Of a DNA stretch of 64,000 bases, positions 1 to 64,000 are shown one piece after another. Each line of letters starts with the position of its first letter. Position 1 is the first letter of the stretch. Location of the stretch: positions 570,132 to 634,131 of the forward strand of contig KL197725.1 in the NCBI GenBank assembly GCA_000697665.1. The letters run 5' to 3'. This DNA is from Jaapia argillacea MUCL 33604 (Eukaryota > Basidiomycota > Agaricomycetes > Jaapiales > Jaapiaceae). Both the position numbers and the translations under genes were made by a program. A model generated the notes under the pieces. The model was given only the letters and a program-made list of their open reading frames with translations, was not told the origin of the DNA and did no database searches.

Positions 1-3000
1 CAATGTTGGATGCTGCTATGATCGCTGGTTTACATCCCGTCGGCCTCGTTCGCGACATCGTGGCGGTGGCCTTGACGTATGGCATCGATCACTTTGACCG
101 CACGCAAGGTGACCAATCCCGCACTGTTGCATTCATCGACATCGGGGAATCTGATTCTTCGGTTGCCGTCGTCACGTTCTATCGTGGGCGGATGATCATC
201 CACACTATCATCTCCAACGATGACCTCGGCGGTCGTGACATTGATGATGTTCTCGCTGGCGCCATCGAGAAGCAAATCCAGGGAGTCTCGGGAGTGGAAC
301 CTCTAACGGATCCAAAGGTCCGCCTAGGTCTGTTGGCAGAGTGTGAGAAGTTGAAGAAGTCTTTGTCGACCGTCCACGCCGCGGACGTGGCATTCCACAC
401 GATATCGCAACACCATGGCGGAAAACAGAGGTGGATACGAGCCGAATTCGATTCCCTCATCACCCCATTCCTCGACGACATCTCTGACCTCGTGGAAGCG
501 GCTCTCGCAATCTCTGACATGAATAGTGACCAAATCCATGCCATCGAACTTTTCGGAGGGACTACACTCATCCCGGCCGTTCAGCGCCGCATCCAATCCA
601 TCTTCGACGGTAAATTGCCGTCGTGTACTTTGAATTATGACACAGCCGCGGCACTTGGAGCAACATATATATGTGCCAGCCATCTTGCACGATTTCCACA
701 TGCAGAAATCCCCCTTCAGGATGTTGGTGAATTCCCGCTGGAGATTCAATGGGCCGATTCCACCATGGATCTCATCAGTATGGATGGAGATGGAAAACTG
801 GCTGTTAGCAAATTCAGTGATTCCGATCTTGCGTCGATGATGGAGCTGGAAATGGCATTGGAAGGTGCTGACCTCCGGGCCATTGACGCAGAGGTAAGCC
901 CATGCTGTTTCTTCGATTAAAGCCGATGTTAAACGCCACTTGTAGGAGCGCCGCGAGGAGCTCGTCGAGTTCATGTATCTGCTATGGGACAAAATCGACG
1001 GGATCTACGTCCAACGCTCGGAGGCGTCGGAGCTGACGCGCTTGCTCGGAGCTCTCCAAGATGTGATGGATTGGCTCCTCTTTGCCGAAAAAGATTGCTT
1101 GACGCGAGGTGTTTATGAGGCTCATCTTGAGAGGCTTCACGCCCTCGCAGACCCGATCGAAGCAAGGTCTCTGCCGCCGAAGATGCCACCTCCTCGCCCA
1201 ACCGGATCACGAATGCTTCCCCCTCCCCCTCCGCCACCTTCGGCCGATGATCACAGCGTATCGTTCGACCAAAGGAGAATCATGCTCTTTGATTGGGGTA
1301 CATGGCATGTTGCTCGGTTTACTCAAGTCCGAGACCCGCAGGACCTCAATGAAGCCATCAGCTGCCTAGAGAAAGTGGTCCAAATGGCTCCGCTGCGACA
1401 TCCCGATCTATCGGCTTATCACTCCTCCCTTGGCTTGTCGTTTTTGCTTCGCTTCGACAGATTTGGCGATAGTATCGATCTCGACAAGGCAATATCCACC
1501 CTCGAGTTCGCCTTGAGAGCTTCCTTAGGTCGGGACTCGACCGCAGTCAGTAATTTGGGCATCGCTCTCACTCGACGCTTCGAGCAATCCACGAATACCG
1601 AAGACATTGAGAGGGCCATTGTTCTTCTCAATGGCGATGGCAACAAGCCCAGCTCTTCAATCTTGGCGCTGCGTTGGCGCGCCGATCCGAATACAATGGC
1701 ACACTCGAGGATATTGATAGAGCCATTTCGATCAACGATCGTGCACTCGTGATGTGCCTGGAAGGACATCCACATAGGCTGGAATGTCTTGCAAACCTCT
1801 GTCGCGCTTTGCATATTCGTTTCGACCGACTCGGCGACCTTCCGGACCTCGAGCGTGCCATCACAATCTCTAACGAGGTTGTTCAACATACCCCCATCGG
1901 TCATCCCGATCGGCCACATTTCCTACGCAATCTTGCGAATGGTTTGCGTCTTCGCTTCGAACGCTTAGGCGAAATTGGTGATATCGAAAAGGCAGTTTCA
2001 TATTCTGAGGAGTCGGTCCAACTGGTTCCAGATGATCACCGAGAGAAGCCCGACTTCTTGGGTGGCCTAGGAGCATGCTTGCTTAATCGTTTTGAGCACT
2101 TTGGATGTGATGATGACGTCGACAGAGCAGTCGCGGTATCTGTTCTTGCCGTAGATCTGGCCAAAGATGGTCACCGCAACAAGCACGCCTCCCTTACATC
2201 TCTCGGTAACTCCTACACCCAACGCTTTCTTCAAATTGGGAATGTAACAGACATAAACCACGCGATCCGTGCCTATGAACAAGCAGCGAGAATCACTAAA
2301 GGCCACGCGGATCGCCCTTCTTGTTTCACTAATCTCGGTCGTGGCCTGGCCGTACGATTTGAGCACTACGGCGACATAACCGACATCGACAAATCAATTC
2401 GCGTCCAAGAAAAGGCGGTGGATTTCCTGCATGATAGACACCCTGACAAGCCCAATTGTCTCTCAAACTTGGGTTATTCCCTATCCAGGCGCTTCAGCCG
2501 TCTACATGAGGTGACCGACACCAGTCGTTCCATTGAAGCATTTGATCAGGCGGTGGCGCTTGTTCCAGAAAGCCATCCTGACAAATTTCGGTTTCTGATG
2601 AACTTGGGCAATGGACTCCTTACTCGTTTCGAGTCGCAACGAAGCGATTCCGACCTCCAGCGAGCACTCTCACTGTATGAGAAAGTGGTGCAAATCCTGC
2701 CTGAAGGACATCTCGAGTTGCCAAACTCATTGAGCAACCATGGCAATGCACACCTCATGTCCTTCGAGAAATTTGGCGACATAACTTCTCTAGATAGGGC
2801 TATCGATCTATACGGAGAAGCCTCAAGACTCACCCCGGACGATCGCCCTACAAGGCACAGTTATCTCGGTAATTTGGGCAACGCGCATCTTCAACGTTAT
2901 GGCTCCCTCGGAGACGATCACGATATTGACAAGGCAGTCCTTTCCCTAGAATTGGCTGTGGATGCTACACCAAACGATCATCCTGATAGACCTGGTTGCC

Positions 3001-4839
3001 TGGATACCCTCGCTCGTGCCCTGGTCACTCGCTTCAAGGGCCGTAAACGCCTAAGTGACTATGTTGACCTCGATCGTGCAATCAGACTATACTCGGAAGC
3101 CGCCTTCTCGCAATCCGGTCGTCCGTCGACACGTTTTACAGCCGCTCGAAACTGGGTAACATGTGCAAGAGATCTCAAGCACCATTCCTTGAGGGCAGCT
3201 TACACCTGCCTTCTCGACCTCCTCCCTCGAGTGGCTTGGCTTGGTTTGAGTTTGGAGCGTCGACGCGAGGAGATAGCTGGGATCGGTGGGATTGCTTGCG
3301 ACGCAGCTGCAACCGCAATAGAGTATGGGGATTTTCAGCAAGCTGTGGTATGGTTGGAGCAAGGTCGGCTCATTCTCTGGAGCCAGGGTCTGCAGCTTCG
3401 TACGCCGCTAGAGGAGCTCAAAGATGTTCATCCCCACCTTGCTGAACGACTGGAGGCTGTTTCGATTGCTTTGGAACAATTCGCATTTAGCGGAAGTCGC
3501 GTGATTGATCCCATTCCGGGCGTGAAACGCACCAACGAAGAACAAGCGCGGAGGCAGCGAGCCTTGGCAGACGATTGGGACAAGATCATCACCGAGATAC
3601 GAACAAAACCGAACTTCAGCCGTTTCCTTCAATCAAAAGACTTCCATGAGCTGACTCCAGCTACTCGGAATGGCCCAGTGGCAATCATCACTACGAGTTC
3701 TGGACATTGTGACGCCCTACTCATGACGGCGAATGGAGTTTGTCATGTCGAATTACCGGCGAAGTATCAGGAAATAGAAAAATTGGTGGACCTCATGAAG
3801 AGCTTGCTGTGGAGCAGCGGTCGGATGTCGAGAGGGTCTGAGCGTGGAATGCGGACGAAGCAGGTTCGAGCACCAGATCGCTGGGCCTATATTCTCGAGA
3901 CTCTTTGGATTTTGGTAGTGGAGCCCGTTGTTAGCGGCCTACATCTCCAGGTGAGTTTCACAGCATGGCTTTTGTCCAAGAGAATAGTTGTTAACAGCTG
4001 CTCGATGCAAGCCATCCGAAAGTCCCCCTCGTTTGTGGTGGTGTCCTACAGGGCTCTTTTCTCAGCTTCCCCTCCATGCAGCAGGCGTCTACGAGTCCTC
4101 TAATCGGGTTAGCATTCACAACTACGCAGTATCTTCGTACACCCCAACGTTGGGCGGGCTTCTTCGGTTGCCAGCCGCTACTGCATCGCGACAGATGCTG
4201 GCCGTTGGTGTCTCAGAGACTGAAATCGCGCACCAGGCTCTTCCAATGGTTAAAAGGGAGATGTCATTGCTCCGGAGTATTGTCCCAGAGCAGTCCTTGA
4301 CAGTCTTGGAAGGACGGGAAGCAAATGTGGCGAGAATCCTCGGTGCCATTGTGGATTCTACGTGTCTCCACTTAGCATGTCATGCCCATCAGGATCTCGC
4401 CAATCCGTTGTCCAGTGCGTTTATCCTTTACGGCGAGAAGCTGGAGCTCAGCCGTTTGATTGGCCAGTCCTTGCCCAAGGCTGAGCTCGCTTTTTTATCT
4501 GCTTGTCAAACAGCCAAAGGTATCTTTTACTGTATGTGAATAATTTCTATGGTCTGACTTACCCTTCGCTACTTAGGTGATGCATCCACCCCCGATGAAG
4601 CCTTGCATCTCGCCGGCGCCATGATGTTTGCGGGGTTTCGGTCGGTGATTGCGACTATGTGGTCCATTGACGATCAAGACGGACCCGTGATTGCGAAGGC
4701 GGTTTATTCCGAGCTTTTTACACAATCTTCAATTGATAGTTCAGCTGCCGCGAGAGCGCTGCACACTGCTGTTTGCAGGATGCAACAGGAAGGAGTTCCG
4801 TTTGAGCGTTGGGTTCCTTTCATTACTTTGGGTTTATAG
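1..4839 (+). CDS. Hsp110/Hsp70-like + TPR + CHAT fusion protein (5' partial)
   Basis: The reading frame enters from the left edge. About 295 residues match the C-terminal half of an Hsp110/Hsp70 ATPase domain (FIDIGESDSSVAVV, LGGRDIDD, ELFGGTTLIPAVQ). A 52-bp intron (894-945) is followed in frame by a helical region and a proline-rich linker (MLPPPPPPPS). Then come about ten tetratricopeptide-like repeats of roughly 50 residues (NLG..L..RFE..GD..DID.AI). The C-terminus is a CHAT caspase-like domain with LWWCPTGLFSQLPLHAAG, the candidate His in HLACHAHQD and the candidate Cys in LSACQTAKG. Other introns fit 3951-4011 and 4520-4576. One reading-frame break lies in the TPR block near 1650, where a repeat is also short by about ten residues; it could be a real deletion or an assembly error. 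CHAT domains are known as caspase-like proteases attached to repeat sensors. A role in cell death or recognition is inferred. Confidence 0.8.
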
Positions 4840-7776
4840 TTAATTCGACGACTGCCATCGATGATTCGGTCTCTACAAACGTAGGCGGTGCAATGCACAA
4901 TACACATCCGAAACAAGGAGCGATATTTACGCGAGTTGTACGGAAGTTGATACGGAAATCCTAGATCATTTGGCTCGATTCTTGGATTAGCTGAAGCGCC
5001 GCCGTACTCCGAGGTTTCAAATCGCACTTGAACGGTAACGGATGACTGTTCAATGGGTCACAGTGAGGCAGAGCACCGCAATAAGAAGGGATTTTCACTT
5101 GCCTGACAAGCCCTCCAGTATATCCACCATCTACGCTGACTTCACGACCGGTGCTATCCTTGGACTTGGTGACGTTGAATACACTGAGCACAGCAACGGC
5201 GGTAGCCCAAATTTCTGCATCAGCCAATGATCTTCCGGGACAAATTCTGAATGATGCAGTGATCAACAACCTCTTCGCCTCAGATACCATCTAGACAAAC
5301 GGACCTTCGCCCAAAGCCAAAGTAAGCCATCGGGTACTCCTTGAGACTCCCGTCATCATTCAAAAACCTTTCAGGCATGAATAAATCAGGGTTCGGGAAT
5401 GTCGTATCGTCGTGGAGCATGGCCCTTCAATGGACAATCAGATCTCCAGTGGATGGGAGGCAACGTCGCAGCATACCAAGTATTCCCAATCACTGCGGCT
5501 CCTACGTGGGGCTGTTAGTTATTTGGAAGACGAGACCACTCAACTGTCACACCTTTTGGAATATAGTATCCCTGGTATACATCCTCTTCGCTCGTGGCAT
5601 GGGGGACAGCTGATCGAGAGCCAATCTATCAGCTTAACCTTCGCCAGCATCATTTGGAAACTTACCCAACGGGGCGGCGGGGTGCCACCTCATCGACTCT
5701 CTAACAAATGCGTCGACATAGGGTAAATTTTTTCTATCCTCGAAAGTGGGAAGTCTGTGCGTGCCAATCACAGAATCTATCTCCGCTTGCGCCTTCCTTT
5801 GGGATTCAGGGTGAAGCAAGATGGCCAGGACGACAGTCGACATCCCAGCAGTCGTCTATCACAAACTACGGTTAGGCTGTGACAATAAGGAAAAGGCTTG
5901 TTCTTTACAGTATCAGCGCCAGCTGAAGCCCGGACTATGTTAGGACGCCGTTGGAAATAAAGGGAACGGCGGATTGAACACTGACCGGCGTAGATTATTC
6001 CAGAAACACGCTTGATGGTTGCCTCTTGTTCTTCTACATCGCCATGCGGGTCAACTTTGTCCAACAGTTCCGATGTCACGGAAGGCAAAGCAGTGCCAGC
6101 GAGCTAGAAAATAGTATTAAACTTGCCCCTCAACATTAATGACAGCCACGAGAATTGACATACCATGTGATGTTTTACGAATTCAAAGGGAGCATTCTGC
6201 ATTTCATCCGTGAGCATGCGGCACTTTTGTGCAAACCTTTTGAACCCCATTCCCGGCAACCATCCAGGAAGGTGCTGCACTGGAAGGCTGATGAGCGCGA
6301 TTTCCCCTGAGAACGGAATTTTGACCTACACATAGGGAAGTAGTTGACTAAGGTGGCTCCGGGGAAGAACGCTTGAGAGAGCATCGCCACCGCATCCTCA
6401 ACAATTTGGACAAAGCGATCATTTGTCGGAGCAACCTCATACCCGTATGCGATGGACATAACCGTTGCTGCTGCGATACTGCGAACGGAGGTGTGAGATA
6501 TGAGAATCGGGGAGGAAGTGGAGGAAACGGCCTCACTAGCGAACATGAGCCAAGAAATCCTCTGGCGTGGCCAATATGTTGCGAAGGGCAAAGTGAACAT
6601 TCTTCATAATGATGGGATGGTACTGGGCGGTTGCGTCTGCGCGGAATTCCTGGTGAACGAGTCGCCTGTGGCGACGCCATTTATCGCCGTAGGGCATAAG
6701 ACCGGTGTTGTAGTCCCAACCCATACTAAGGAGATGAGAGGATCATTAGCGTTATGAATTTGAAAGGGAATACGAAGCTCACAGTTCAGTCATCTTTCCC
6801 ATGATCCTATCTGAGTAAATTTTGGAGCGCTTTTCGAAAAGGTCCACTGCAACTCTCTCCGAATTCACGATGACGACATGGGAGCCGAAAGCCTGGACGT
6901 GCATGATATCGCCTACCACAATGTATGTTAGTCGGTTTACATGACGGATAAAGTGGTGGAAGTCGACAATACCATATTTCTTGCCCCATTCAGTGTAAGT
7001 TAGCCATGGGGACTGCTGCGGTATATCACGAGCATTACCGATAATAGGTAACTGTTTCGGACCAGGAGGGTAGGGTAAGCCCCGGGTGTTACCACGTTTT
7101 CGTGCAAAGTAGGACCAAGAGAGCAGAAAAACGATCAAGAGGACGGCAAGGTCAAGCATTGTGATCGCACGCAGGATGGTTCAAGAAAGAGCTGTTATAT
7201 AGAGGGGAAGCCAGCGACGATAGCCCGATACAAGAATAGCATCTCAGCAAGTTTCTTAGAACCACTCCTCAGATGATGATACATGTGGGGTATGGGCGCC
7301 GTGTCAGTGGGCGAGTGTATCGGCAGTACTTAGGAGAATACCGTGAGTGTTGTATTCAAGAGCTGAAGCGCTGAAGTTGGCTGCTGCCAGTGTTGATCAC
7401 CGGCCCGTGGCAGCCATGAAAAGATAGAACCAGGCATCAGATCGTATTGATCGGTCTTGTCGACCAAAAAAAAACTCGATGGATGTGCCATAGGGACCAG
7501 GCTTAAGTAGCACATATAACCTTGGAGGCGACATAAGTAGAGAACGATCTGGGAGCATCGGAAGAGCGAAACTGTCAGTGTTCGCTAATTCAGTCGCGCC
7601 CCAGCCACCAGATGATCACGAGATTATCACGCGTCGTATCACGGCTTTACTGGCGCATGGCAACAGCTTCGTCGCCGTCACGTTCTCCACGCACCCCTGC
7701 CCATATCCACCACCTCGAAAGCAAACGGAAGTTGCAACCTACTGTGAACGAGTGCGTTTGTCGCCCGAGCCTGGTC
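4781..7776. repeat. Tandem duplication unit 1 (P450 block)
   Basis: This 3.0-kb block and the block at 7777-10796 align along their length: the end of the CHAT coding region (VPFERW), the whole P450 gene and its upstream DNA up to the ULA1 start region. The upstream region of copy 1 (about 7330-7776) resembles the ULA1 upstream region (about 10340-10796), for example a shared stretch around GTGAACGAGTGCG. The ancestral order was therefore CHAT, P450, ULA1. Confidence 0.75.
4961..7159 (-). CDS. Cytochrome P450 monooxygenase, copy 1
   Basis: Multi-exon gene of about 500 codons. The start at 7159 gives a hydrophobic membrane anchor (MLDLAVLLIVFLLSWSYF), then the PPGP hinge (LPYPPGPKQLPIIGNA). 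After splicing short introns the diagnostic parts read through: the I-helix AGADTT, the K-helix ExxR (VRESMRWHP), the PERF segment (MPERFLNDDGS) and the haem loop FGFGRRICPGRSLADAE, whose Cys is the iron ligand. The stop is at 4961 after QLIQESSQMI. The family oxidises small hydrophobic substrates on the ER membrane with a P450 reductase; this sequence resembles fungal secondary-metabolism and xenobiotic P450s, but the substrate cannot be named. All exons appear open. It lies tail-to-tail with the CHAT gene, about 120 bp away. Confidence 0.9.
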
Positions 7777-7824
7777 GGGGTTCCATTTGAGCGTTGGGTT
7801 CGTTTCATGACTTCGGGTTCTTAG
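7777..7824 (+). pseudogene. 3' tail relic of the CHAT gene
   Basis: Encodes GVPFERWVRFMTSGS then stop, matching GVPFERWVPFITLGL-stop at the true CHAT end (about 4793-4839). The similarity continues into the 3' flank and nothing CHAT-like lies upstream. It is a by-product of the tandem duplication of the P450 block. Confidence 0.75.
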
Positions 7825-7951
7825 TCAATTCGACGTTCAGATCCAGTCTTTACAAACATAGGCAGCACAAGCCACAATGCACAATACACACCCGCGAAAC
7901 AAGGTGCGATATTTACGGGAGTTGTCTGGAAGTTGATATGGAACTCTCAGA

Positions 7952-10144
7952 TCATTTGGCTCGATTCTTGGATGAGCTGAAGTGTCGCCTTGCTGCGAGG
8001 TGAAAAATCGCACTTGAATGGTAACGGATGACTATTGAATGGATCACGATGAGGCAGCACACTGGTAATAAGAAGGGATTTTTCACTTGCCTGACAAGCC
8101 CTCCAGTATATCCACCAGCTACACTGACTTCACGACGGTGGTTATCCTTGGACTGGGTGACGTTAAACACACTGAGCACAGAAACAGTGGTAGCCCAAAT
8201 TTCTGCATCAGCCAACGATCTTCCGGGACAAATCCTGAACGTTCAATAACACAGGGATCAACGACCTCTCAGGCTCAAATACCAAATACACAGACCTTCG
8301 CCCAAAGCCAAAATAAGCCGTCGGGTACTCCTTGAGGCTTCCATCATCGTTCAAAAACCTTTCTGGGACGAATGAATCGGGATCCTGGAATGTGGTATCG
8401 TTGTGGAACATAGCCCTTCAAGGGGACAGTATTGGAACTCCGTAGAGGGGAGGAAAATTTACAACATACCAAGTATTACCAATCACGGTCGCTCCTACAT
8501 GGGTCCGTCAGCTATTTGAAAGATTCAACCGTTCAACTTTCGCACCTTTGGGAATATAGTATCCGCGGTATACATCCTCCTCGCTGGTGCCATGGGGGAG
8601 AGCTAATGAAGGGCAGGCTTCACCTTCATCTTTGACGATATACACCACAAACTTACACAATGGGGCCCCTGGATGCCATCTCATTGACTCCCTTACAAAT
8701 GCTTCGGCATAAGGTAACCTCTTTCTATCGTCAAATGTGGGAAGCATGTGCGTGCCAATTACAGAGTCTATCTCCTCTTGTGCCTTCTTTTGGGCAACAG
8801 GATGAAGCAACATGGCCGGTGCGACAGTTGACAGCGCAGCAGTTGTCTATCACGGTCTATGGTTAGGCTTGGACGATGGTGACAAATTTCTTATTTACCG
8901 TATCAGCACCAGCTGTACTCCGAAGTATGTTAGGATCGCGCTCAAGAAAGGGTTAGAACACTTGCCGGCGTAGATTATCCCACAAACGCGCTTGATGGTC
9001 GCCTCTTGTTCCTTTGTATCGCCATGCGGTTCGACTCTATCCAATAGTTCCGATGTCACACAAGGCAAAGCAGTGCCGGCTAGCTGTAATATGATGTTAG
9101 TCGTGTCAGCTCCATGCTTGACATTGGTTGTAGTAGCGATAATTGACGTACCATGCGCTGTTTTACCAGCTCAAAAGGAGCGTTCTGGATTTCATCTGTC
9201 AGCATACGGCAATCTTTGGCAAAACTTTTGAATCCCATTCCAGGCAACCATTCGGGAAGGTGCCGCACTGGAAGGCTGATGAGATTTCCCCCGATAGTGG
9301 TGAACATTCTGGCTTACGCATCGGGAAGTAATTGACTAAGGTGGCTCCAGGGAAGAAGGCTTGAGATAGCATCGCCACCGCGACCTCGACTATTGTGACG
9401 AAGCGGTCATTCGTTGGAGCAATCTCGTATCCGTAAGCAATGGACATAACCGTTGCTGCCGCGATGCTGAAAACGGAGATATGAGGGTCGGACAATATAT
9501 GCAGAAAACAGCCTCACTGGCGAAGATGGACCAAGAAATCCTCTGGCGTGGCCAATATGTTGCGGAGGGCTGAGTGAACATTCTTCATAATAACAGGGTG
9601 GTACTGGCTAATTGCTTCCGCGCGGAATTTCTGGTGAACTAATCTCCTGTGTTGACGCCATTTATCGCCATAGGGCATAAGACCAGTGTTGTAGTCCCAA
9701 CCCATACTAAGGAAATGAGAAAAAGGTTGCACCAGTGATCTCGGAAGGAAAGATACGAGGCTTACAGCTCAGTCATCTGTGCCACGATTCTATCTGAGTG
9801 GATTTTCGAGCGCTTTTCGAAAAGTTCTGCCGCAACTTCCTCAGAGCTCACGATCACGAAGTGGGAACCAAAAGCCTGGACATGGACGATATCACCTAGC
9901 ACAACGTATGTCAGTGGGCTTACGTGCAGCGGATGAGTTCGTGGACGTCGACAATACCGTATGTCTTGCCCCAGTCGGTATAAGTCAGCCATGGTGACTC
10001 CCTCGGCAGATCAAGAGCATTACCGATGATAGGGAACGGTTTTGGACCAGGAGGATACGGTAAGCCCTGGGTGTTGATACGTTTGCGTGCAAAATAGGAC
10101 CTAGAAAGCAGAAAAAGGATGAAGATGACAGCAATCTCAAGCAT
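7952..10144 (-). CDS. Cytochrome P450 monooxygenase, copy 2 (C-terminal frameshift)
   Basis: Paralogue of copy 1 with the same exon plan. The anchor starts at 10144 (MLEIAVIFILFLLSRSYF); an in-frame ATG three codons upstream is possible. The PPGP hinge, AGADTT, ESMR, VPERFLNDDGS and the haem segment (FGFGRR then ICPGRSLADAE across an intron) are all present. Relative to copy 1 there is one extra base in a short A/T run at 8079-8083, so the last 50 or so residues are read in another frame (VKNPFLLPVCC in place of VKIPSYCGALPH). The haem-binding part is unaffected. The gene may still make a protein with an altered tail, or the extra base may be a sequencing error. Confidence 0.85.
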
Positions 10145-10796
10145 TGCGACCACACGTAGGATGATTCAAGAGCGGTTATGGTCACGGTAGGCCAGTGTCC
10201 TGCGACCTTGATAAGTGTACAAGAATAGTTCAGGAAGTTTAGAACCGCTGGCACAAGGGCTCAGATGATGATCCCGTGGAGTACTGATAGCTGCCGTATA
10301 AGAGCATATCGGGAGTGGGAGGATATCGCGAAGGTTGATATATTACATATGTTCAGTAGTCAAAAAGGTCTGAGTACTGAAGTTGGCCGTCGCCAGTCGG
10401 TGAAACGATGGGCATTGACGGTCGAACGCAAGTTCAGGCGCTTCATTTCCAAGACAACCGGTGTGACTCATAGAAAAACTGGGAGGAGATGTCATCGGAG
10501 CAGAGTAGCATAATCCTTGAATCCCTTGAAGCGACATGTCGATGCTGAGGATTGCGATTTGGGAAGATCTGAATGCGAAAGTGAAGCTTGAAAGCAGACG
10601 ATAAGTCACGCGTCTGTCACAAGACGTCACGATATAGTCACGCGTCATATCACATCTTTACCATCACGCAGTCCTAAGTATTCAGCGCTCAGCCACCCCG
10701 CCCTTTGCAAGCCTCTTCGTCGTACCCAAACTCCTAAGACAAACGTAAGTTGGAACCGACTGTGAGCGAATGCGCTTGTTGGACGAAACTGGCAGG

Positions 10797-12760
10797 ATGA
10801 GTCAATCCCAAGACATTGAAGCCGTTACCACCGCCATCAGCACAGAGTCAGTAGGCGATCGCTTTCATTGACTGCTCAAAGTAATCATCGCAACGCCTAG
10901 AGGACAACCGGACAACAAGACGAGGCGATATGATCGTCAACTACGGTGAGCGTATCCCTGTCCAGTCGAGTGGCATGAACTCACCGTTCGCACCAGGTTG
11001 TGGGCGGCGACTGGCCAGAGTGCCTTAGAATCATCCAGGATCCTTGTCATCTCCGCATCTGCTACAGCTACTTCCATCTTGAAGAATCTTGTTCTTCCCG
11101 GAATTGGCCATTTCACCATCCTTGACCACGAACTCGTGTCCCCAGAAGATGCAGGGAATAACTTCTTCTTCGAAGGCTACAAGAGCATTGGCAAGTCTCG
11201 TGCTGAGGAAGCCGTAAGGCTGCTTGGAGAGCTGAACGATGGTGTGGAGGGAAAGGCGGATACACGTAATGTTGAGGACTTGTTGAACACCGATCAACAG
11301 TACTTTGCGCAGTTCACGCTGATCATCGTCCACAACCTGCGGCCTTCACTGCTACAGAAATTGGCGGACTTCTTATGGTCGGACAGCTCATATCCCCCCC
11401 TGATCGCTGTCCGATCAGCCGGGTTCCTTGCGCAGTTCTTCATCCAATTCCATGAACACACGAGTAAGCCCACCCGCTCGTCATGTGTGCCCATAGTCTC
11501 AACACTTTTCACCAGTCATCGAGAGTCACTCTGAGATGGCCCCTTCTCTCCGTATTGACAAACCCTTCCCATCTCTCCTTGAGCACGCATTATCCCTTGA
11601 CTTTGATAACATGGACCCCACCGAACATGCCCACATACCTTATGTCGTGATCTTGGTGCGAGCCATTGAAGATTGGAAGAAATCGGTAAGTACCCTAACT
11701 TCGTTGGTTAGAATGACGCAACCTTACCAGGATATTGCTTAGCACGGTGGACAGCCTCCCAAAACATACGCCGAAAAGAAGGAGTTTAAGAAGGGACTTC
11801 TGTCGATGAAGAAGAAGGTGGACGAAGAGAACTTTGATGAAGCAGAAGCACAAGCGTATCGAGCGTGGACTGAGACTGGAGTTCGTGTCTCGAGCCCCTT
11901 CTTTACATGGAGATTCGTGTTGACAATGACTTTCCAGGTACCGTCAGAAATTTCCAGCCTGTTCCAAGATCCATCCCTCTCCTCTCTGAGCCCATCATCC
12001 CCAGAATTCTTCCATCTTCTTGCTGCCCTCCACAAGTTCACACTTCGACCACCTCACACCCTCCCCCTCACCTCCACCCTCCCTGACATGCGTTCCGACA
12101 CCAAGAATTACATCCATCTCCAAACCTTGTACAAGAAGCAAGCAGAAGAGGAAAAGGCCATCTTCAAGGATCTTGTGAAAGCTGGTGGAGTGGAGATCGA
12201 TGATGAGTTGATTGATCTATTCGTCAAGAACGCCCATGGTCTTCTCGTTTTGAGGGGAAAGCAAATCTGGGCATTCGATAGTGATCGAGCCGGTTTGGGT
12301 GCGTTACATATCCTATTCTTCTTCATCCTGTGATAATGACCCCTTTTATAAGCTAATGCGCTCGCTACGTCGCCGAGAGAAACTTCTACTCATTTGGCGA
12401 TGTCTGCTCTCACCGCCTTCACCTCCAAGAACCCCACATCTACCCCAACTGCTGAGGACCTCCGATCGATAGTCGAAGACACCGTTGGGCCAGATGCTGA
12501 GCTCCCATCTCATATCGATGATGCCGTGGGCGAGATGTAAGTCTCCTTCCTCCAGACCTCGTCGCTAACCAATATTGATACTCGGGATCTACTTCCGTAG
12601 CGCCCGCGCACCAACGGCGGATCTACCTAATGTTGCGGCATTCCTCGGTGGTATGGTCGCCCAAGAAGCTATCAAGATGATTACGAAACAGTATGTACCA
12701 CAGAGAGGTTACACCGTCGTCGATATGGTGGAGATGTGGACTGGAGCTGTTGGAGCTTGA
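10797..12760 (+). CDS. ULA1: NEDD8-activating enzyme E1 regulatory subunit
   Basis: Multi-exon gene starting at 10797 (MSQSQDIEAVTTAISTE). Splicing two introns gives the E1 signature DNKTRRYDRQLRLWAATGQ, then the Rossmann-like LVLPGIGHFTILDHELVSPEDAGNNFF. Later exons run through HEHTIIESHSE, ARAPTADLPNVAAFLGGMVAQEAIKMIT and the terminal QRGYTVVDM. This is the AppBP1/ULA1 architecture; as in the family there is no adenylation site or catalytic Cys domain of the UBA3 type, since UBA3 supplies those. The heterodimer activates NEDD8/Rub1 for cullin neddylation. About seven introns of 50-70 bp, all with plausible GT-AG ends. Confidence 0.9.
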
Positions 12761-12913
12761 GATAGATTGCAGTGATATGGAAGGGTGGATTAGAATCATT
12801 TGTCGTAATGCTTTGTCGCTGCTCCTTTCTGATGGGTTCAATAGTCCGTCCACGTCACGCAACGCGAACTGTCACACACGCAACCTCAGGCTGTTTCCTC
12901 CCCACCACTGTCA

Positions 12914-13525
12914 ATGGCTGAAGCGCGTCAATACGGCGACCTTGCCACTCAGTTGGTCACAGAATCGCGTAGATCGACAGCAACTGACACATTGCTCAAA
13001 TACAATGACTCCCTCATCAGATCCATCCTTCGCGAACAGCGCCAGCTTGAACAGGTTCTTCAGAATGCCCTCTCCGACCTCACCGATCCCGAATTTGACG
13101 GAAACAACCCATCTCTCCTGATCTACCAAACCGCCATTCTACGAAACAAACGTTGTCTTCTTGCCTACCATTCTCATCGTCTTGATCGACTGCGCGATCT
13201 GTACTGGGGATCGGGCGGGGCACTGCCTCATATCCTGAACGATCAAGACATCAGGAGCAAATTGTCGCCTCACGAGGTTGACTTTTTGAAAGAGTACAAC
13301 TCATCCGTCATGGACTTTAGAGGGGAGTTCTCCGACGAACTGGACATCACGGCCAGTATCACACAGCCTCCTAAAGACTTGCATGTTCTGGTTCGGGTTG
13401 TTCGTGATTGTGGGGTGATCCAAACAGAGTTGGGCACCATTGATTTCAAGAAGGGACAAAGATTCATGGTGCGGAGAGCGGATATTGAACATCTGGTTGT
13501 GCAGGGCTATCTTGAAGAGGTTTGA
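12914..13525 (+). CDS. PSF1: GINS complex subunit Psf1
   Basis: Uninterrupted 203-codon frame, the normal Psf1 length. It opens with YGDLATQLVTESRRS, has the helical A domain with NKRCLLAYHSHRLDRLRDL, and ends with the B-domain strand region LHVLVRVVRDCGVIQTELGTIDFKKGQ. Psf1 is one of four GINS subunits of the CMG replicative helicase. The gene starts about 150 bp after the ULA1 stop on the same strand. Confidence 0.9.
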   Translation: MAEARQYGDLATQLVTESRRSTATDTLLKYNDSLIRSILREQRQLEQVLQNALSDLTDPEFDGNNPSLLIYQTAILRNKRCLLAYHSHRLDRLRDLYWGSGGALPHILNDQDIRSKLSPHEVDFLKEYNSSVMDFRGEFSDELDITASITQPPKDLHVLVRVVRDCGVIQTELGTIDFKKGQRFMVRRADIEHLVVQGYLEEV

Positions 13526-13790
13526 GGTGAGTTATGTTATCTTGTATGAATAGACCATCGATCAGCTCACCACCGTCATACAGATTGACTTCCTTTTGCG
13601 AACGAACGAATTCCCGAGACCACATATTTGTCGAATCCTTGACGCTCTCGCTCGACAATCTCGGACAGCCGGATGTGGAGGGAAACACGATCTCATCTCC
13701 GAAGGAAAGAAACCAACACCATACAAGACATTATAATCTACAATACGCTACCAATGCGAGCATGGATGAATCACAAGCACATCCCATCGC
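13526..13790. other. Convergent intergenic region between PSF1 and LanC-like copy 1
   Basis: Holds the 3' flanks of two converging genes. A 50-codon open stretch follows a possible acceptor on the + strand (about 13586-13735), but PSF1 is already full length at 13525. No RNA gene or repeat was recognised. Confidence 0.4.
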
Positions 13791-15499
13791 CTACCCCAAA
13801 ATGTCCGTATAGCCCGGCATACCGACGACCATTATCCTATTCCTCTCTTCCTCCTTCTGCTTGAGCGCTCTCAGCACAGCTGACCACGCACAACACATGC
13901 CTGCCAAACCTTCGTACAAAGAATAGGGATGATCTGGCGTCCTCATCTCTCCGCGCTTTGTCAATTCGCGGTATCCTACCGCTAACTCCGCCAGGTGTAC
14001 GGCTTTCTCAAGATATCTCTCCGAGAGCTCCGAAAACGTGTGGGTACCAGGGTGAGCTGGGTGCGGGAAGAAGTGAGCATGAGGGTCTTGTTCGTGATCT
14101 TCGTGTGGGCGAGAGTGGACGTGATGGAGGGCGTCAGATACAGCTAGAAGAGCGAAGACATTCCCTGCAATACCATGGCATAACCCCACCCCTTTCTGCA
14201 GAAACCCGTGACGATACACCCGATCAGCTGCTCGGGTGAGAGCAGGCATCATCCTCTCGTGAATTGGATGTGGAATACTTGATTGAAGGGAATTTCGTCG
14301 AAGGAGAGTTGATAGGAGGAAAAGGAGTCCAGGTGCTCCGTGACACCACCTAAAAGAGGGGATCGGAATTACCATTCAACCATCCCGGATCCAAAAGGAC
14401 AAGACTCACTGAATCATATCATCGACATCGCTATGATCTCGTGAAGGATGCCGAGGCGCAACGGCAGGCCAGTTCCCCTCCCGATCTTGAAGCACCATAA
14501 GCCAGTCAACGGTAGTGTAAATCCGAGTAAAGTGCCTCTCGATGATGTGCCTGGGACAAGAGAGGAGCATCTGGAGGATACCAGCTTTCAAGGAGAGAAC
14601 TTCTTCAGGCCTTTCGTCTGATCGATGTGGGTATGAGCCAAAAACTCACCAACGCCATGCGCAGCACCGATGTACCTTTTTCCATGCCACGACCACATTA
14701 ACGCAGGAGCTTGCTCCCCCGTCGCCAGATCTCCCGCATACTTTGCAGCTCCAATCTCTCCTCTCCTCACGATATCATCCACTAGTGCTTGTAGTCTCGT
14801 ATCAGAAACCAAGAATTGTACGGCTCGAACGAGGGGCTCAGACGACCCTTCTGGCGTGGACAGGAATGTCGTCAACTCCTCTCGAAGGACGAGTATTGAG
14901 TAGAGAAGCCCTGCTCGTCCAGACAGAACTTCACATCCATCTTCAAGGTGGGGTTGTCCATGTTCCTCTCCGCTGAGCTGCAGAGCAGCTTCCAGGATCC
15001 CAGCACACCTTTCCCAGGTTTCTGTCGCGAATAAGGTTGCATCAGGGTGAGGGGGCCTATGGTGCGTCGGACTTGATGGAGATCGACGAATGTGGCTTAG
15101 GTTTCGAAGGAGAACAAGGGTCGCTGGGCCAACACTAGTCAGTAGAAAGGACGCCCTTGAGCCAGAGGTTGGAAGCGTGTGGGGGATGATTGTGTGGAGA
15201 TCCCGATCCGCTTTGCTCATTTGATCTCTCGGGGGGAGGGACTGAGAGTTGAGAGTTGAGATGTTCCAGTGCATCAACACGATACCTGTACATCGTGAGG
15301 TCGATGAGCCACCAACTCAGGAAACCACCTCTCAGAGCTCACCTCCTAAGCCAGTATAGATGCTGGCATTGTTGCCGGTATATCGGACGACACGACGGAC
15401 ATTTCGAATAAGCGCATCATCGATACGACGCTTCGCCTCTATGAGATCAACAGACGATCTCTCCGAGAATCGAATGTATCGAGAGGTAGCTGTGCTCAT
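13791..15499 (-). CDS. LanC-like protein (LANCL family), copy 1
   Basis: Four exons. The start at 15499 reads MSTATSRYIRFSERSSVDL; the following exons give YTGLGGIVLMHW, SWHGKRYIGAAHGV, GILQMLLSCP, EGNWPAV, then WCHGAPGLLF and GVGLCHGIAGNVFAL. The Cys of WCHG and the Cys-His of LCHG are the three zinc ligands of the LanC alpha/alpha barrel, and the repeated G-rich turns (GAAHG, YEGLAGMCCAW) fit the seven-fold toroid. Eukaryotic LANCL proteins bind glutathione and can add it to dehydroamino acids in proteins. Here that role is inferred from family and intact ligands. No lantibiotic precursor is visible nearby. Confidence 0.88.
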
Positions 15500-15599
15500 C
15501 AAGACAGAGAATCCGAAAGCGTTCGTAAAAGTTGTGAAGTGGAGAGCTTGTTGGGGTTATAGAGTTCGTCAGCGTAAAGCTATGATATCATCAGAAAGG

Positions 15600-16370
15600 G
15601 AGCTGGGCTCATGTATATGCTTTGGAGTACTGGTTGTCCAGAGGAGCCGGGAGGAATCGTTGCAAGATCTAGAAGCAATCGCGAATATTTGAACTCAGAA
15701 CACGGAGTGGCTTTCAGCGAATGTACTCTTGAACCAGTGCAGGTCCAGGAGGGCAGTGCTAGGTCACACGATACTGCGAGAGACTCGGAGGCTAGCACAG
15801 CAGAGACAACAAATTCGAATAGGCAGACAAAAACATAAGTACACAGTGTTCAACACTCGCATTGAAGAGTACTCAACAACTCACAGCTATGACTATGATG
15901 AGCTTACAGGTCGGAAGGTCAATCGGAATGTCATAATGAACCATAACCTTAGGACAGCACAAGCCCAGTATCGTGCACCCCCCCCCCTTCATAGCGGGCA
16001 GAAATCGACTCCTCTCCCCTCCGAATCGTCGAACCATTCCAAAATGGCGATCTTCGGTCGACCAAGATGGAGTCCCATACAGTACAAGTACATCCGCTCC
16101 TTGATGCTCTTAACCAACCAAAACTCGAGTCAGCCGTCAATCAAAACGAAAACAGTGTAGGGAGGCTTGACCAGAAAATCTTGGAAGTGGAAGGCGATGA
16201 GGCCGGTTGTACTGGATGGAGAGGGTGGGGCAAACGGAGTGTAAATGTTGCGATTGGCTTGAACGTCGTGTGCCGTAGGATCAACTTCAACAGGGGAGGA
16301 TCAAATCAATTCCCCCTCTAAGTCGATGTGCTAAAATAATAATGGCCTCACCGCCGATTCAATGCAGTGG
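15600..16370 (-). pseudogene. Truncated 3' copy of the neighbouring F-box gene
   Basis: The 15960-16370 part aligns with the C-terminal coding region of the F-box gene at about 18640-19080: shared runs include CATAATGAACCATAACC/TAGATGAACCATAAC, the CTTCATAGC start of the tail and GGCTTGAACGTC. The flank from about 15600 matches the LanC-F-box spacer at about 18290-18620. Many indels destroy the frame and no F-box is present. It was carried along when the LanC-like gene was duplicated. Confidence 0.75.
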
Positions 16371-16511
16371 GGACAGATTTGATCGGCCAAACTTGTTGTA
16401 ATTCGAGGTTATGAGGCTCTTGAGTTTGGATCAGAGATCGCCGTAAAAGCCAGTAAGCTTGAATAAACGCACCAGACAATTTATGGACTGATACGGAGCA
16501 CATAGTAAGAG

Positions 16512-18211
16512 CTACCCAAAAATGTCCGTATAACCTGGCATGCCGACGGCCATTGTCTCACCCCTCCGCTGCTCCTTCTCCTTCAGTGACCTCAGCACAG
16601 CCGACCATGCACAACACATACCCGCCAATCCTTCATATAACGAGTAAGGATGATCTGGCTCCCTCATCTCTCCGTGTTCCGTCAATTCCTCGTATTCTAC
16701 TGCTAACTCTGCCAGGTGTACTGCTTTCTCAAAATATCTCTCAGACAACTCTGAGAATGTGCGGGTGCCAGGGTGAGCTGAATGGGGGGAGAAGTGAACG
16801 TGAGGATCCTGCCCGTGGTCTTGCTGTGGGCGAGAGTGGACCTGATGAAGAGCGTCGGATACAGCTAGAAGAGCAAAGACGTTCCCTGCAGTACCGTGGC
16901 ATAAACCCACGCCTTTCCGCAGGAACCCATGTCGATATACCAAATCTGCCGCTCGAGTAAGAGCGGGGATCATCCTCTCGCGGATCACATACGGAATGCT
17001 GGGTTGAAATGAATGTCGACGGAGGATTGTTGATAGGAGGAAAACGAGTCCAGATGCCCCTTGGCACCACCGAAAGGAGGAGAAGGGGAGTTACACAGAT
17101 TCATCTGGTGTCCAAATGCGTACTAAAGGCTTACTGGATTGTGTCAGAACTATGATCTCGTGAAGGGGTCGCGTGCCGAGGTACGACGGCGGGCCAGTTC
17201 CCCTCCCGATCTTGAAGCAATATAAGCCAGTCAACGGTTGGGTAGATTCGAGCAAAATGCCTCTCGATGATATGTAGGGGACAAGAGACGAGAATCTGGA
17301 GTATACCGGCTTTCAAGGAGAAACGGTTTTCGGATATTTTTCTGAATGAGGCGGGTGTGAAGAAACTCACCAAGACCATGAGCAGCACCAATGTACCTCT
17401 GTCCGTCCCACGGCCACATTAGCGTAGGAGCCTGCTCCCCAACCGCCAAAGTTCTTGCATAGGAAACAGCTCCTATCTCTCCCCTCCTCACGATATCATC
17501 CACCAGCGCCTGTAATCTTGTATCGGAAACCAGGAATTGCACGGCTCGGAAAAGGGAATCGGATGAAGGAGACGAAAATCTCGTCAGCTCCTCGCGGAGA
17601 ATGAGTATCGAGTACAAGAGCCCTGCTCGTCCATCGAGAACATCACAACCATTCTCGGGAGGGGTTATCCCGTGTTCCTGTGCACTGAGGTGCAGTGCTT
17701 TCTCCAAAATGGCAACACAATCCTCCCACGTTGCTCTGCTAAACAACGTCTCGTGATGGTGAGGATGTCTATGGTGTATAGGACTTGGCGAGCGCGAATC
17801 ACGAAGATAACGTAAGTTTCGGAGGAGGATAAGGGTGGCTGGGCCAACTGAGGTGAGCAGAAAGGATGACTTCGATTCTGATGTCGGCAGTACATCGTTT
17901 ACGATGCTGCAAAGATGACGATCCGCTGCGCTCATTTGGTCTCCGAAAGACAGAGAATACGAGTTGAGCGCTGCCATGTTCCAATGCATCAGCGCAATAC
18001 CTGTGCAAACCAATGAAGACGACGTGACCCATTAACTCCGACGTTACTCACCACCTAAACCGGTGTAGACGCTGGGGTTGTTGCCGGTATGTCGCTCAAC
18101 GCGAGCCACGCTTTGAACAAGTGCATCAATAATACGATGCTTCGCCTTTGAGAGATCAACAGACGATCTCTCTGAGATTCCAATGTATGGAGTATTATGG
18201 GTCGGTCTCAT
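16512..18211 (-). CDS. LanC-like protein (LANCL family), copy 2
   Basis: Paralogue of copy 1 with the same four-exon structure; start at 18211 (MRPTHNTPYIGISERSSVDL). Conserved blocks are YTGLG, LMHWNMAALNS, PWDGQRYIGAAHGLG, GILQILVSCP, EGNWPAVVPRH, then the zinc-ligand segments WCQGASGLVF and GVGLCHGTAG. The three ligands (Cys; Cys-His) remain, but the residue after the first Cys is Gln instead of His. All exons are open. The two copies differ throughout, so they have had time to diverge under constraint. Confidence 0.87.
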
Positions 18212-18623
18212 CAAGGTTGAAAGAACCTAGTCTTTGTGTGAAGGTTAAGAAAGTGGTTGAACGGATGTGATCGACGAGCGACCGCTTATATCCTCCGGCT
18301 GTGCCATTTGTCCAGAGGAGCCAGGAAGAATCCTTCAAGAACTAGATGGAATCGCCGAGCCGCAGACGTCGGAAGGTAGGGCGCCTGTAATGTCAACGGT
18401 GGTCAACGTTTCGTGCATTGCTTTGAGCCGGATATGTGTCGACTCTCGCTCACATGACACTAGTGCGAGCGGCTCGGAGGTAAGGAGCACGGATTAACAA
18501 AATGAAAACAAAATATGAGTACATGACATTCAACATACACACACTGAAGACTCGTCAACTCATTGCTGACGATGAACCGACTGACTGGTAGGGCAACCAT
18601 AAATGTCTAGATGAACCATAACT

Positions 18624-20187
18624 TTAGGACAACACAAGCCTATGTGCAGCCCTCTTCATAGCAGCCCGAAAACGACTCCCCTCCTCCCTCTCCTCTGAGA
18701 ACCATTCCAAACTCGCATTCTTCTCCAGCCAATCAAGATTTCCATTCATCGACATCTGCTCCCTGATGCTCTCAGCCAACCGGAGCTTCCCAATCGGCCG
18801 TCCCATACCCGTTCGCGCAGAGATCATCAACCGCAACGAACTCAACCGAATACGATCAAGCGTCAAGGTTTGAAGATGAGGCCAGCAAATATCCGACTTC
18901 GCAGGCTGGATTGGGGTGAAGAGACCCGAACGTGGAGGGTGTGGAGCAAATAGGGCGTAAATGAAACAGTCGGCTTGAACGTCATGTGCCGTAAAGTTCT
19001 TCAGCTCGGGAAAAGATCGCATGAATCCTTCCTCTAGGTTGATGGGCTGGAACGATGATAACGTCACCGATTCAACAGTGGGATATTTGGGCGCTTGGCT
19101 CTCCATAGCGAACACAAAGTTGATCCACGCAATCTCGCTGATATTCGAGATTTTGAGTTCCTTGAGGTTGGGGGTGGAGAGCGTCCTGCAGAGACGGTAG
19201 AGGTACTCGGCTGAGAGTGCTGGCGACTCAAAGTCAGCCAACTCGAGGGATCGGAGGGAAGGGATTTCGATGGGTAGGTAATCCACTTCGGGTTCAAGGA
19301 CAGGACCACTCAATCTGAGGATGAGATGGGTCAAGGAGGGTGATGCCGTAATCAGGTCGCAAAACTCTGCATATGACGGTTGTCGATAGGGGCGAAAGAT
19401 GTGACCAAGGTCCAGAGTCGTCAGGCCTGACAACATGTTACAATGCCACCAAAGGGTCGTACACCGCAATCTGACCTGCGCCAACTTTGGCGTACCGCCC
19501 GCAAAAATCTCCGTATGAATGGGTTCGAATCCCAGTCGACTTGAATCAAGCCTATCCTGTAGGAACTCGACAGACTGAAGCTCGGGTGCCGCCACTCCGG
19601 CCAAATGCTTGGCAACTTCATGAAGCACACTTTGGAAATCGACCAGGAGGACAAATCGACGCCATCTGGGTATATGCGGTAGTAGTAGCCGGACAGCTTT
19701 CAAGAGATTCGTCTTGTTGTCAACAGATATCGGGGATGTTATAGTCTTCGCATTAAATGTGATGTCGATAGTCCGGTGACTGGATCTCGAGAGGTAGGCG
19801 GTGGCGCGATCAAGGAGACGTGGCCTTAGTACAATGTCTGTCCAGAGACTCGACATGGATAGGGCGATGCCTCTCCAACGCCTGGAGACGAGCGAGATGG
19901 CGATTGGGGAAGGGCAGTCGAATGAATCCGAGGGAATGGAACAACACTCTTCAAAAATCTGTCCAAGCAACTCGTTTGGAAGACCATTCAAGTAGTCGGT
20001 CGATTCGTCATCATCCGTCGAACCGTATCCCTCGTCCGAAAAGTGGAGAGCACTGTCGATGTACCCAAGTTGGCTATGGCGACCACCATCGTCACTGAGC
20101 CCCTAGAAGTGAAGTTGAAAAGATGGTGTTTGGAACCATGAGTAGAGCACTCACCTCGCAACGCCACGATCCATCGTCTGAAAGCAT
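18624..20187 (-). CDS. F-box / leucine-rich-repeat-like protein
   Basis: Two exons; the start at 20187 encodes an acidic leader (MLSDDGSWRCEG) spliced over a 52-bp intron (20103-20154) to GLSDDGGRHSQLGY. The F-box follows: LNGLPNELLGQIFEECC, then ISLVSRRWRGIALSMSSLW. The rest is irregular leucine-rich sequence (LTTLDLGHIF, LTHLILRLSG, LRSLELADF, LKELKISNIS, LQTLTLDRIRL). This is the common Agaricomycete F-box layout; the F-box would dock Skp1 of an SCF ubiquitin ligase and the LRR part would choose a target, which is unknown. Confidence 0.85.
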
Positions 20188-20724
20188 TCTAGGACGTTTC
20201 GAGCAGATCTTCAAGAGTAATCTCCAAGCCCCTCTCTATAGCTGGAGATTTGAACGAGCATAGTTCCATTCCACAGCAAGGTTTATAAGAACGAGATACG
20301 GGTAGTAGTCAAGTGAGCGCATGATTCGGTCATGGCAGGTGTTTGAACTTTGAACCCAAAAGGTGGCCTGCCTAGCCATTCGCGGAGCTTATCCAGAACT
20401 CCATACACCACATGAGCCCCCCTCTACAACCAACTCCGCATCTCCAGCGAATAGCCCAGCTACGGTGGATATTCAAAGGAAGAGATCGAGAGCTTCTGAT
20501 CACGCAGGAGGAGGGGATAACATACTCCGAAAGGTAACCGAGGACCGAGGTTACAGGACGCTCCGAGGTTACAACCATGCACACATCATGATACGAACTA
20601 GGCGGAAATGATGGGGAAGTACACAAATAACATGCAACTGGCACCCCCGAACCCTATCCCTGGACCGTCGCTTCATTTCCGCACCCTATAACACAAGCCC
20701 AGACAGCACCCAACCATCACCACC
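20188..20724. other. Intergenic region between F-box gene and PUF6
   Basis: Upstream region of the F-box gene, then the 3' flank of PUF6. A near-repeat of CGAGGTTACA is seen around 20540-20575. No gene or RNA recognised. Confidence 0.4.
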
Positions 20725-23098
20725 CTATCTCAATGCCTGAATCTTCTCCAACAATACCTTCTTCCCCTTCACGTCTCCCCTCTCAATCTCCCCAACAACC
20801 CCCTCCCCAAACCACGCTTTTACCAACTTCTTTTCATCTTCACTCCCCTCCGCCCTAACCCGTTCCAACAACTCCGCGACCAGGAACGTGCCCCCACCCC
20901 CTTTCGCCATAGCCACGGTCACGTCCTCCCCAACCACTTTGACGAAAGCAGAAGCGAATTCTTTTGGCGAGAAATAGAGCGAGCGTGAGATTATTGAGGT
21001 CGAGTGGTCGAAATGGCCTCCTTGGAGTAAAGTCTTGTACAGGCGGGATATATGGGGGAGGTCTATGGGGTGGGGATTTGAAGGGTCTGGTGAGGGGTAT
21101 GGTGTGCAGAGTGATCTGAGCAAGGCTTCTGTTGCTGCCGTTTTGTCTATAAAAACAATGATCAGCAACACATAAAAATGATATCCTAGCCAGAACCCGA
21201 AGAACATGTACCCACCTCCCTCCGCAAACAGCATAACATCACCAACCACAAGACTCCCTCCGGTATCCCTGCTAACCTCAACCCCACTCTCCTCAATCCA
21301 TCTGATCAAACCCTCACTCCCACCCTTCCTAACCTCTTCCCTCCTAACCTCGTCATCCTTCTTACTCGTCCCCTTCTTCACCTCATCAGTCTCAGCTAAA
21401 AGCGCAGTTTGAGCAGGAGTGAAATGTCGACGTGAGCGTGGGAGGATTAGGTAGAGGAGAGCACGTCGGCCTTGGTGGGTTGTGCAGAGCGTTGATGCGT
21501 GGGAGGTTATTTCGGAGATGAGGGATTTGGTTAAGAGTTTTGTATCACTGTACGGATGGGGTGTTAGCATGGGGGAGCGGAGGGGGAGGGGGGACGAACT
21601 CGAGGACGTCAAGAGCAGTGAATAAGACTAGTTGTGCTTCGTCGTCTTTGCACATTCGCTCAATGTGTGGCTTGATGAGTTTCATGATTTGTTTCCGATC
21701 CTAATAATATCGGTCAGTTGGAGTTGCACAGCACACAGCGAGAATTTTTCCGACTCACTTTGGCCGTCCCCCTCGCAATGAATTCGCGTACGACTCGGCT
21801 TCCATCTCTCGTATGAACCATTTCCACCAAAACGTCCTGGCACCTAGCATAAAGTCAGAAGCCATCCCATGAAGAGAAAAAATAAGCGGAAGCGCCAGTT
21901 AACATACGTTTCAAACATCTCCCTCCTCAGCTTCTCCCGCTCAGCTTCATCCTCCAACTCCTCCACCTCTCTCAAATACTCCCACAACGCGTGATGCACA
22001 ATAGCATGCGTCACAGCTCCCTTGTCCGAGTTGTTATAAATATTCACCAACCCCTCCTTAACCTCACCCAATATCCTTTTCTTGCTCTCCGCTCCAACTG
22101 CAGCCTCAAGCACCCCCTTCAACCCCTTCTTCGCCATTTCTCTATCAACATCACTCCCACTAGTAACCGAGAACAACCTAGCTTCCTTTCCGTAAAAGTC
22201 ACGGAGCAGTATGGACCGTTCATAAGCGTTTGCGTAGAGCTCGTAGGCATCTGCTATGACGGAGGAAGCTTCACGGTGGAGAAGGAGACGGACGACTGAG
22301 CCTTGGAATTCGAGGAGGATGGAGGGACGGTGGTTCGGGCAAAGACGAACGAGTTTCGTTACGAGAAACTATTTGGATTCAACAGGGCTCGCCGTTAGTA
22401 AACAAACTCACAGTAGCAAGTGAAAAGACGAACCTTCGAGTATTTACTCTGCGCCAATGTTTTGAAGTTCCCCTTCAACTCTTCCGCAACTTCGTCCCTC
22501 TCCTTCTGTTTCCCCCACTTCACAACAGTCTGCACAATCCTGCTCGCATCATGTTTAAATACGATATCTTTGACCTTTCCCCTAATAACATTCATAAGTT
22601 CCTTGATATGTTTTTGTCGTTGGTCAGTGGGGATGTTCTTTTGTCGAGCGTCGAGCCATATCCGTTTTGCATTTGTGAGGAGGTCGGAGTGGGGTTTGGC
22701 TGCTCGTCGTTGGGTGAGTAGTTCTCGTTGGATTTTGTGGGATTCTCGGGCAGCTTAAAAGATAAACCCAGGTCCGGATGAGAACCTTGGAAGTCCACGA
22801 TGGTGAGAGATGAGGGGTGCGTACATTGTCCAGTTTGAACCTTCTCAGGTTTGGGATCGATGTTCATCTGGTCCTCCTCGATCATCTTCTCTTCATCCCC
22901 ATCCTCACCGAATTCTCCCTCCTCATCAAGTCCAGACTCAGAACCACTATCATCCCGAACCGTAGCTGTGATAGGTCTACTGCGTTTCTTGTCGGGAGGG
23001 GGAGCCTTTGCTTTTGCGAGATGAGGTTTTTTGGTGGCAGGGCCAGCATGAGATGGAGCCGGCCTTTTTTTGGATGAGCGGTTGGCTACCGGTGCCAT
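20725..23098 (-). CDS. PUF6: Pumilio-family ribosome biogenesis / mRNA-binding protein (Puf6/PUM3)
   Basis: Multi-exon gene from 23098. The basic, low-complexity N-terminus (KKRPAPSHAGPATKKPHLAK, acidic EDGDEEKMIEEDQ) is followed by pumilio-like helical repeats: VIRGKVKDIVFKHDASRIVQTVVKWG, SKYSK/FLVTKLVRLC, GSRVVREFIARG. The C-terminal part has the CPL-type region (HQGRRALLYLILPRSRRHFTP). This order matches yeast Puf6 and human PUM3 rather than classic eight-repeat Pumilio. These proteins act in the nucleolus on 60S assembly and bind RNA. Stop at 20725. Confidence 0.85.
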
Positions 23099-23441
23099 AA
23101 TTTGGAGGTGTAGAACGAGGTAGGGAGACGAGCCTCAAGGATATCACAACAACGGGATGATGGTCAAGGAAAAATGAAGCGAGTCACGTGCTAGGTATGT
23201 CGGGAAAACATATCGTTGATGTTCCTCATCATCTCAGCATCTTCACAATCTCCGCCTCAGTGCAACAGAATCTGATTGATATTGTACAGAATGCAGCCTA
23301 AGACTACTTATTGATACAATACTTAGACGCAATAACGATACGCGCTCTACCAGACCTTCCCACCAAACCATCACTCTCCCATTCTCCCTCCTCTCATTCT
23401 CATACTCCCATCTCCCTATCCGTGTACTGTAGCCCCTTCTG

Positions 23442-24878
23442 TTACATGCCATGACTTCCGGGCCTTAAATCGCCGAACCAAGGATGGTTGATCAAGTCTT
23501 TAACTGGGGTCCGGTCGTTAGGATCAACTTGAAGCATCTGTCGCATCAGGTCCTCGAACTGTTTGTCCTTGAAATCGAGCTTCCAAGTACCAGGGGCTGC
23601 AACGCACCACGAGATTAGAATACAAGATTTCCCAGAACCAAAGACCTCACATGTATTATCCTGGTTGGTGATCCACTTTCCATCACGGCCCGTAGGTTGT
23701 CCGATTTTTTGCTCAATTGCCCGAAGGAACGCCTCTCCGGTACCGTTAAGGTAGAACAAGGGTACTCCCGTCACAACTTCGTAAACCTAGGGAGAGGAAG
23801 TGAGGAGACGCGACGGTAACGAGGGGGCTAGCTCACGAACCGTGCATCCCAAGGACCAGATGTCGCCTCGAGAGCGCGATTTAAGGTCTTGAATCTTCGT
23901 TCTTTCGATGACAAACTCCGGTGGGCGATAATACAACGGAGTGCAAACCATCGAGGAAGGATCGGAGGGTAGACAGGCTGATATTGTCAGCGCAAATCAG
24001 TGCTGGGCTCTGGACTGCATCACATGGCGCTAACCATTCCCGAAATCTATGATAACAGCAGAAAGTACGTCCTTCTCTGCTTTGACATATGGTTTTACAA
24101 ACTCGTGTATCTCGGTAGGTTGGACAACATATCGAGGTCGGGATTGGATGATTGATGGTTCTTCTATATCTCGCGGAAAGATGACCGCCACTTCAGGCCA
24201 CGGGAGACCCATAAGCCACTCGTCAGCAGTGAGTTTGTCGAAGGCTGGTACCTTGAAGGCAATGTTCTGCGGATGGAGGTCTAGTGATATATCTCATCAA
24301 AAAGCACAAGTGAGGCGATGAATTGACGCGCCAGTGTGTATGATATCGATATCATGGAGATAAGCAAGACCCAAAAGTACGTCGTGGGCCGCGCGTTTTG
24401 GGGTCAACAAGTGAAGGCCTTCGAGGGTGGTAAGAGGCAGCAAAACTTCAGTGATAAGGACATCGTGAGTTCCATTCGGTCCCACTATTTGGAAGTGATC
24501 CAACAACTCAAGAGCATGTTTGCGTGCTGGGTGTGGTGGCTGTGCATCCATGTAACGAAGAAGCTCTACTTCGGAACTTCTCCTATCGGCAATAATGATT
24601 TTCATAGCCACTGCGTGGTTGCTGCGCAGAATAACCAGCATAACATCAGCAGAGGCAAACTCATGGACACTCACTCACTTATTGGCCAGATCTTGAGCAA
24701 GCCAGACAGTGGCAAACCCGCCATATCCTAGTTTATGGACGACTCTGTACCTTGGGTGAGCGGTGTCAGCGATAGTCGAGAAGGTGTCGCCAAAATGGAC
24801 GGGATGGAAGCCACCAGGTTTGTATAATAAGACGTCCTCGACATTATCGGCGTTATAGTGGAAAGGGGTTGGAGACAT
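23442..24878 (-). CDS. SRPK-type serine/threonine protein kinase
   Basis: Start at 24878. The N-terminus has GGFHPVHFGDTF and the glycine loop HKLGYGGFATVWLAQD, as in fungal SR-protein kinases. Later exons give the catalytic Lys (AMKIIIADRRSSEVELL), the catalytic loop HTDLHPQNIAF, IIDFG for DFG, YRPPEFVIER, GDIWSLGCTVYEVVTG and the final LMRQMLQVDPNDRTPVKDLINHPWF. HTDL instead of HRDL is usual for SRPKs. The catalytic loop reads correctly only if a 51-bp intron (24281-24331) uses a GC donor. Probable substrate: SR-type splicing factors, by family. Confidence 0.85.
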
Positions 24879-25027
24879 GGTGGTAGCTTCTTGCAGTGGT
24901 TGGTGAGGATGAACGATCGAGTCGGCGGACTTTATTTGTGGCGCTTCCGAACGGACCCATGGAAAGTACTATCGATACAATAAATACAATAATGATACAA
25001 AATCTACGAGTTATCCAAACCACCAAA

Positions 25028-28000
25028 TCATCGTCCATCATTAACCAAATCTTTTAAAATCGGTCTTCCCTTCAACAACCCCTCCTCCGCCTTGCCCTTC
25101 TTCATCTTCTTCATCGGCCTCCCAGAACCAACGACGTTCTCCTTCAAAACAACCACCTTATCCAATTCCTCCACCGAGCGTTTCATAGATGTCTTCCGCA
25201 AGACAGGGGCGTGCATCTCGTGGGCATTCGCAGGCAAACGCAAAATCCATCCTTGACCATCCATCAATTGGAAGAACTGAGACAGCAGGGGTGTCGCTTG
25301 AAGTGTGCTTCGAGAACCAAAGATGATGAGTTTTGATTTGGCTCGGGTGAACGAGACGTTCATCCTCCTCCAATCCCTCACGAGGTCTCCAATCTTCCCC
25401 GCAAACCAAAAGAACGTCAGCCTCCCTCTTGTTCGCGTAAAATCAGAACCGAAACTCACCTGTCCGTCATCATTAGACCTAACCATAGAAATAACCACAC
25501 AATCTTTATCCCTCCCCTGACTCTTATCAGCGGTCAATATCTCAACCTCCTTCCTCTCCTTCAAAAGGTTCCCAATCAACTTGATCTGTTGCCGATACAA
25601 CGAAATTATCCCAATCTGATCTTGACTAACACCCCCTTTCAACAAGGCTTCCGTCACTTGATACACCAAGTTGGCTTCGATCTCGTTTTGTACCAGGTCT
25701 CCAATACGGGAATCCCGTGCCGGGACAAGATCGGTGTCGACAAATACTGCTTTGCAGCTATTTCATGAATCAGATCGATCAGCCGTGAACTCGAGAAATG
25801 ACGGAGAGTGGGGAGGAATGGTACGAACCTTTCAGACATCAACTGGTTCAACCAACAATCGTCCTTCCCACAAGCAGTCTGAGCATGCGAGTCCTCAACA
25901 ACTCGTCTTTCAGGCAAAACCAAAGCTCTCCTCCTAACTTCCTCCGACCCACACCTCAACCTATCCCCATAAATCAACTTATTCGACAACAACATAATAT
26001 CCGCATTCATCCTATACTGATGTGTAAGATCAACAACAGCTTCGGGATGTGCCTCTGAAAGTCGACGAAAGAGTGAGACGTCGAGACCTCCTTTACGGGC
26101 GCTTGTGCTTCGGACCTACAGACAGTGAGGGTGAAAAGAAATCAAAGGGTGAAAGCAATGGGAGGAACCATGGACTTACGAGGGGAGGTAGCTGGAAATG
26201 ATCTCCAACAAGCACGAACTTGTCTGCAAATCGTAGCGGGCCAAGACAAGTCGGCAACGTAATCTGTGACGCTTCATCCACGATACAATAATCGAACTTT
26301 CTGCGCGAGAAAAGCGGGCTACAAGAGGGGGTAGCTCAGTCAGTAGATCGTCGTCGCCGCGGGAGGGTCTGAGGAATAAGAACTCACTGATCTATGGAGA
26401 GACAAGTAGTAGCAACGATAGGAGGGGTCATGATCTGATGCTCCAACTGCTGAATAGTCGTAGCCGGTTTCCTAGCTTCAAGCGTAAACCTTCTCACATC
26501 CGGATGCACCTAACCCACCAAAAACCACATCAGCTCCCTTCAACCCACCCTCAAGCCAAAAAAAAAACGCACTTTATCAACATTCCCCAACCTCAAAATT
26601 CCAAACCCAACATCCCCATCCTCCTCCTTACCCGCCAACTTCCCCAAGATAGTATCCACAGCAGAATGCGTATAACTAGTCAAAAGCACGCTCTTTCCCA
26701 ACTCCACAAGCACCTTTATAATAGCGGCGATAACGGTCGTCTTACCCGTCCCCGGCATACCCAAGATACACGCATAATCTTGGGCAGCAAGGACCTTGTT
26801 CATCGCTCCTAGTTGATCTCCATTCAGGCCTTTGCTGAACTTCGCTATAGCGGCTGAGGTTTCGCAGTCGGAGGAAGGAGAGGGGGATGGGTCGATATCA
26901 AAGAAGCGGGGAGGTGCGAGGTCCACCACGAGGTGAAGTCGACGAGTATCACCTTGAGCGTAGAAAAGGTGAGCGAGGTTATCCCTGATCCGACCCATCC
27001 CAGCAAACATCTCATCCTTATCAATCCTAAACACAAGCTCTCCCCCACCCTTACCCCTCCCACCACCAAATATATCATCCCCCTCATCCCACAACCCAAC
27101 CCTCTTCCGAATCATCTCCAATCGAATCTCATGATCAACACCAACGACCACTTCCGTAGGTGTCAACTCCACGATGAAACCCCTAGCCAAAGCCAACAAA
27201 TCAGGTTCGACGGAAACGTTGATGGCATCTCCACAACTCATATGACCATTCAACAACGATCCTTCCTCCCCTCCTTCCCCCTTCTGTCCCACCATCCCAC
27301 TCTTCCCTCCAGCACCTCCCCTGCGCCTAACAAACCGATAAGTAAACTGATGAATCTTACTCTCCCTCCTCGTCTCCTTCTCCTCCTCCCTCTCCACAAA
27401 CCCCTCATCCAAAACCATATCCCCAAAACACCTCCCCCTATCCTCCCTCTCCTTCGCACCCATAGTCCACAACTCCTTCTTAAACCTAACGGCATCCTGC
27501 TCCTCAATCGAAATCAACTCTTCCCATTTCTTGAAGAACTCGCCCTGGGAAGGTGTCAAATGACCGGTTTTGAGAGCGTAGATGTTGGCGATGGGTGAAG
27601 AGTCGTCAAAGACATTCTCTACGGCCTAACATTGCAAAAGCGGTGAGCGGATGGATCATGCGAGAGAATGGAACGGACCTTGCGATACAACATACAAGTG
27701 TCAACAACATAACACTTCCCACAAACCCACTCATCATCAATGGTCTCCGGCAAGAACCTCTTCTCCTCTTCCCCCATCTCCTCTTTCCCTTTCCCTTTGT
27801 CTTCTCCCAGCTGCCCTTTCCCCTTCCCCCTCCCCCTCCCCAAAAACCCCGCCATCTCATTCCTAACCCCAATCAGAGCCCTAACCTCATTCCTAGCCCT
27901 AGGAACCCTAACAACCTCCTCACTCTGCGTGTAATACAACAACCCACTCTCAACCTTCTCTCCATACCTCTCTTCCATCAATAACGTATAAAGCATAGTC

Positions 28001-29851
28001 TGAGCCCTATGCTCCAAACCAGCTATCGATCTTCCAGTCTTGATTTCGAATGGTGCGAGGGTATGGGTTTGGGTGGTAGGTGGAGCGAGAGTGGGCGTCC
28101 TATTCGAAGAAGCTCCCAGTTTGACGTTCGAGTTCTTGTTGGCAGGGCCAGATTTCTTGGTGGTAGAGACCACGTTCCGATCCTGTATAACAGCTTGAAC
28201 AGAAGCGTCCAACTTCCCCCTCAACCCATACGAAGGCGACAAAATATCCTCTTCAACATCCTCCAACTTCCTAATCGCCAACATCGAATTCTCCACCCCT
28301 TTCGACCTAGTATTAACCAACACCCCAACCTCCTTCGGTACATCCCCAACATACCTCTCCCCAAACCCTTTCAACCCTTTCGCTCTCTCCTTAACCTCCC
28401 TAACAGCTTCCTCAACCCCAACTCCAATCCTAACCAACTCTCCCAAACCGTTAACACTTCCCACCTTTTCCATAATGCATTTATCAATCCAATCATCTTC
28501 CCACTTCCCTTCTTTTAAACAAGATTGCATCACTTCGTGTAACATGTTACCCCATACCAATGCAGGAGAACTCCCATCGCCTTTTCGTTCGACCCCTTTG
28601 TCGTCGATGGTGGGTGTAGAGGAGAAGATGGATCGGACGAGGTTGGTGAGGAGGGGCTTGCGTCGGCATTTGGGGGCGTTGGATATCGCTGTTGCCGTTA
28701 AGAGTATATCGGGGTGGTGAATTAAGAGATTGGAATTGTTGGTTATGTGGATTGTGAGGAGAGATGAGGTTGAAGCGGGGGAGAAAGGTCCAATGGTGTT
28801 AATCACATCGCCTATAATAACATAACAAGACATATGTGATGAGAGTCATCAAGTGGGCGTAGGAATGAGAAGAAACCCACCGAGTCGGATATCGGTTCGG
28901 TACCAATCATCTTCGAGTATGACCGTTCGACGATCTTTGGTTTCAACGGCGATGACGGTCAACTCCTACAAGAATTCACGTTAGAGTGAGTCACGATAAA
29001 GACAGTCGGGCAGCGGGGGATTGAAAGACTATTCTGCGCCGACACGTAGAAGGGCACGATTTAAAGGAGATCATGTGGAGACTCGACATAACACCGCTTC
29101 TTGAGGATCTCTTCAGACAACTACACATTGTGAATCGTGTACGAGGCTAGCGGAGGCACAGCGCCACGAGCCGAACGATTGTCGATGGCGCGTAGAGATG
29201 GCTTCGACAAAGCTGTGCAAGAGGAAGCGCAGGTGGAATGTGTCGCAGGTAAGGCTTGACGTCGTGAACGTCTTACGAGCCGTGCGTGAAACAACTACAG
29301 ACGTCATGTGTAGTGAATTCCTAAAGAAACACATACCTTGCGGTATCGACTACCAACGGCCTTTTCCTCAATCTGATCAACGATGCACCTCGTGCACGTC
29401 TCTCGAACGGAGTCTGAAGAAGTCGAGGGTAGCTTGATGCACCAAAATCAGATATAAGCACGGGAAAAATGAGAGGAAATCAACGTACCATCCGCGTCAC
29501 AGCCTTCTTTTCTTTCTTTGGAGTCATGAGATCGCCCTCCATATCATCCCATGAGGCTAAGCCGTCAGCGAGGAACGCCATATCCACGTCCTCTTCTTTG
29601 CAGGGTGCATTCGCCTTCTTTGACAACGCCTTTGATGGGGTTTTCGCAACGCGAAGCATAGGTTTCGCAATCTTCGGTTTGGATGGTGTCGCTTGGGTGG
29701 TAGGTTTCGCAGCGCGTGTCGTCGAGGCACTATGAGACGGTCGGACGGGGGAAGGCTCTGGACACGAGTCAAAAAAGGAGTCATTAAGACCGGCGAAGAG
29801 GTCTGTCATAAAAGCATCCTCTTCTTGTTTGGTGTGGGTGGTAGGGGGCAT
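25028..29851 (-). CDS. DNA2: DNA replication helicase/nuclease Dna2
   Basis: Large multi-exon gene from 29851 ([27 protein letters not shown]). An exon around 29340-29400 gives [20 protein letters not shown]. The nuclease domain follows: ECRRK-like [46 protein letters not shown] and the Fe-S cysteines of [13 protein letters not shown]. The superfamily 1 helicase has Walker [15 protein letters not shown], motif II MDEASQIT with [30 protein letters not shown] and [13 protein letters not shown]. Dna2 trims Okazaki flaps and resects breaks. Ends at 25028; only 149 bp separates it from the kinase start. Confidence 0.92.
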
Positions 29852-30449
29852 CGCTGGGAAGAGGCACAGGGTGTACGCTCAGAAATAACTGAGGAGTCAG
29901 GGTCAGCTGCAGACGATACATTACGGTAGCTTTGCTCACAGTTCTAGAAAGAAAAGAAAAAACAAGACGCCAAGGCCGGAGATGAATCCAAGGAGAGAGC
30001 TGGTCGCGCACAGACCCTTGCTGGCGCGATTGAGTATAAAATCAATTTTGAGAAATGGCGACGACGACGACGGCCAAGTCAGGGAGTGTCGGAGTTTAAA
30101 AACACAGTGACAATCAACGCGTCGCGTCGGGCACGTGAGTCCTCGTGGTTGTCACGCAGCTGAGCATGTTTACTATTGTTTATATTATTCCCTATTGGGC
30201 ACTCAACGCCAAACTCTTCCCTCTCGTTGCTCGCTGAGCTGTGACGTCCACCGTTCAGCCTGGCACGAACCATAATGATTGAACTAGTCACCCCAAAGGA
30301 CAAGGATCGATAAAGTACCTCCCGTCTGAACCCTGGCGCCCCTCTCCTGCAGGTATATGGTATTTGCCACAGCGAGACTAGAAAGTTCTACCAGGTTCGA
30401 AGCATAGGGTCGGGACAACGAGGGCTCACACTGCTCACTGACCTCAATT
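29852..30449. other. Divergent promoter region between DNA2 and HSP20
   Basis: Shared upstream region of two divergent genes. It contains a candidate MCB-like ACGCGT (around 30117, within CAACGCGTCGCG), which would suit a replication gene such as DNA2, and an isolated GAA..TTC pair at 30381-30388. No gene was recognised. Confidence 0.4.
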
Positions 30450-30462
30450 TTCCAGAAATTTC
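30450..30462 (+). promoter_or_regulatory. Heat-shock element
   Basis: TTCCAGAAATTTC contains three perfectly spaced alternating units (TTCnnGAAnnTTC), the binding pattern for a trimeric heat-shock factor. It lies about 20 bp before a TATA box and 127 bp before the small heat-shock gene. A further GAAAGTTC pair is at 30381-30388. Confidence 0.75.
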
Positions 30463-30480
30463 GATTCCTCTGGCCAAAAG

Positions 30481-30490
30481 ATATATATGG
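30481..30490 (+). promoter_or_regulatory. TATA box of the small heat-shock gene
   Basis: GATATATATGGG lies just downstream of the heat-shock element and about 100 bp before the start codon, the expected order for an inducible fungal promoter. Confidence 0.6.
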
Positions 30491-30588
30491 GCGTGCCTTC
30501 ATCTATGTGTCCTCCACCGAAGCGAACACAAACACCCACAACATCTGATTTCACAGCTCTCAACAACCACCTGCCTTTGAATAGCAAG

Positions 30589-31176
30589 ATGTCACTCTCG
30601 CGCTTATACGACCCATTCTTCTCCCTCTCCGAGTTTGACCGCCTGTTCGACGAAGCGTTCAACGCTCGCACCGAGGGAAACAATAACCAACAAGTTGCTC
30701 GCCGTGCAAACACCGGAAGGTCCGTATCCATGAGGCCAAGGTAAGATTGGAACTCCTCGTCTTCAAAACATCCAGACCGACAAGTGTATGGGTTACAGGA
30801 TGGACCTCCACCATGACGATAAGTCCAACGTCGTCACCGCCACGTTCGAGTTGCCCGGCCTCAAGAAAGAGGATGTGCAGATCGACGTGCACAACAACCT
30901 CTTGACGGTTTCCGGCCAGAGTAACATTTCATCGGACAGGGATGAAAATGGGTACTCTGTTAGGGAGAGGAGCTATGGAAAGTTCTCGAGGACGATTGGA
31001 TTGCCTCAGGGTGTCAAGGTGGGTCGATATTTTCTTGAGTGCTTCGATTGTGTGCTGATCATGGTTGACCATTGTAGCCAGAGGAGATCAAGGCGTCGAT
31101 GGAGAATGGGGTGTTGAACGTGTCGTTCCCCAAGACTTCACCTGGCCAGACCCCGAAGAAGATCACTATTTCTTGA
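30589..31176 (+). CDS. Small heat-shock protein, Hsp20/alpha-crystallin family
   Basis: Three exons. Exon 1 starts MSLSRLYDPFFSLSEFDRLFDEAF, typical of fungal Hsp20 N-termini. The alpha-crystallin domain follows: ATFELPGLKKEDVQIDVHNN, LTVSGQ, RSYGKFSRTIGLPQGVK, then after intron 2 PEEIKASMENGVLNVSFPK and a C-terminal KKITIS carrying an IxI/V-like anchor. About 150 residues, a normal length. It acts as an ATP-independent holdase, forming oligomers in the cytosol. The upstream heat-shock element and TATA box predict strong stress induction. Confidence 0.93.
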
Positions 31177-32121
31177 GATGGAACTGGAAGAAAGATGGTA
31201 CCGCAGATTCTGAAATGTATGAATATGGGGATCGAGAGTCCTTGATATTGTCTGTATGAGTGTATCCGTCATTGTGTATTCGTGGATCAAAGTCAGAATT
31301 CAGATCCATAACGTCCTCGCAAGTCGATGTCAATCGTAAGCATCGCGTCTTGAGCCAGAATACATCGTGGCGCTCCTCAACCCAGTTATGGTTGGGGCTG
31401 TGGGGCTGCATCACGAGACCAATGGCAAAAGCTTATGGTAGTTCCAAGAAAAGACGCACATGAATGTTCCACTTTGCTATCTTGGGGCAAAGCCGAGAGA
31501 GCCAGGGTCACGGTAATGAAGACAACACTTTGAGTCAACACACCGAAGGCCAATGAGCACCAGGAGCGTGGAAACTCTAGCGAAACTGGCAAGGTCAAAC
31601 CACTGATGCGAGAGTCTCTATGATGAATTCTTCAGGTGAGCGAGATTACTTAACGGTATTGTTCAGGTCCAGCTATGATGCATATGCAGTGATACTGAGC
31701 CAGCATGTCAACGGGGTTTTCTCGATGTCAAAAGGGTCCAAACCCCCATAAGACTTCAGACAACCTGGGATAGAATTAAGATAAATTATCAGCAAGTTTG
31801 GGTCCAAACTGGTGGGGATGATACCATCGTAGACCCAAGATGATGTACTTTCATTTTCAGCATAACCCCAATTGTAAGTCTTGCAAGTGCACCCAAACTT
31901 CATTTGAGAGTGAAGAGGAGAAGGAATTGCACTATTGTAGTGCTGAGTGTGTGTACACTCGCTATGACGACAAAAGCTTACAGAAAATGAAATGAGGCAT
32001 TGCAACACTGAACTGACTTGACGCGGCACCAACGCAGTTCAACCCACAACTCCGAGTCAGGGTGCTTCCTCCGTAACGATTGCATTCCCTTCCTCATCTC
32101 CCATTTTACTTTAAATTTATC
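31177..32121. other. Intergenic region without recognised gene
   Basis: 945 bp between HSP20 and the tRNA. The longest open stretch (minus strand, 31673-32032) has no recognisable motif and no clear homology by eye. No repeats, TIRs or RNA signals were seen. Confidence 0.4.
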
Positions 32122-32193
32122 TCTTTGGTAGTATATCGGATAGTACATCCGCCTGTCACGCGGAAGAGCGGGGTTCGACTCCCCGCCAGAGAG
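32122..32193 (+). tRNA. tRNA-Asp (anticodon GTC)
   Basis: A full cloverleaf folds by hand. Acceptor TCTTTGG pairs with CCAGAGA (one T-G wobble). The D arm is GTAT/GTAC. The anticodon arm TCCGC-CTGTCAC-GCGGA has anticodon GTC. The T arm is CGGGG-TTCGACT-CCCCG, and the discriminator is G. There is no intron. The D arm and T loop carry the internal A and B box promoter elements. Confidence 0.93.
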
Positions 32194-32213
32194 TAAACTG
32201 AATCGTTCGACAG

Positions 32214-32218
32214 TTTTT
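32214..32218 (+). terminator. RNA polymerase III terminator
   Basis: A TTTTT run about 20 bp after the tRNA-Asp end, in the normal position for Pol III termination. Confidence 0.7.
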
Positions 32219-32789
32219 ATCCTGCCAGCTTCCAGACTGTCTTCATAATTGTAGATCGTCCTTTGTCGGCACTATACCAGCATAACATCCAATCGAACAT
32301 CCAGCTCGATGCTGATCAACCGTACGATGATCCAAAGGTGACCAGCACTTTTGACCCCACATCGTAACGACTCACCACCTCACTCCCAAAGCAAGTATGA
32401 AGAACATTGAATTACTATGTATTATCCTATCCTACTTTCCCCACCCCCCACTCGCTACTAGTATGCTATAGATACGACCTCCGATATACAATGAATACAA
32501 CAAACAACATTCCGATCCATCCACCCAACACACAAGGAAAGAGAGAGAAACCTAGTTATCCAACAGTTCAACAGAAATAAAATCCATCGTCCGAGTTTTC
32601 GAGTCCGTAGAACACACTGTTACAGAGGGAGGGGAGGGGTGCGGGTCAACCGGCACCTTACTCCCCCTTCGACCTGGGTATGTTTCATGAGTCGTCGAGC
32701 TTGAATTTTCGTCCCGTCCTTCATCCACTTATCATTCATCATCTCGTCATCACCCCAACCATCAACCACCACCCCCAAGCACCAACAAT
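32219..32789. other. Intergenic region after the tRNA
   Basis: 3' flank of the minus-strand gene that ends at 32790. Pyrimidine-rich near 32700-32789. No gene, repeat family or RNA recognised. Confidence 0.4.
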
Positions 32790-34178
32790 TCAACGTCCCT
32801 TCAACTCCCTCAAACCCCTCTGCACATCCCTAATATCCCTCCTATTCCACTCCCCCACCCATCTCTCCTTCTCTCCCTTCTCTTTCTCCCCATTCTCTCC
32901 CTTCCATCCACTCGCCACCTTCTCTCCTACGCTCCGACCATAACCAAAAGCCAACCCATTCATCATCGCACCCCCCCTAATCCCAGCTCCCACATCTACA
33001 ATTCTCACCCCTCGCGTCCCATCGTCTACCGAGGGTCGTCCGCCGTCTATTGAGAGAGAGGAGGAGCGGGGTGGGGGTTTGACGGTTTTGGTTGGTGGTT
33101 TTGGGGAGTCGGATTTGGGCGATTTAGGCGATTCGGATTTGGGAGATTTTGGCGAATCGGACTTGGGGGGTTTTGATTTAGTTTTTGAGGTAGAGTCGTG
33201 ATCGGCTGGCAAAGACCTAAAAACCAATTCTGGGGGAACGTTCTCTCCTAAAGTCCTAAGCACCTTCGCCATCTTCCTCCTCTTGACCTCTCCCTCCATC
33301 CCCGCCTTCGTCCTGTCTCGCAAGTGTTTGGAGGGAGTGATGGTTGCTGTGGAAAGGGTGGTCAAGGTCGACGTAGTCGAGAACCTTGAAAATGTGGGAG
33401 TTGTGGGTGATAGAGTGAATGCGGGTGTGGTTGGGGAGAGGGTGTTAAGGGAAGTTGGTGAAAGAGGTGAGAACGGCGTTTGTGGTTCGAAGATGTATTC
33501 GAGTTCGGATTCTGGTTCCCTAGGATCTTCCTTAATCGCACCAAAAGACGAAGAACCGAGACCGATGGAAACAGCAAAAGCAGCTGTAGTAGGAGTTACG
33601 GAGAACCGAGAGTTAGGGGGTGGGGTGAGGACGAGTGGGATGGGAGGTGGAGCTTGTTTAGTTTCTAGGCAGAGTTGGAGGGGGCAGGGGTGTGTGGGTC
33701 TGTTTAAGCGTGGGGAGGGTGAGCGGGTTGGTGAGGGTTGGGGTGGTATGGAGGAGGAGGAGGAGGAGGAGGAGGAGGAGGAGAGGTCTTGAGTGGATAA
33801 AGACCATTCTTCTAAATCAAACACCGAACATTGTCTCCTTTTCTTCTTCTTATCCGCTCGTGATAACAAGGTCGATGCCAAGCTAGTTTCGGAAGAAGAA
33901 GGCGATGTAGATCGCGAAGAGTACGGTGATCCCCCTTCCGAGCTAGAGTGGTCGTCGAAGGTGATGAAATGGTCGTCAGAGTCGAGGAGGTGTGGTGTGA
34001 GGCCTAGGATGGCACCGATTTTGCGAGTGGATTTGATTAGGCGTGCGCGGTCTGATGGAGCTAGGTTGTTGGAAGTTGGTGGGGGAGGTACGAAGCGTGC
34101 GCGGGGGGGACGGGGGAGGGAGAGAGTTGGGAGGGATAGGGAGGAGGAGGAGGAGGATGGGGAGGGTGTTCGGGACAT
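32790..34178 (-). CDS. Low-complexity Ser/Pro-rich protein of unknown function
   Basis: One exon of 462 codons. Most of the protein is disordered Ser/Pro/Thr sequence, with a poly-Ser run from a GGA repeat (about 33751-33782) and a KSDSPKSP-type repeat (about 33095-33180). Two stretches look like folded or conserved anchors: APSDRARLIKSTRKIGAILG (about residues 40-60) and KRRKMAKVLRTLGENVPPEL (about 300-320). Similar paired segments occur in uncharacterised basidiomycete proteins, from memory. No enzymatic motif. Possibly a regulatory or scaffold protein; function unknown. Confidence 0.65.
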   Translation of the reverse strand: MSRTPSPSSSSSSLSLPTLSLPRPPRARFVPPPPTSNNLAPSDRARLIKSTRKIGAILGLTPHLLDSDDHFITFDDHSSSEGGSPYSSRSTSPSSSETSLASTLLSRADKKKKRRQCSVFDLEEWSLSTQDLSSSSSSSSSSSIPPQPSPTRSPSPRLNRPTHPCPLQLCLETKQAPPPIPLVLTPPPNSRFSVTPTTAAFAVSIGLGSSSFGAIKEDPREPESELEYIFEPQTPFSPLSPTSLNTLSPTTPAFTLSPTTPTFSRFSTTSTLTTLSTATITPSKHLRDRTKAGMEGEVKRRKMAKVLRTLGENVPPELVFRSLPADHDSTSKTKSKPPKSDSPKSPKSESPKSPKSDSPKPPTKTVKPPPRSSSLSIDGGRPSVDDGTRGVRIVDVGAGIRGGAMMNGLAFGYGRSVGEKVASGWKGENGEKEKGEKERWVGEWNRRDIRDVQRGLRELKGR

Positions 34179-34724
34179 GGTGTTGTTGTGGTGTGGTGTC
34201 GCTTGTGATTAGGGTATAAGTGAGTGGTGTTATGGTATCAGTTGAGTGGGTATCGCGGTATGAGAATGAGATGCGAGGGTGAGATCAAGAAAAGTGCACA
34301 CAGTACACAGACCAAGAGAGAATGAAGAGGCGGGAGGGAACGAGGGAATGGGGATATGGATGCATGGTTATAAGCCGAAGGAACAAAAGAGAAAAGCGTC
34401 GCCAGGTCAATGCACAGACAATTGCGAGCAAAGTATTTTACACGACTACAATAGCGCACCGACGGCGTCCACATTGTTGTCACGTAACATTGTGACTGAA
34501 CGTGATGTCACATTGCCACGTGATGTGATCTCAATCACCAACGCTTGGACCATGTATCATCGCTGAGTTGAATCCCCTCAAAGCAACACAACATCTCCCT
34601 TGCTTTGCCCGCCCCAGCTTCATACAAGTACAATACACCGAGAACAAGAACGGGCCAATATGCAACACCCTCGCACCCATAAAGCTGCCAAAAACCCGGC
34701 CCTCACCTCACGACCCAAGCGACG

Positions 34725-36198
34725 ATGCCCTCCTCATACGTCCAAAAAACCCTCGCCTACTACGCCGCACAAGACTCCACCCCTCCCATCGACTTCTTCT
34801 CCCTCAAATACTACCTCTCCCAAGCCTCTCTCCACCCTCTCATCCTCGACCCCTCCCACCAAGAACACCCGCCCTCCGTGTTTCCCTCCCGAACGAAAGA
34901 GGTGAGATCGTGGGAGGGTTTTGAGTGGTGTACGATGAGGAGGGAGAGGGGTGAGAGGGTGTTGAAAGTCGTTGCTCCTATGGGTGGGATCATACCCCTC
35001 AGAACTACTCGATGTACGCCATCTCCCCATCATACCTAACTACCTCCCTGACAACAAAGACACCGAAACTAGATCTGGCACAAACCCCCGACGCACAAAT
35101 AAACTGGAACCTCTCCACTCTCAAACTCCCCGCCCCCCAAATCCTAAACCTAAGCACAGCAGCTCTCAAACGCCTCCACGTCTCCTCCCTCGAAACCTTC
35201 GCAACCGCATTTCAGACTTCGGTGCTTTGTACCGTTGAGGCTGTTTTGGGGATGTTCGACGAAGGCGTAGAGGTTGATGTCCCGAGTGCCGTCAAATTCG
35301 AACACGCAGAGTTGGAAGATGAAGTCAAAGGCGCTCCATGGGATGTGTACACTCTCGTCTCCCGATCCCACACGGTACCCTCCTTTCCCCCCCTCCCCGC
35401 CCGTTAACCAACTAACCAAAACCAGGACACATCCCAACCCATCAAAAAAACCCACATGCTCTTGATAACCCTCCCACCATGGTCATTCACCACAACAGAC
35501 TTTACGCAATTCTCATCTTTTCATAACGTTAGTCCCTCCCCACCTTTGTGGTACTGTCGTGATTGTGATTGGGGTGCAGTTTAGAGGGGATGTGTTGAAT
35601 AGGGGTTCGGAGCCTATCGAGAGTTGGACACCTGTGTTGGCGCTTTGGGCTTTGGTACGTTCGCTTTTTATCATTCCTCTCTCCCCCTCTTTTCACCTCT
35701 CGCCCTTTACCTTACCGTCCCCCTTACCTCTCACTAACAATACTTACCCAGCTCTACGACCTCTGCTTAGAACTCGACTGCCGGTTCTTCACAGTGACAA
35801 GTTACGATAATTGGGTTTTTGGGAATTTCAGTGAATGTATGTCTTCTTCCACCCTCTCCTCCGTCCTTCCCTCCGTCCTTCCCTATCCTTTCTCTCCTTC
35901 CCATCCATTCTCTTCCCTCTCTACCCTTTCTCTTCGCTCGCTCGCGCATTCCTCTAACCAACAACAAAGCAATGCAAACAGCCCGCCAATCCAACATCCA
36001 CACCCGTCACTCGCATACACCCAACATTACACAAATGTTTGTCTTTTGGTCTCAAATCTCGAGGGGACTTGGGAGGTGGGAGTTGCCCAAGGTTTGTACT
36101 TTATTCCCTTTGGAGGGAGGGGGGTGGCGTGAGTAGGATGGAGCTGATGTGATGTTGTTGCTTAGGAGGAAGATTTCCATGAGGAGTGGTTGAGATGA
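34725..36198 (+). CDS. Conserved fungal protein of unknown function
   Basis: Starts MPSSYVQKTLAYYAAQDSTP at 34725. A 101-bp intron (34902-35002) joins SVFPSRTKE to NYSMYAISPSYLTT in phase. Further introns lead to THMLLITLPPWSF, FRGDVLNRGSEPIESWTPVL, LYDLCLELDCRFFTVTSYDN, WVFGNFS, MFVFWSQISRGLGRWELPK and the terminal EEDFHEEWLR. The Trp-rich segments and the clean splice phases argue for a real gene. No catalytic motif recognised. Just after the stop there is a short direct repeat of GGAAGGTGTACAC. Confidence 0.7.
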
Positions 36199-36546
36199 GA
36201 TTTTGGGGTGAGGAGCGGTTGAGGTGAGGGATGGAAAGAGGTGAGGGATGATGGAACTTTGGAAGGTGTACACTTGGAAGGTGTACACTATGTTTTATTG
36301 GTTTTATGCCCTTGTCTTTTTTGCTTTGGACGGTCTTCACTACAACGCTATGAGAGTTACATGTAGGCTACAACATGATCGATACAGTGGTTACACTATT
36401 TTACACGGATTACAAGTACGAGGATGAGAGAGAGAACCATATACGACGAACCGAACTATTGTACATGGGATACCAGTAAGGCGTACAAGTCAGAGCATAA
36501 GAGGCGAGAACCACATGTGACGTACCGAACACTGGACGAGTCGGGA

Positions 36547-37488
36547 TCACTGATGAAAACGCATGGGGGGTTTTGGAGGTGGTAACATAGGAGGTGGCAG
36601 CGTAGGGCGGGGAGGTAACAACATAGGACCAGGAGGCGCCAACATGGGGGGTCCCAACATAGGCCCATCATCCTCTCGATCTCTCGGCAACACCTCAACA
36701 GCTACAACAACAGACGAAACCTGCAACGTCTTCTCATGAACGAAAACCAACCCAATCTCCGTCATCCCTTCACTCGCAGCATGAAACCTAAACGTCCCAC
36801 TCTTCCTATCCACATCCAAAAGTTGGATGAATCGAAGATCCGTCTTGGCGTCCATCCATCCAGCTTCTTCGACTGGAACTACGATCTCGAATGGCTGGCC
36901 GGCTTTTACTTGTCGAGCGGGGATTTGTGTGCGAAGAATGGGCCGGCGGATTCGATCGTTTCCTGGGATTTCTTCAGCTTTCAGGCAATGGTCGATATGA
37001 GCTGCTAGGTCTTTCAATTGCGAGCTCGATTGCAACCCTCGTAAGGTCACAAACACGTTCCCCCTAACAAAAAGGATATAACCACCCCCTCCTCTCCCCA
37101 TCAACCCCCTCTGCCCCAACCCCACATTGCTCGGGAAAACGGTATCCAAAGGCGCAGAGATACACCCAAGCGACTCTCTCATCGCCCCCAACGCAGCCTC
37201 ATGCTCCTCACATACGCAAATCGTGATTTCGAGCATGTCAGGCCCACGGGTGAGACGCCAGTATGCGGAAGCGCCTCCGTGTGAGGTTGGTTCGATGGTT
37301 TCGAGTGTGAGGGTCAGGCCGCTGGCGCTGAGTTTGTTAGAGGTGGAATGGAGGAGGGAGGGGTAGTTGATTTGGGAGAGGTGGATTGGGTCGGGGTTGG
37401 GGAGTTTTGAGCGGTTCATCGCGTCTTCTACTGAACTCATTTTGGGAGGCTTGGGGGGAGATGGTAACGAAGGAGAAATGAGCGACAA
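36547..37488 (-). CDS. Solo C-terminal-module paralogue of the Cys-His-Asp family
   Basis: One exon of 313 codons; start at 37488, or MSSVEDAMNRSKL at 37440. It matches the C-terminal half of the three large genes at 41843-54950: SAYWRLTRGPDMLEI for SYWRLGS..VEI, CISAPLDTVFPSNVGLGQR, GYILFVRGNVFVTL, AGWMDAKTDLRFIQLLDVD, and FRFHAASEGMTEIGLVFVHE. There is no N-terminal catalytic domain. The last 90 residues fit a beta-sandwich. The tail repeats PML-x-PP (PMLGPP, PMLAPP, PMLLPP, PMLPPP), a motif found once at the end of each large paralogue. Function unknown. Confidence 0.75.
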   Translation of the reverse strand: MSLISPSLPSPPKPPKMSSVEDAMNRSKLPNPDPIHLSQINYPSLLHSTSNKLSASGLTLTLETIEPTSHGGASAYWRLTRGPDMLEITICVCEEHEAALGAMRESLGCISAPLDTVFPSNVGLGQRGLMGRGGGGYILFVRGNVFVTLRGLQSSSQLKDLAAHIDHCLKAEEIPGNDRIRRPILRTQIPARQVKAGQPFEIVVPVEEAGWMDAKTDLRFIQLLDVDRKSGTFRFHAASEGMTEIGLVFVHEKTLQVSSVVVAVEVLPRDREDDGPMLGPPMLAPPGPMLLPPRPTLPPPMLPPPKPPMRFHQ

Positions 37489-37723
37489 CGGATAGGAGTG
37501 ACGCAGTATGCAAACTTGGAGCTACAACAGGCTACAACCTGATACAAATGTGACGGTCACGGTATCTTCCTGCTCCAGAACTCGTCCAGAGTGCCAAGTC
37601 AAGGCTATTGCCCATAGTAGAAATGGTTTGTGTCATAAGGAACACAAATCTATAGAAACACCTTTGACTCGAGCAAAATATGGGTATATGTACGCAGACG
37701 AAGTAGGCACCGGGTTCCTCCGT

Positions 37724-40700
37724 CTAACTTCTACCACGACGCAACGTCGGCAACCGGGTCAACCTATTCTTGATTCCACCTCCAGAACTACGCTCACAAC
37801 TCGAAACACCAAGATTTTCGACCTTGACACGAGCTACAGCGGCTGGGTCTTGGTTCTCCTTCCCTTTGGCACTGGGATTGATTGAACTTGAAGGCGTCGT
37901 CTCCTTCAAGCTACTCTTCGATTTGGGTTTTGACATGAAACTGGAAATCGTTTTGGTAAGGGCCTTGAAAGACAACTTCTTGGACTTTTTGGATGAGGAT
38001 AAAGATGAAGACTCGGCAGAGTTTGGGCCGGATAAACGAGACTCGGCAGACGCGGCCGAGGGCGGACCCTTACGCTGGGGGTGGGAAGGAATTTGGAGGG
38101 ACGAAGGTTTGGGTTTTGGAGCGAGGGTGAAGGAAGACCGGATTGCGCGATCGGTGGATGGTGTCGATTGAGTTAGGCTGAAGGTTGGAGTATGAGTATT
38201 GGCATGAGAATAGCTTGACTCGAGATCAACGATCGTGGATAGTGGACCATGTGGATGGGCCGCGGTAACACCGGCGGCGGATGGGGTATGGATGGTATCC
38301 AGCAAGCCGCCGGTGCGGCGACCTTTGATAGAAGGAATACGAGAAGGAGTAGCACGAGCTGGTAAAGCAGTCTTTCCTTCATACTTGTTGGACGTCCCAC
38401 CAGGGTGACCCTCGACAGATTCAGTGTGAACACTAGGGCATCTTTTGCCAATGTTGAGATCTACACTGCCGAGAGCTGGTTTCGATTTGAGAGATGTTTG
38501 ACGGATCGCGAGGCGTCTGGATCTGACATGTGGTTTGATGGGAGTGCCCGAAGCAGGTGGAGAGGGCGGAGAGGTAGGCTTGCTCGGTTTGCTCGGCGTG
38601 CGGGATGTGAAACTGTCGTTGATGACATCCTTGGACACGATGGATTGCGCGAGTGCATCCAGAGGCGAGACGTGGAGAGAAGATGAAGTTTCAACCATCC
38701 CATGTGTGAGTGGAGGGTTACTCTGAACCCCTACTTCCTTCTTCCCTTCCAACCCTTGATGGGTTTCTTCAACCGGCCCCATGCCTTTCTCTTTCTCGTC
38801 TTTTTGCTTCCTAAGCTGGATGGAATACCTCGGCCCATTCTTATCGAGGGGTCGAGTCTTGGCTGTCGTCAATAGATGGAGGAACGAATCGACGGCTCCA
38901 ATAGGCTCCTCGTCGGCCTGAGAGCTCAAAGACTGGCCCACGTCGCAAGAGTTCTCAGTCATTGGATGAACGGATTCGCCGTGATATCTCAAGGCACCAG
39001 TCGAAATTGCCTTGCCGATTTCTTGTAGGGAGGGAGAATATTGGATAGATGGAGAAGCAGCCAACGGAGGCGTGTCGGAGTCGACTGAAAGGGATTGAGT
39101 GTGTGATTTAGCAGGGGGAGGGGTGACGACGAGACTGCATGGCATGGGGAAGAAATTATGAGTTAGGGAATGCGACGAAGCAGAACCACAATCAGCGCTT
39201 TGGTTCGCTTCCGTTGTTTGAGTCCAAGAGATATCCTTCTCCATAGCCATGAGAGACTCTGCTGTACGGATGTCTGAACCAGGGACGAGCTTCTCCAATT
39301 TTTCCCAACTTTTGTTCTGGATATCTTTGATGAGTTCAAAGTGACCTCGGTGGCCCAAAGGATGAGCGCGATTGATCAAAACCTATCCAAGAGATTCGGA
39401 TGTCACAAATGAAGACGAAGAGATAAGAATGAGCTCACGTTTAGTAGATCGTCGACGGCACTGGGGTGATCCTCATCCGGGATGGTGATCAAAGACTTCG
39501 CCTGAAGTTCAGGGAGGCCATTGCTAGCGACGACCATCTCCACCGCCGACTTCCTCGAACCCAATCCAGGTGAAACCTCCTTCACTATGCCATGCCTTTC
39601 CCCTGTATCTCCGCATTTCACTTTGAATAAGCTCATGAAGACATCCATCTCGGCCTCCCTCCTCTGTTCCTCAATAATGAGCTTCACCATCCCCTCCGCC
39701 CTCTTCCTGTTGTCCGACAATGCGCGCGGGGCGTGTGGTGATAAAGGGCCAAGTCGTTCATGTAGATTCTCCATCATCGTGTTGAACTTCTCGCCAAATG
39801 CACCCTCTAATTGGCGATCGAATTTCCCCTCCTCGCCCGACATTCCCTCGCCTCCAATCTCCCCGTTTGAAGAAAATTTCAACTCCAAAAAGGTCTGTGA
39901 AGGGGTAAGGGCGCCTTTGCCCATATCAATTGCCCTCCGCTTCCACCAAGTGCGTTCTTGCTTCGATTTCCTTTCCTCGGCCCAGAGGCTCCGCAAGAGG
40001 TCAAGGTGGTGATCGTGCAATGACTGTGGATAGTAACTCGGGATGAAGTCGTTCATGTCGAAACAGGCGGGGAAGGACGAAAGGATGGGTGCAGCAGGGC
40101 TCGTTGGGATCGAGCGAATGAGGAAAACAAGCTGGGTTTGGGTGAGGATTCCGGTGCGACTTCCTTCCTCTACGATATTGGACTGTGCAACGGCTTGGCC
40201 AGCAGTATTGAGACCTGGCTGGGCAGTTAGAATGTCGAGGGTGTTGATACCGAGACCGTCGATCTTGTTCAAAACGCGATTGCAGATATCAAGCTCCCTC
40301 TGTAGTTTCTCCTCTCTCGAAAGCCTCTCCACCTTTTTGCCGTTGAGCTCGGAGTCGAAAAGCCCATCCTTGGGATTGGAAGGGACAATATCTTGACCTT
40401 TGATATCGAAAACCTTGAAGAGCGGTTGCATCTTCGTAAGGAGTCGATCATGAAAAGAGGTCGATGTCGACAGGATACTTCCGGTGACTATGGGGATTGT
40501 AACGATGTGGCTGACATCCTCCGCCTCGGCTAGAGAAACAGGCTCGGTATAAGATGCGGCGAGGACAGATGACCAGTGCAAAGGTTCAATGTTCATATTA
40601 TCGATGACCTGTGAGAGATCAACACACATTCTGAATGGCCTCGTCATATCAGCAACTCACCTCCATCTTCCCCTCTTCACATGGAACAATGCTAATGCTC

Positions 40701-40751
40701 GTTTCCGACTTTGTGCGACGGTGAAGACGAAGTAACTTGAGGAATTGCATC
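37724..40751 (-). CDS. Large disordered protein of unknown function
   Basis: Three exons, about 975 residues. Exon 1 from 40751 reads MQFLKLLRLHRRTKSETSIS and is joined over a 52-bp intron (40609-40660) to VIDNMNIEPLHWSSVLAASY. The middle exon is moderately ordered, with helical stretches (LSREEKLQRELDICNRVLNK, MVKLIIEEQRREAEMDVFMS). After a second intron (about 39377-39438) the rest is a Ser/Pro/Lys-rich tail with basic patches (SSSKKSKKLSFKALTKTISS) ending LTRLPTLRRGRS. No domain recognised; composition suggests a cytoskeletal or signalling scaffold, but that is only a guess. Confidence 0.6.
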
Positions 40752-41842
40752 TTGATTATAATAGTTGTCGGAGTGCACGTGGAAATGCGAGCTCAAGCTG
40801 ATTGATACGGTCGGATAGAAGGGGTCGAAGTAAGGCTGATATAAGGGTGGGTGGCTGACAAGGCCGGATCGTTGGTGTTAATCCGAAGCATGAGGATCAG
40901 AAGAAACTAGTCCAGATTCAAATGGTGGGAGAAAGGGTACACCGTGGGTTGGTGGTAGGGGAGCGAAGAAGACAGCGCGCCCAGAGAATACGGGTTGCTT
41001 AAAGGCTGGCTGGTGAGAGAAGCGTGATGGTGGAGTTTAACCTGTCCCAGATCTACCATCGGTGGGTGCAGTAGACGAAGATATCGAAGGATACAAGCAC
41101 GATGATGTGGGAGAAGGAACGAAACATCAACGTTTCAACGGAAACTCTAGTCGGGAAACATGCAGCCAAGACAACTCATCAGAGATTGCTCGGTGTATCC
41201 TCCGGTAACATCGTTGTGTGCTCCACAAGACCAAACCAAGACTAAACCAGACAGGAGAAGACGTGGTTTAGCATCAAGGCCACGAAATGCTGGGTAGATA
41301 TGGTGAGTGCGCACCACCAATAACCACCCCCACACTCGAGACTGTTTCCCTCTCTTCCAAAAATGCCCTTCCCAGTGTCCACCAAAAATGCTTGTTCGAG
41401 GAACACAGTAATTCGCGACGATGATCTATATAGTCGGCGGGAGTCACTGCACTTCCAACCAGATACCAACAAGATACAGGAGTGAAATGGATGATGGGGA
41501 GCAAGTAGTTCCAGAAGTTCGCCAAGTCTTGATCATCTTCGTGCATGGTGGGTACAACACAAGCGGCTTCTCTGCTGGACTTGTTACGGCGTCTCTCATA
41601 CACAGAATTCAAAGACGAGTAATGTTATGCGTATGGACTTCTCTGCAAGGCTTGATACGTACTCTGACCTACATATGTACAAAACAAACGCATGACAGCC
41701 ACTTTGAAACGTGTGCAAAAGTTTAGACTGACATAGCAATGATGACACTCCGAATCACACCTAATCGTACACATCGCATTATTGAATGTAGAAACAAGTC
41801 TTTCAACTTCTGCGGAACGTCTACACAATGGGTGCAGAAATC
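40752..41842. other. Intergenic region before the Cys-His-Asp cluster
   Basis: The first part is the upstream region of the 40751 gene. From about 41690 it becomes the 3' flank of cluster gene A, recognisably similar to 47430-47572 and 52700-52849 (GCAACTTTGAAAC, CACACCTAATC). No gene recognised between. Confidence 0.45.
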
Positions 41843-43944
41843 TTACTTAGGAGGTTCCAACATCGGACTCTCCTTGTTTCCAGGCAATATCTCGACAGCC
41901 ACCTTGATCGACGTCGTCTGCATCGTGTCCTCGTGAATGAAGACCAATCGGATCTCGGTGGAACCTTCGCTCGCAGCGTGGAATTTGAAGGTCGCCTGCT
42001 CCCGGTCGATGTTGATCAGCTGGATCATCCGAAGATCAGTGGTGGCGTCCATCCACCCAGCTTTCTCAACGGGGGCCGACACTTCGAACGTCTCGCCCAA
42101 CTTCACCTGACGACTATGAACCTCTCCCCGAAGGATAGGGGCATCGAGCCGCCCACCCACATCCACTTCATCATCCTTCAGCGACTGCTCAACGAAAGCA
42201 GCTATTTCCTTGAGGGCTTTGCTCGAAGCCATTCCCTGCAAGGTTACGAAGACGTTGTCGCGGACGAAAAGGATGTATCCGCGTCCGCCCGCCCCACTCA
42301 GCGAACGCTGCCCTAGGCCCGCATTCGAGGGGAAGATGACATCCAAAGGAGCAGAGATGCACGAGAGGGTCGCTCGCATTGCATCCAGGGCGGCATCATG
42401 GGTTTCAGCCACGTCAAGGTCAATCTCCACCACGCTAGCCTTGCTGCCGAGGCGCCAGTAAGAGTGAGACCCCTGCGCGCTTGGCTCTACATTCTCAGTG
42501 GTGAGGTTTATGGCCAACTTCTGCACCACGGCATTCTTAAGGGAGGTATAATCGATCCGCGTGAAGCGAGGGGGATCAGAGTTTTCGACTTTGGCACGAT
42601 TCAAGGCGAGTTCCACCGATGCCAAGGTTCCAGGCAGGATGGAAGCGGCTGGGGATGCGGTAGAGGCGAGGGCCAAGGGTTGGAGCGAAACAACACCATT
42701 CTGCCTAGGATCGATGTCGTTGACATTACCAGGATTGGTGTGATAGAATTCATCATAGTAGTTGGTTGCTAGAAAGGCCAACGTCAGAGGGGATGGTAAG
42801 TAGGTTTGTCACGGGACTTACTGGTATCGATGGCGGCTGTGAGGTATTCGTTGAGTCGTTCCCCACCCACGTGAGGGCCGCTGGTGGCGTCGAAAGTCAA
42901 GTTATTCAGTGGGTTGTTATCCACTACGAGCGCGATGAACGCATGGTTTCCAAAAATGCTCCTTGGCTTCAATGTTTGGCCCTGGACATAGTTCTGTGGC
43001 GCCAATGAGAGTGGACTGTAATAAGTGTTGGCCCAGAACGGATTGTTACAGGGGTTGGGATAGCCTTTGAGACTGACGCAACGACATGAGACGCATAAAC
43101 AGATAAAATTGGAAAGGACATACGTTGTGGTGTTGATCAATCCATAGGGCTCCATAAAGTTCCAACGGACCCTGTCATAGTCTGGGTGGACAGAGAAGGC
43201 GACCTGTACGATGCCCGCCATGTCGTAGCAATTGATCCGGTTAGCAGCTCCAGCCTCGAGATCCGCGAAGTATTGCTCAAGCTGATACGTCCCTCCTAAC
43301 TCGCTCGAGCTATAGCGAGGCGCGCCATACACAATATCATACTGAAACACTCCTTTGAACACGCTCTCCACAAGAGCGCGGCGAGCGTCAGCCACACTCC
43401 ACACGATTTTACTGCTGTCGAAGATGGACAGATAAGCGCGTAGCAGATTGACGGATATCCCGAAGGACGACCACAGCGCCACTGCAGCGCCCACGGGAGT
43501 TCTGAAGGTGTACATCTCCAACCGTGTGGTGTTCCCGGTCACTGCTATTTCTCCGTTTCCATCAGCCAGCACCCACACGAAATCACCCCAATACGCGATA
43601 GGGCAGGGGAGGGGATTGGTGATGGCGAGATCGGTTACTCTCAGGTAACCGGAACCGACAATAACTGTGGGGGAGGAGAGAACTTCTATGCCATTCAAGA
43701 GAGCGCGGAGATAGAGGCCCGTCGACGTGGTCCTGTCAATTTGACAATCAACTGCGAGCGCGACCGTAGCCGATGAGGTGGTATCAAAAGCGGTGAAGGC
43801 ATTGTCGGGGATAGGAGAGCCGTCGACCCAAAGCCATGTCCAGACATTACTCTGGACTGATGGCCGGTAATTAGGGCCCAGGCGAACGTAGAGAGGGACA
43901 GTAGATGCCGCTTGGATTGCGGTAATCTGGAGAGAGTCGGCCAT
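41843..43944 (-). CDS. Transglutaminase/papain-like Cys-His-Asp protein, copy A
   Basis: Three exons joined over introns 43073-43123 (51 bp) and 42769-42821 (53 bp); the spliced frame is exactly 665 codons plus stop. Residues 1-150 look like a beta-sandwich (VPLYVRL, NVWTWLW, FTAFDTTSSATVALA). Residues 190-345 hold a candidate catalytic triad: Cys239 in NCYDMAGI, His317 in GNHAFIALVV and Asp335 in LTFDATSGP. This order and spacing fit the transglutaminase-like/papain fold. Residues 365-665 are the second module, with SYWRLGSKASVVEIDLDVAE, PSNAGLGQR, GYILFVRDNVFVTL and a terminal beta-sandwich (TFKFHAASEGSTEIRLVFIH), ending PMLEPPK. There is no signal peptide. The reaction and substrate are unknown. 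Confidence 0.75.
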
Positions 43945-44014
43945 GGTCGGTAGGAAGTGTCTTAACTGACGGGTGGGGACAGCTTTAGTCTTTCGACTAC
44001 CCTAACGAACCGCC

Positions 44015-44022
44015 TTTTTAAA
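44015..44022 (-). promoter_or_regulatory. TATA-like element of copy A
   Basis: TTTTTAAA, about 71 bp upstream of the start codon; the counterparts in copies B and C are TTTTAAAA at 74-76 bp. Conserved while the surrounding DNA drifts. Confidence 0.5.
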
Positions 44023-44148
44023 GAAGATAATCATCCCGGGTCCCTAAAACCGAAACAATGGGTCACAGTGGTCGGGCACCACAATGACGGACTAGTCAGT
44101 TCAAAGATCGTACCCTCAATCTTCGCCATTGGATGGGACTCAGAATTG

Positions 44149-44410
44149 GAAGGGTTAAGTCAAAGTTGGAGAAAACCGGCCTCCGTAAAGATCTGCTCAC
44201 GAGGACAACATGCTACTCCCCAAGCCATGTGGGGATTGGAAGGGATGAGACAACGTCGCAGAAAGCTGGCCTCCATAAGGATGAGTTCGTAAGTGCCCCA
44301 AGCCATCTAGGAGATCAGAAGCGCTGAGACCAAGTCGGAGAAAACTGAACTCCATAACTATGTGTTCACGAGGGCAAAAAGCGACATCCCAAGCCATATA
44401 GGGAGTTCCA
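44149..44410. repeat. Three-unit degenerate minisatellite
   Basis: Units begin at 44149, 44239 and 44318 (about 90, 79 and 92 bp). The shared core runs from GAAGGGATGAGAC through GGAGAAAACTGGCCTCCATAA to CCCAAGCCAT. The corresponding place upstream of copy B (about 49899-50006) has a single unit, so the expansion is private to copy A. Confidence 0.65.
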
Positions 44411-45039
44411 TAGTAGGCACCTGTCACGGAGGGCGGGGAATAGGTGGAACGAGGAGGGATGGGATGAAATGTTTGGCGTCTAAAGCAATCGGAATATCGC
44501 AATCCCCTACTAGCCGATGCGCCGGCGTGGAGCAATTCGCAAGCCAAGACAAGATCTTTGAGAGCATTCCCTAGGGCGGCAGATGAAGTTCTGGGCAAGA
44601 GCCTCGGAAAGTCGTGCTGTAGGTGGAAGAGAACCGGCGCTGACAACGCGATTGGTAGATACATGGGGAAGATCCTTCTCATGAATAATATTCGGCAGCG
44701 ATGTTGGAAGAAGAGGCTGGCGCCTACCGAAGGTTTTCGGTGCTTGAACACTCCGAGACCACACTATCGCCATGTCTGATAGGAGCTGATGTAGGACCGC
44801 AATTTCTGAATTCTCCAGGGGCGCTGGTCGATCACATGCGCCCCACGTTTGCACGGCGACCTATCGCTCACATTGCCCGTCGAGCACGAAAGTGTTGGGG
44901 TCACCACGCGTATCAGATGACGACCGTCATTGAAGGACAGCATTTGGACTTCGACCGGCCACAAGGTGGCTATACATGGATGGCAGAAAAGCAGCAGAGA
45001 TCAACCGGACGGTCACGAAGGGAGCTGAATGCACAGGAC
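44411..45039. other. Upstream duplicated spacer of copy A
   Basis: Non-coding. It aligns with the spacers at 49990-50092 plus 51970-52110 and at 55100-55400 (ACCTGTCACGGAGGG, GCAAGATCTTTCATG-like, AGAGCCTCGGAA). No intact gene seen. Confidence 0.55.
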
Positions 45040-45480
45040 TAGGATGCTTGGTGGCGGAGGAAAGGCAATGGAATGGAACAGAACTTACCCCGAAAGGGAA
45101 TATCCCGACAATTGCCACGTGGACGGAGATGTGAGACGACCTGACCAGTGCCGCCGACGCCACCATCCGCAATGAATAAGTATCTCGAGTAGATGCAATC
45201 CAACCTCCACAAGAAACACAAGACCTCCCGCAAACATTCATACTCAAAACCAAAGTCAAAACACAACGATTCCTCGAGTCAAACCGACCGAACCCTTTCC
45301 TCCATAGCCCTTCCCACCCTCCTTCCATCCGACCTCACCGTCAGCCAAGACCTGCAACAATATCCGCAACGAAATATTCCTTGCCCTCGTGCCAGCAAAG
45401 CCAGCACCATCTGTTTCTTTCACCCTCTACGATCATGCCCAATCTCTTGACAATTATCAATAAATATACTTCACTTGATA
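45040..45480 (+). pseudogene. 5' relic of UTP7, unit A
   Basis: Matches the UTP7 promoter and first exon at about 55410-55770: the CCACGTGG promoter motif, TCTCGAGTAGATGCAATCC, then the Lys/Ser-rich N-terminus (KKHKTSRKHS, NDSSSQTDRTLSS). The initiator region and frame are degraded and the homology stops inside exon 1. Downstream DNA then matches the start of the next tandem unit. Confidence 0.75.
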
Positions 45481-45658
45481 CTATCATTTCCCTACTTGTG
45501 CAAAACTTTTCATCAAATGCGTATATCGCGGCAACAAATGATCCTGAACCATTCTGGTTTGGTGTACAAGTACAATGATATCTTCCTCCTTATATTCATA
45601 TTTTACCTGATTTATTCATCGTGAGGAATGAGCGTCGGGCACCGACCGAGACGACGAC
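45305..45658. repeat. 354-bp exact direct repeat, left of the gap
   Basis: Identical base for base with 46592-46945. This copy ends exactly at the first N and the other begins exactly after the last N. That geometry is expected from two contigs that overlap but were scaffolded with an inserted gap. Confidence 0.85.
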
Positions 45659-46591
45659 NNNNNNNNNNNNNNNNNNNNNNNNNNNNNNNNNNNNNNNNNN
45701 NNNNNNNNNNNNNNNNNNNNNNNNNNNNNNNNNNNNNNNNNNNNNNNNNNNNNNNNNNNNNNNNNNNNNNNNNNNNNNNNNNNNNNNNNNNNNNNNNNNN
45801 NNNNNNNNNNNNNNNNNNNNNNNNNNNNNNNNNNNNNNNNNNNNNNNNNNNNNNNNNNNNNNNNNNNNNNNNNNNNNNNNNNNNNNNNNNNNNNNNNNNN
45901 NNNNNNNNNNNNNNNNNNNNNNNNNNNNNNNNNNNNNNNNNNNNNNNNNNNNNNNNNNNNNNNNNNNNNNNNNNNNNNNNNNNNNNNNNNNNNNNNNNNN
46001 NNNNNNNNNNNNNNNNNNNNNNNNNNNNNNNNNNNNNNNNNNNNNNNNNNNNNNNNNNNNNNNNNNNNNNNNNNNNNNNNNNNNNNNNNNNNNNNNNNNN
46101 NNNNNNNNNNNNNNNNNNNNNNNNNNNNNNNNNNNNNNNNNNNNNNNNNNNNNNNNNNNNNNNNNNNNNNNNNNNNNNNNNNNNNNNNNNNNNNNNNNNN
46201 NNNNNNNNNNNNNNNNNNNNNNNNNNNNNNNNNNNNNNNNNNNNNNNNNNNNNNNNNNNNNNNNNNNNNNNNNNNNNNNNNNNNNNNNNNNNNNNNNNNN
46301 NNNNNNNNNNNNNNNNNNNNNNNNNNNNNNNNNNNNNNNNNNNNNNNNNNNNNNNNNNNNNNNNNNNNNNNNNNNNNNNNNNNNNNNNNNNNNNNNNNNN
46401 NNNNNNNNNNNNNNNNNNNNNNNNNNNNNNNNNNNNNNNNNNNNNNNNNNNNNNNNNNNNNNNNNNNNNNNNNNNNNNNNNNNNNNNNNNNNNNNNNNNN
46501 NNNNNNNNNNNNNNNNNNNNNNNNNNNNNNNNNNNNNNNNNNNNNNNNNNNNNNNNNNNNNNNNNNNNNNNNNNNNNNNNNNNNNNNNNNN
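45659..46591. other. Assembly gap (933 N)
   Basis: Run of unknown bases. Any open frame across it is meaningless. Its exact-repeat borders suggest that its true length is zero or negative. Confidence 0.99.
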
Positions 46592-46945
46592 TAGCCCTTC
46601 CCACCCTCCTTCCATCCGACCTCACCGTCAGCCAAGACCTGCAACAATATCCGCAACGAAATATTCCTTGCCCTCGTGCCAGCAAAGCCAGCACCATCTG
46701 TTTCTTTCACCCTCTACGATCATGCCCAATCTCTTGACAATTATCAATAAATATACTTCACTTGATACTATCATTTCCCTACTTGTGCAAAACTTTTCAT
46801 CAAATGCGTATATCGCGGCAACAAATGATCCTGAACCATTCTGGTTTGGTGTACAAGTACAATGATATCTTCCTCCTTATATTCATATTTTACCTGATTT
46901 ATTCATCGTGAGGAATGAGCGTCGGGCACCGACCGAGACGACGAC
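46592..46945. repeat. 354-bp exact direct repeat, right of the gap
   Basis: Second copy of 45305-45658: the end of the UTP7 relic, then the left end of the TIR element (from 46768). Confidence 0.85.
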
Positions 46946-47395
46946 TCTGAAATGTGGCGGCGCGCGGGATATGCAATATTTCTCCGCGCGTGACAATCGT
47001 GACTCAAGCAGGCAAACGTCACGAAATTGTCACGCAGATTTGGCAGGGAGTTTCGTCCATCCTTCATTATCAGTGCCTTCCACATCTCTCAGGGAGCCGG
47101 AGAAATTTGTATTAGTATTCAATTAGGGTTTATATTTGAATCCCAAAAGCACGAGACGAGAGGTTTAAAGGATCTGGAGGATCTTGGGGTCTGAAGGCCT
47201 GATGCCACCCAAGATTTCGACCTTTTCGCCCCCTGTTGTACAACCACTTCATCCATTAATAATCGGACTTCACAATCCTATTCGTACAGTAGGTAAATAG
47301 TCCCCTGAATTTTTGGAGAGGGATCCGATGTCTGTGGAAGCCACAAATTGCGTTTTGCACATGTTGCGCGTTTTGCACAAGTAGGGAACCGATAG
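46768..47395. mobile_element. Short non-autonomous TIR DNA transposon (MITE-like)
   Basis: The left end begins CTATCATTTCCCTACTTG and the right end is its inverse; 19 bases (TTCCCTACTTGTGCAAAAC) match perfectly as inverted repeats, plus the outer CTATC. The element is flanked by TA on both sides (46766-46767 and 47396-47397). Unit B has the empty site ACTTGATAAGCTAAC at about 52665. The interior (628 bp) has no transposase frame. A second GTTTTGCACA lies just inside the right end. A partial left end also sits at 45481-45658 because of the gap-edge repeat. TA duplication and simple TIRs suggest a Tc1/mariner-pogo type helper. Confidence 0.8.
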
Positions 47396-47572
47396 TAAGC
47401 TAACATACACGCATAACGAATAACTACACCGAGGCAACTTTGAAACATATAGATGGAGATAACAATGCCCGGACTCCGAAACACACCTAATCATACACTA
47501 GCACTTCACATTCGCGAAATCCAAGACAAGTTTCAAGTTCTGCGGAGCAACTGCACGACGGGCGCGGAAATT

Positions 47573-49697
47573 TCAAGGAGGCGCCAACATCGGACTGCCG
47601 CCATCTCCAGGAAATATCTCGATAGCCACCTTGATAGATGTAGTCTGCATTGTGTCTTGGTGAATGAAGACCAATGTAATCTCGGTGGAACCTTGGCTCG
47701 CAGCGTGGAACTTGAAGGTCGCATGCTCCTGGTCGATATTGATCAGTTGGATCATCCGAAGGTCAACACTAGCGTCCATCCAACCAGCCTTCTCGACAGG
47801 GACCGTCACTTCGAAGGTCTCGCCCGATTTCACCTGACGATCCGAAACCTTTCCAGAAACGATGGGCACCTCTAGTTGCCCACCCTCATCCACCTCATCA
47901 TCCTTCAGCGACTGGTCAACGAAACCGGCTATTTCCTTCTCGAGGTCATAGCTCGAAGCCATGCCCTGCAAGGTTACGAAGACGTTGTCGCGGACGAAAA
48001 GGATGTATCCATGCCCGCCTACCCCACTCAACGAACGCTGACCGAGGCCCGCGTTCGAGGGGAATATGGTATACAAAGGAGCGGAGACGCAGGACAGGGC
48101 CTCTTGCATTGCGGCCACGGCGGCGTCATTGGTTTTAGCCACGTAAAGTTCGATCTCAACCATGCTAGAGTCACTGCCGAGACGCCAGTAAGAGCGAGAG
48201 CCTTGCGCGCTTGACTGTACATTCTGAATGTTAAGGATGATGCCCAACTTCTGCACCACGGCCTTCTGTAGGGAGTTATAATTGACCCGCGTTAAGTGTG
48301 GGGTATCAGATTTATCGACTTTAGCGCGATCCATGGCGAGCTCCACTGGTGTCAAGCTGCTGGGCTTGGTGGAAACGGCTCGGGATGCGGTAGACGCGAG
48401 GGTCAAGAGCCCAACAACACCAACCTGCGTGGGATGGATGTCGTTGACATTACCAGGAAGGGTGTGATAGTAGGTGGTGTAGTAGTTGGTTGCTAGAAGA
48501 GCCAAGGTCAGGGGGATGGTCGATGAATTTGTTTCGGGACTTACTGATATCGATGGCGGCGGCGAGATATTGGTGGAGTTGTTCGTTACCCACGTGAGGA
48601 CCGCTGGTAGCATCCAAAACCAAGTTGTGCTCCTCGTCGCCGTCAACTTCGAGTGCGATAAATGCATGGTTTCCAAACATACTCCTTGGCCCCGTCACGG
48701 GGGTTTGGTCGGGGTCATAGTCTTGTGGTGCCAGGGGCAGTGCGTTGTAGGAAGAGTTGTCCCAGAACGGATTATTACAAGGTAACGGATGGCCTTTGAG
48801 ACTGACGCAGCGACATGAGATACTTACATAAAGAAAAGGGGAGAGGACATACAATGTGGGGTTGATCAATCCATAGGGCTCCATGAAGTTCCAACGGACC
48901 CGGTCGTAATCAGAGTGGACAGTGAGGGCAATCCGCACGATACCCGCCATATCGTAGCAATTTATCCGCATACCAGCTCCTGCCTCGAGGTCCTGGAAGT
49001 AAAGCTCGAGAAAATACGTCACACCGAATGCGTCCGTGGTATAGCGAGGGCGGCCATACACATTCTCATACGAGAACGGTCCTCCAAACACTCTCTCCAC
49101 CAGATCGCGACGAGCGTCAGTCTCGTTCCACGCTCTGTTATTGTTGTCGAAGATGGGCAGATAAGCGCGGAGCAAGTTAACGGATATGCCGAATGGCAAC
49201 CACAGCGCCATTGCAGCGACTATGGGGGTCTTGACGACATATATCTCCAACGGTGTAGTGGTTCCGGTCACCACCGTTTCTCCATCTCCATTAGCCAGCA
49301 CCCACACGAAATTGCCCCTGTACGCGATGGGGAATGGGAGAGGGTTTGTTATAGCGAGGTCGCTGACCATGACTTCCCCGGCACCCGTGCCCCAAGGATT
49401 GATTGGGGTTGGGGAAGAGAGGACTTCTATGCCGTTGAAGAGGCCACGGAGATAGAGGCTCGTCGGTGCGGTCAGGTACAAATCACAAGCCACTGCGAGT
49501 GCTACCGTAGCCGACGAGGTGGTATCGAAAGCAGTGAAGGCACCGCTGGGTATAATGGGTGGATTAGGATCGTTGGCAATCCAAAGCCACGTCCAGAAGT
49601 CTCTCTGTACGAACGACCGGGAACCATCGAATTGGCGAATGTAGAGAGGGACAGTAGACGCCGCTTGGACTGAGGTGACGTTGAGATAGTCGCCCAT
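47573..49697 (-). CDS. Transglutaminase/papain-like Cys-His-Asp protein, copy B
   Basis: Start at 49697 (MGDYLNVTSVQAASTVPLYI). Introns at 48802-48852 and 48492-48543 occupy the same positions and phases as in copies A and C; the spliced frame is 673 codons plus stop. The triad segments are kept: NCYDMAGIVRIALTV, GNHAFIALEV and NLVLDATSGPHVG. The C-terminal module has SYWRLGSDSSMVEIELYVAK, PSNAGLGQRSLSG, GYILFVRDNVFVTLQG and TFKFHAASQGSTEITLVFIH, ending SPMLAPP. Open throughout, so apparently functional. No export signal; probably cytosolic. Confidence 0.75.
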
Positions 49698-49770
49698 GGT
49701 AGGTGGGGAAGTGTCTGACTCCTGATGGGCGAAGAAAGGTATAGCCGTTCGACTACCTGAACATACAGCC

Positions 49771-49778
49771 TTTTAAAA
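49771..49778 (-). promoter_or_regulatory. TATA-like element of copy B
   Basis: TTTTAAAA, 74 bp upstream of the start codon, in the same place as in copies A and C. A CGACTACC/CGACTGCC motif lies between it and the start in all three. Confidence 0.5.
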
Positions 49779-50092
49779 GTGAATCACCGTCGGGGTCCAT
49801 CAAACCGACACAATGGGTTCCAATGGCGGCGCACCATGATAACAAACTAGCCAGTTCGAAAACCGTACCCTCGGCTTTCGTCATTGGATAGGACTGAGGA
49901 TTCTCAAGACGGGCGGTGTGGAGGCGAAGCTGGCCTCCATACAAATGCACTCACGAGGGCAACCTGCTACATCCTAGGAGATCCTAAGCCATAGAGGGAG
50001 TTCCATAGTCCTGGTACCTGTCACGGAGGTGGGGGATAGGTGGAACAAGAAAGGGTGGCAAGAAAAGCTTTGAGTCTCAATGCCACAGTCGC

Positions 50093-51969
50093 CCCGTTTG
50101 GGACGTGTAATATGCGACCAGTACGGCGGATAAGATCAGCTTTGCTTCAGAGCTTCAGCCTTTCCCTTGAATTCCGATGTGACGGAGAGTCTGAAACCCC
50201 GTGCGCCACTGGCCTCGTAATTGAGTTGGGACCATTTCCTGCGAGTTTGGTGACTGTACGCCGACCACCAATCAACGAGGTCTTGCGGAACAAGCAACGA
50301 TTGAAGGGTACCGCTTGCATCACGTCGGAATCGGAGTGTATTTGATTTGTTCAGCCTCACCCCGATCGAGTACAATCGCGAAGTCGCGCAATCCTCTCCA
50401 TGTACACAACCTGGAGTCTTGGTGCATGTGGAGATATCTTCCGCCCAAAGGCATGTGCACCTCATGAAGATATCAAACGAATGTGAAATTGATAGATAGC
50501 AGACTCTGCGATCAATCCATGTACGATGTAATGATGTATATTGCCTCTCCCGGGCTCCTCTAATATGGTCTCTTGAACTCCTCACTGATCTCATTTTGCC
50601 TCAGGGTCATACTGAAGTTTGGGGCCGGAAGCATCATAGTGATCGCTGTCACCATCCGCAATCGTGAAGGTCTCCATCTATACGGGCGACCAAAGTCGAA
50701 TCGATATGCATCCAAGAGAAGTGACCCGTACTAACCTGGATGTGGACGCCGGGTGTGCTCTTTTTCATGGAAACAGCCGTCATGGTAGGTCCGCGGTTAG
50801 GGGTGTTGCCTGTTTGGAAGTTCACGCCAGAGTTCTGGCTGCTGGAACTACGAGTTCGTCGACGAATCAGTATTATGTGGAGATGTGAGCAGGAGATGTA
50901 TTGACAAGACTTCCGCGCCTTTGTTTGTGAAATTTGTGAGACGACGGACAGCGCGAGTCGACACAATCTAAGCACCGTGAGTTGCGCCCCCGAGCGAAAA
51001 GCAAAGGTTAGACATACCGTTGATGCCACAGCCGCAGGCACATCAAAGATAACACTCATAGTAGGGTTCAAGTTCAACAACATGAAGGTCTATCAAACAT
51101 GAATGTCAAAATTTGAGTGAACAATCCAACGACCGAGGTATATATGCACAGTAGCAAGCACGTTGGCGACGAATGCGATGACAAAGTAAATCAGCCCGTC
51201 ACCCCAAATCATGTTCATAAGCGAACTTCGTCCAATTGTGTTATTGAAGACAAGCTTATAAGCAGTGAGCCGGTGATGATGAGATCGAAAATCATGGCTT
51301 TGATAAATGTGGCTGAAAAAACGGTGTTGTTGGTGTGAACAATCGCGCATCTTTCTCCGGCGACATATACGGCGGTCAGGAGAACACCTTTCGATAAGCA
51401 GTGAGCGACATGATAACTTCCTATTCATGGATGAAAATACCGTACCTTGGACGATCAAAGATCATTGACCGAGGATGATAACAACCAGAGGGATAACGAT
51501 GTATCGCTTCTGTGACCATACAGCCATCGTAGAAGACGGTTGGTGCCGGAATTCACGTCACCAGGAGAAATGTAGACGTACGTCCTAATGGACAAGTTGA
51601 TAATGGCAAAAGCGATAGTAGCTTGATCAGTGAGCTGCGAAGTTGTGGATTAGATGACGTTGTCCACAATAAGGACAAGAGACACCTGATTAAAAGTGTA
51701 CAGAGCCTGACACTTCACAGGTCTGAAATACCAGAATGAGGATGTAAGGTTTACATGACATACAACGCGTCCCGTCGCGTCGATTTTACAACCACTTACG
51801 TTGTGGAACCCAAAGCAATCGCACTGGGGTGGGGGACAAGTCAGCGTCATAGATGGGTTATGGGTAAAGATCTACGCACATTCCAACCATGGCAAATAGC
51901 AGACGGTATCGACTGCCGAAGTAGAAGATCTATCACAAGAGCGAGCCCCTTGATAGACGACGACATCTT
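50093..51969. other. 1.9-kb insertion private to unit B
   Basis: In unit C the sequence runs CACAATCGCC directly into GACGAGCACTCGAC. In unit B the same two flanks are separated by this segment, and unit A also lacks it. I see no terminal inverted repeats and no clear target duplication. It carries the decayed membrane-protein gene described next. Confidence 0.65.
50650..51860 (-). pseudogene. Decayed multi-pass membrane protein gene
   Basis: Pieces in several frames match a familiar Agaricomycete membrane-protein family with about seven hydrophobic segments: TMAVWSQKRYIVIPLVVIIL, GVLLTAVYVAGERCAIVHTN, NTVFSATFIKAMIFDLIITG, GDGLIYFVIAFVANVLATV, MLLNLNPTMSVIFDVPAAVA and VRRLTNFTNKGAEV. One in-frame stop (TGA at 51462-51464, where the family usually has Trp after GH) and a frame change near 51265 break it; intron borders elsewhere look normal. 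Function of the intact family is unknown. Confidence 0.65.
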
Positions 51970-52109
51970 CGAGCACTCGACTGGCTGATGCTCCAGCGTA
52001 GAGCAATTTACAAGTAGGCAAGATCTTTCATGCCATTCCATGGAGCAGCAAATGGAGTTCTGAACCAAGAACCTCAGAAGTTCGTGTCGGCGAGGGAGTA
52101 AGCAAGGTT

Positions 52110-52669
52110 GAGGCATGCCTGAAAGGAAATGGACGGAAAATGCCCCGAAAAGGAATATCCCGGCAACTGCCACGTGGGCTGGGATACCACCTTACTTTGT
52201 TGTCGCCGACACCACAATCCACAACAGACTCGCTAATATCTCGAGCAGATGCAATCCAACAACGCAAACGTTCCACAAACATTCAAACTCAAACTCAAAA
52301 CCAAACTCAAAACCAAAACCAAAACCAAAACCAAACGATTAAAACCGACCGAAACATGATGGACTCGCTAATGTCTCGAGTAGATGCAATCCAACCGCCA
52401 AAAGAAGCGCAAGACCTCCCACAAACATTCACACTCAAAACCAAACCACGATTCCTCGAGCCAAACATCCCAAACCGACCCGACGCTTTCCTCGTAAGCC
52501 CTTCACCATCCGACCTCTCCACTGTCAGCCAAGACCTACAACAATATCCACAACGAAAAATCCCTTGCCCTCCTCCAGCACAGCCAGCGCCATCTGTTTC
52601 TTTCATTCCCTAAGAACGATTATACCCAGCCTCTTGACGATCATCAATCGACAAATATACTTCACTTGA
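52110..52669 (+). pseudogene. 5' relic of UTP7, unit B
   Basis: Matches the UTP7 promoter (GGCAACTGCCACGTGGGCT) and exon 1. The start segment occurs twice in tandem: GACTCGCTAATATCTCGAGC near 52228 and GATGGACTCGCTAATGTCTC near 52356. The N-terminal Lys/Ser-rich code follows but the frame ends at the unit boundary. It cannot encode the WD40 domain. Confidence 0.75.
52278..52340. repeat. AACCAAA-type microsatellite
   Basis: A run of CAAAAC/AACTCAA hexamers (about ten units) inside the UTP7 relic of unit B. It grew from the Lys/Gln/Asn-rich code of the exon 1 fragment. Confidence 0.7.
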
Positions 52670-52849
52670 TAAGCTAACATTAAACATATGTGCAAAACGG
52701 ATACACCAAGGCAATTTTGAAACATATAGATGGAGATAACAATGGCCCGACTCTGAAACGCACCTAATCATACACTGGCTCTTCACATTCGCGAAATCCA
52801 AACCAAGTTTCAAGTTCTGCGGAGCGACCGCATGACGGGTGCGGATATC

Positions 52850-54950
52850 TCAAGGAGGCGCCAACATTGGATTGTCGTCACTTCGAGGCCATATCTCGAT
52901 AGCCACCTTGATCGATGTAGTCTGCATCGTGTCTTCGTGAATGAAGACCAATTGAATTTCGGTGGAACCTTCGCCCGCAGCATGGAACTTGAAGGTCGCG
53001 TGCTCCCGGTCGACATTGATCAGTTGGATCATCCGAAGATCCACACTAGCGTCCATCCAACCAGCCTTCTCGACAGGGGCCGTCACTTCGAAGATCTCGC
53101 CCGATTTCACCTGACGACCTTGAACCTCTCCACGAAGGATAGGGGCCTCTAGCTGCACACCCACATCCACCTCATCGTCTTTCAGTGACTGGTCAACGAA
53201 ACCGGCTATTTCCTTGAGGTCTTCACTCGAAGCCATGCCCTGCAAGGTTACGAAGACGTTGTCACGGACAAAAAGGATGTATCCACGCCCGCCCACCCCA
53301 CTCAACGAACACTGCCCTAGGCCCGAGTTCGAGGGGAAGATGACATCCAAAGGAGCGGAGACGCACGAAAGGGCCTCTTGCATTGCACCCACGGCGGCGT
53401 CGGGTGTTTCGGTCACGTGAAGTTCGATCTCAACCATGCTAGAGTCACTGCCGAGGCGCCAGTAAGAGCGAGAGCCCTGCGAGCTTGACTGTACACTCTG
53501 AGTGGTAAGGTTGATGCCCAACTTCTGCACCATGGCCTTCTGTAGGGAGTTATAATTGACCCGCGTTAAGTGTGGGGGATCAGATTTATCGACTTTGGCA
53601 CGATCCACGGCGAGCTCCACTGATGTCAAGCTTCTGGGTTCGATGGAAACGGCTCGGGATGCGGTAGACGCGAGGGTCAAGAGCCCAACAACACCAACCT
53701 GCGTCGGATGGATGTCGTGGACATTACCAGGACGGGTGTGATAATAGGCGGTGTAGTAGTTGGTTCCTAGAAGAGTCAAGGTCAGGGGGATGGTAAATGA
53801 GTTTGTTTCGGGACTTACTGGTATCGATGGCGGCGGCGAGATATTGGTCGAGTTGTTCGTTACCCACATGAGGACCACAGGTAGCGTCCAAAACCAAGTT
53901 GTGCTCCTGGTTGTCGACTTCGAGTGCGATGAATGCATGGTTTGCGAACATACTCCTTGGCTCCACGTTTTGGTTAGGGTCATAGTCTTGTGGCGCCACT
54001 GATAATGGGCTGCAATAAGCGTTGGCAAAGAACGGATTATTACAAAGCAAGGGATGGCCTTTGAGACTGATGCAGCGACATGAGATACTTGAATAAAGAA
54101 AATGGGAGAGGACATACAATGTGGGGTTGATCAATCCATAGGGCTGCATGAAGTTCCAATGGACCCGGTCGTAACCAGGGTGGACAGTGAGGGCAACCTG
54201 TATGATACCCGCCATATCGTAGCAATTTATCCACATAGGAGCTCCTGCCTCGAGATCCTGGAAGTAAAGCTCGAGCCAATACGCCACACCGAATTTGCCC
54301 GCGGCATAGTGAGGAGCGCCATACACAGTATCATACGAGAACGGTCCTCCAAATACTCTCTCCACGAGTGCGCGGCGAGCGTCAATCTCGGCCCATGTTC
54401 TGTTATTGTTGTCGAAGACGGGCAGATAAACGCGGAGCAAGTTAACAGATATGCCGAAGGGCATCCACAGCACCATTGCAGCGGGGGTGGGGGCCCCGAA
54501 GACGTATATTTCCAACGGTATAGTGGTCCCGGTCACCACTGTTTCTCCATCTCCATTTGCCAGCACCCACACGAAATTGCCCCTGTAGGCGATGGGGAAC
54601 GGGAGGATGTTTGTTATAGCGAGGTCGCGGACCGTGACTTCTGCGGCACCCGTGCCCCAAGGATTGATCGGGGTTGGGGAAGAGAGGACTTCTATGCCGT
54701 TGAAGAGGGCACGGAGATAGAGGCTCGTCGGTGCGGTCAAGTTGAAATCACAAGCCACTCCGAGCGCTACCGTAGCCGACGAGGTGGCATCGAAAGCAGT
54801 GAAGGCATTGCTGGGGATAGGATAGCCGGCAGTCCAAAGCCACGTCCAGACATCCCTCTGTACTGACGGCCGGGAACCATCGAATTCACGAACGTAGAGA
54901 GGAACGGTAGATTTCGCTTGAACTGAGGTGATGTTAAGATAGTCGCCCAT
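52850..54950 (-). CDS. Transglutaminase/papain-like Cys-His-Asp protein, copy C
   Basis: Start at 54950 (MGDYLNITSVQAKSTVPLYV), chosen over an upstream in-frame ATG at 55100 because it aligns with copies A and B and follows the TATA-like element. Introns 54067-54117 and 53767-53818; spliced length 665 codons plus stop. Triad segments: NCYDMAGIIQVALTV, NHAFIALEVDN and NLVLDATCGPHVG (Ser changed to Cys next to the Asp). The C-terminal module is complete and ends NPMLAPP. It is divergent from UTP7, the ancestral neighbour, with about 580 bp between starts. Confidence 0.75.
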
Positions 54951-55025
54951 GGTAGGTGGGGAAGTGTCTGAGTCCTGATGAGCGAAGAAAGCTATAGCCT
55001 TTCGACTGCCCGAGCGCACACAGCC

Positions 55026-55033
55026 TTTTAAAA
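55026..55033 (-). promoter_or_regulatory. TATA-like element of copy C
   Basis: TTTTAAAA, 76 bp upstream of the start codon; same position as in copies A and B. Confidence 0.5.
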
Positions 55034-55443
55034 GCGAATAACCGTCCTGTGTCCCTGGAACCAAAACAATGGGTTCCAATGGCAGGGTACCATAGGCCAT
55101 CGAGGGAGGTCCATAGTCCTATTACCTGTCACGGAGGGTGGGGAATAGGTGGAACAAGGAGGGATGGGATGTCAAGTTTTGAGTCTCGAGCAGTTACAAT
55201 GTCACAATCGCCGACGAGCACTCGACTAGCTCATGCTCCGGCGCGCAGCAATTTGCAAGCGACGTTAGGCAAGATCTTTCATGCTATTCCATGGAGCGAC
55301 AAATGGAGTTCTGGACCAAGAGCCTCGGAAGTTCGTGTCGGTGGGGAATAAGTAGGCAAGGTTGGGGCATAGAGCCAGAGCGAAGAGAAACTTTAAAGGA
55401 AATGGACGGAAAATGCCCCGAAAAGGAATATCCCGACAACTGC

Positions 55444-55449
55444 CACGTG
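55444..55449 (+). promoter_or_regulatory. CACGTG E-box in the UTP7 promoter
   Basis: Palindromic CACGTG within CTGCCACGTGGGCT, about 85 bp before the UTP7 start. It is retained in both relic promoters (near 45117 and 52172). CACGTG is the site of fungal bHLH factors of the Cbf1 type; the actual factor is unknown. Confidence 0.5.
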
Positions 55450-55533
55450 GGCTGAGATACGAAGCTGCAAAAAAATCTAGTACCCACCACTGCTTAGCTT
55501 GGAATTTCGTTGTCGCCGACGCCACCATCCGCC

Positions 55534-57960
55534 ATGGACTCGCTAATATCTCGAGCAGATGCAATCCAACCGCTCCACAAGAAACGCAAAACCTCTCACA
55601 AACCTTCAAACTCAAGACCAAAATCAAAACCAAACGATTCCTCGAGTAAAACATCCCAAACCGACCCAACGCTTTCCTCAATAGCCTCTCACACCCTCCT
55701 TCCAAAGTCCCTCCGGACATCCTCTCCACCCCCGCCATCAACCAAGACCTACAACCACATACCCAACAAAAAACTCCGTTCCGAACTCACCAAGACTTCC
55801 GCAAATGCACTCCGAGCCAAAGCCCTTGTAAAAGATGCGCAGGAGCTGTTATTGGTCGATGAGCCAGGGAAAATGGAGGTGGAAGGTGAGATGGAGAGGA
55901 CGTGGAGAGTGGGTCAGGAGGAGATTGTCCAGAGTGTAGGAGGCGAGGCTGCGAAGGGGCGGAAAGAGTTGAAATTGGATGGTGGATCGTACAGAACGAG
56001 GTATACAAGGAACGGGAGGTGAGTGATTTCGTCCCTCCATTCTTGGAGTATTCGATTCCAGTCAACCCGCTTTCGTCTCGATCCTTGCCATATCTTAACC
56101 CTTTTCTGACTTTCGCTGTTCAGACATCTGGCCATAGTTGGCAAGAAAGGTCATGTCGCAACGTTCGACTGGCAAACAGGGAACCTACACACCGAACTGC
56201 ATCTACAAGAAACGTGTCGAGATATCACGTAGGTAAATTCCTCTCCTCGTCACTTCGCACCAAAATTCCCTTCCGTTTCCGCTGTCCACTCATCGGCGTT
56301 TTGATATCCTCAACTGATTTCTACCCCCAAGGTTCCTCCATTCACACTCCCACTTCGCAGTCGCCCAATCCAAATACGTCTTCATCTACGACAAAGATGG
56401 CGTCGAACTCCACAAACTCAAAGATCACATCGAACCTACTCGCCTAGAATTCCTACCATATCATTGGTTATTAGCTTCAGTCGTATGTCTCCTTGCCCCT
56501 TCAGTTCGGAATGACATTTATATGAATTGCAGGGCAACGCAGGCTACCTAAAATACCTAGACACATCTACAGGCCAACTCCTAACCCAATACCGCACCGC
56601 CCTAGGTCCCTGTACAACAATGACTCAAAACCCGCACAACGCCGTCATCCATCTCGGCCATACCAACGGTACAGTAACACTCTGGACTCCAAACCTTCCT
56701 CACCCCGCAGTCAAACTCCTCGCACACCTCGGACCCGTCACCTCCATTTCAGTTGATCCTTCTGGTGTTAACGGAGATGGTGCCGGAGGAGGCGGGGGGA
56801 GGTATATGGCTACTGCTGGTGCGGATGGGATGGTCAAAGTTTGGGATTGTAGGAATTGGAAAGGTGCGGTTAGGGGTTGGAGTGTTAGAGGTGGGAGTTC
56901 TGGCGGTACTGGGATTGAGGTTGAGTGGAGTCAGAGAGGGTATCTGGGAGTTGTTAGTGGAGGGAGTGTCAACGTAAGCCTCGTGTCGTATTTTCCTCGA
57001 TCTTTCGCTAACGGTTTTCATCTTCCCACTGTGTCCAATAGGTGTACCCACCCGCAGCAATCCACACACCCCACTCGAACCCCACGCTCCCACCTCTCTA
57101 CCTAACCCACCCAATTCCTCACCGGCCTCTCACATCCGCTCGGTTCGCGCCTTTCCAGGATATCTTGACGATAGGACATGCAGGTGGTGTGTCGAGTATT
57201 CTAGTGCCAGGTGCTGGGGAGGCAAACTTTGATAGTGGAGAAGCTGATCCATTCGAGGGTAGGAAGGCTAGGCGGGAGAGGGAGGTTAGGGGATTATTGG
57301 ATAAGGTACGTTTTGTGGTTCGAATTACTTTTGAAATCGATACTAATAGCCATTGTCTTCGACGTAGATCCAACCAGACATGATATCTCTGAATCCAGAC
57401 TTCGTTGGGTCCCTCGCTCCACCCTCGAAACTCACAACTGCCACCGATGCTACTCTCGCCTCACAATCAAAATCGAAAGCGGGTGAGGTACCGTATGCGA
57501 GACTACCGAGGTTGGAGAGGTTGAGAGTTAGTGGGAAGGCTGATGAGACTGAGTTGCATGATTCGGATGAGGAAGAGGGCGAGGAAGAAAGTGAGAAAGG
57601 GAAGGGAATGTCGAAAGCGGAGAAAGAGAAAAAGAAGATGAGGGGGAAGAATAAGAGTCTGAAGAGGTACGTCGTTTTTGTTCATGGTGTTTTCGATGAT
57701 ATTGATTGTATCGGTGTCATCTTAGGTACCTACGGAAGCAACGGAAGAACGTTATTGATCCGCGAGCCGTAAGTCTCCTCTCCTTCTCTCGACCGTATAC
57801 TGCTAAGACCTACTTTTTTTGACGCTATTTGTAGGTTGCGGTCCGCAAGAAACTTGAACACCAGAAGGTAGAAAGACAGAAAGCGAAGGAGATTGCGTCA
57901 GGTGTTCGGGAGGTTGAGAAACCCTCTGCACTGGATCGGTTTAAGCGGGCGGAGAAGTGA
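55534..57960 (+). CDS. UTP7: U3 snoRNP / small-subunit processome WD40 protein
   Basis: Start at 55534 (MDSLISRADAIQPLHKKRKT). The basic N-terminus leads to KELKLDGGSYRTRYTRNGRH, then across introns to LAIVGKKGHVATFDWQTGNL, the WD-repeat core (YHWLLAS, NAVIHLGHTNGTVTLWTPNL, YMATAGADGMVKVWD) and the BING4-type C-terminal region (FQDILTIGHAGGVSSILVPG, GEANFDSGEADPF), ending VRKKLEHQKVERQKAKE and SALDRFKRAEK. This is the order seen in yeast Utp7 and human WDR46, nucleolar proteins of 18S rRNA maturation. About eight introns. It is the intact parent of the two 5' relics upstream. Confidence 0.92.
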
Positions 57961-58472
57961 GGGTATCTGTCTTGGGGTCGTGGGTGGACGAGCTTCTGGC
58001 CGACTATGGTCAAGTAGCCCTCTCCCCACACGACGCACGAGTCAGATTTCACAGTAGAAGGAGGATGTCTGACCATTTTTGTTGCCATTAGCTTGACAAT
58101 TGGTTGGAACTGCTGAGCGTCCATTGACCGAATGACGGAACTTATGAGTTACGGTAATGAAAGGAACTGGGCGAGGTTAGGGTTACATGCTCAAAGGACC
58201 GCAGCCGACATCCGCGCCAATCCATCATAAAGAGTCAAAAAACTGTAAGATATATTGCTAGACAATACTGAGCAGACCTACAAATGAGTAACTACTAACT
58301 ACTATAACGCATGGAGATAAGTATTAGCGAAAAGGATTCCAATACACTAAGGGATGATGAGAGAGGAAATGAGAGGGAGGAAATGATAAAAGATACATCA
58401 CAAGATACGGTGAGATTAGGGTAAACACTTAAAGATACTTTTGGGACGTGGCGAACACACCCCCATAACTCC
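57961..58472. other. Convergent intergenic region
   Basis: 3' flanks of UTP7 and the zinc-finger gene. AT-rich near 58230-58320. Nothing else recognised. Confidence 0.4.
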
Positions 58473-59950
58473 TCAACTTCGACTGCGCCGAGCCCGCTTC
58501 TTCCTCGGTTCCTGGCCGTTGGTACGAAGGGCAATGCGGGCAGACTTCTTCGGACACCCCCGCAAGGCCGTCTTTCTTCCAGCACATATGGCAGCTCCCT
58601 CGTCGTTGGTACGAGGGGTAATGCGGGCAGACTTCTTCGGGCAGCCCCGCAAGGCCGTCTTTCTTCCAGCACGTATGGCAGCTCCCTCTGCACAATTCAC
58701 CCCGTGTCTCGTCGCCTCGTCATGACGTCCTATCCACTGCTCACATCGACACTGCCATATCTCCGCGTGCAAGTGAACGGTAGCAATGTGCTTCCGCATT
58801 CCTTGCGTCTTTACGCTGCACCCCTCCCATTGACAGACGACCTGAAGCTTGGAAGAAGTTTCGAGATTGTGGACTGCTTTGAGATGGTTCCCTATCTCCT
58901 CCCTCAGATTTGCGTCTGACTTTATGAAGACGTGGGAGCATTCTCCTCCCCATTCACAAGGGAAGGAAAGCGTATCAAATAACTCGGCGTAGTTGGCCGA
59001 TCCTCGTTTCCGTTTCTTGTTGGAGGTCGACTGTGCCGAGTGAAGCGTGCCGTCATCATCCACATCTCCCTCTGATGACGGAGAGGGGGAGGCGGAGTGA
59101 GAAGCACGTCCTTGGATTTCGGAGAGAGGTGGAGAGGGATAAGAAGGGACACAGCCTTCAGAGGCCGCAGACCTGCCCCTTCGCTTGGGGGCTGTGGAGA
59201 CGCTCGCGTCTCCGTGGGCGAGGATGAGGGACGGTGACCCATCCCGGTGTGCGGTCGTAGGAGTACTTTGGTCGACCCGATGCGAGCGTTCGGAACGGGG
59301 TCGAGGAGGTGTGGGCGGTGAAGGCGACTGGGTTGGTGTAGGGTACGGAGGGAGAAGAGGGAGGGCCGTAAATAGGAGTGTATTGTGATAACGATGGAGC
59401 AACGAGTGCGGCATGGGCATCCCGAGGACATCGTCTATCACGCTGCGTGAACAAGATTCGATCAGACCCGACTCAAGAGAGTAGATGGAAAGTCAACTCA
59501 CAACTTTGCTTTGGGTCGGAAGGATGCTTGGGAAAGTTCTAGGAAAGCAGGCTTAAAGTCGGCGGAGGGTTTCGCGGCAGGATACCCCACGGGTCCAGTG
59601 TAGGGGGTTGGTGTTTCGTTGCTCTGAGAAGAGCGGAGGGGTGCAGAAAAGGTGAAAGCGTAAGGAGCGTGTGCGGCCGATGAGGGCACGGTCATAGATT
59701 CATAAAGAGCGGAGTTGTGAGGCTTCAAGGCACCTGAGGGACTGAGACAATGCGAAGCATGTCAGAAATGAACGACGGCGCAGGCAAATCGCGAATACCT
59801 TGGAATCGGACGCAGAAGCTGAGAGAAATCATTCATTGAGAGGTTGTCGTGATCGCCTGCGAGCACTTCCTGTCGTGTTGTCGTATCGAATGAGCGTAAG
59901 GATATTTGCGTAGGGGTGGTATTAAAGTTGTAAGCGGTTGAATAGGACAT
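58473..59950 (-). CDS. C2H2 zinc-finger protein
   Basis: Three exons. Exon 1 from 59950 is MSYSTAYNFNTTPTQISLRS; it joins SPSGALKPHNSALYESMTVP, then VIDDVLGMPMPHSLLHR. A disordered Ser/Pro segment leads to a zinc-binding block: CEWGGECSHVF..HLKAVH (finger 1), CQWEGCSVKTQGMRKHIATVH (finger 2) and CRCEQWIGRHDEATRHG (a possible third). The C-terminus is a 29-residue tandem repeat (EGAAIRAGRKTALRGCPKKS and its twin) and a basic end. Probable nuclear DNA-binding regulator; target unknown. Confidence 0.75.
58521..58694. repeat. 87-bp in-frame tandem duplication
   Basis: Two copies with starts at 58521 and 58608, 87 bp apart (29 codons) and nearly identical. It duplicates a basic AGRKTALRGCPKKSAR segment in the zinc-finger protein. 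Confidence 0.8.
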
Positions 59951-61014
59951 GGTGGCAAGCACGATAGAAGATAAAAGACGAGTATAGAGAGAAGAAAGAC
60001 CAGAGATGTCAAATCCCGGTTGAGTCAAGAGGTGAGGGGAGAAGGGGGAGTGAAGATGGAAGGGTGGTTTGGAGCGCTGGATTATATAGGGAACGAGAGC
60101 GAACCAACACAAAGACGCGCTTGATCACGCTTTGCGCGTGGAAGAACGCCACGAACCACCCACGAAAGGATGTGATGTGGACAGTGGATCCACCGCGCTA
60201 CGCCGCGCTAGGTTTGGCGAACAATGACATGGTGGAGGGTCAGAGCATGAAGAAAATTTTTGATATTTAACCGTAAAGTTCGACCCAACAAGAAGCTGTG
60301 GGCTCAGAAATCTATTTTTCTTCTTTCGTTCGTAGACCAGCTGGGAGCTGCCATTGACAAGCGTTTGTCGCAATCGTGCACACTAGCGATTTCCAGCAAC
60401 ACACGCTCGACACACGCTCCTCATCGGCGGGTACGCCGGGATCGAGTCCACAATCTGTGAAGCGGATATGTGCGTGAGTCTGGGTCTCCTTTGTCTACGT
60501 TTCTCACTCACCCTTTGCTTTGCTAGCTCAGCAGTGCACAGGAGCGGACCCACGAGCAGACAATGGGTGTTCGTTGAGGGACCCACTTCAAAAACTACCT
60601 GTTATGGAAGGTCTGCGACAAGCAATTGAGTTCCGTGAGTGCAGCCTCAAAGCGTCGATGGTTTACCTGTTCTGCAAAGCGGTTTGAAAGCTCGATAAGC
60701 TAGATTCGATAATATCGACAGTCAACATAAGTTTGGCAAAGCGTCGGGAAATACCATTTTGGGACGATGAACTTCGGAAGGACTGTGGGAATTCCTACGG
60801 ACACGTTCCAGTCGCTGTTCTCCGCGATTCGACGCAAGAAGCGCCAAATGACTGATACTGAGATGCTCCTCTGCTTATTGTTATTCGACTTGTTAGGGCT
60901 GTCGTGACTTGAACAAAAGGTCGAACTCGTAACCGTGAGTTCGTTGTTCCATCTCGCCTCGGCATCGAAATTGACTGCTCTTTGTAGTTCGACTTCAATA
61001 ACCTTGCCCGTACC
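59951..61014. other. Divergent intergenic region
   Basis: Promoters of the zinc-finger gene and the gene at 61015. No convincing gene, RNA or repeat found in 1.06 kb. Confidence 0.4.
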
Positions 61015-61871
61015 ATGTCATCTTCGAGACGAGTAGGTACTCCGTCTTTCGTGGTTTCGTTATGACGAATGGTCTCACGATAACGATCGTTGTTCGCCGT
61101 CAGAATCTCAAGCGGAAGTTCGATGATTCTCCACAAGTGCCGGTCTTCATTGAGGGAAGGTTGTTGAGCACACTTGCAGAAACCTCAGAAACCTTAGATA
61201 CAGAGACAAGGTGCGCCCTCCCTCTGAACCTTCATGTCACCATTATAAAGTTATCCATCTCCAGTACGAACCTGCATGCAGACCCTCCATCCGATCACGA
61301 CTTGACCACTGAAGAAGACTTTGACAACCTTTTGGCCGAAGCTCAACAATTTATCGCCGACTCCTGTGCTGCCCCTCCATCTATGGGATTCACTTCCTAC
61401 CTATATCCCAACGATCGAGCCCCATCCCCTCAATACGACCTTGAATATTGGGATACGCTCTTCGCCTCACGACCAGATATCTACTATGATTTACCCCGTC
61501 GACGTGCACCAAACCAGACCCACCTTGATGCCCCAGATGTCTCCATGCAAATCGACCCCACTCGCGACCCAGAATTCGACAGAGTTGAAGCCGAGTTGGC
61601 ATCGATCCCTCCCCCTGATGGCACCTTGCACCCCAACGACACCATCTTCGACGACCATAATGAAATGGAAGGTCTTTCAGATAACGTGGTCGATTTCGCT
61701 GCCGATCCTCCTGCGATCACTTCTCTCCTGGCACAAGTTCACGAGAACGCACCCTACCAATCTACTTTCCCCGACTATGATTTTTCGATGGAGGCGCTTT
61801 ACCCTTCCGAAGATTTATCCATCGCTGAATTGGATATATATGGAGACCTCATTCACGACGGTGAATCTTGA
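61015..61871 (+). CDS. Acidic protein of unknown function
   Basis: Start at 61015 (MSSSRR), spliced over a 91-bp intron ending at CCGTCAG (about 61131 removed to AATCTCAAG near 61108) into NLKRKFDDSPQVPVFIEG. A second, 54-bp intron (61210-61263) has a length divisible by three, so it could also be retained. The rest is rich in Asp, Glu, Pro and aromatic residues (DHDLTTEEDFDNLLAEAQQF, NDRAPSPQYDLEYWDTLF, PDYDFSMEALYPSEDLSIAE). A basic KRK patch near the start and an acidic/aromatic tail would fit a transcription co-regulator, but nothing proves it. Confidence 0.5.
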
Positions 61872-62870
61872 CCATTATCCAGTATGAGGTAAACCCTACA
61901 GTGCTCTACTTCTGTTCGATGTGATTCTCATATCCCCCAGATACGATACCAACAATATCTCTGTCCCGCGATTTAGCGTGCTTGTAACGATAGATGGTGA
62001 AGCAAGAGAGGACTGTACATCCTGTCAAGTGCTGTGAGAATTGGTTTCCTTATAGGTCTCTCATGATTCTTGCCGTTGTTCTCGATACTCCTTCAACTAT
62101 GGTGTCAATTCCTGGCAAATGATTTTCGTTCGGTATTGGATGATTTCGTCTCGTCCGTTTTGCTTTGATGATCAATCCTTGCTCTGTTTTAGTTCTCGCA
62201 AACAGTCTTGGTGAGACGGGGATGATGTATCTCGTCCGTTGATGAACCGTAAGATGGTCCCAGATCCTTCAATTTCTCTAGAAAGCGATCGGAAGCTCGT
62301 GCGTTTCTCTTCTACCGTCGAGGCGCTTTGGCATTCACGTGTCCCGTCCCAACCATGACAATAGGCAACAGACATTTCCCCCCTGAGTGCTTTGCCATGA
62401 TCTTCAAAGCAAAAAATCTACGCCCATCGTGTGTCAGCTCGCCTCTCTTTGTTCATATCTGCCTTGTATTTCATCCCAGATTTGGTGCTCTAGTACATTA
62501 GAAGAGAACCGAATCTCCACGTCATTGTCTGGAGGACAAAATGAATATCGTCTTGCGCATGAGCTTGCTTTGCAGTACCGAATATCAATGCTGAAGTTGC
62601 TTTGAACTTCACAGGCGTTACACTGCATAGAACCGGCATCCCGGCCGAGTGAAGGCCCAAGCATCGAGAAACGGGGGAAGCCCGAGCCAGAGACCATCCA
62701 CAGGTCCGTGAACGCGCCGGGTTTGTGGGCGCTTAGGAGCGTCGCGCTTGTGGCGTATCTTGTGGATTCAAACGAGAACACGCTTTGGTTCAACCCCGCT
62801 TCCTTTCCATCCTCATTCCATCTGACCTCAACACTGCTCTTTCCTCCTTCCTCTTCATCTTGCTCCAATC
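61872..62870. other. Intergenic region before the last gene
   Basis: Contains the 3' flank of the 61015 gene and a pyrimidine-rich tract (about 62800-62868) just before the next start codon, typical of fungal promoters. Nothing else recognised. Confidence 0.4.
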
Positions 62871-64000
62871 ATGGGCTCATACGTCGTTGACCCTTCCCTC
62901 TACGACCCTGCCAAACTGGAGGAGGTATCGCAGCGGTGTGGGGTTCAAGTACCGATGATGCAGGCAATGAGAGACCTGTTCTCCGACAATGCTTCGTCAA
63001 TCCCAAGGCGCTCATCGTTTGCTAATCCCCTCGAGTAAGTTCTTGCTTGGGATGGGTACTATCGCGTGGTTGTTGCTGACCTCACTGCTCTCCAGACGAG
63101 CGACATCCGTTCAACTTGCGAGTGGCACAACTCCAACCAACTATCAACCATCAGTAGCATTGAGAGCCAATGTACCACGAACGACAAGTGTACCCGACGT
63201 GTACTGGAATCAGTATGAACACGTTGGCGTTCGAGTTTATTGCTTGTCTAACTTGTAGTGTCAGGAGTTCCCCTTCCCTACCATCGACGTCCGCGGCTCG
63301 GCCGTACTTCTCTCCGGTGCCTCAGTTTCCCCAAGAACCTCTGCCAGCGCCCAGTGAATGCACGCCATCCATGCTCCCAACCGGGCTACGAGATGCCACT
63401 GCTCGCCTTGATTCATTCTTCGCAGATTTGGATGAGCCCAAAGAGAGTCCTCAGTAAGCTTGACTTTCTTTATTCGGTATAGCTTCTAACGTTTTGTTCT
63501 AGGGGAACTAGAAACTCTCTGCCACCGTTGCAACGTCAACCGAGTCGAAACTTCAACCTCTCTTCTTCAACTGCAGGTCCATCCAACGTTCCGTATTATC
63601 CCGCACAAGATTCGCAACAGCCCCCTGTCGGAAGTCTGGATTATGGACCCTATTGGTTCGAAAAACCCCAACACACTCATAACATGTCGTGAGTTGATTT
63701 CCTGAGCCCCTTCCGACTTTTTTGTTGATCAATTTGTTGCTCGTACCAAAGATACGTTCCAGAAAACCGGATGTCAAGGATTGAGATACCTGACGATTGG
63801 AGATTTCAAGTTGGCCTCCAGCGACAAACCAGACGAGGAGAGAATAATGAGACGCTTGGGCTTCAGTAAGTTGTCAACCTAGCATATTGGGAGACTGAAC
63901 CTTACCACTTCGCCCATTCAGCACTTCCATGAATTCACCAACTATGAACGGTGGCGAGAGAGCCGTCCAGCATCAGACGTCTATGGCCTATCCAGTGCCC
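62871..64000 (+). CDS. Protein of unknown function (3' partial)
   Basis: Start at 62871 (MGSYVVDPSLYDPAKLEEVS), then QRCGVQVPMMQAMRDLFSDN; short introns follow at about 63034-63099, 63213-63259, 63455-63502 and later. Exons are Ser/Pro-rich (TSAARPYFSPVPQFPQEPLP, TARLDSFFADLDEPKESPQ, NVPYYPAQDSQQPPVGSLDY), with an Arg-rich segment RMSRIEIPDDWRFQVGLQRQ. The gene runs off the right edge. No domain recognised; the disordered composition suggests a regulatory protein. Confidence 0.5.

What the first reader, a model, noticed from the sequence alone, without database searches (positions are those of the whole stretch)
41843..54950. Three-copy undescribed family with a transglutaminase/papain-like triad fused to a second conserved module
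Seen: three complete genes (665, 673, 665 codons) share two introns at identical positions and keep NCYDMA, NHAFIA and LDAT/FDAT segments in Cys-His-Asp order. From knowledge: this order and the D-A-T after a strand are typical of transglutaminase-like cysteine enzymes. Inference: a cytosolic protease, transglutaminase or deamidase expanded in tandem. I know no named family with this layout.
Basis: partly seen in the sequence, partly recalled or inferred. Interest (0 to 1): 0.85.

Follow-up and report, generated by a model that had tools for sequence, protein, structure and literature searches.

The report
Fungal toxin-like enzyme fused to partner
A probably fungal chromosome carries three neighbouring genes that join a likely cysteine enzyme, also found in bacterial toxin-delivery gene clusters, to a partner part that one bacterium makes as a separate protein and that a fourth gene here makes alone, which hints at an enzyme kept together with its own keeper.

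Summary
In detail: three intact minus-strand genes (665, 673, 665 codons), two introns at the same places, Cys-His-Asp kept. No significant Pfam, NCBIfam or PDB sequence match.

New here. (1) The catalytic half has three bacterial relatives; all six proteins keep Cys, His and Asp. Two lie in VgrG-DUF4123 gene clusters, where type VI secretion (T6SS) cargo effectors lie. (2) In the third bacterium the next gene, 12 bases downstream, encodes a relative of the fungal second module (E 5e-5 among 352 ORFs, next 0.9). (3) The window holds a fourth gene (37440-36547) with only the second and third modules. So enzyme and partner are separate genes in one bacterium, fused in three genes here, and the partner also stands alone.

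Best reading: a transglutaminase-like cysteine enzyme of bacterial-toxin type fused to an inhibitory or immunity-like partner. The enzyme class is likely from sequence; structure models were too poor. The inhibitory role is inference, seen beside the enzyme in 1 of 3 bacterial loci. Direction of transfer is unknown; other fungi could not be searched.

The parts
41843..43944 (-). gene A, 665 aa: N-terminal domain + Cys-His-Asp domain + partner module + C-terminal beta-rich domain; introns 43123-43073 and 42821-42769
47573..49697 (-). gene B, 673 aa, same layout; introns 48852-48802 and 48544-48493
52850..54950 (-). gene C, 665 aa, same layout; introns 54117-54067 and 53818-53767
36547..37440 (-). 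gene D, 297 aa, stand-alone partner: only the second and third modules plus a Pro-rich PMLxPP tail; no enzyme domain (tblastn of the N-terminal and catalytic domains of A and C gives no match near it at E<=1)
43480..43944 (-). gene A, N-terminal domain, residues 1-155; no library match for the gene A protein or for the N-terminal piece of C
42822..43479 (-). gene A, catalytic domain, residues 156-357 (contains intron 1)
43228..43230 (-). codon of Cys239 (gene A)
   Evidence: position computed from the exon map
42943..42945 (-). codon of His317 (gene A)
42889..42891 (-). codon of Asp335 (gene A)
42161..42553 (-). gene A, partner module, residues 430-560; relative of the gene next to the enzyme in L013
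41885..42160 (-). gene A, C-terminal domain, residues 561-652, beta-rich in a low-confidence model; weak profile likeness to chagasin-type inhibitors

Best explanation
Genes A, B and C each encode a cytosolic transglutaminase-like cysteine enzyme (Cys-His-Asp; a thiol attack on a glutamine or peptide carbonyl, ending in cleavage, deamidation or cross-linking of a protein) of a kind that bacteria carry in T6SS cargo clusters, fused to a partner module that a bacterium encodes as a separate downstream gene. The likeliest role of the partner is to hold the enzyme in check, as an immunity or regulatory domain in cis; gene D supplies the same partner in trans. The array would then be a regulated toxin-like enzyme used in defence or self/non-self conflict. 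SHOWN: gene models; homology of the enzyme domain to bacterial proteins; triad conservation in 6 proteins; VgrG/DUF4123 context in two loci; homology of the partner module to the adjacent gene in one bacterial locus; the stand-alone partner gene. INFERRED: transglutaminase fold; enzyme activity; inhibitory role of the partner; biological role.
For: Homology: BLASTP of the L001 protein with copy C (read through intron 1) gives E 4e-9, 56/201 identical, and with copy B E 4e-7. 19 of 158 columns occupied in all six proteins are invariant, among them N-C-x-D-x-A, H and D-A. Context: L001 has a VgrG tail (DUF2345, 103 bits), DUF4123 (33.9 bits, cut-off 25.8), then the enzyme; L007 has VgrG (TIGR03361, 256.9 bits, cut-off 186.35), two small ORFs, DUF4123 (69 bits), one ORF, the enzyme, then an ORF with a hydrophobic N-terminus. 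Partner: a 4-copy profile of the second module picks P0006, the ORF 12 bases after the enzyme gene in L013, first of the 348 ORFs that are not the window's own copies, E 5e-5, next 0.9 (ORF set); the 3-copy profile gave E 0.0083, next 1.7. Gene D shares 66-71 of 131 partner-module residues with A-C, dN/dS about 0.2 though dS is saturated: an old, constrained gene, not a fresh truncation. Enzyme type: both weak. No strongly hydrophobic N-terminus in A-D.
Against: No structure supports the fold: models at pLDDT 30.9 and 42.9, best Foldseek E 4.4. Pfam Transglut_core3 on one bacterial relative is far below cut-off (E 0.11, 12.8 against 26 bits) and is seen in 1 of 7 rows of the catalytic alignment. 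Only one of three bacterial loci shows the partner next door: the ORF after the enzyme in L007 is not detectably related and L001 ends 72 bases after the enzyme. The L013 protein has two LamG domains and no T6SS gene was seen among the 9 of 39 listed ORFs scanned there. A gene next to a toxin-like gene need not be its inhibitor. No other fungus could be searched.
Confidence: 0.45

Rival explanations
1. An ordinary fungal intracellular cysteine enzyme (protease, transglutaminase or deamidase) whose extra modules bind substrate or localise it; gene D is a paralogue without the enzyme, and some bacteria picked the enzyme up for use as an effector.
For: No toxic activity is shown for any member. 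Bacterial members are rare: apart from the query genomes themselves, 1 new hit in 399 genomes of the order, none in 398, 199 and 398 others (searches drew largely the same genomes), and in 274 one low-complexity match that I discounted.
Against: The partner module is a separate gene beside the enzyme in L013, which a plain substrate-binding extension does not predict; D has its own ATG and constrained sequence.
Confidence: 0.33
2. A Spok-like single-polypeptide poison-antidote element: A-C harm cells that lack them, the partner half protects, D is a resistance-only copy.
For: Tandem copies, a killing-like domain and a partner-like domain in one chain, a free partner gene. Podospora SPOK proteins are a known single-protein case with killing and resistance on distinct domains (PMC6660238, abstract and passages).
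Against: No data on presence/absence polymorphism, spore killing or mobility; D is old (saturated dS).
Confidence: 0.1
3. The enzyme is a dead scaffold that only resembles a transglutaminase; the conserved Cys, His and Asp are structural.
For: Inactive transglutaminase domains are known in polymorphic toxins (PMC3482391, passages); the fold is unproven here.
Against: The inactive ones described there have lost one or more triad residues; here all three are kept in 6 of 6 proteins, and dN/dS of the catalytic region is 0.38-0.65.
Confidence: 0.1

Closest known systems
Transglutaminase-like superfamily (Pfam Transglut_core, Transglut_core3; Tox-TGase of PMC3482391)
   Same: Cys-His-Asp order; C-x-D-x-A around the nucleophile, where fetched cores show C-x-[HD]-x-A; profile register puts Cys on Cys
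   Different: below the Pfam cut-offs; extra CNNPF (5 of 6 proteins) and GPH/GPY motifs; no solved relative by sequence
T6SS VgrG-linked cargo effectors with DUF4123 adaptors (the adaptor role of DUF4123 is recalled)
   Same: two bacterial relatives lie in VgrG-DUF4123 clusters
   Different: the window's genes have introns, no delivery system was seen among the neighbours scanned, and the partner is fused; the third bacterial relative is a LamG protein with no T6SS gene among the 9 of 39 ORFs scanned
Toxin domains that fungi acquired from bacterial polymorphic toxin systems (PMC3482391; passages and section 47 part 1 read)
   Same: a toxin-type domain shared by bacteria and a fungus; that paper counts at least 13 such domains in fungi
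   Different: here a partner module is fused to the enzyme and also kept as a free gene; direction of transfer not shown
SPOK proteins of Podospora (PMC6660238, abstract and passages)
   Same: harmful and protective functions on distinct domains of one fungal protein (proposed here, tested there)
   Different: SPOK uses a predicted nuclease and a predicted kinase domain; no sequence relation was tested; no drive is shown here
Chagasin / Inhibitor_I42 (Pfam PF09394)
   Same: the C-terminal domain aligns with a profile of nine fetched I42 domains over 55 columns, E 0.0012, probability 19%, 0 of 200 column shuffles as high
   Different: lacks the NPTTG loop (7 of those 9) and the RPW loop (6 of 9); I42 proteins do not rank first in an HMM search (best E 6)

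Membership tests
Transglutaminase-like superfamily | Cys-His-Asp in that order, conserved across relatives | tested here: met
   6 of 6 proteins
Transglutaminase-like superfamily | profile score above a family cut-off | tested here: not met
   no transglutaminase hit for A, B, C; Transglut_core3 12.8 bits against 26 on P0001
Transglutaminase-like superfamily | sequence around the nucleophile aligns to known cores | tested here: inconclusive
   hhalign E 0.0073, probability 5.3%, 0 of 200 shuffles as high; 26 of 34 fetched cores used
Transglutaminase-like superfamily | papain/transglutaminase fold with the triad close in space | tested here: inconclusive
   model pLDDT 42.9; 12 matches with E<=10, none <=0.001; 6 of the 12 are thiol proteases or transglutaminases by title or recall
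T6SS cargo effector | gene in a VgrG-adaptor cluster (bacterial relatives) | tested here: met
   2 of 3 bacterial loci
T6SS cargo effector | same context for the genes of the window | tested here: not met
   genes with introns; of 10 neighbour ORFs scanned, matches are TPR, F-box, NUC119, AAA/Dna2, none to T6SS parts
Effector-immunity pair | partner gene next to the toxin gene | tested here: met
   P0006, 12 bases downstream in L013, related to the second module
Effector-immunity pair | the same partner in more than one bacterial locus | tested here: not met
   P0005 in L007 not detectably related; L001 contig ends
Effector-immunity pair | partner neutralises the toxin | not testable with these tools
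   needs expression or binding tests
Inhibitor_I42 (chagasin) | NPTTG and RPW inhibitory loops | tested here: not met
   absent from A-D; NPTTG in 7 of 9 and RPW in 6 of 9 fetched I42 domains
Spok-type poison-antidote gene | segregation distortion | not testable with these tools
   needs strains and crosses

The most novel reading that the evidence does not exclude
A fungus has taken in a bacterial effector together with its partner (immunity-type) gene, fused them into one polypeptide and multiplied it, keeping a free copy of the partner: a eukaryotic single-chain poison-antidote system of bacterial-effector type.
Probability: 0.17. Interest if true: 0.9.

Novelty: new variant of a known kind. 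Interest (0 to 1): 0.66.

Why it matters
Fungi are known to hold toxin domains of bacterial type (PMC3482391), but a toxin-type enzyme fused to what looks like its own partner, near a free copy of that partner, would make the question 'how does a eukaryote keep a bacterial-type toxin?' directly testable. It also gives a so far unnamed catalytic family a bacterial context and a predicted nucleophile, so that one substrate search could serve both kingdoms.

Tried and rejected
Sequence libraries for the window's proteins: Pfam gave one chance-level hit (B, Desulfoferrodox, E 0.27), NCBIfam none, PDB two sequences of xylosyltransferase 1 at E 2.2; profile searches of the PDB with exon 3 and with the Cys part gave none, with the partner alignment one at E 1.2. 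tblastn with copy C (plasmids only), P0001 and P0004 (plasmids and phages) and P0006 (plasmids only): no match. Near search of L007 in phages and distant search of part of it in E. coli genomes: no match. Viral scans with A1, A4, P0001 and the DNA pattern, and the first genome scan with A4: no relative; a last viral scan with A9 found only the L007 record again. Of three pattern hits in genome contigs, L002 and L003 fall in ORFs that look like dienelactone hydrolases to me (recalled, not searched) and were dropped; only L001 is a relative. That pattern fixes one Asn codon (AAC) and would miss L007, so it undercounts. G068 matches only the low-complexity N-terminus of P0001 and was dropped. P0006 has no relative in the 9 genomes of its genus, nor the enzyme region in the 9 of its family, apart from G886 itself.

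I first thought that the ORF after the enzyme in L007 was also a relative of the partner module; three profile tests do not detect it. I first read the C-terminal domain as chagasin-like; the defining loops are missing. BLASTP of P0006 with exon 3 of C is not significant (E 0.79) and hhalign of that pair gave E 0.0024 at probability 12%; only the profile ranking makes the case. The fold of exon 3 is too poor to use. An alignment of whole N-terminal halves misplaced a bacterial insert and was replaced by pieces.

Literature: searches (7 of 10 allowed). Their listings showed no paper on this family in fungi; other wordings, and papers outside the library, were not searched. PMC10318531 and PMC11148199: passages only.
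Full report
The three genes are real. Splicing two short introns gives open proteins of 665, 673 and 665 residues at 43944-41843, 49697-47573 and 54950-52850, all on the minus strand, with introns in the same phases and places. Pairwise dN/dS (Nei-Gojobori) among A, B and C is 0.23-0.65 in the N-terminal, catalytic, partner and C-terminal regions and about 1 only in the linker 358-429 for A against B and C (0.69 for B-C). So the copies are constrained proteins with a loose linker between the enzyme half and the rest.

No library names them: Pfam one chance-level hit (E 0.27 in B), NCBIfam none, PDB sequences two at E 2.2. A degenerate DNA pattern for NHAF-x(12-22)-DAxxGPH finds exactly the three copies in the window (mean 0 in 100 shuffles). 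Run over the genome collection (one genome for each of 84,980 species, by the tool's description) it matched 3 stretches, one of them a relative. This is L001, a 3,076-base contig of a Zoogloeaceae metagenome bin, with a 537-aa ORF. BLASTP with copy C gives E 4e-9. Upstream are a VgrG tail (DUF2345, 103 bits) and a DUF4123 gene (33.9 bits, cut-off 25.8); the contig ends 72 bases after the ORF.

Mu-type phage genes (Mor, Gam) lie further on. The same record holds two further pieces like the enzyme, 330 and 228 bases long. A third relative came from 399 genomes of the order of G001, the L001 genome (E 8.3e-6): in G886 a 1096-aa protein with two LamG domains carries the catalytic region near its C-terminus. 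Elsewhere the family is rare: no new genome in 398, 199 and 398 searched (the first and last drew largely the same genomes), and in 274 only a discounted low-complexity match.

Aligned together (L001 as two pieces, the window copies read through intron 1), six proteins have letters in 158 columns and 19 are invariant, among them N-C-x-D-x-A, H and D-A. The L001 and L007 proteins lack the 17 residues that intron 1 would add, so intron 1 is very likely a true intron.

Enzyme type. C-x-[DH]-x-A around the nucleophile, then a His and an Asp further on, is what transglutaminase-like enzymes show (recalled; C-E-H-Y-A and C-Q-D-H-A are seen in cores printed). hhalign of the six-protein profile with 26 fetched transglutaminase cores (of 34; 8 dropped because my slice had a stop or no C-x-[DEHQ]-x-A) aligns 18 columns with Cys on Cys, E 0.0073, probability 5.3%; its score of 22.8 is above all of 200 column shuffles (top 20.6) and the reversed profile (13.1). 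Pfam gives only Transglut_core3 at E 0.11 on P0001 and in 1 of 7 alignment rows. The structure model of the L007 fragment is poor (pLDDT 42.9, pTM 0.41); for what it is worth it places the Cys at the start of a helix, the His just before a strand and the Asp at the end of the next strand. Foldseek gave 12 matches up to E 10 and none significant; 6 of the 12 are thiol proteases or transglutaminases by title or recall. I hold a transglutaminase-like fold as likely (about 0.75), not shown.

The partner. A profile of the second module (residues 430-560 of A and the matching parts of B and C), searched with all filters off against 352 ORFs of 100 or more codons from the window and six loci, finds the window's own copies, a fourth window gene, and then P0006, E 0.0083, next 1.7; hhalign puts it first as well (E 1.9e-4). 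With the fourth gene added, P0006 rises to 17.5 bits, E 5e-5, next 0.9. A plain BLASTP of the pair is not significant (E 0.79). P0006 is the ORF that starts 12 bases after the stop of the L013 enzyme gene. Thus the second module is a neighbour gene of the enzyme in a bacterium. The fourth window gene, D (37440-36547, 297 aa), has this module and the C-terminal domain but no enzyme; tblastn with the N-terminal and catalytic domains of A and C finds no remnant near it. D is 50-54% identical to A-C in the module, with saturated dS and dN/dS near 0.2: an old gene under constraint.

The C-terminal domain (561-652) is all beta in a very poor model and aligns with chagasin-type inhibitors (I42, nine domains found in 180 genomes) over 55 columns at E 0.0012, probability 19% (0 of 200 shuffles as high), but lacks their inhibitory loops, and its HMM does not rank I42 proteins first (best E 6). 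I do not file it there.

Mechanism. A cysteine enzyme of the kind that bacteria carry in cargo clusters, kept with a partner that is separate in one bacterium, fused in three genes here and free in a fourth, is most simply an enzyme under the control of an inhibitory or immunity-type partner. This step is inference: the partner is seen beside the enzyme in only 1 of 3 bacterial loci; in L007 the next ORF is not detectably related, and in L001 nothing can be seen. A plain fungal enzyme with extra binding modules is the main rival.

Known background. PMC3482391 (passages and section 47 part 1 read) reports toxin-type transglutaminase domains and at least 13 toxin domains laterally transferred to fungi. 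SPOK proteins of Podospora join killing and resistance in one protein (PMC6660238; abstract and passages). A structural survey of T6SS effector-immunity pairs (PMC11148199) does not use the words transglutaminase, papain or cysteine protease in its main text (term counts and passages). No fungal genomes could be searched here, so the spread in fungi and the direction of transfer stay open.

Noticed in passing
window 45659-46591: A run of 933 N inside the array; the 300 bases at 45305-45604 and 46592-46891 on its two sides are identical, so the gap may be an assembly artefact or hide another copy.
   Followed up: partly
window 45180-45578, 52002-52613, 55498-56022 (+): Similar plus-strand ORFs with a DAIQ(P/Q) start lie between and beside the copies: the duplicated unit seems to include the start of a divergent neighbour gene.
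   Followed up: no
L007 5830-6159 and 6239-6466: Two further pieces like the enzyme (92% and 55% identical, the second with two stop codons) downstream of it.
   Followed up: no
L007 1137-1913 and 1919-2335: Two small ORFs behind the same VgrG that could be a second effector and partner; the first has weak Tag1_C (E 0.0036) and Tlde1 (E 0.083) matches below cut-off, the second none.
   Followed up: no
window 36547-36663 (3' end of gene D): Gene D ends in a Pro-rich tail with repeated PMLxPP; A-C end in a single such motif.
   Followed up: no
L013 10285-11334: A third ORF overlaps the end of P0006 by 4 bases, with a weak HYR match below cut-off: maybe part of the same operon.
   Followed up: no
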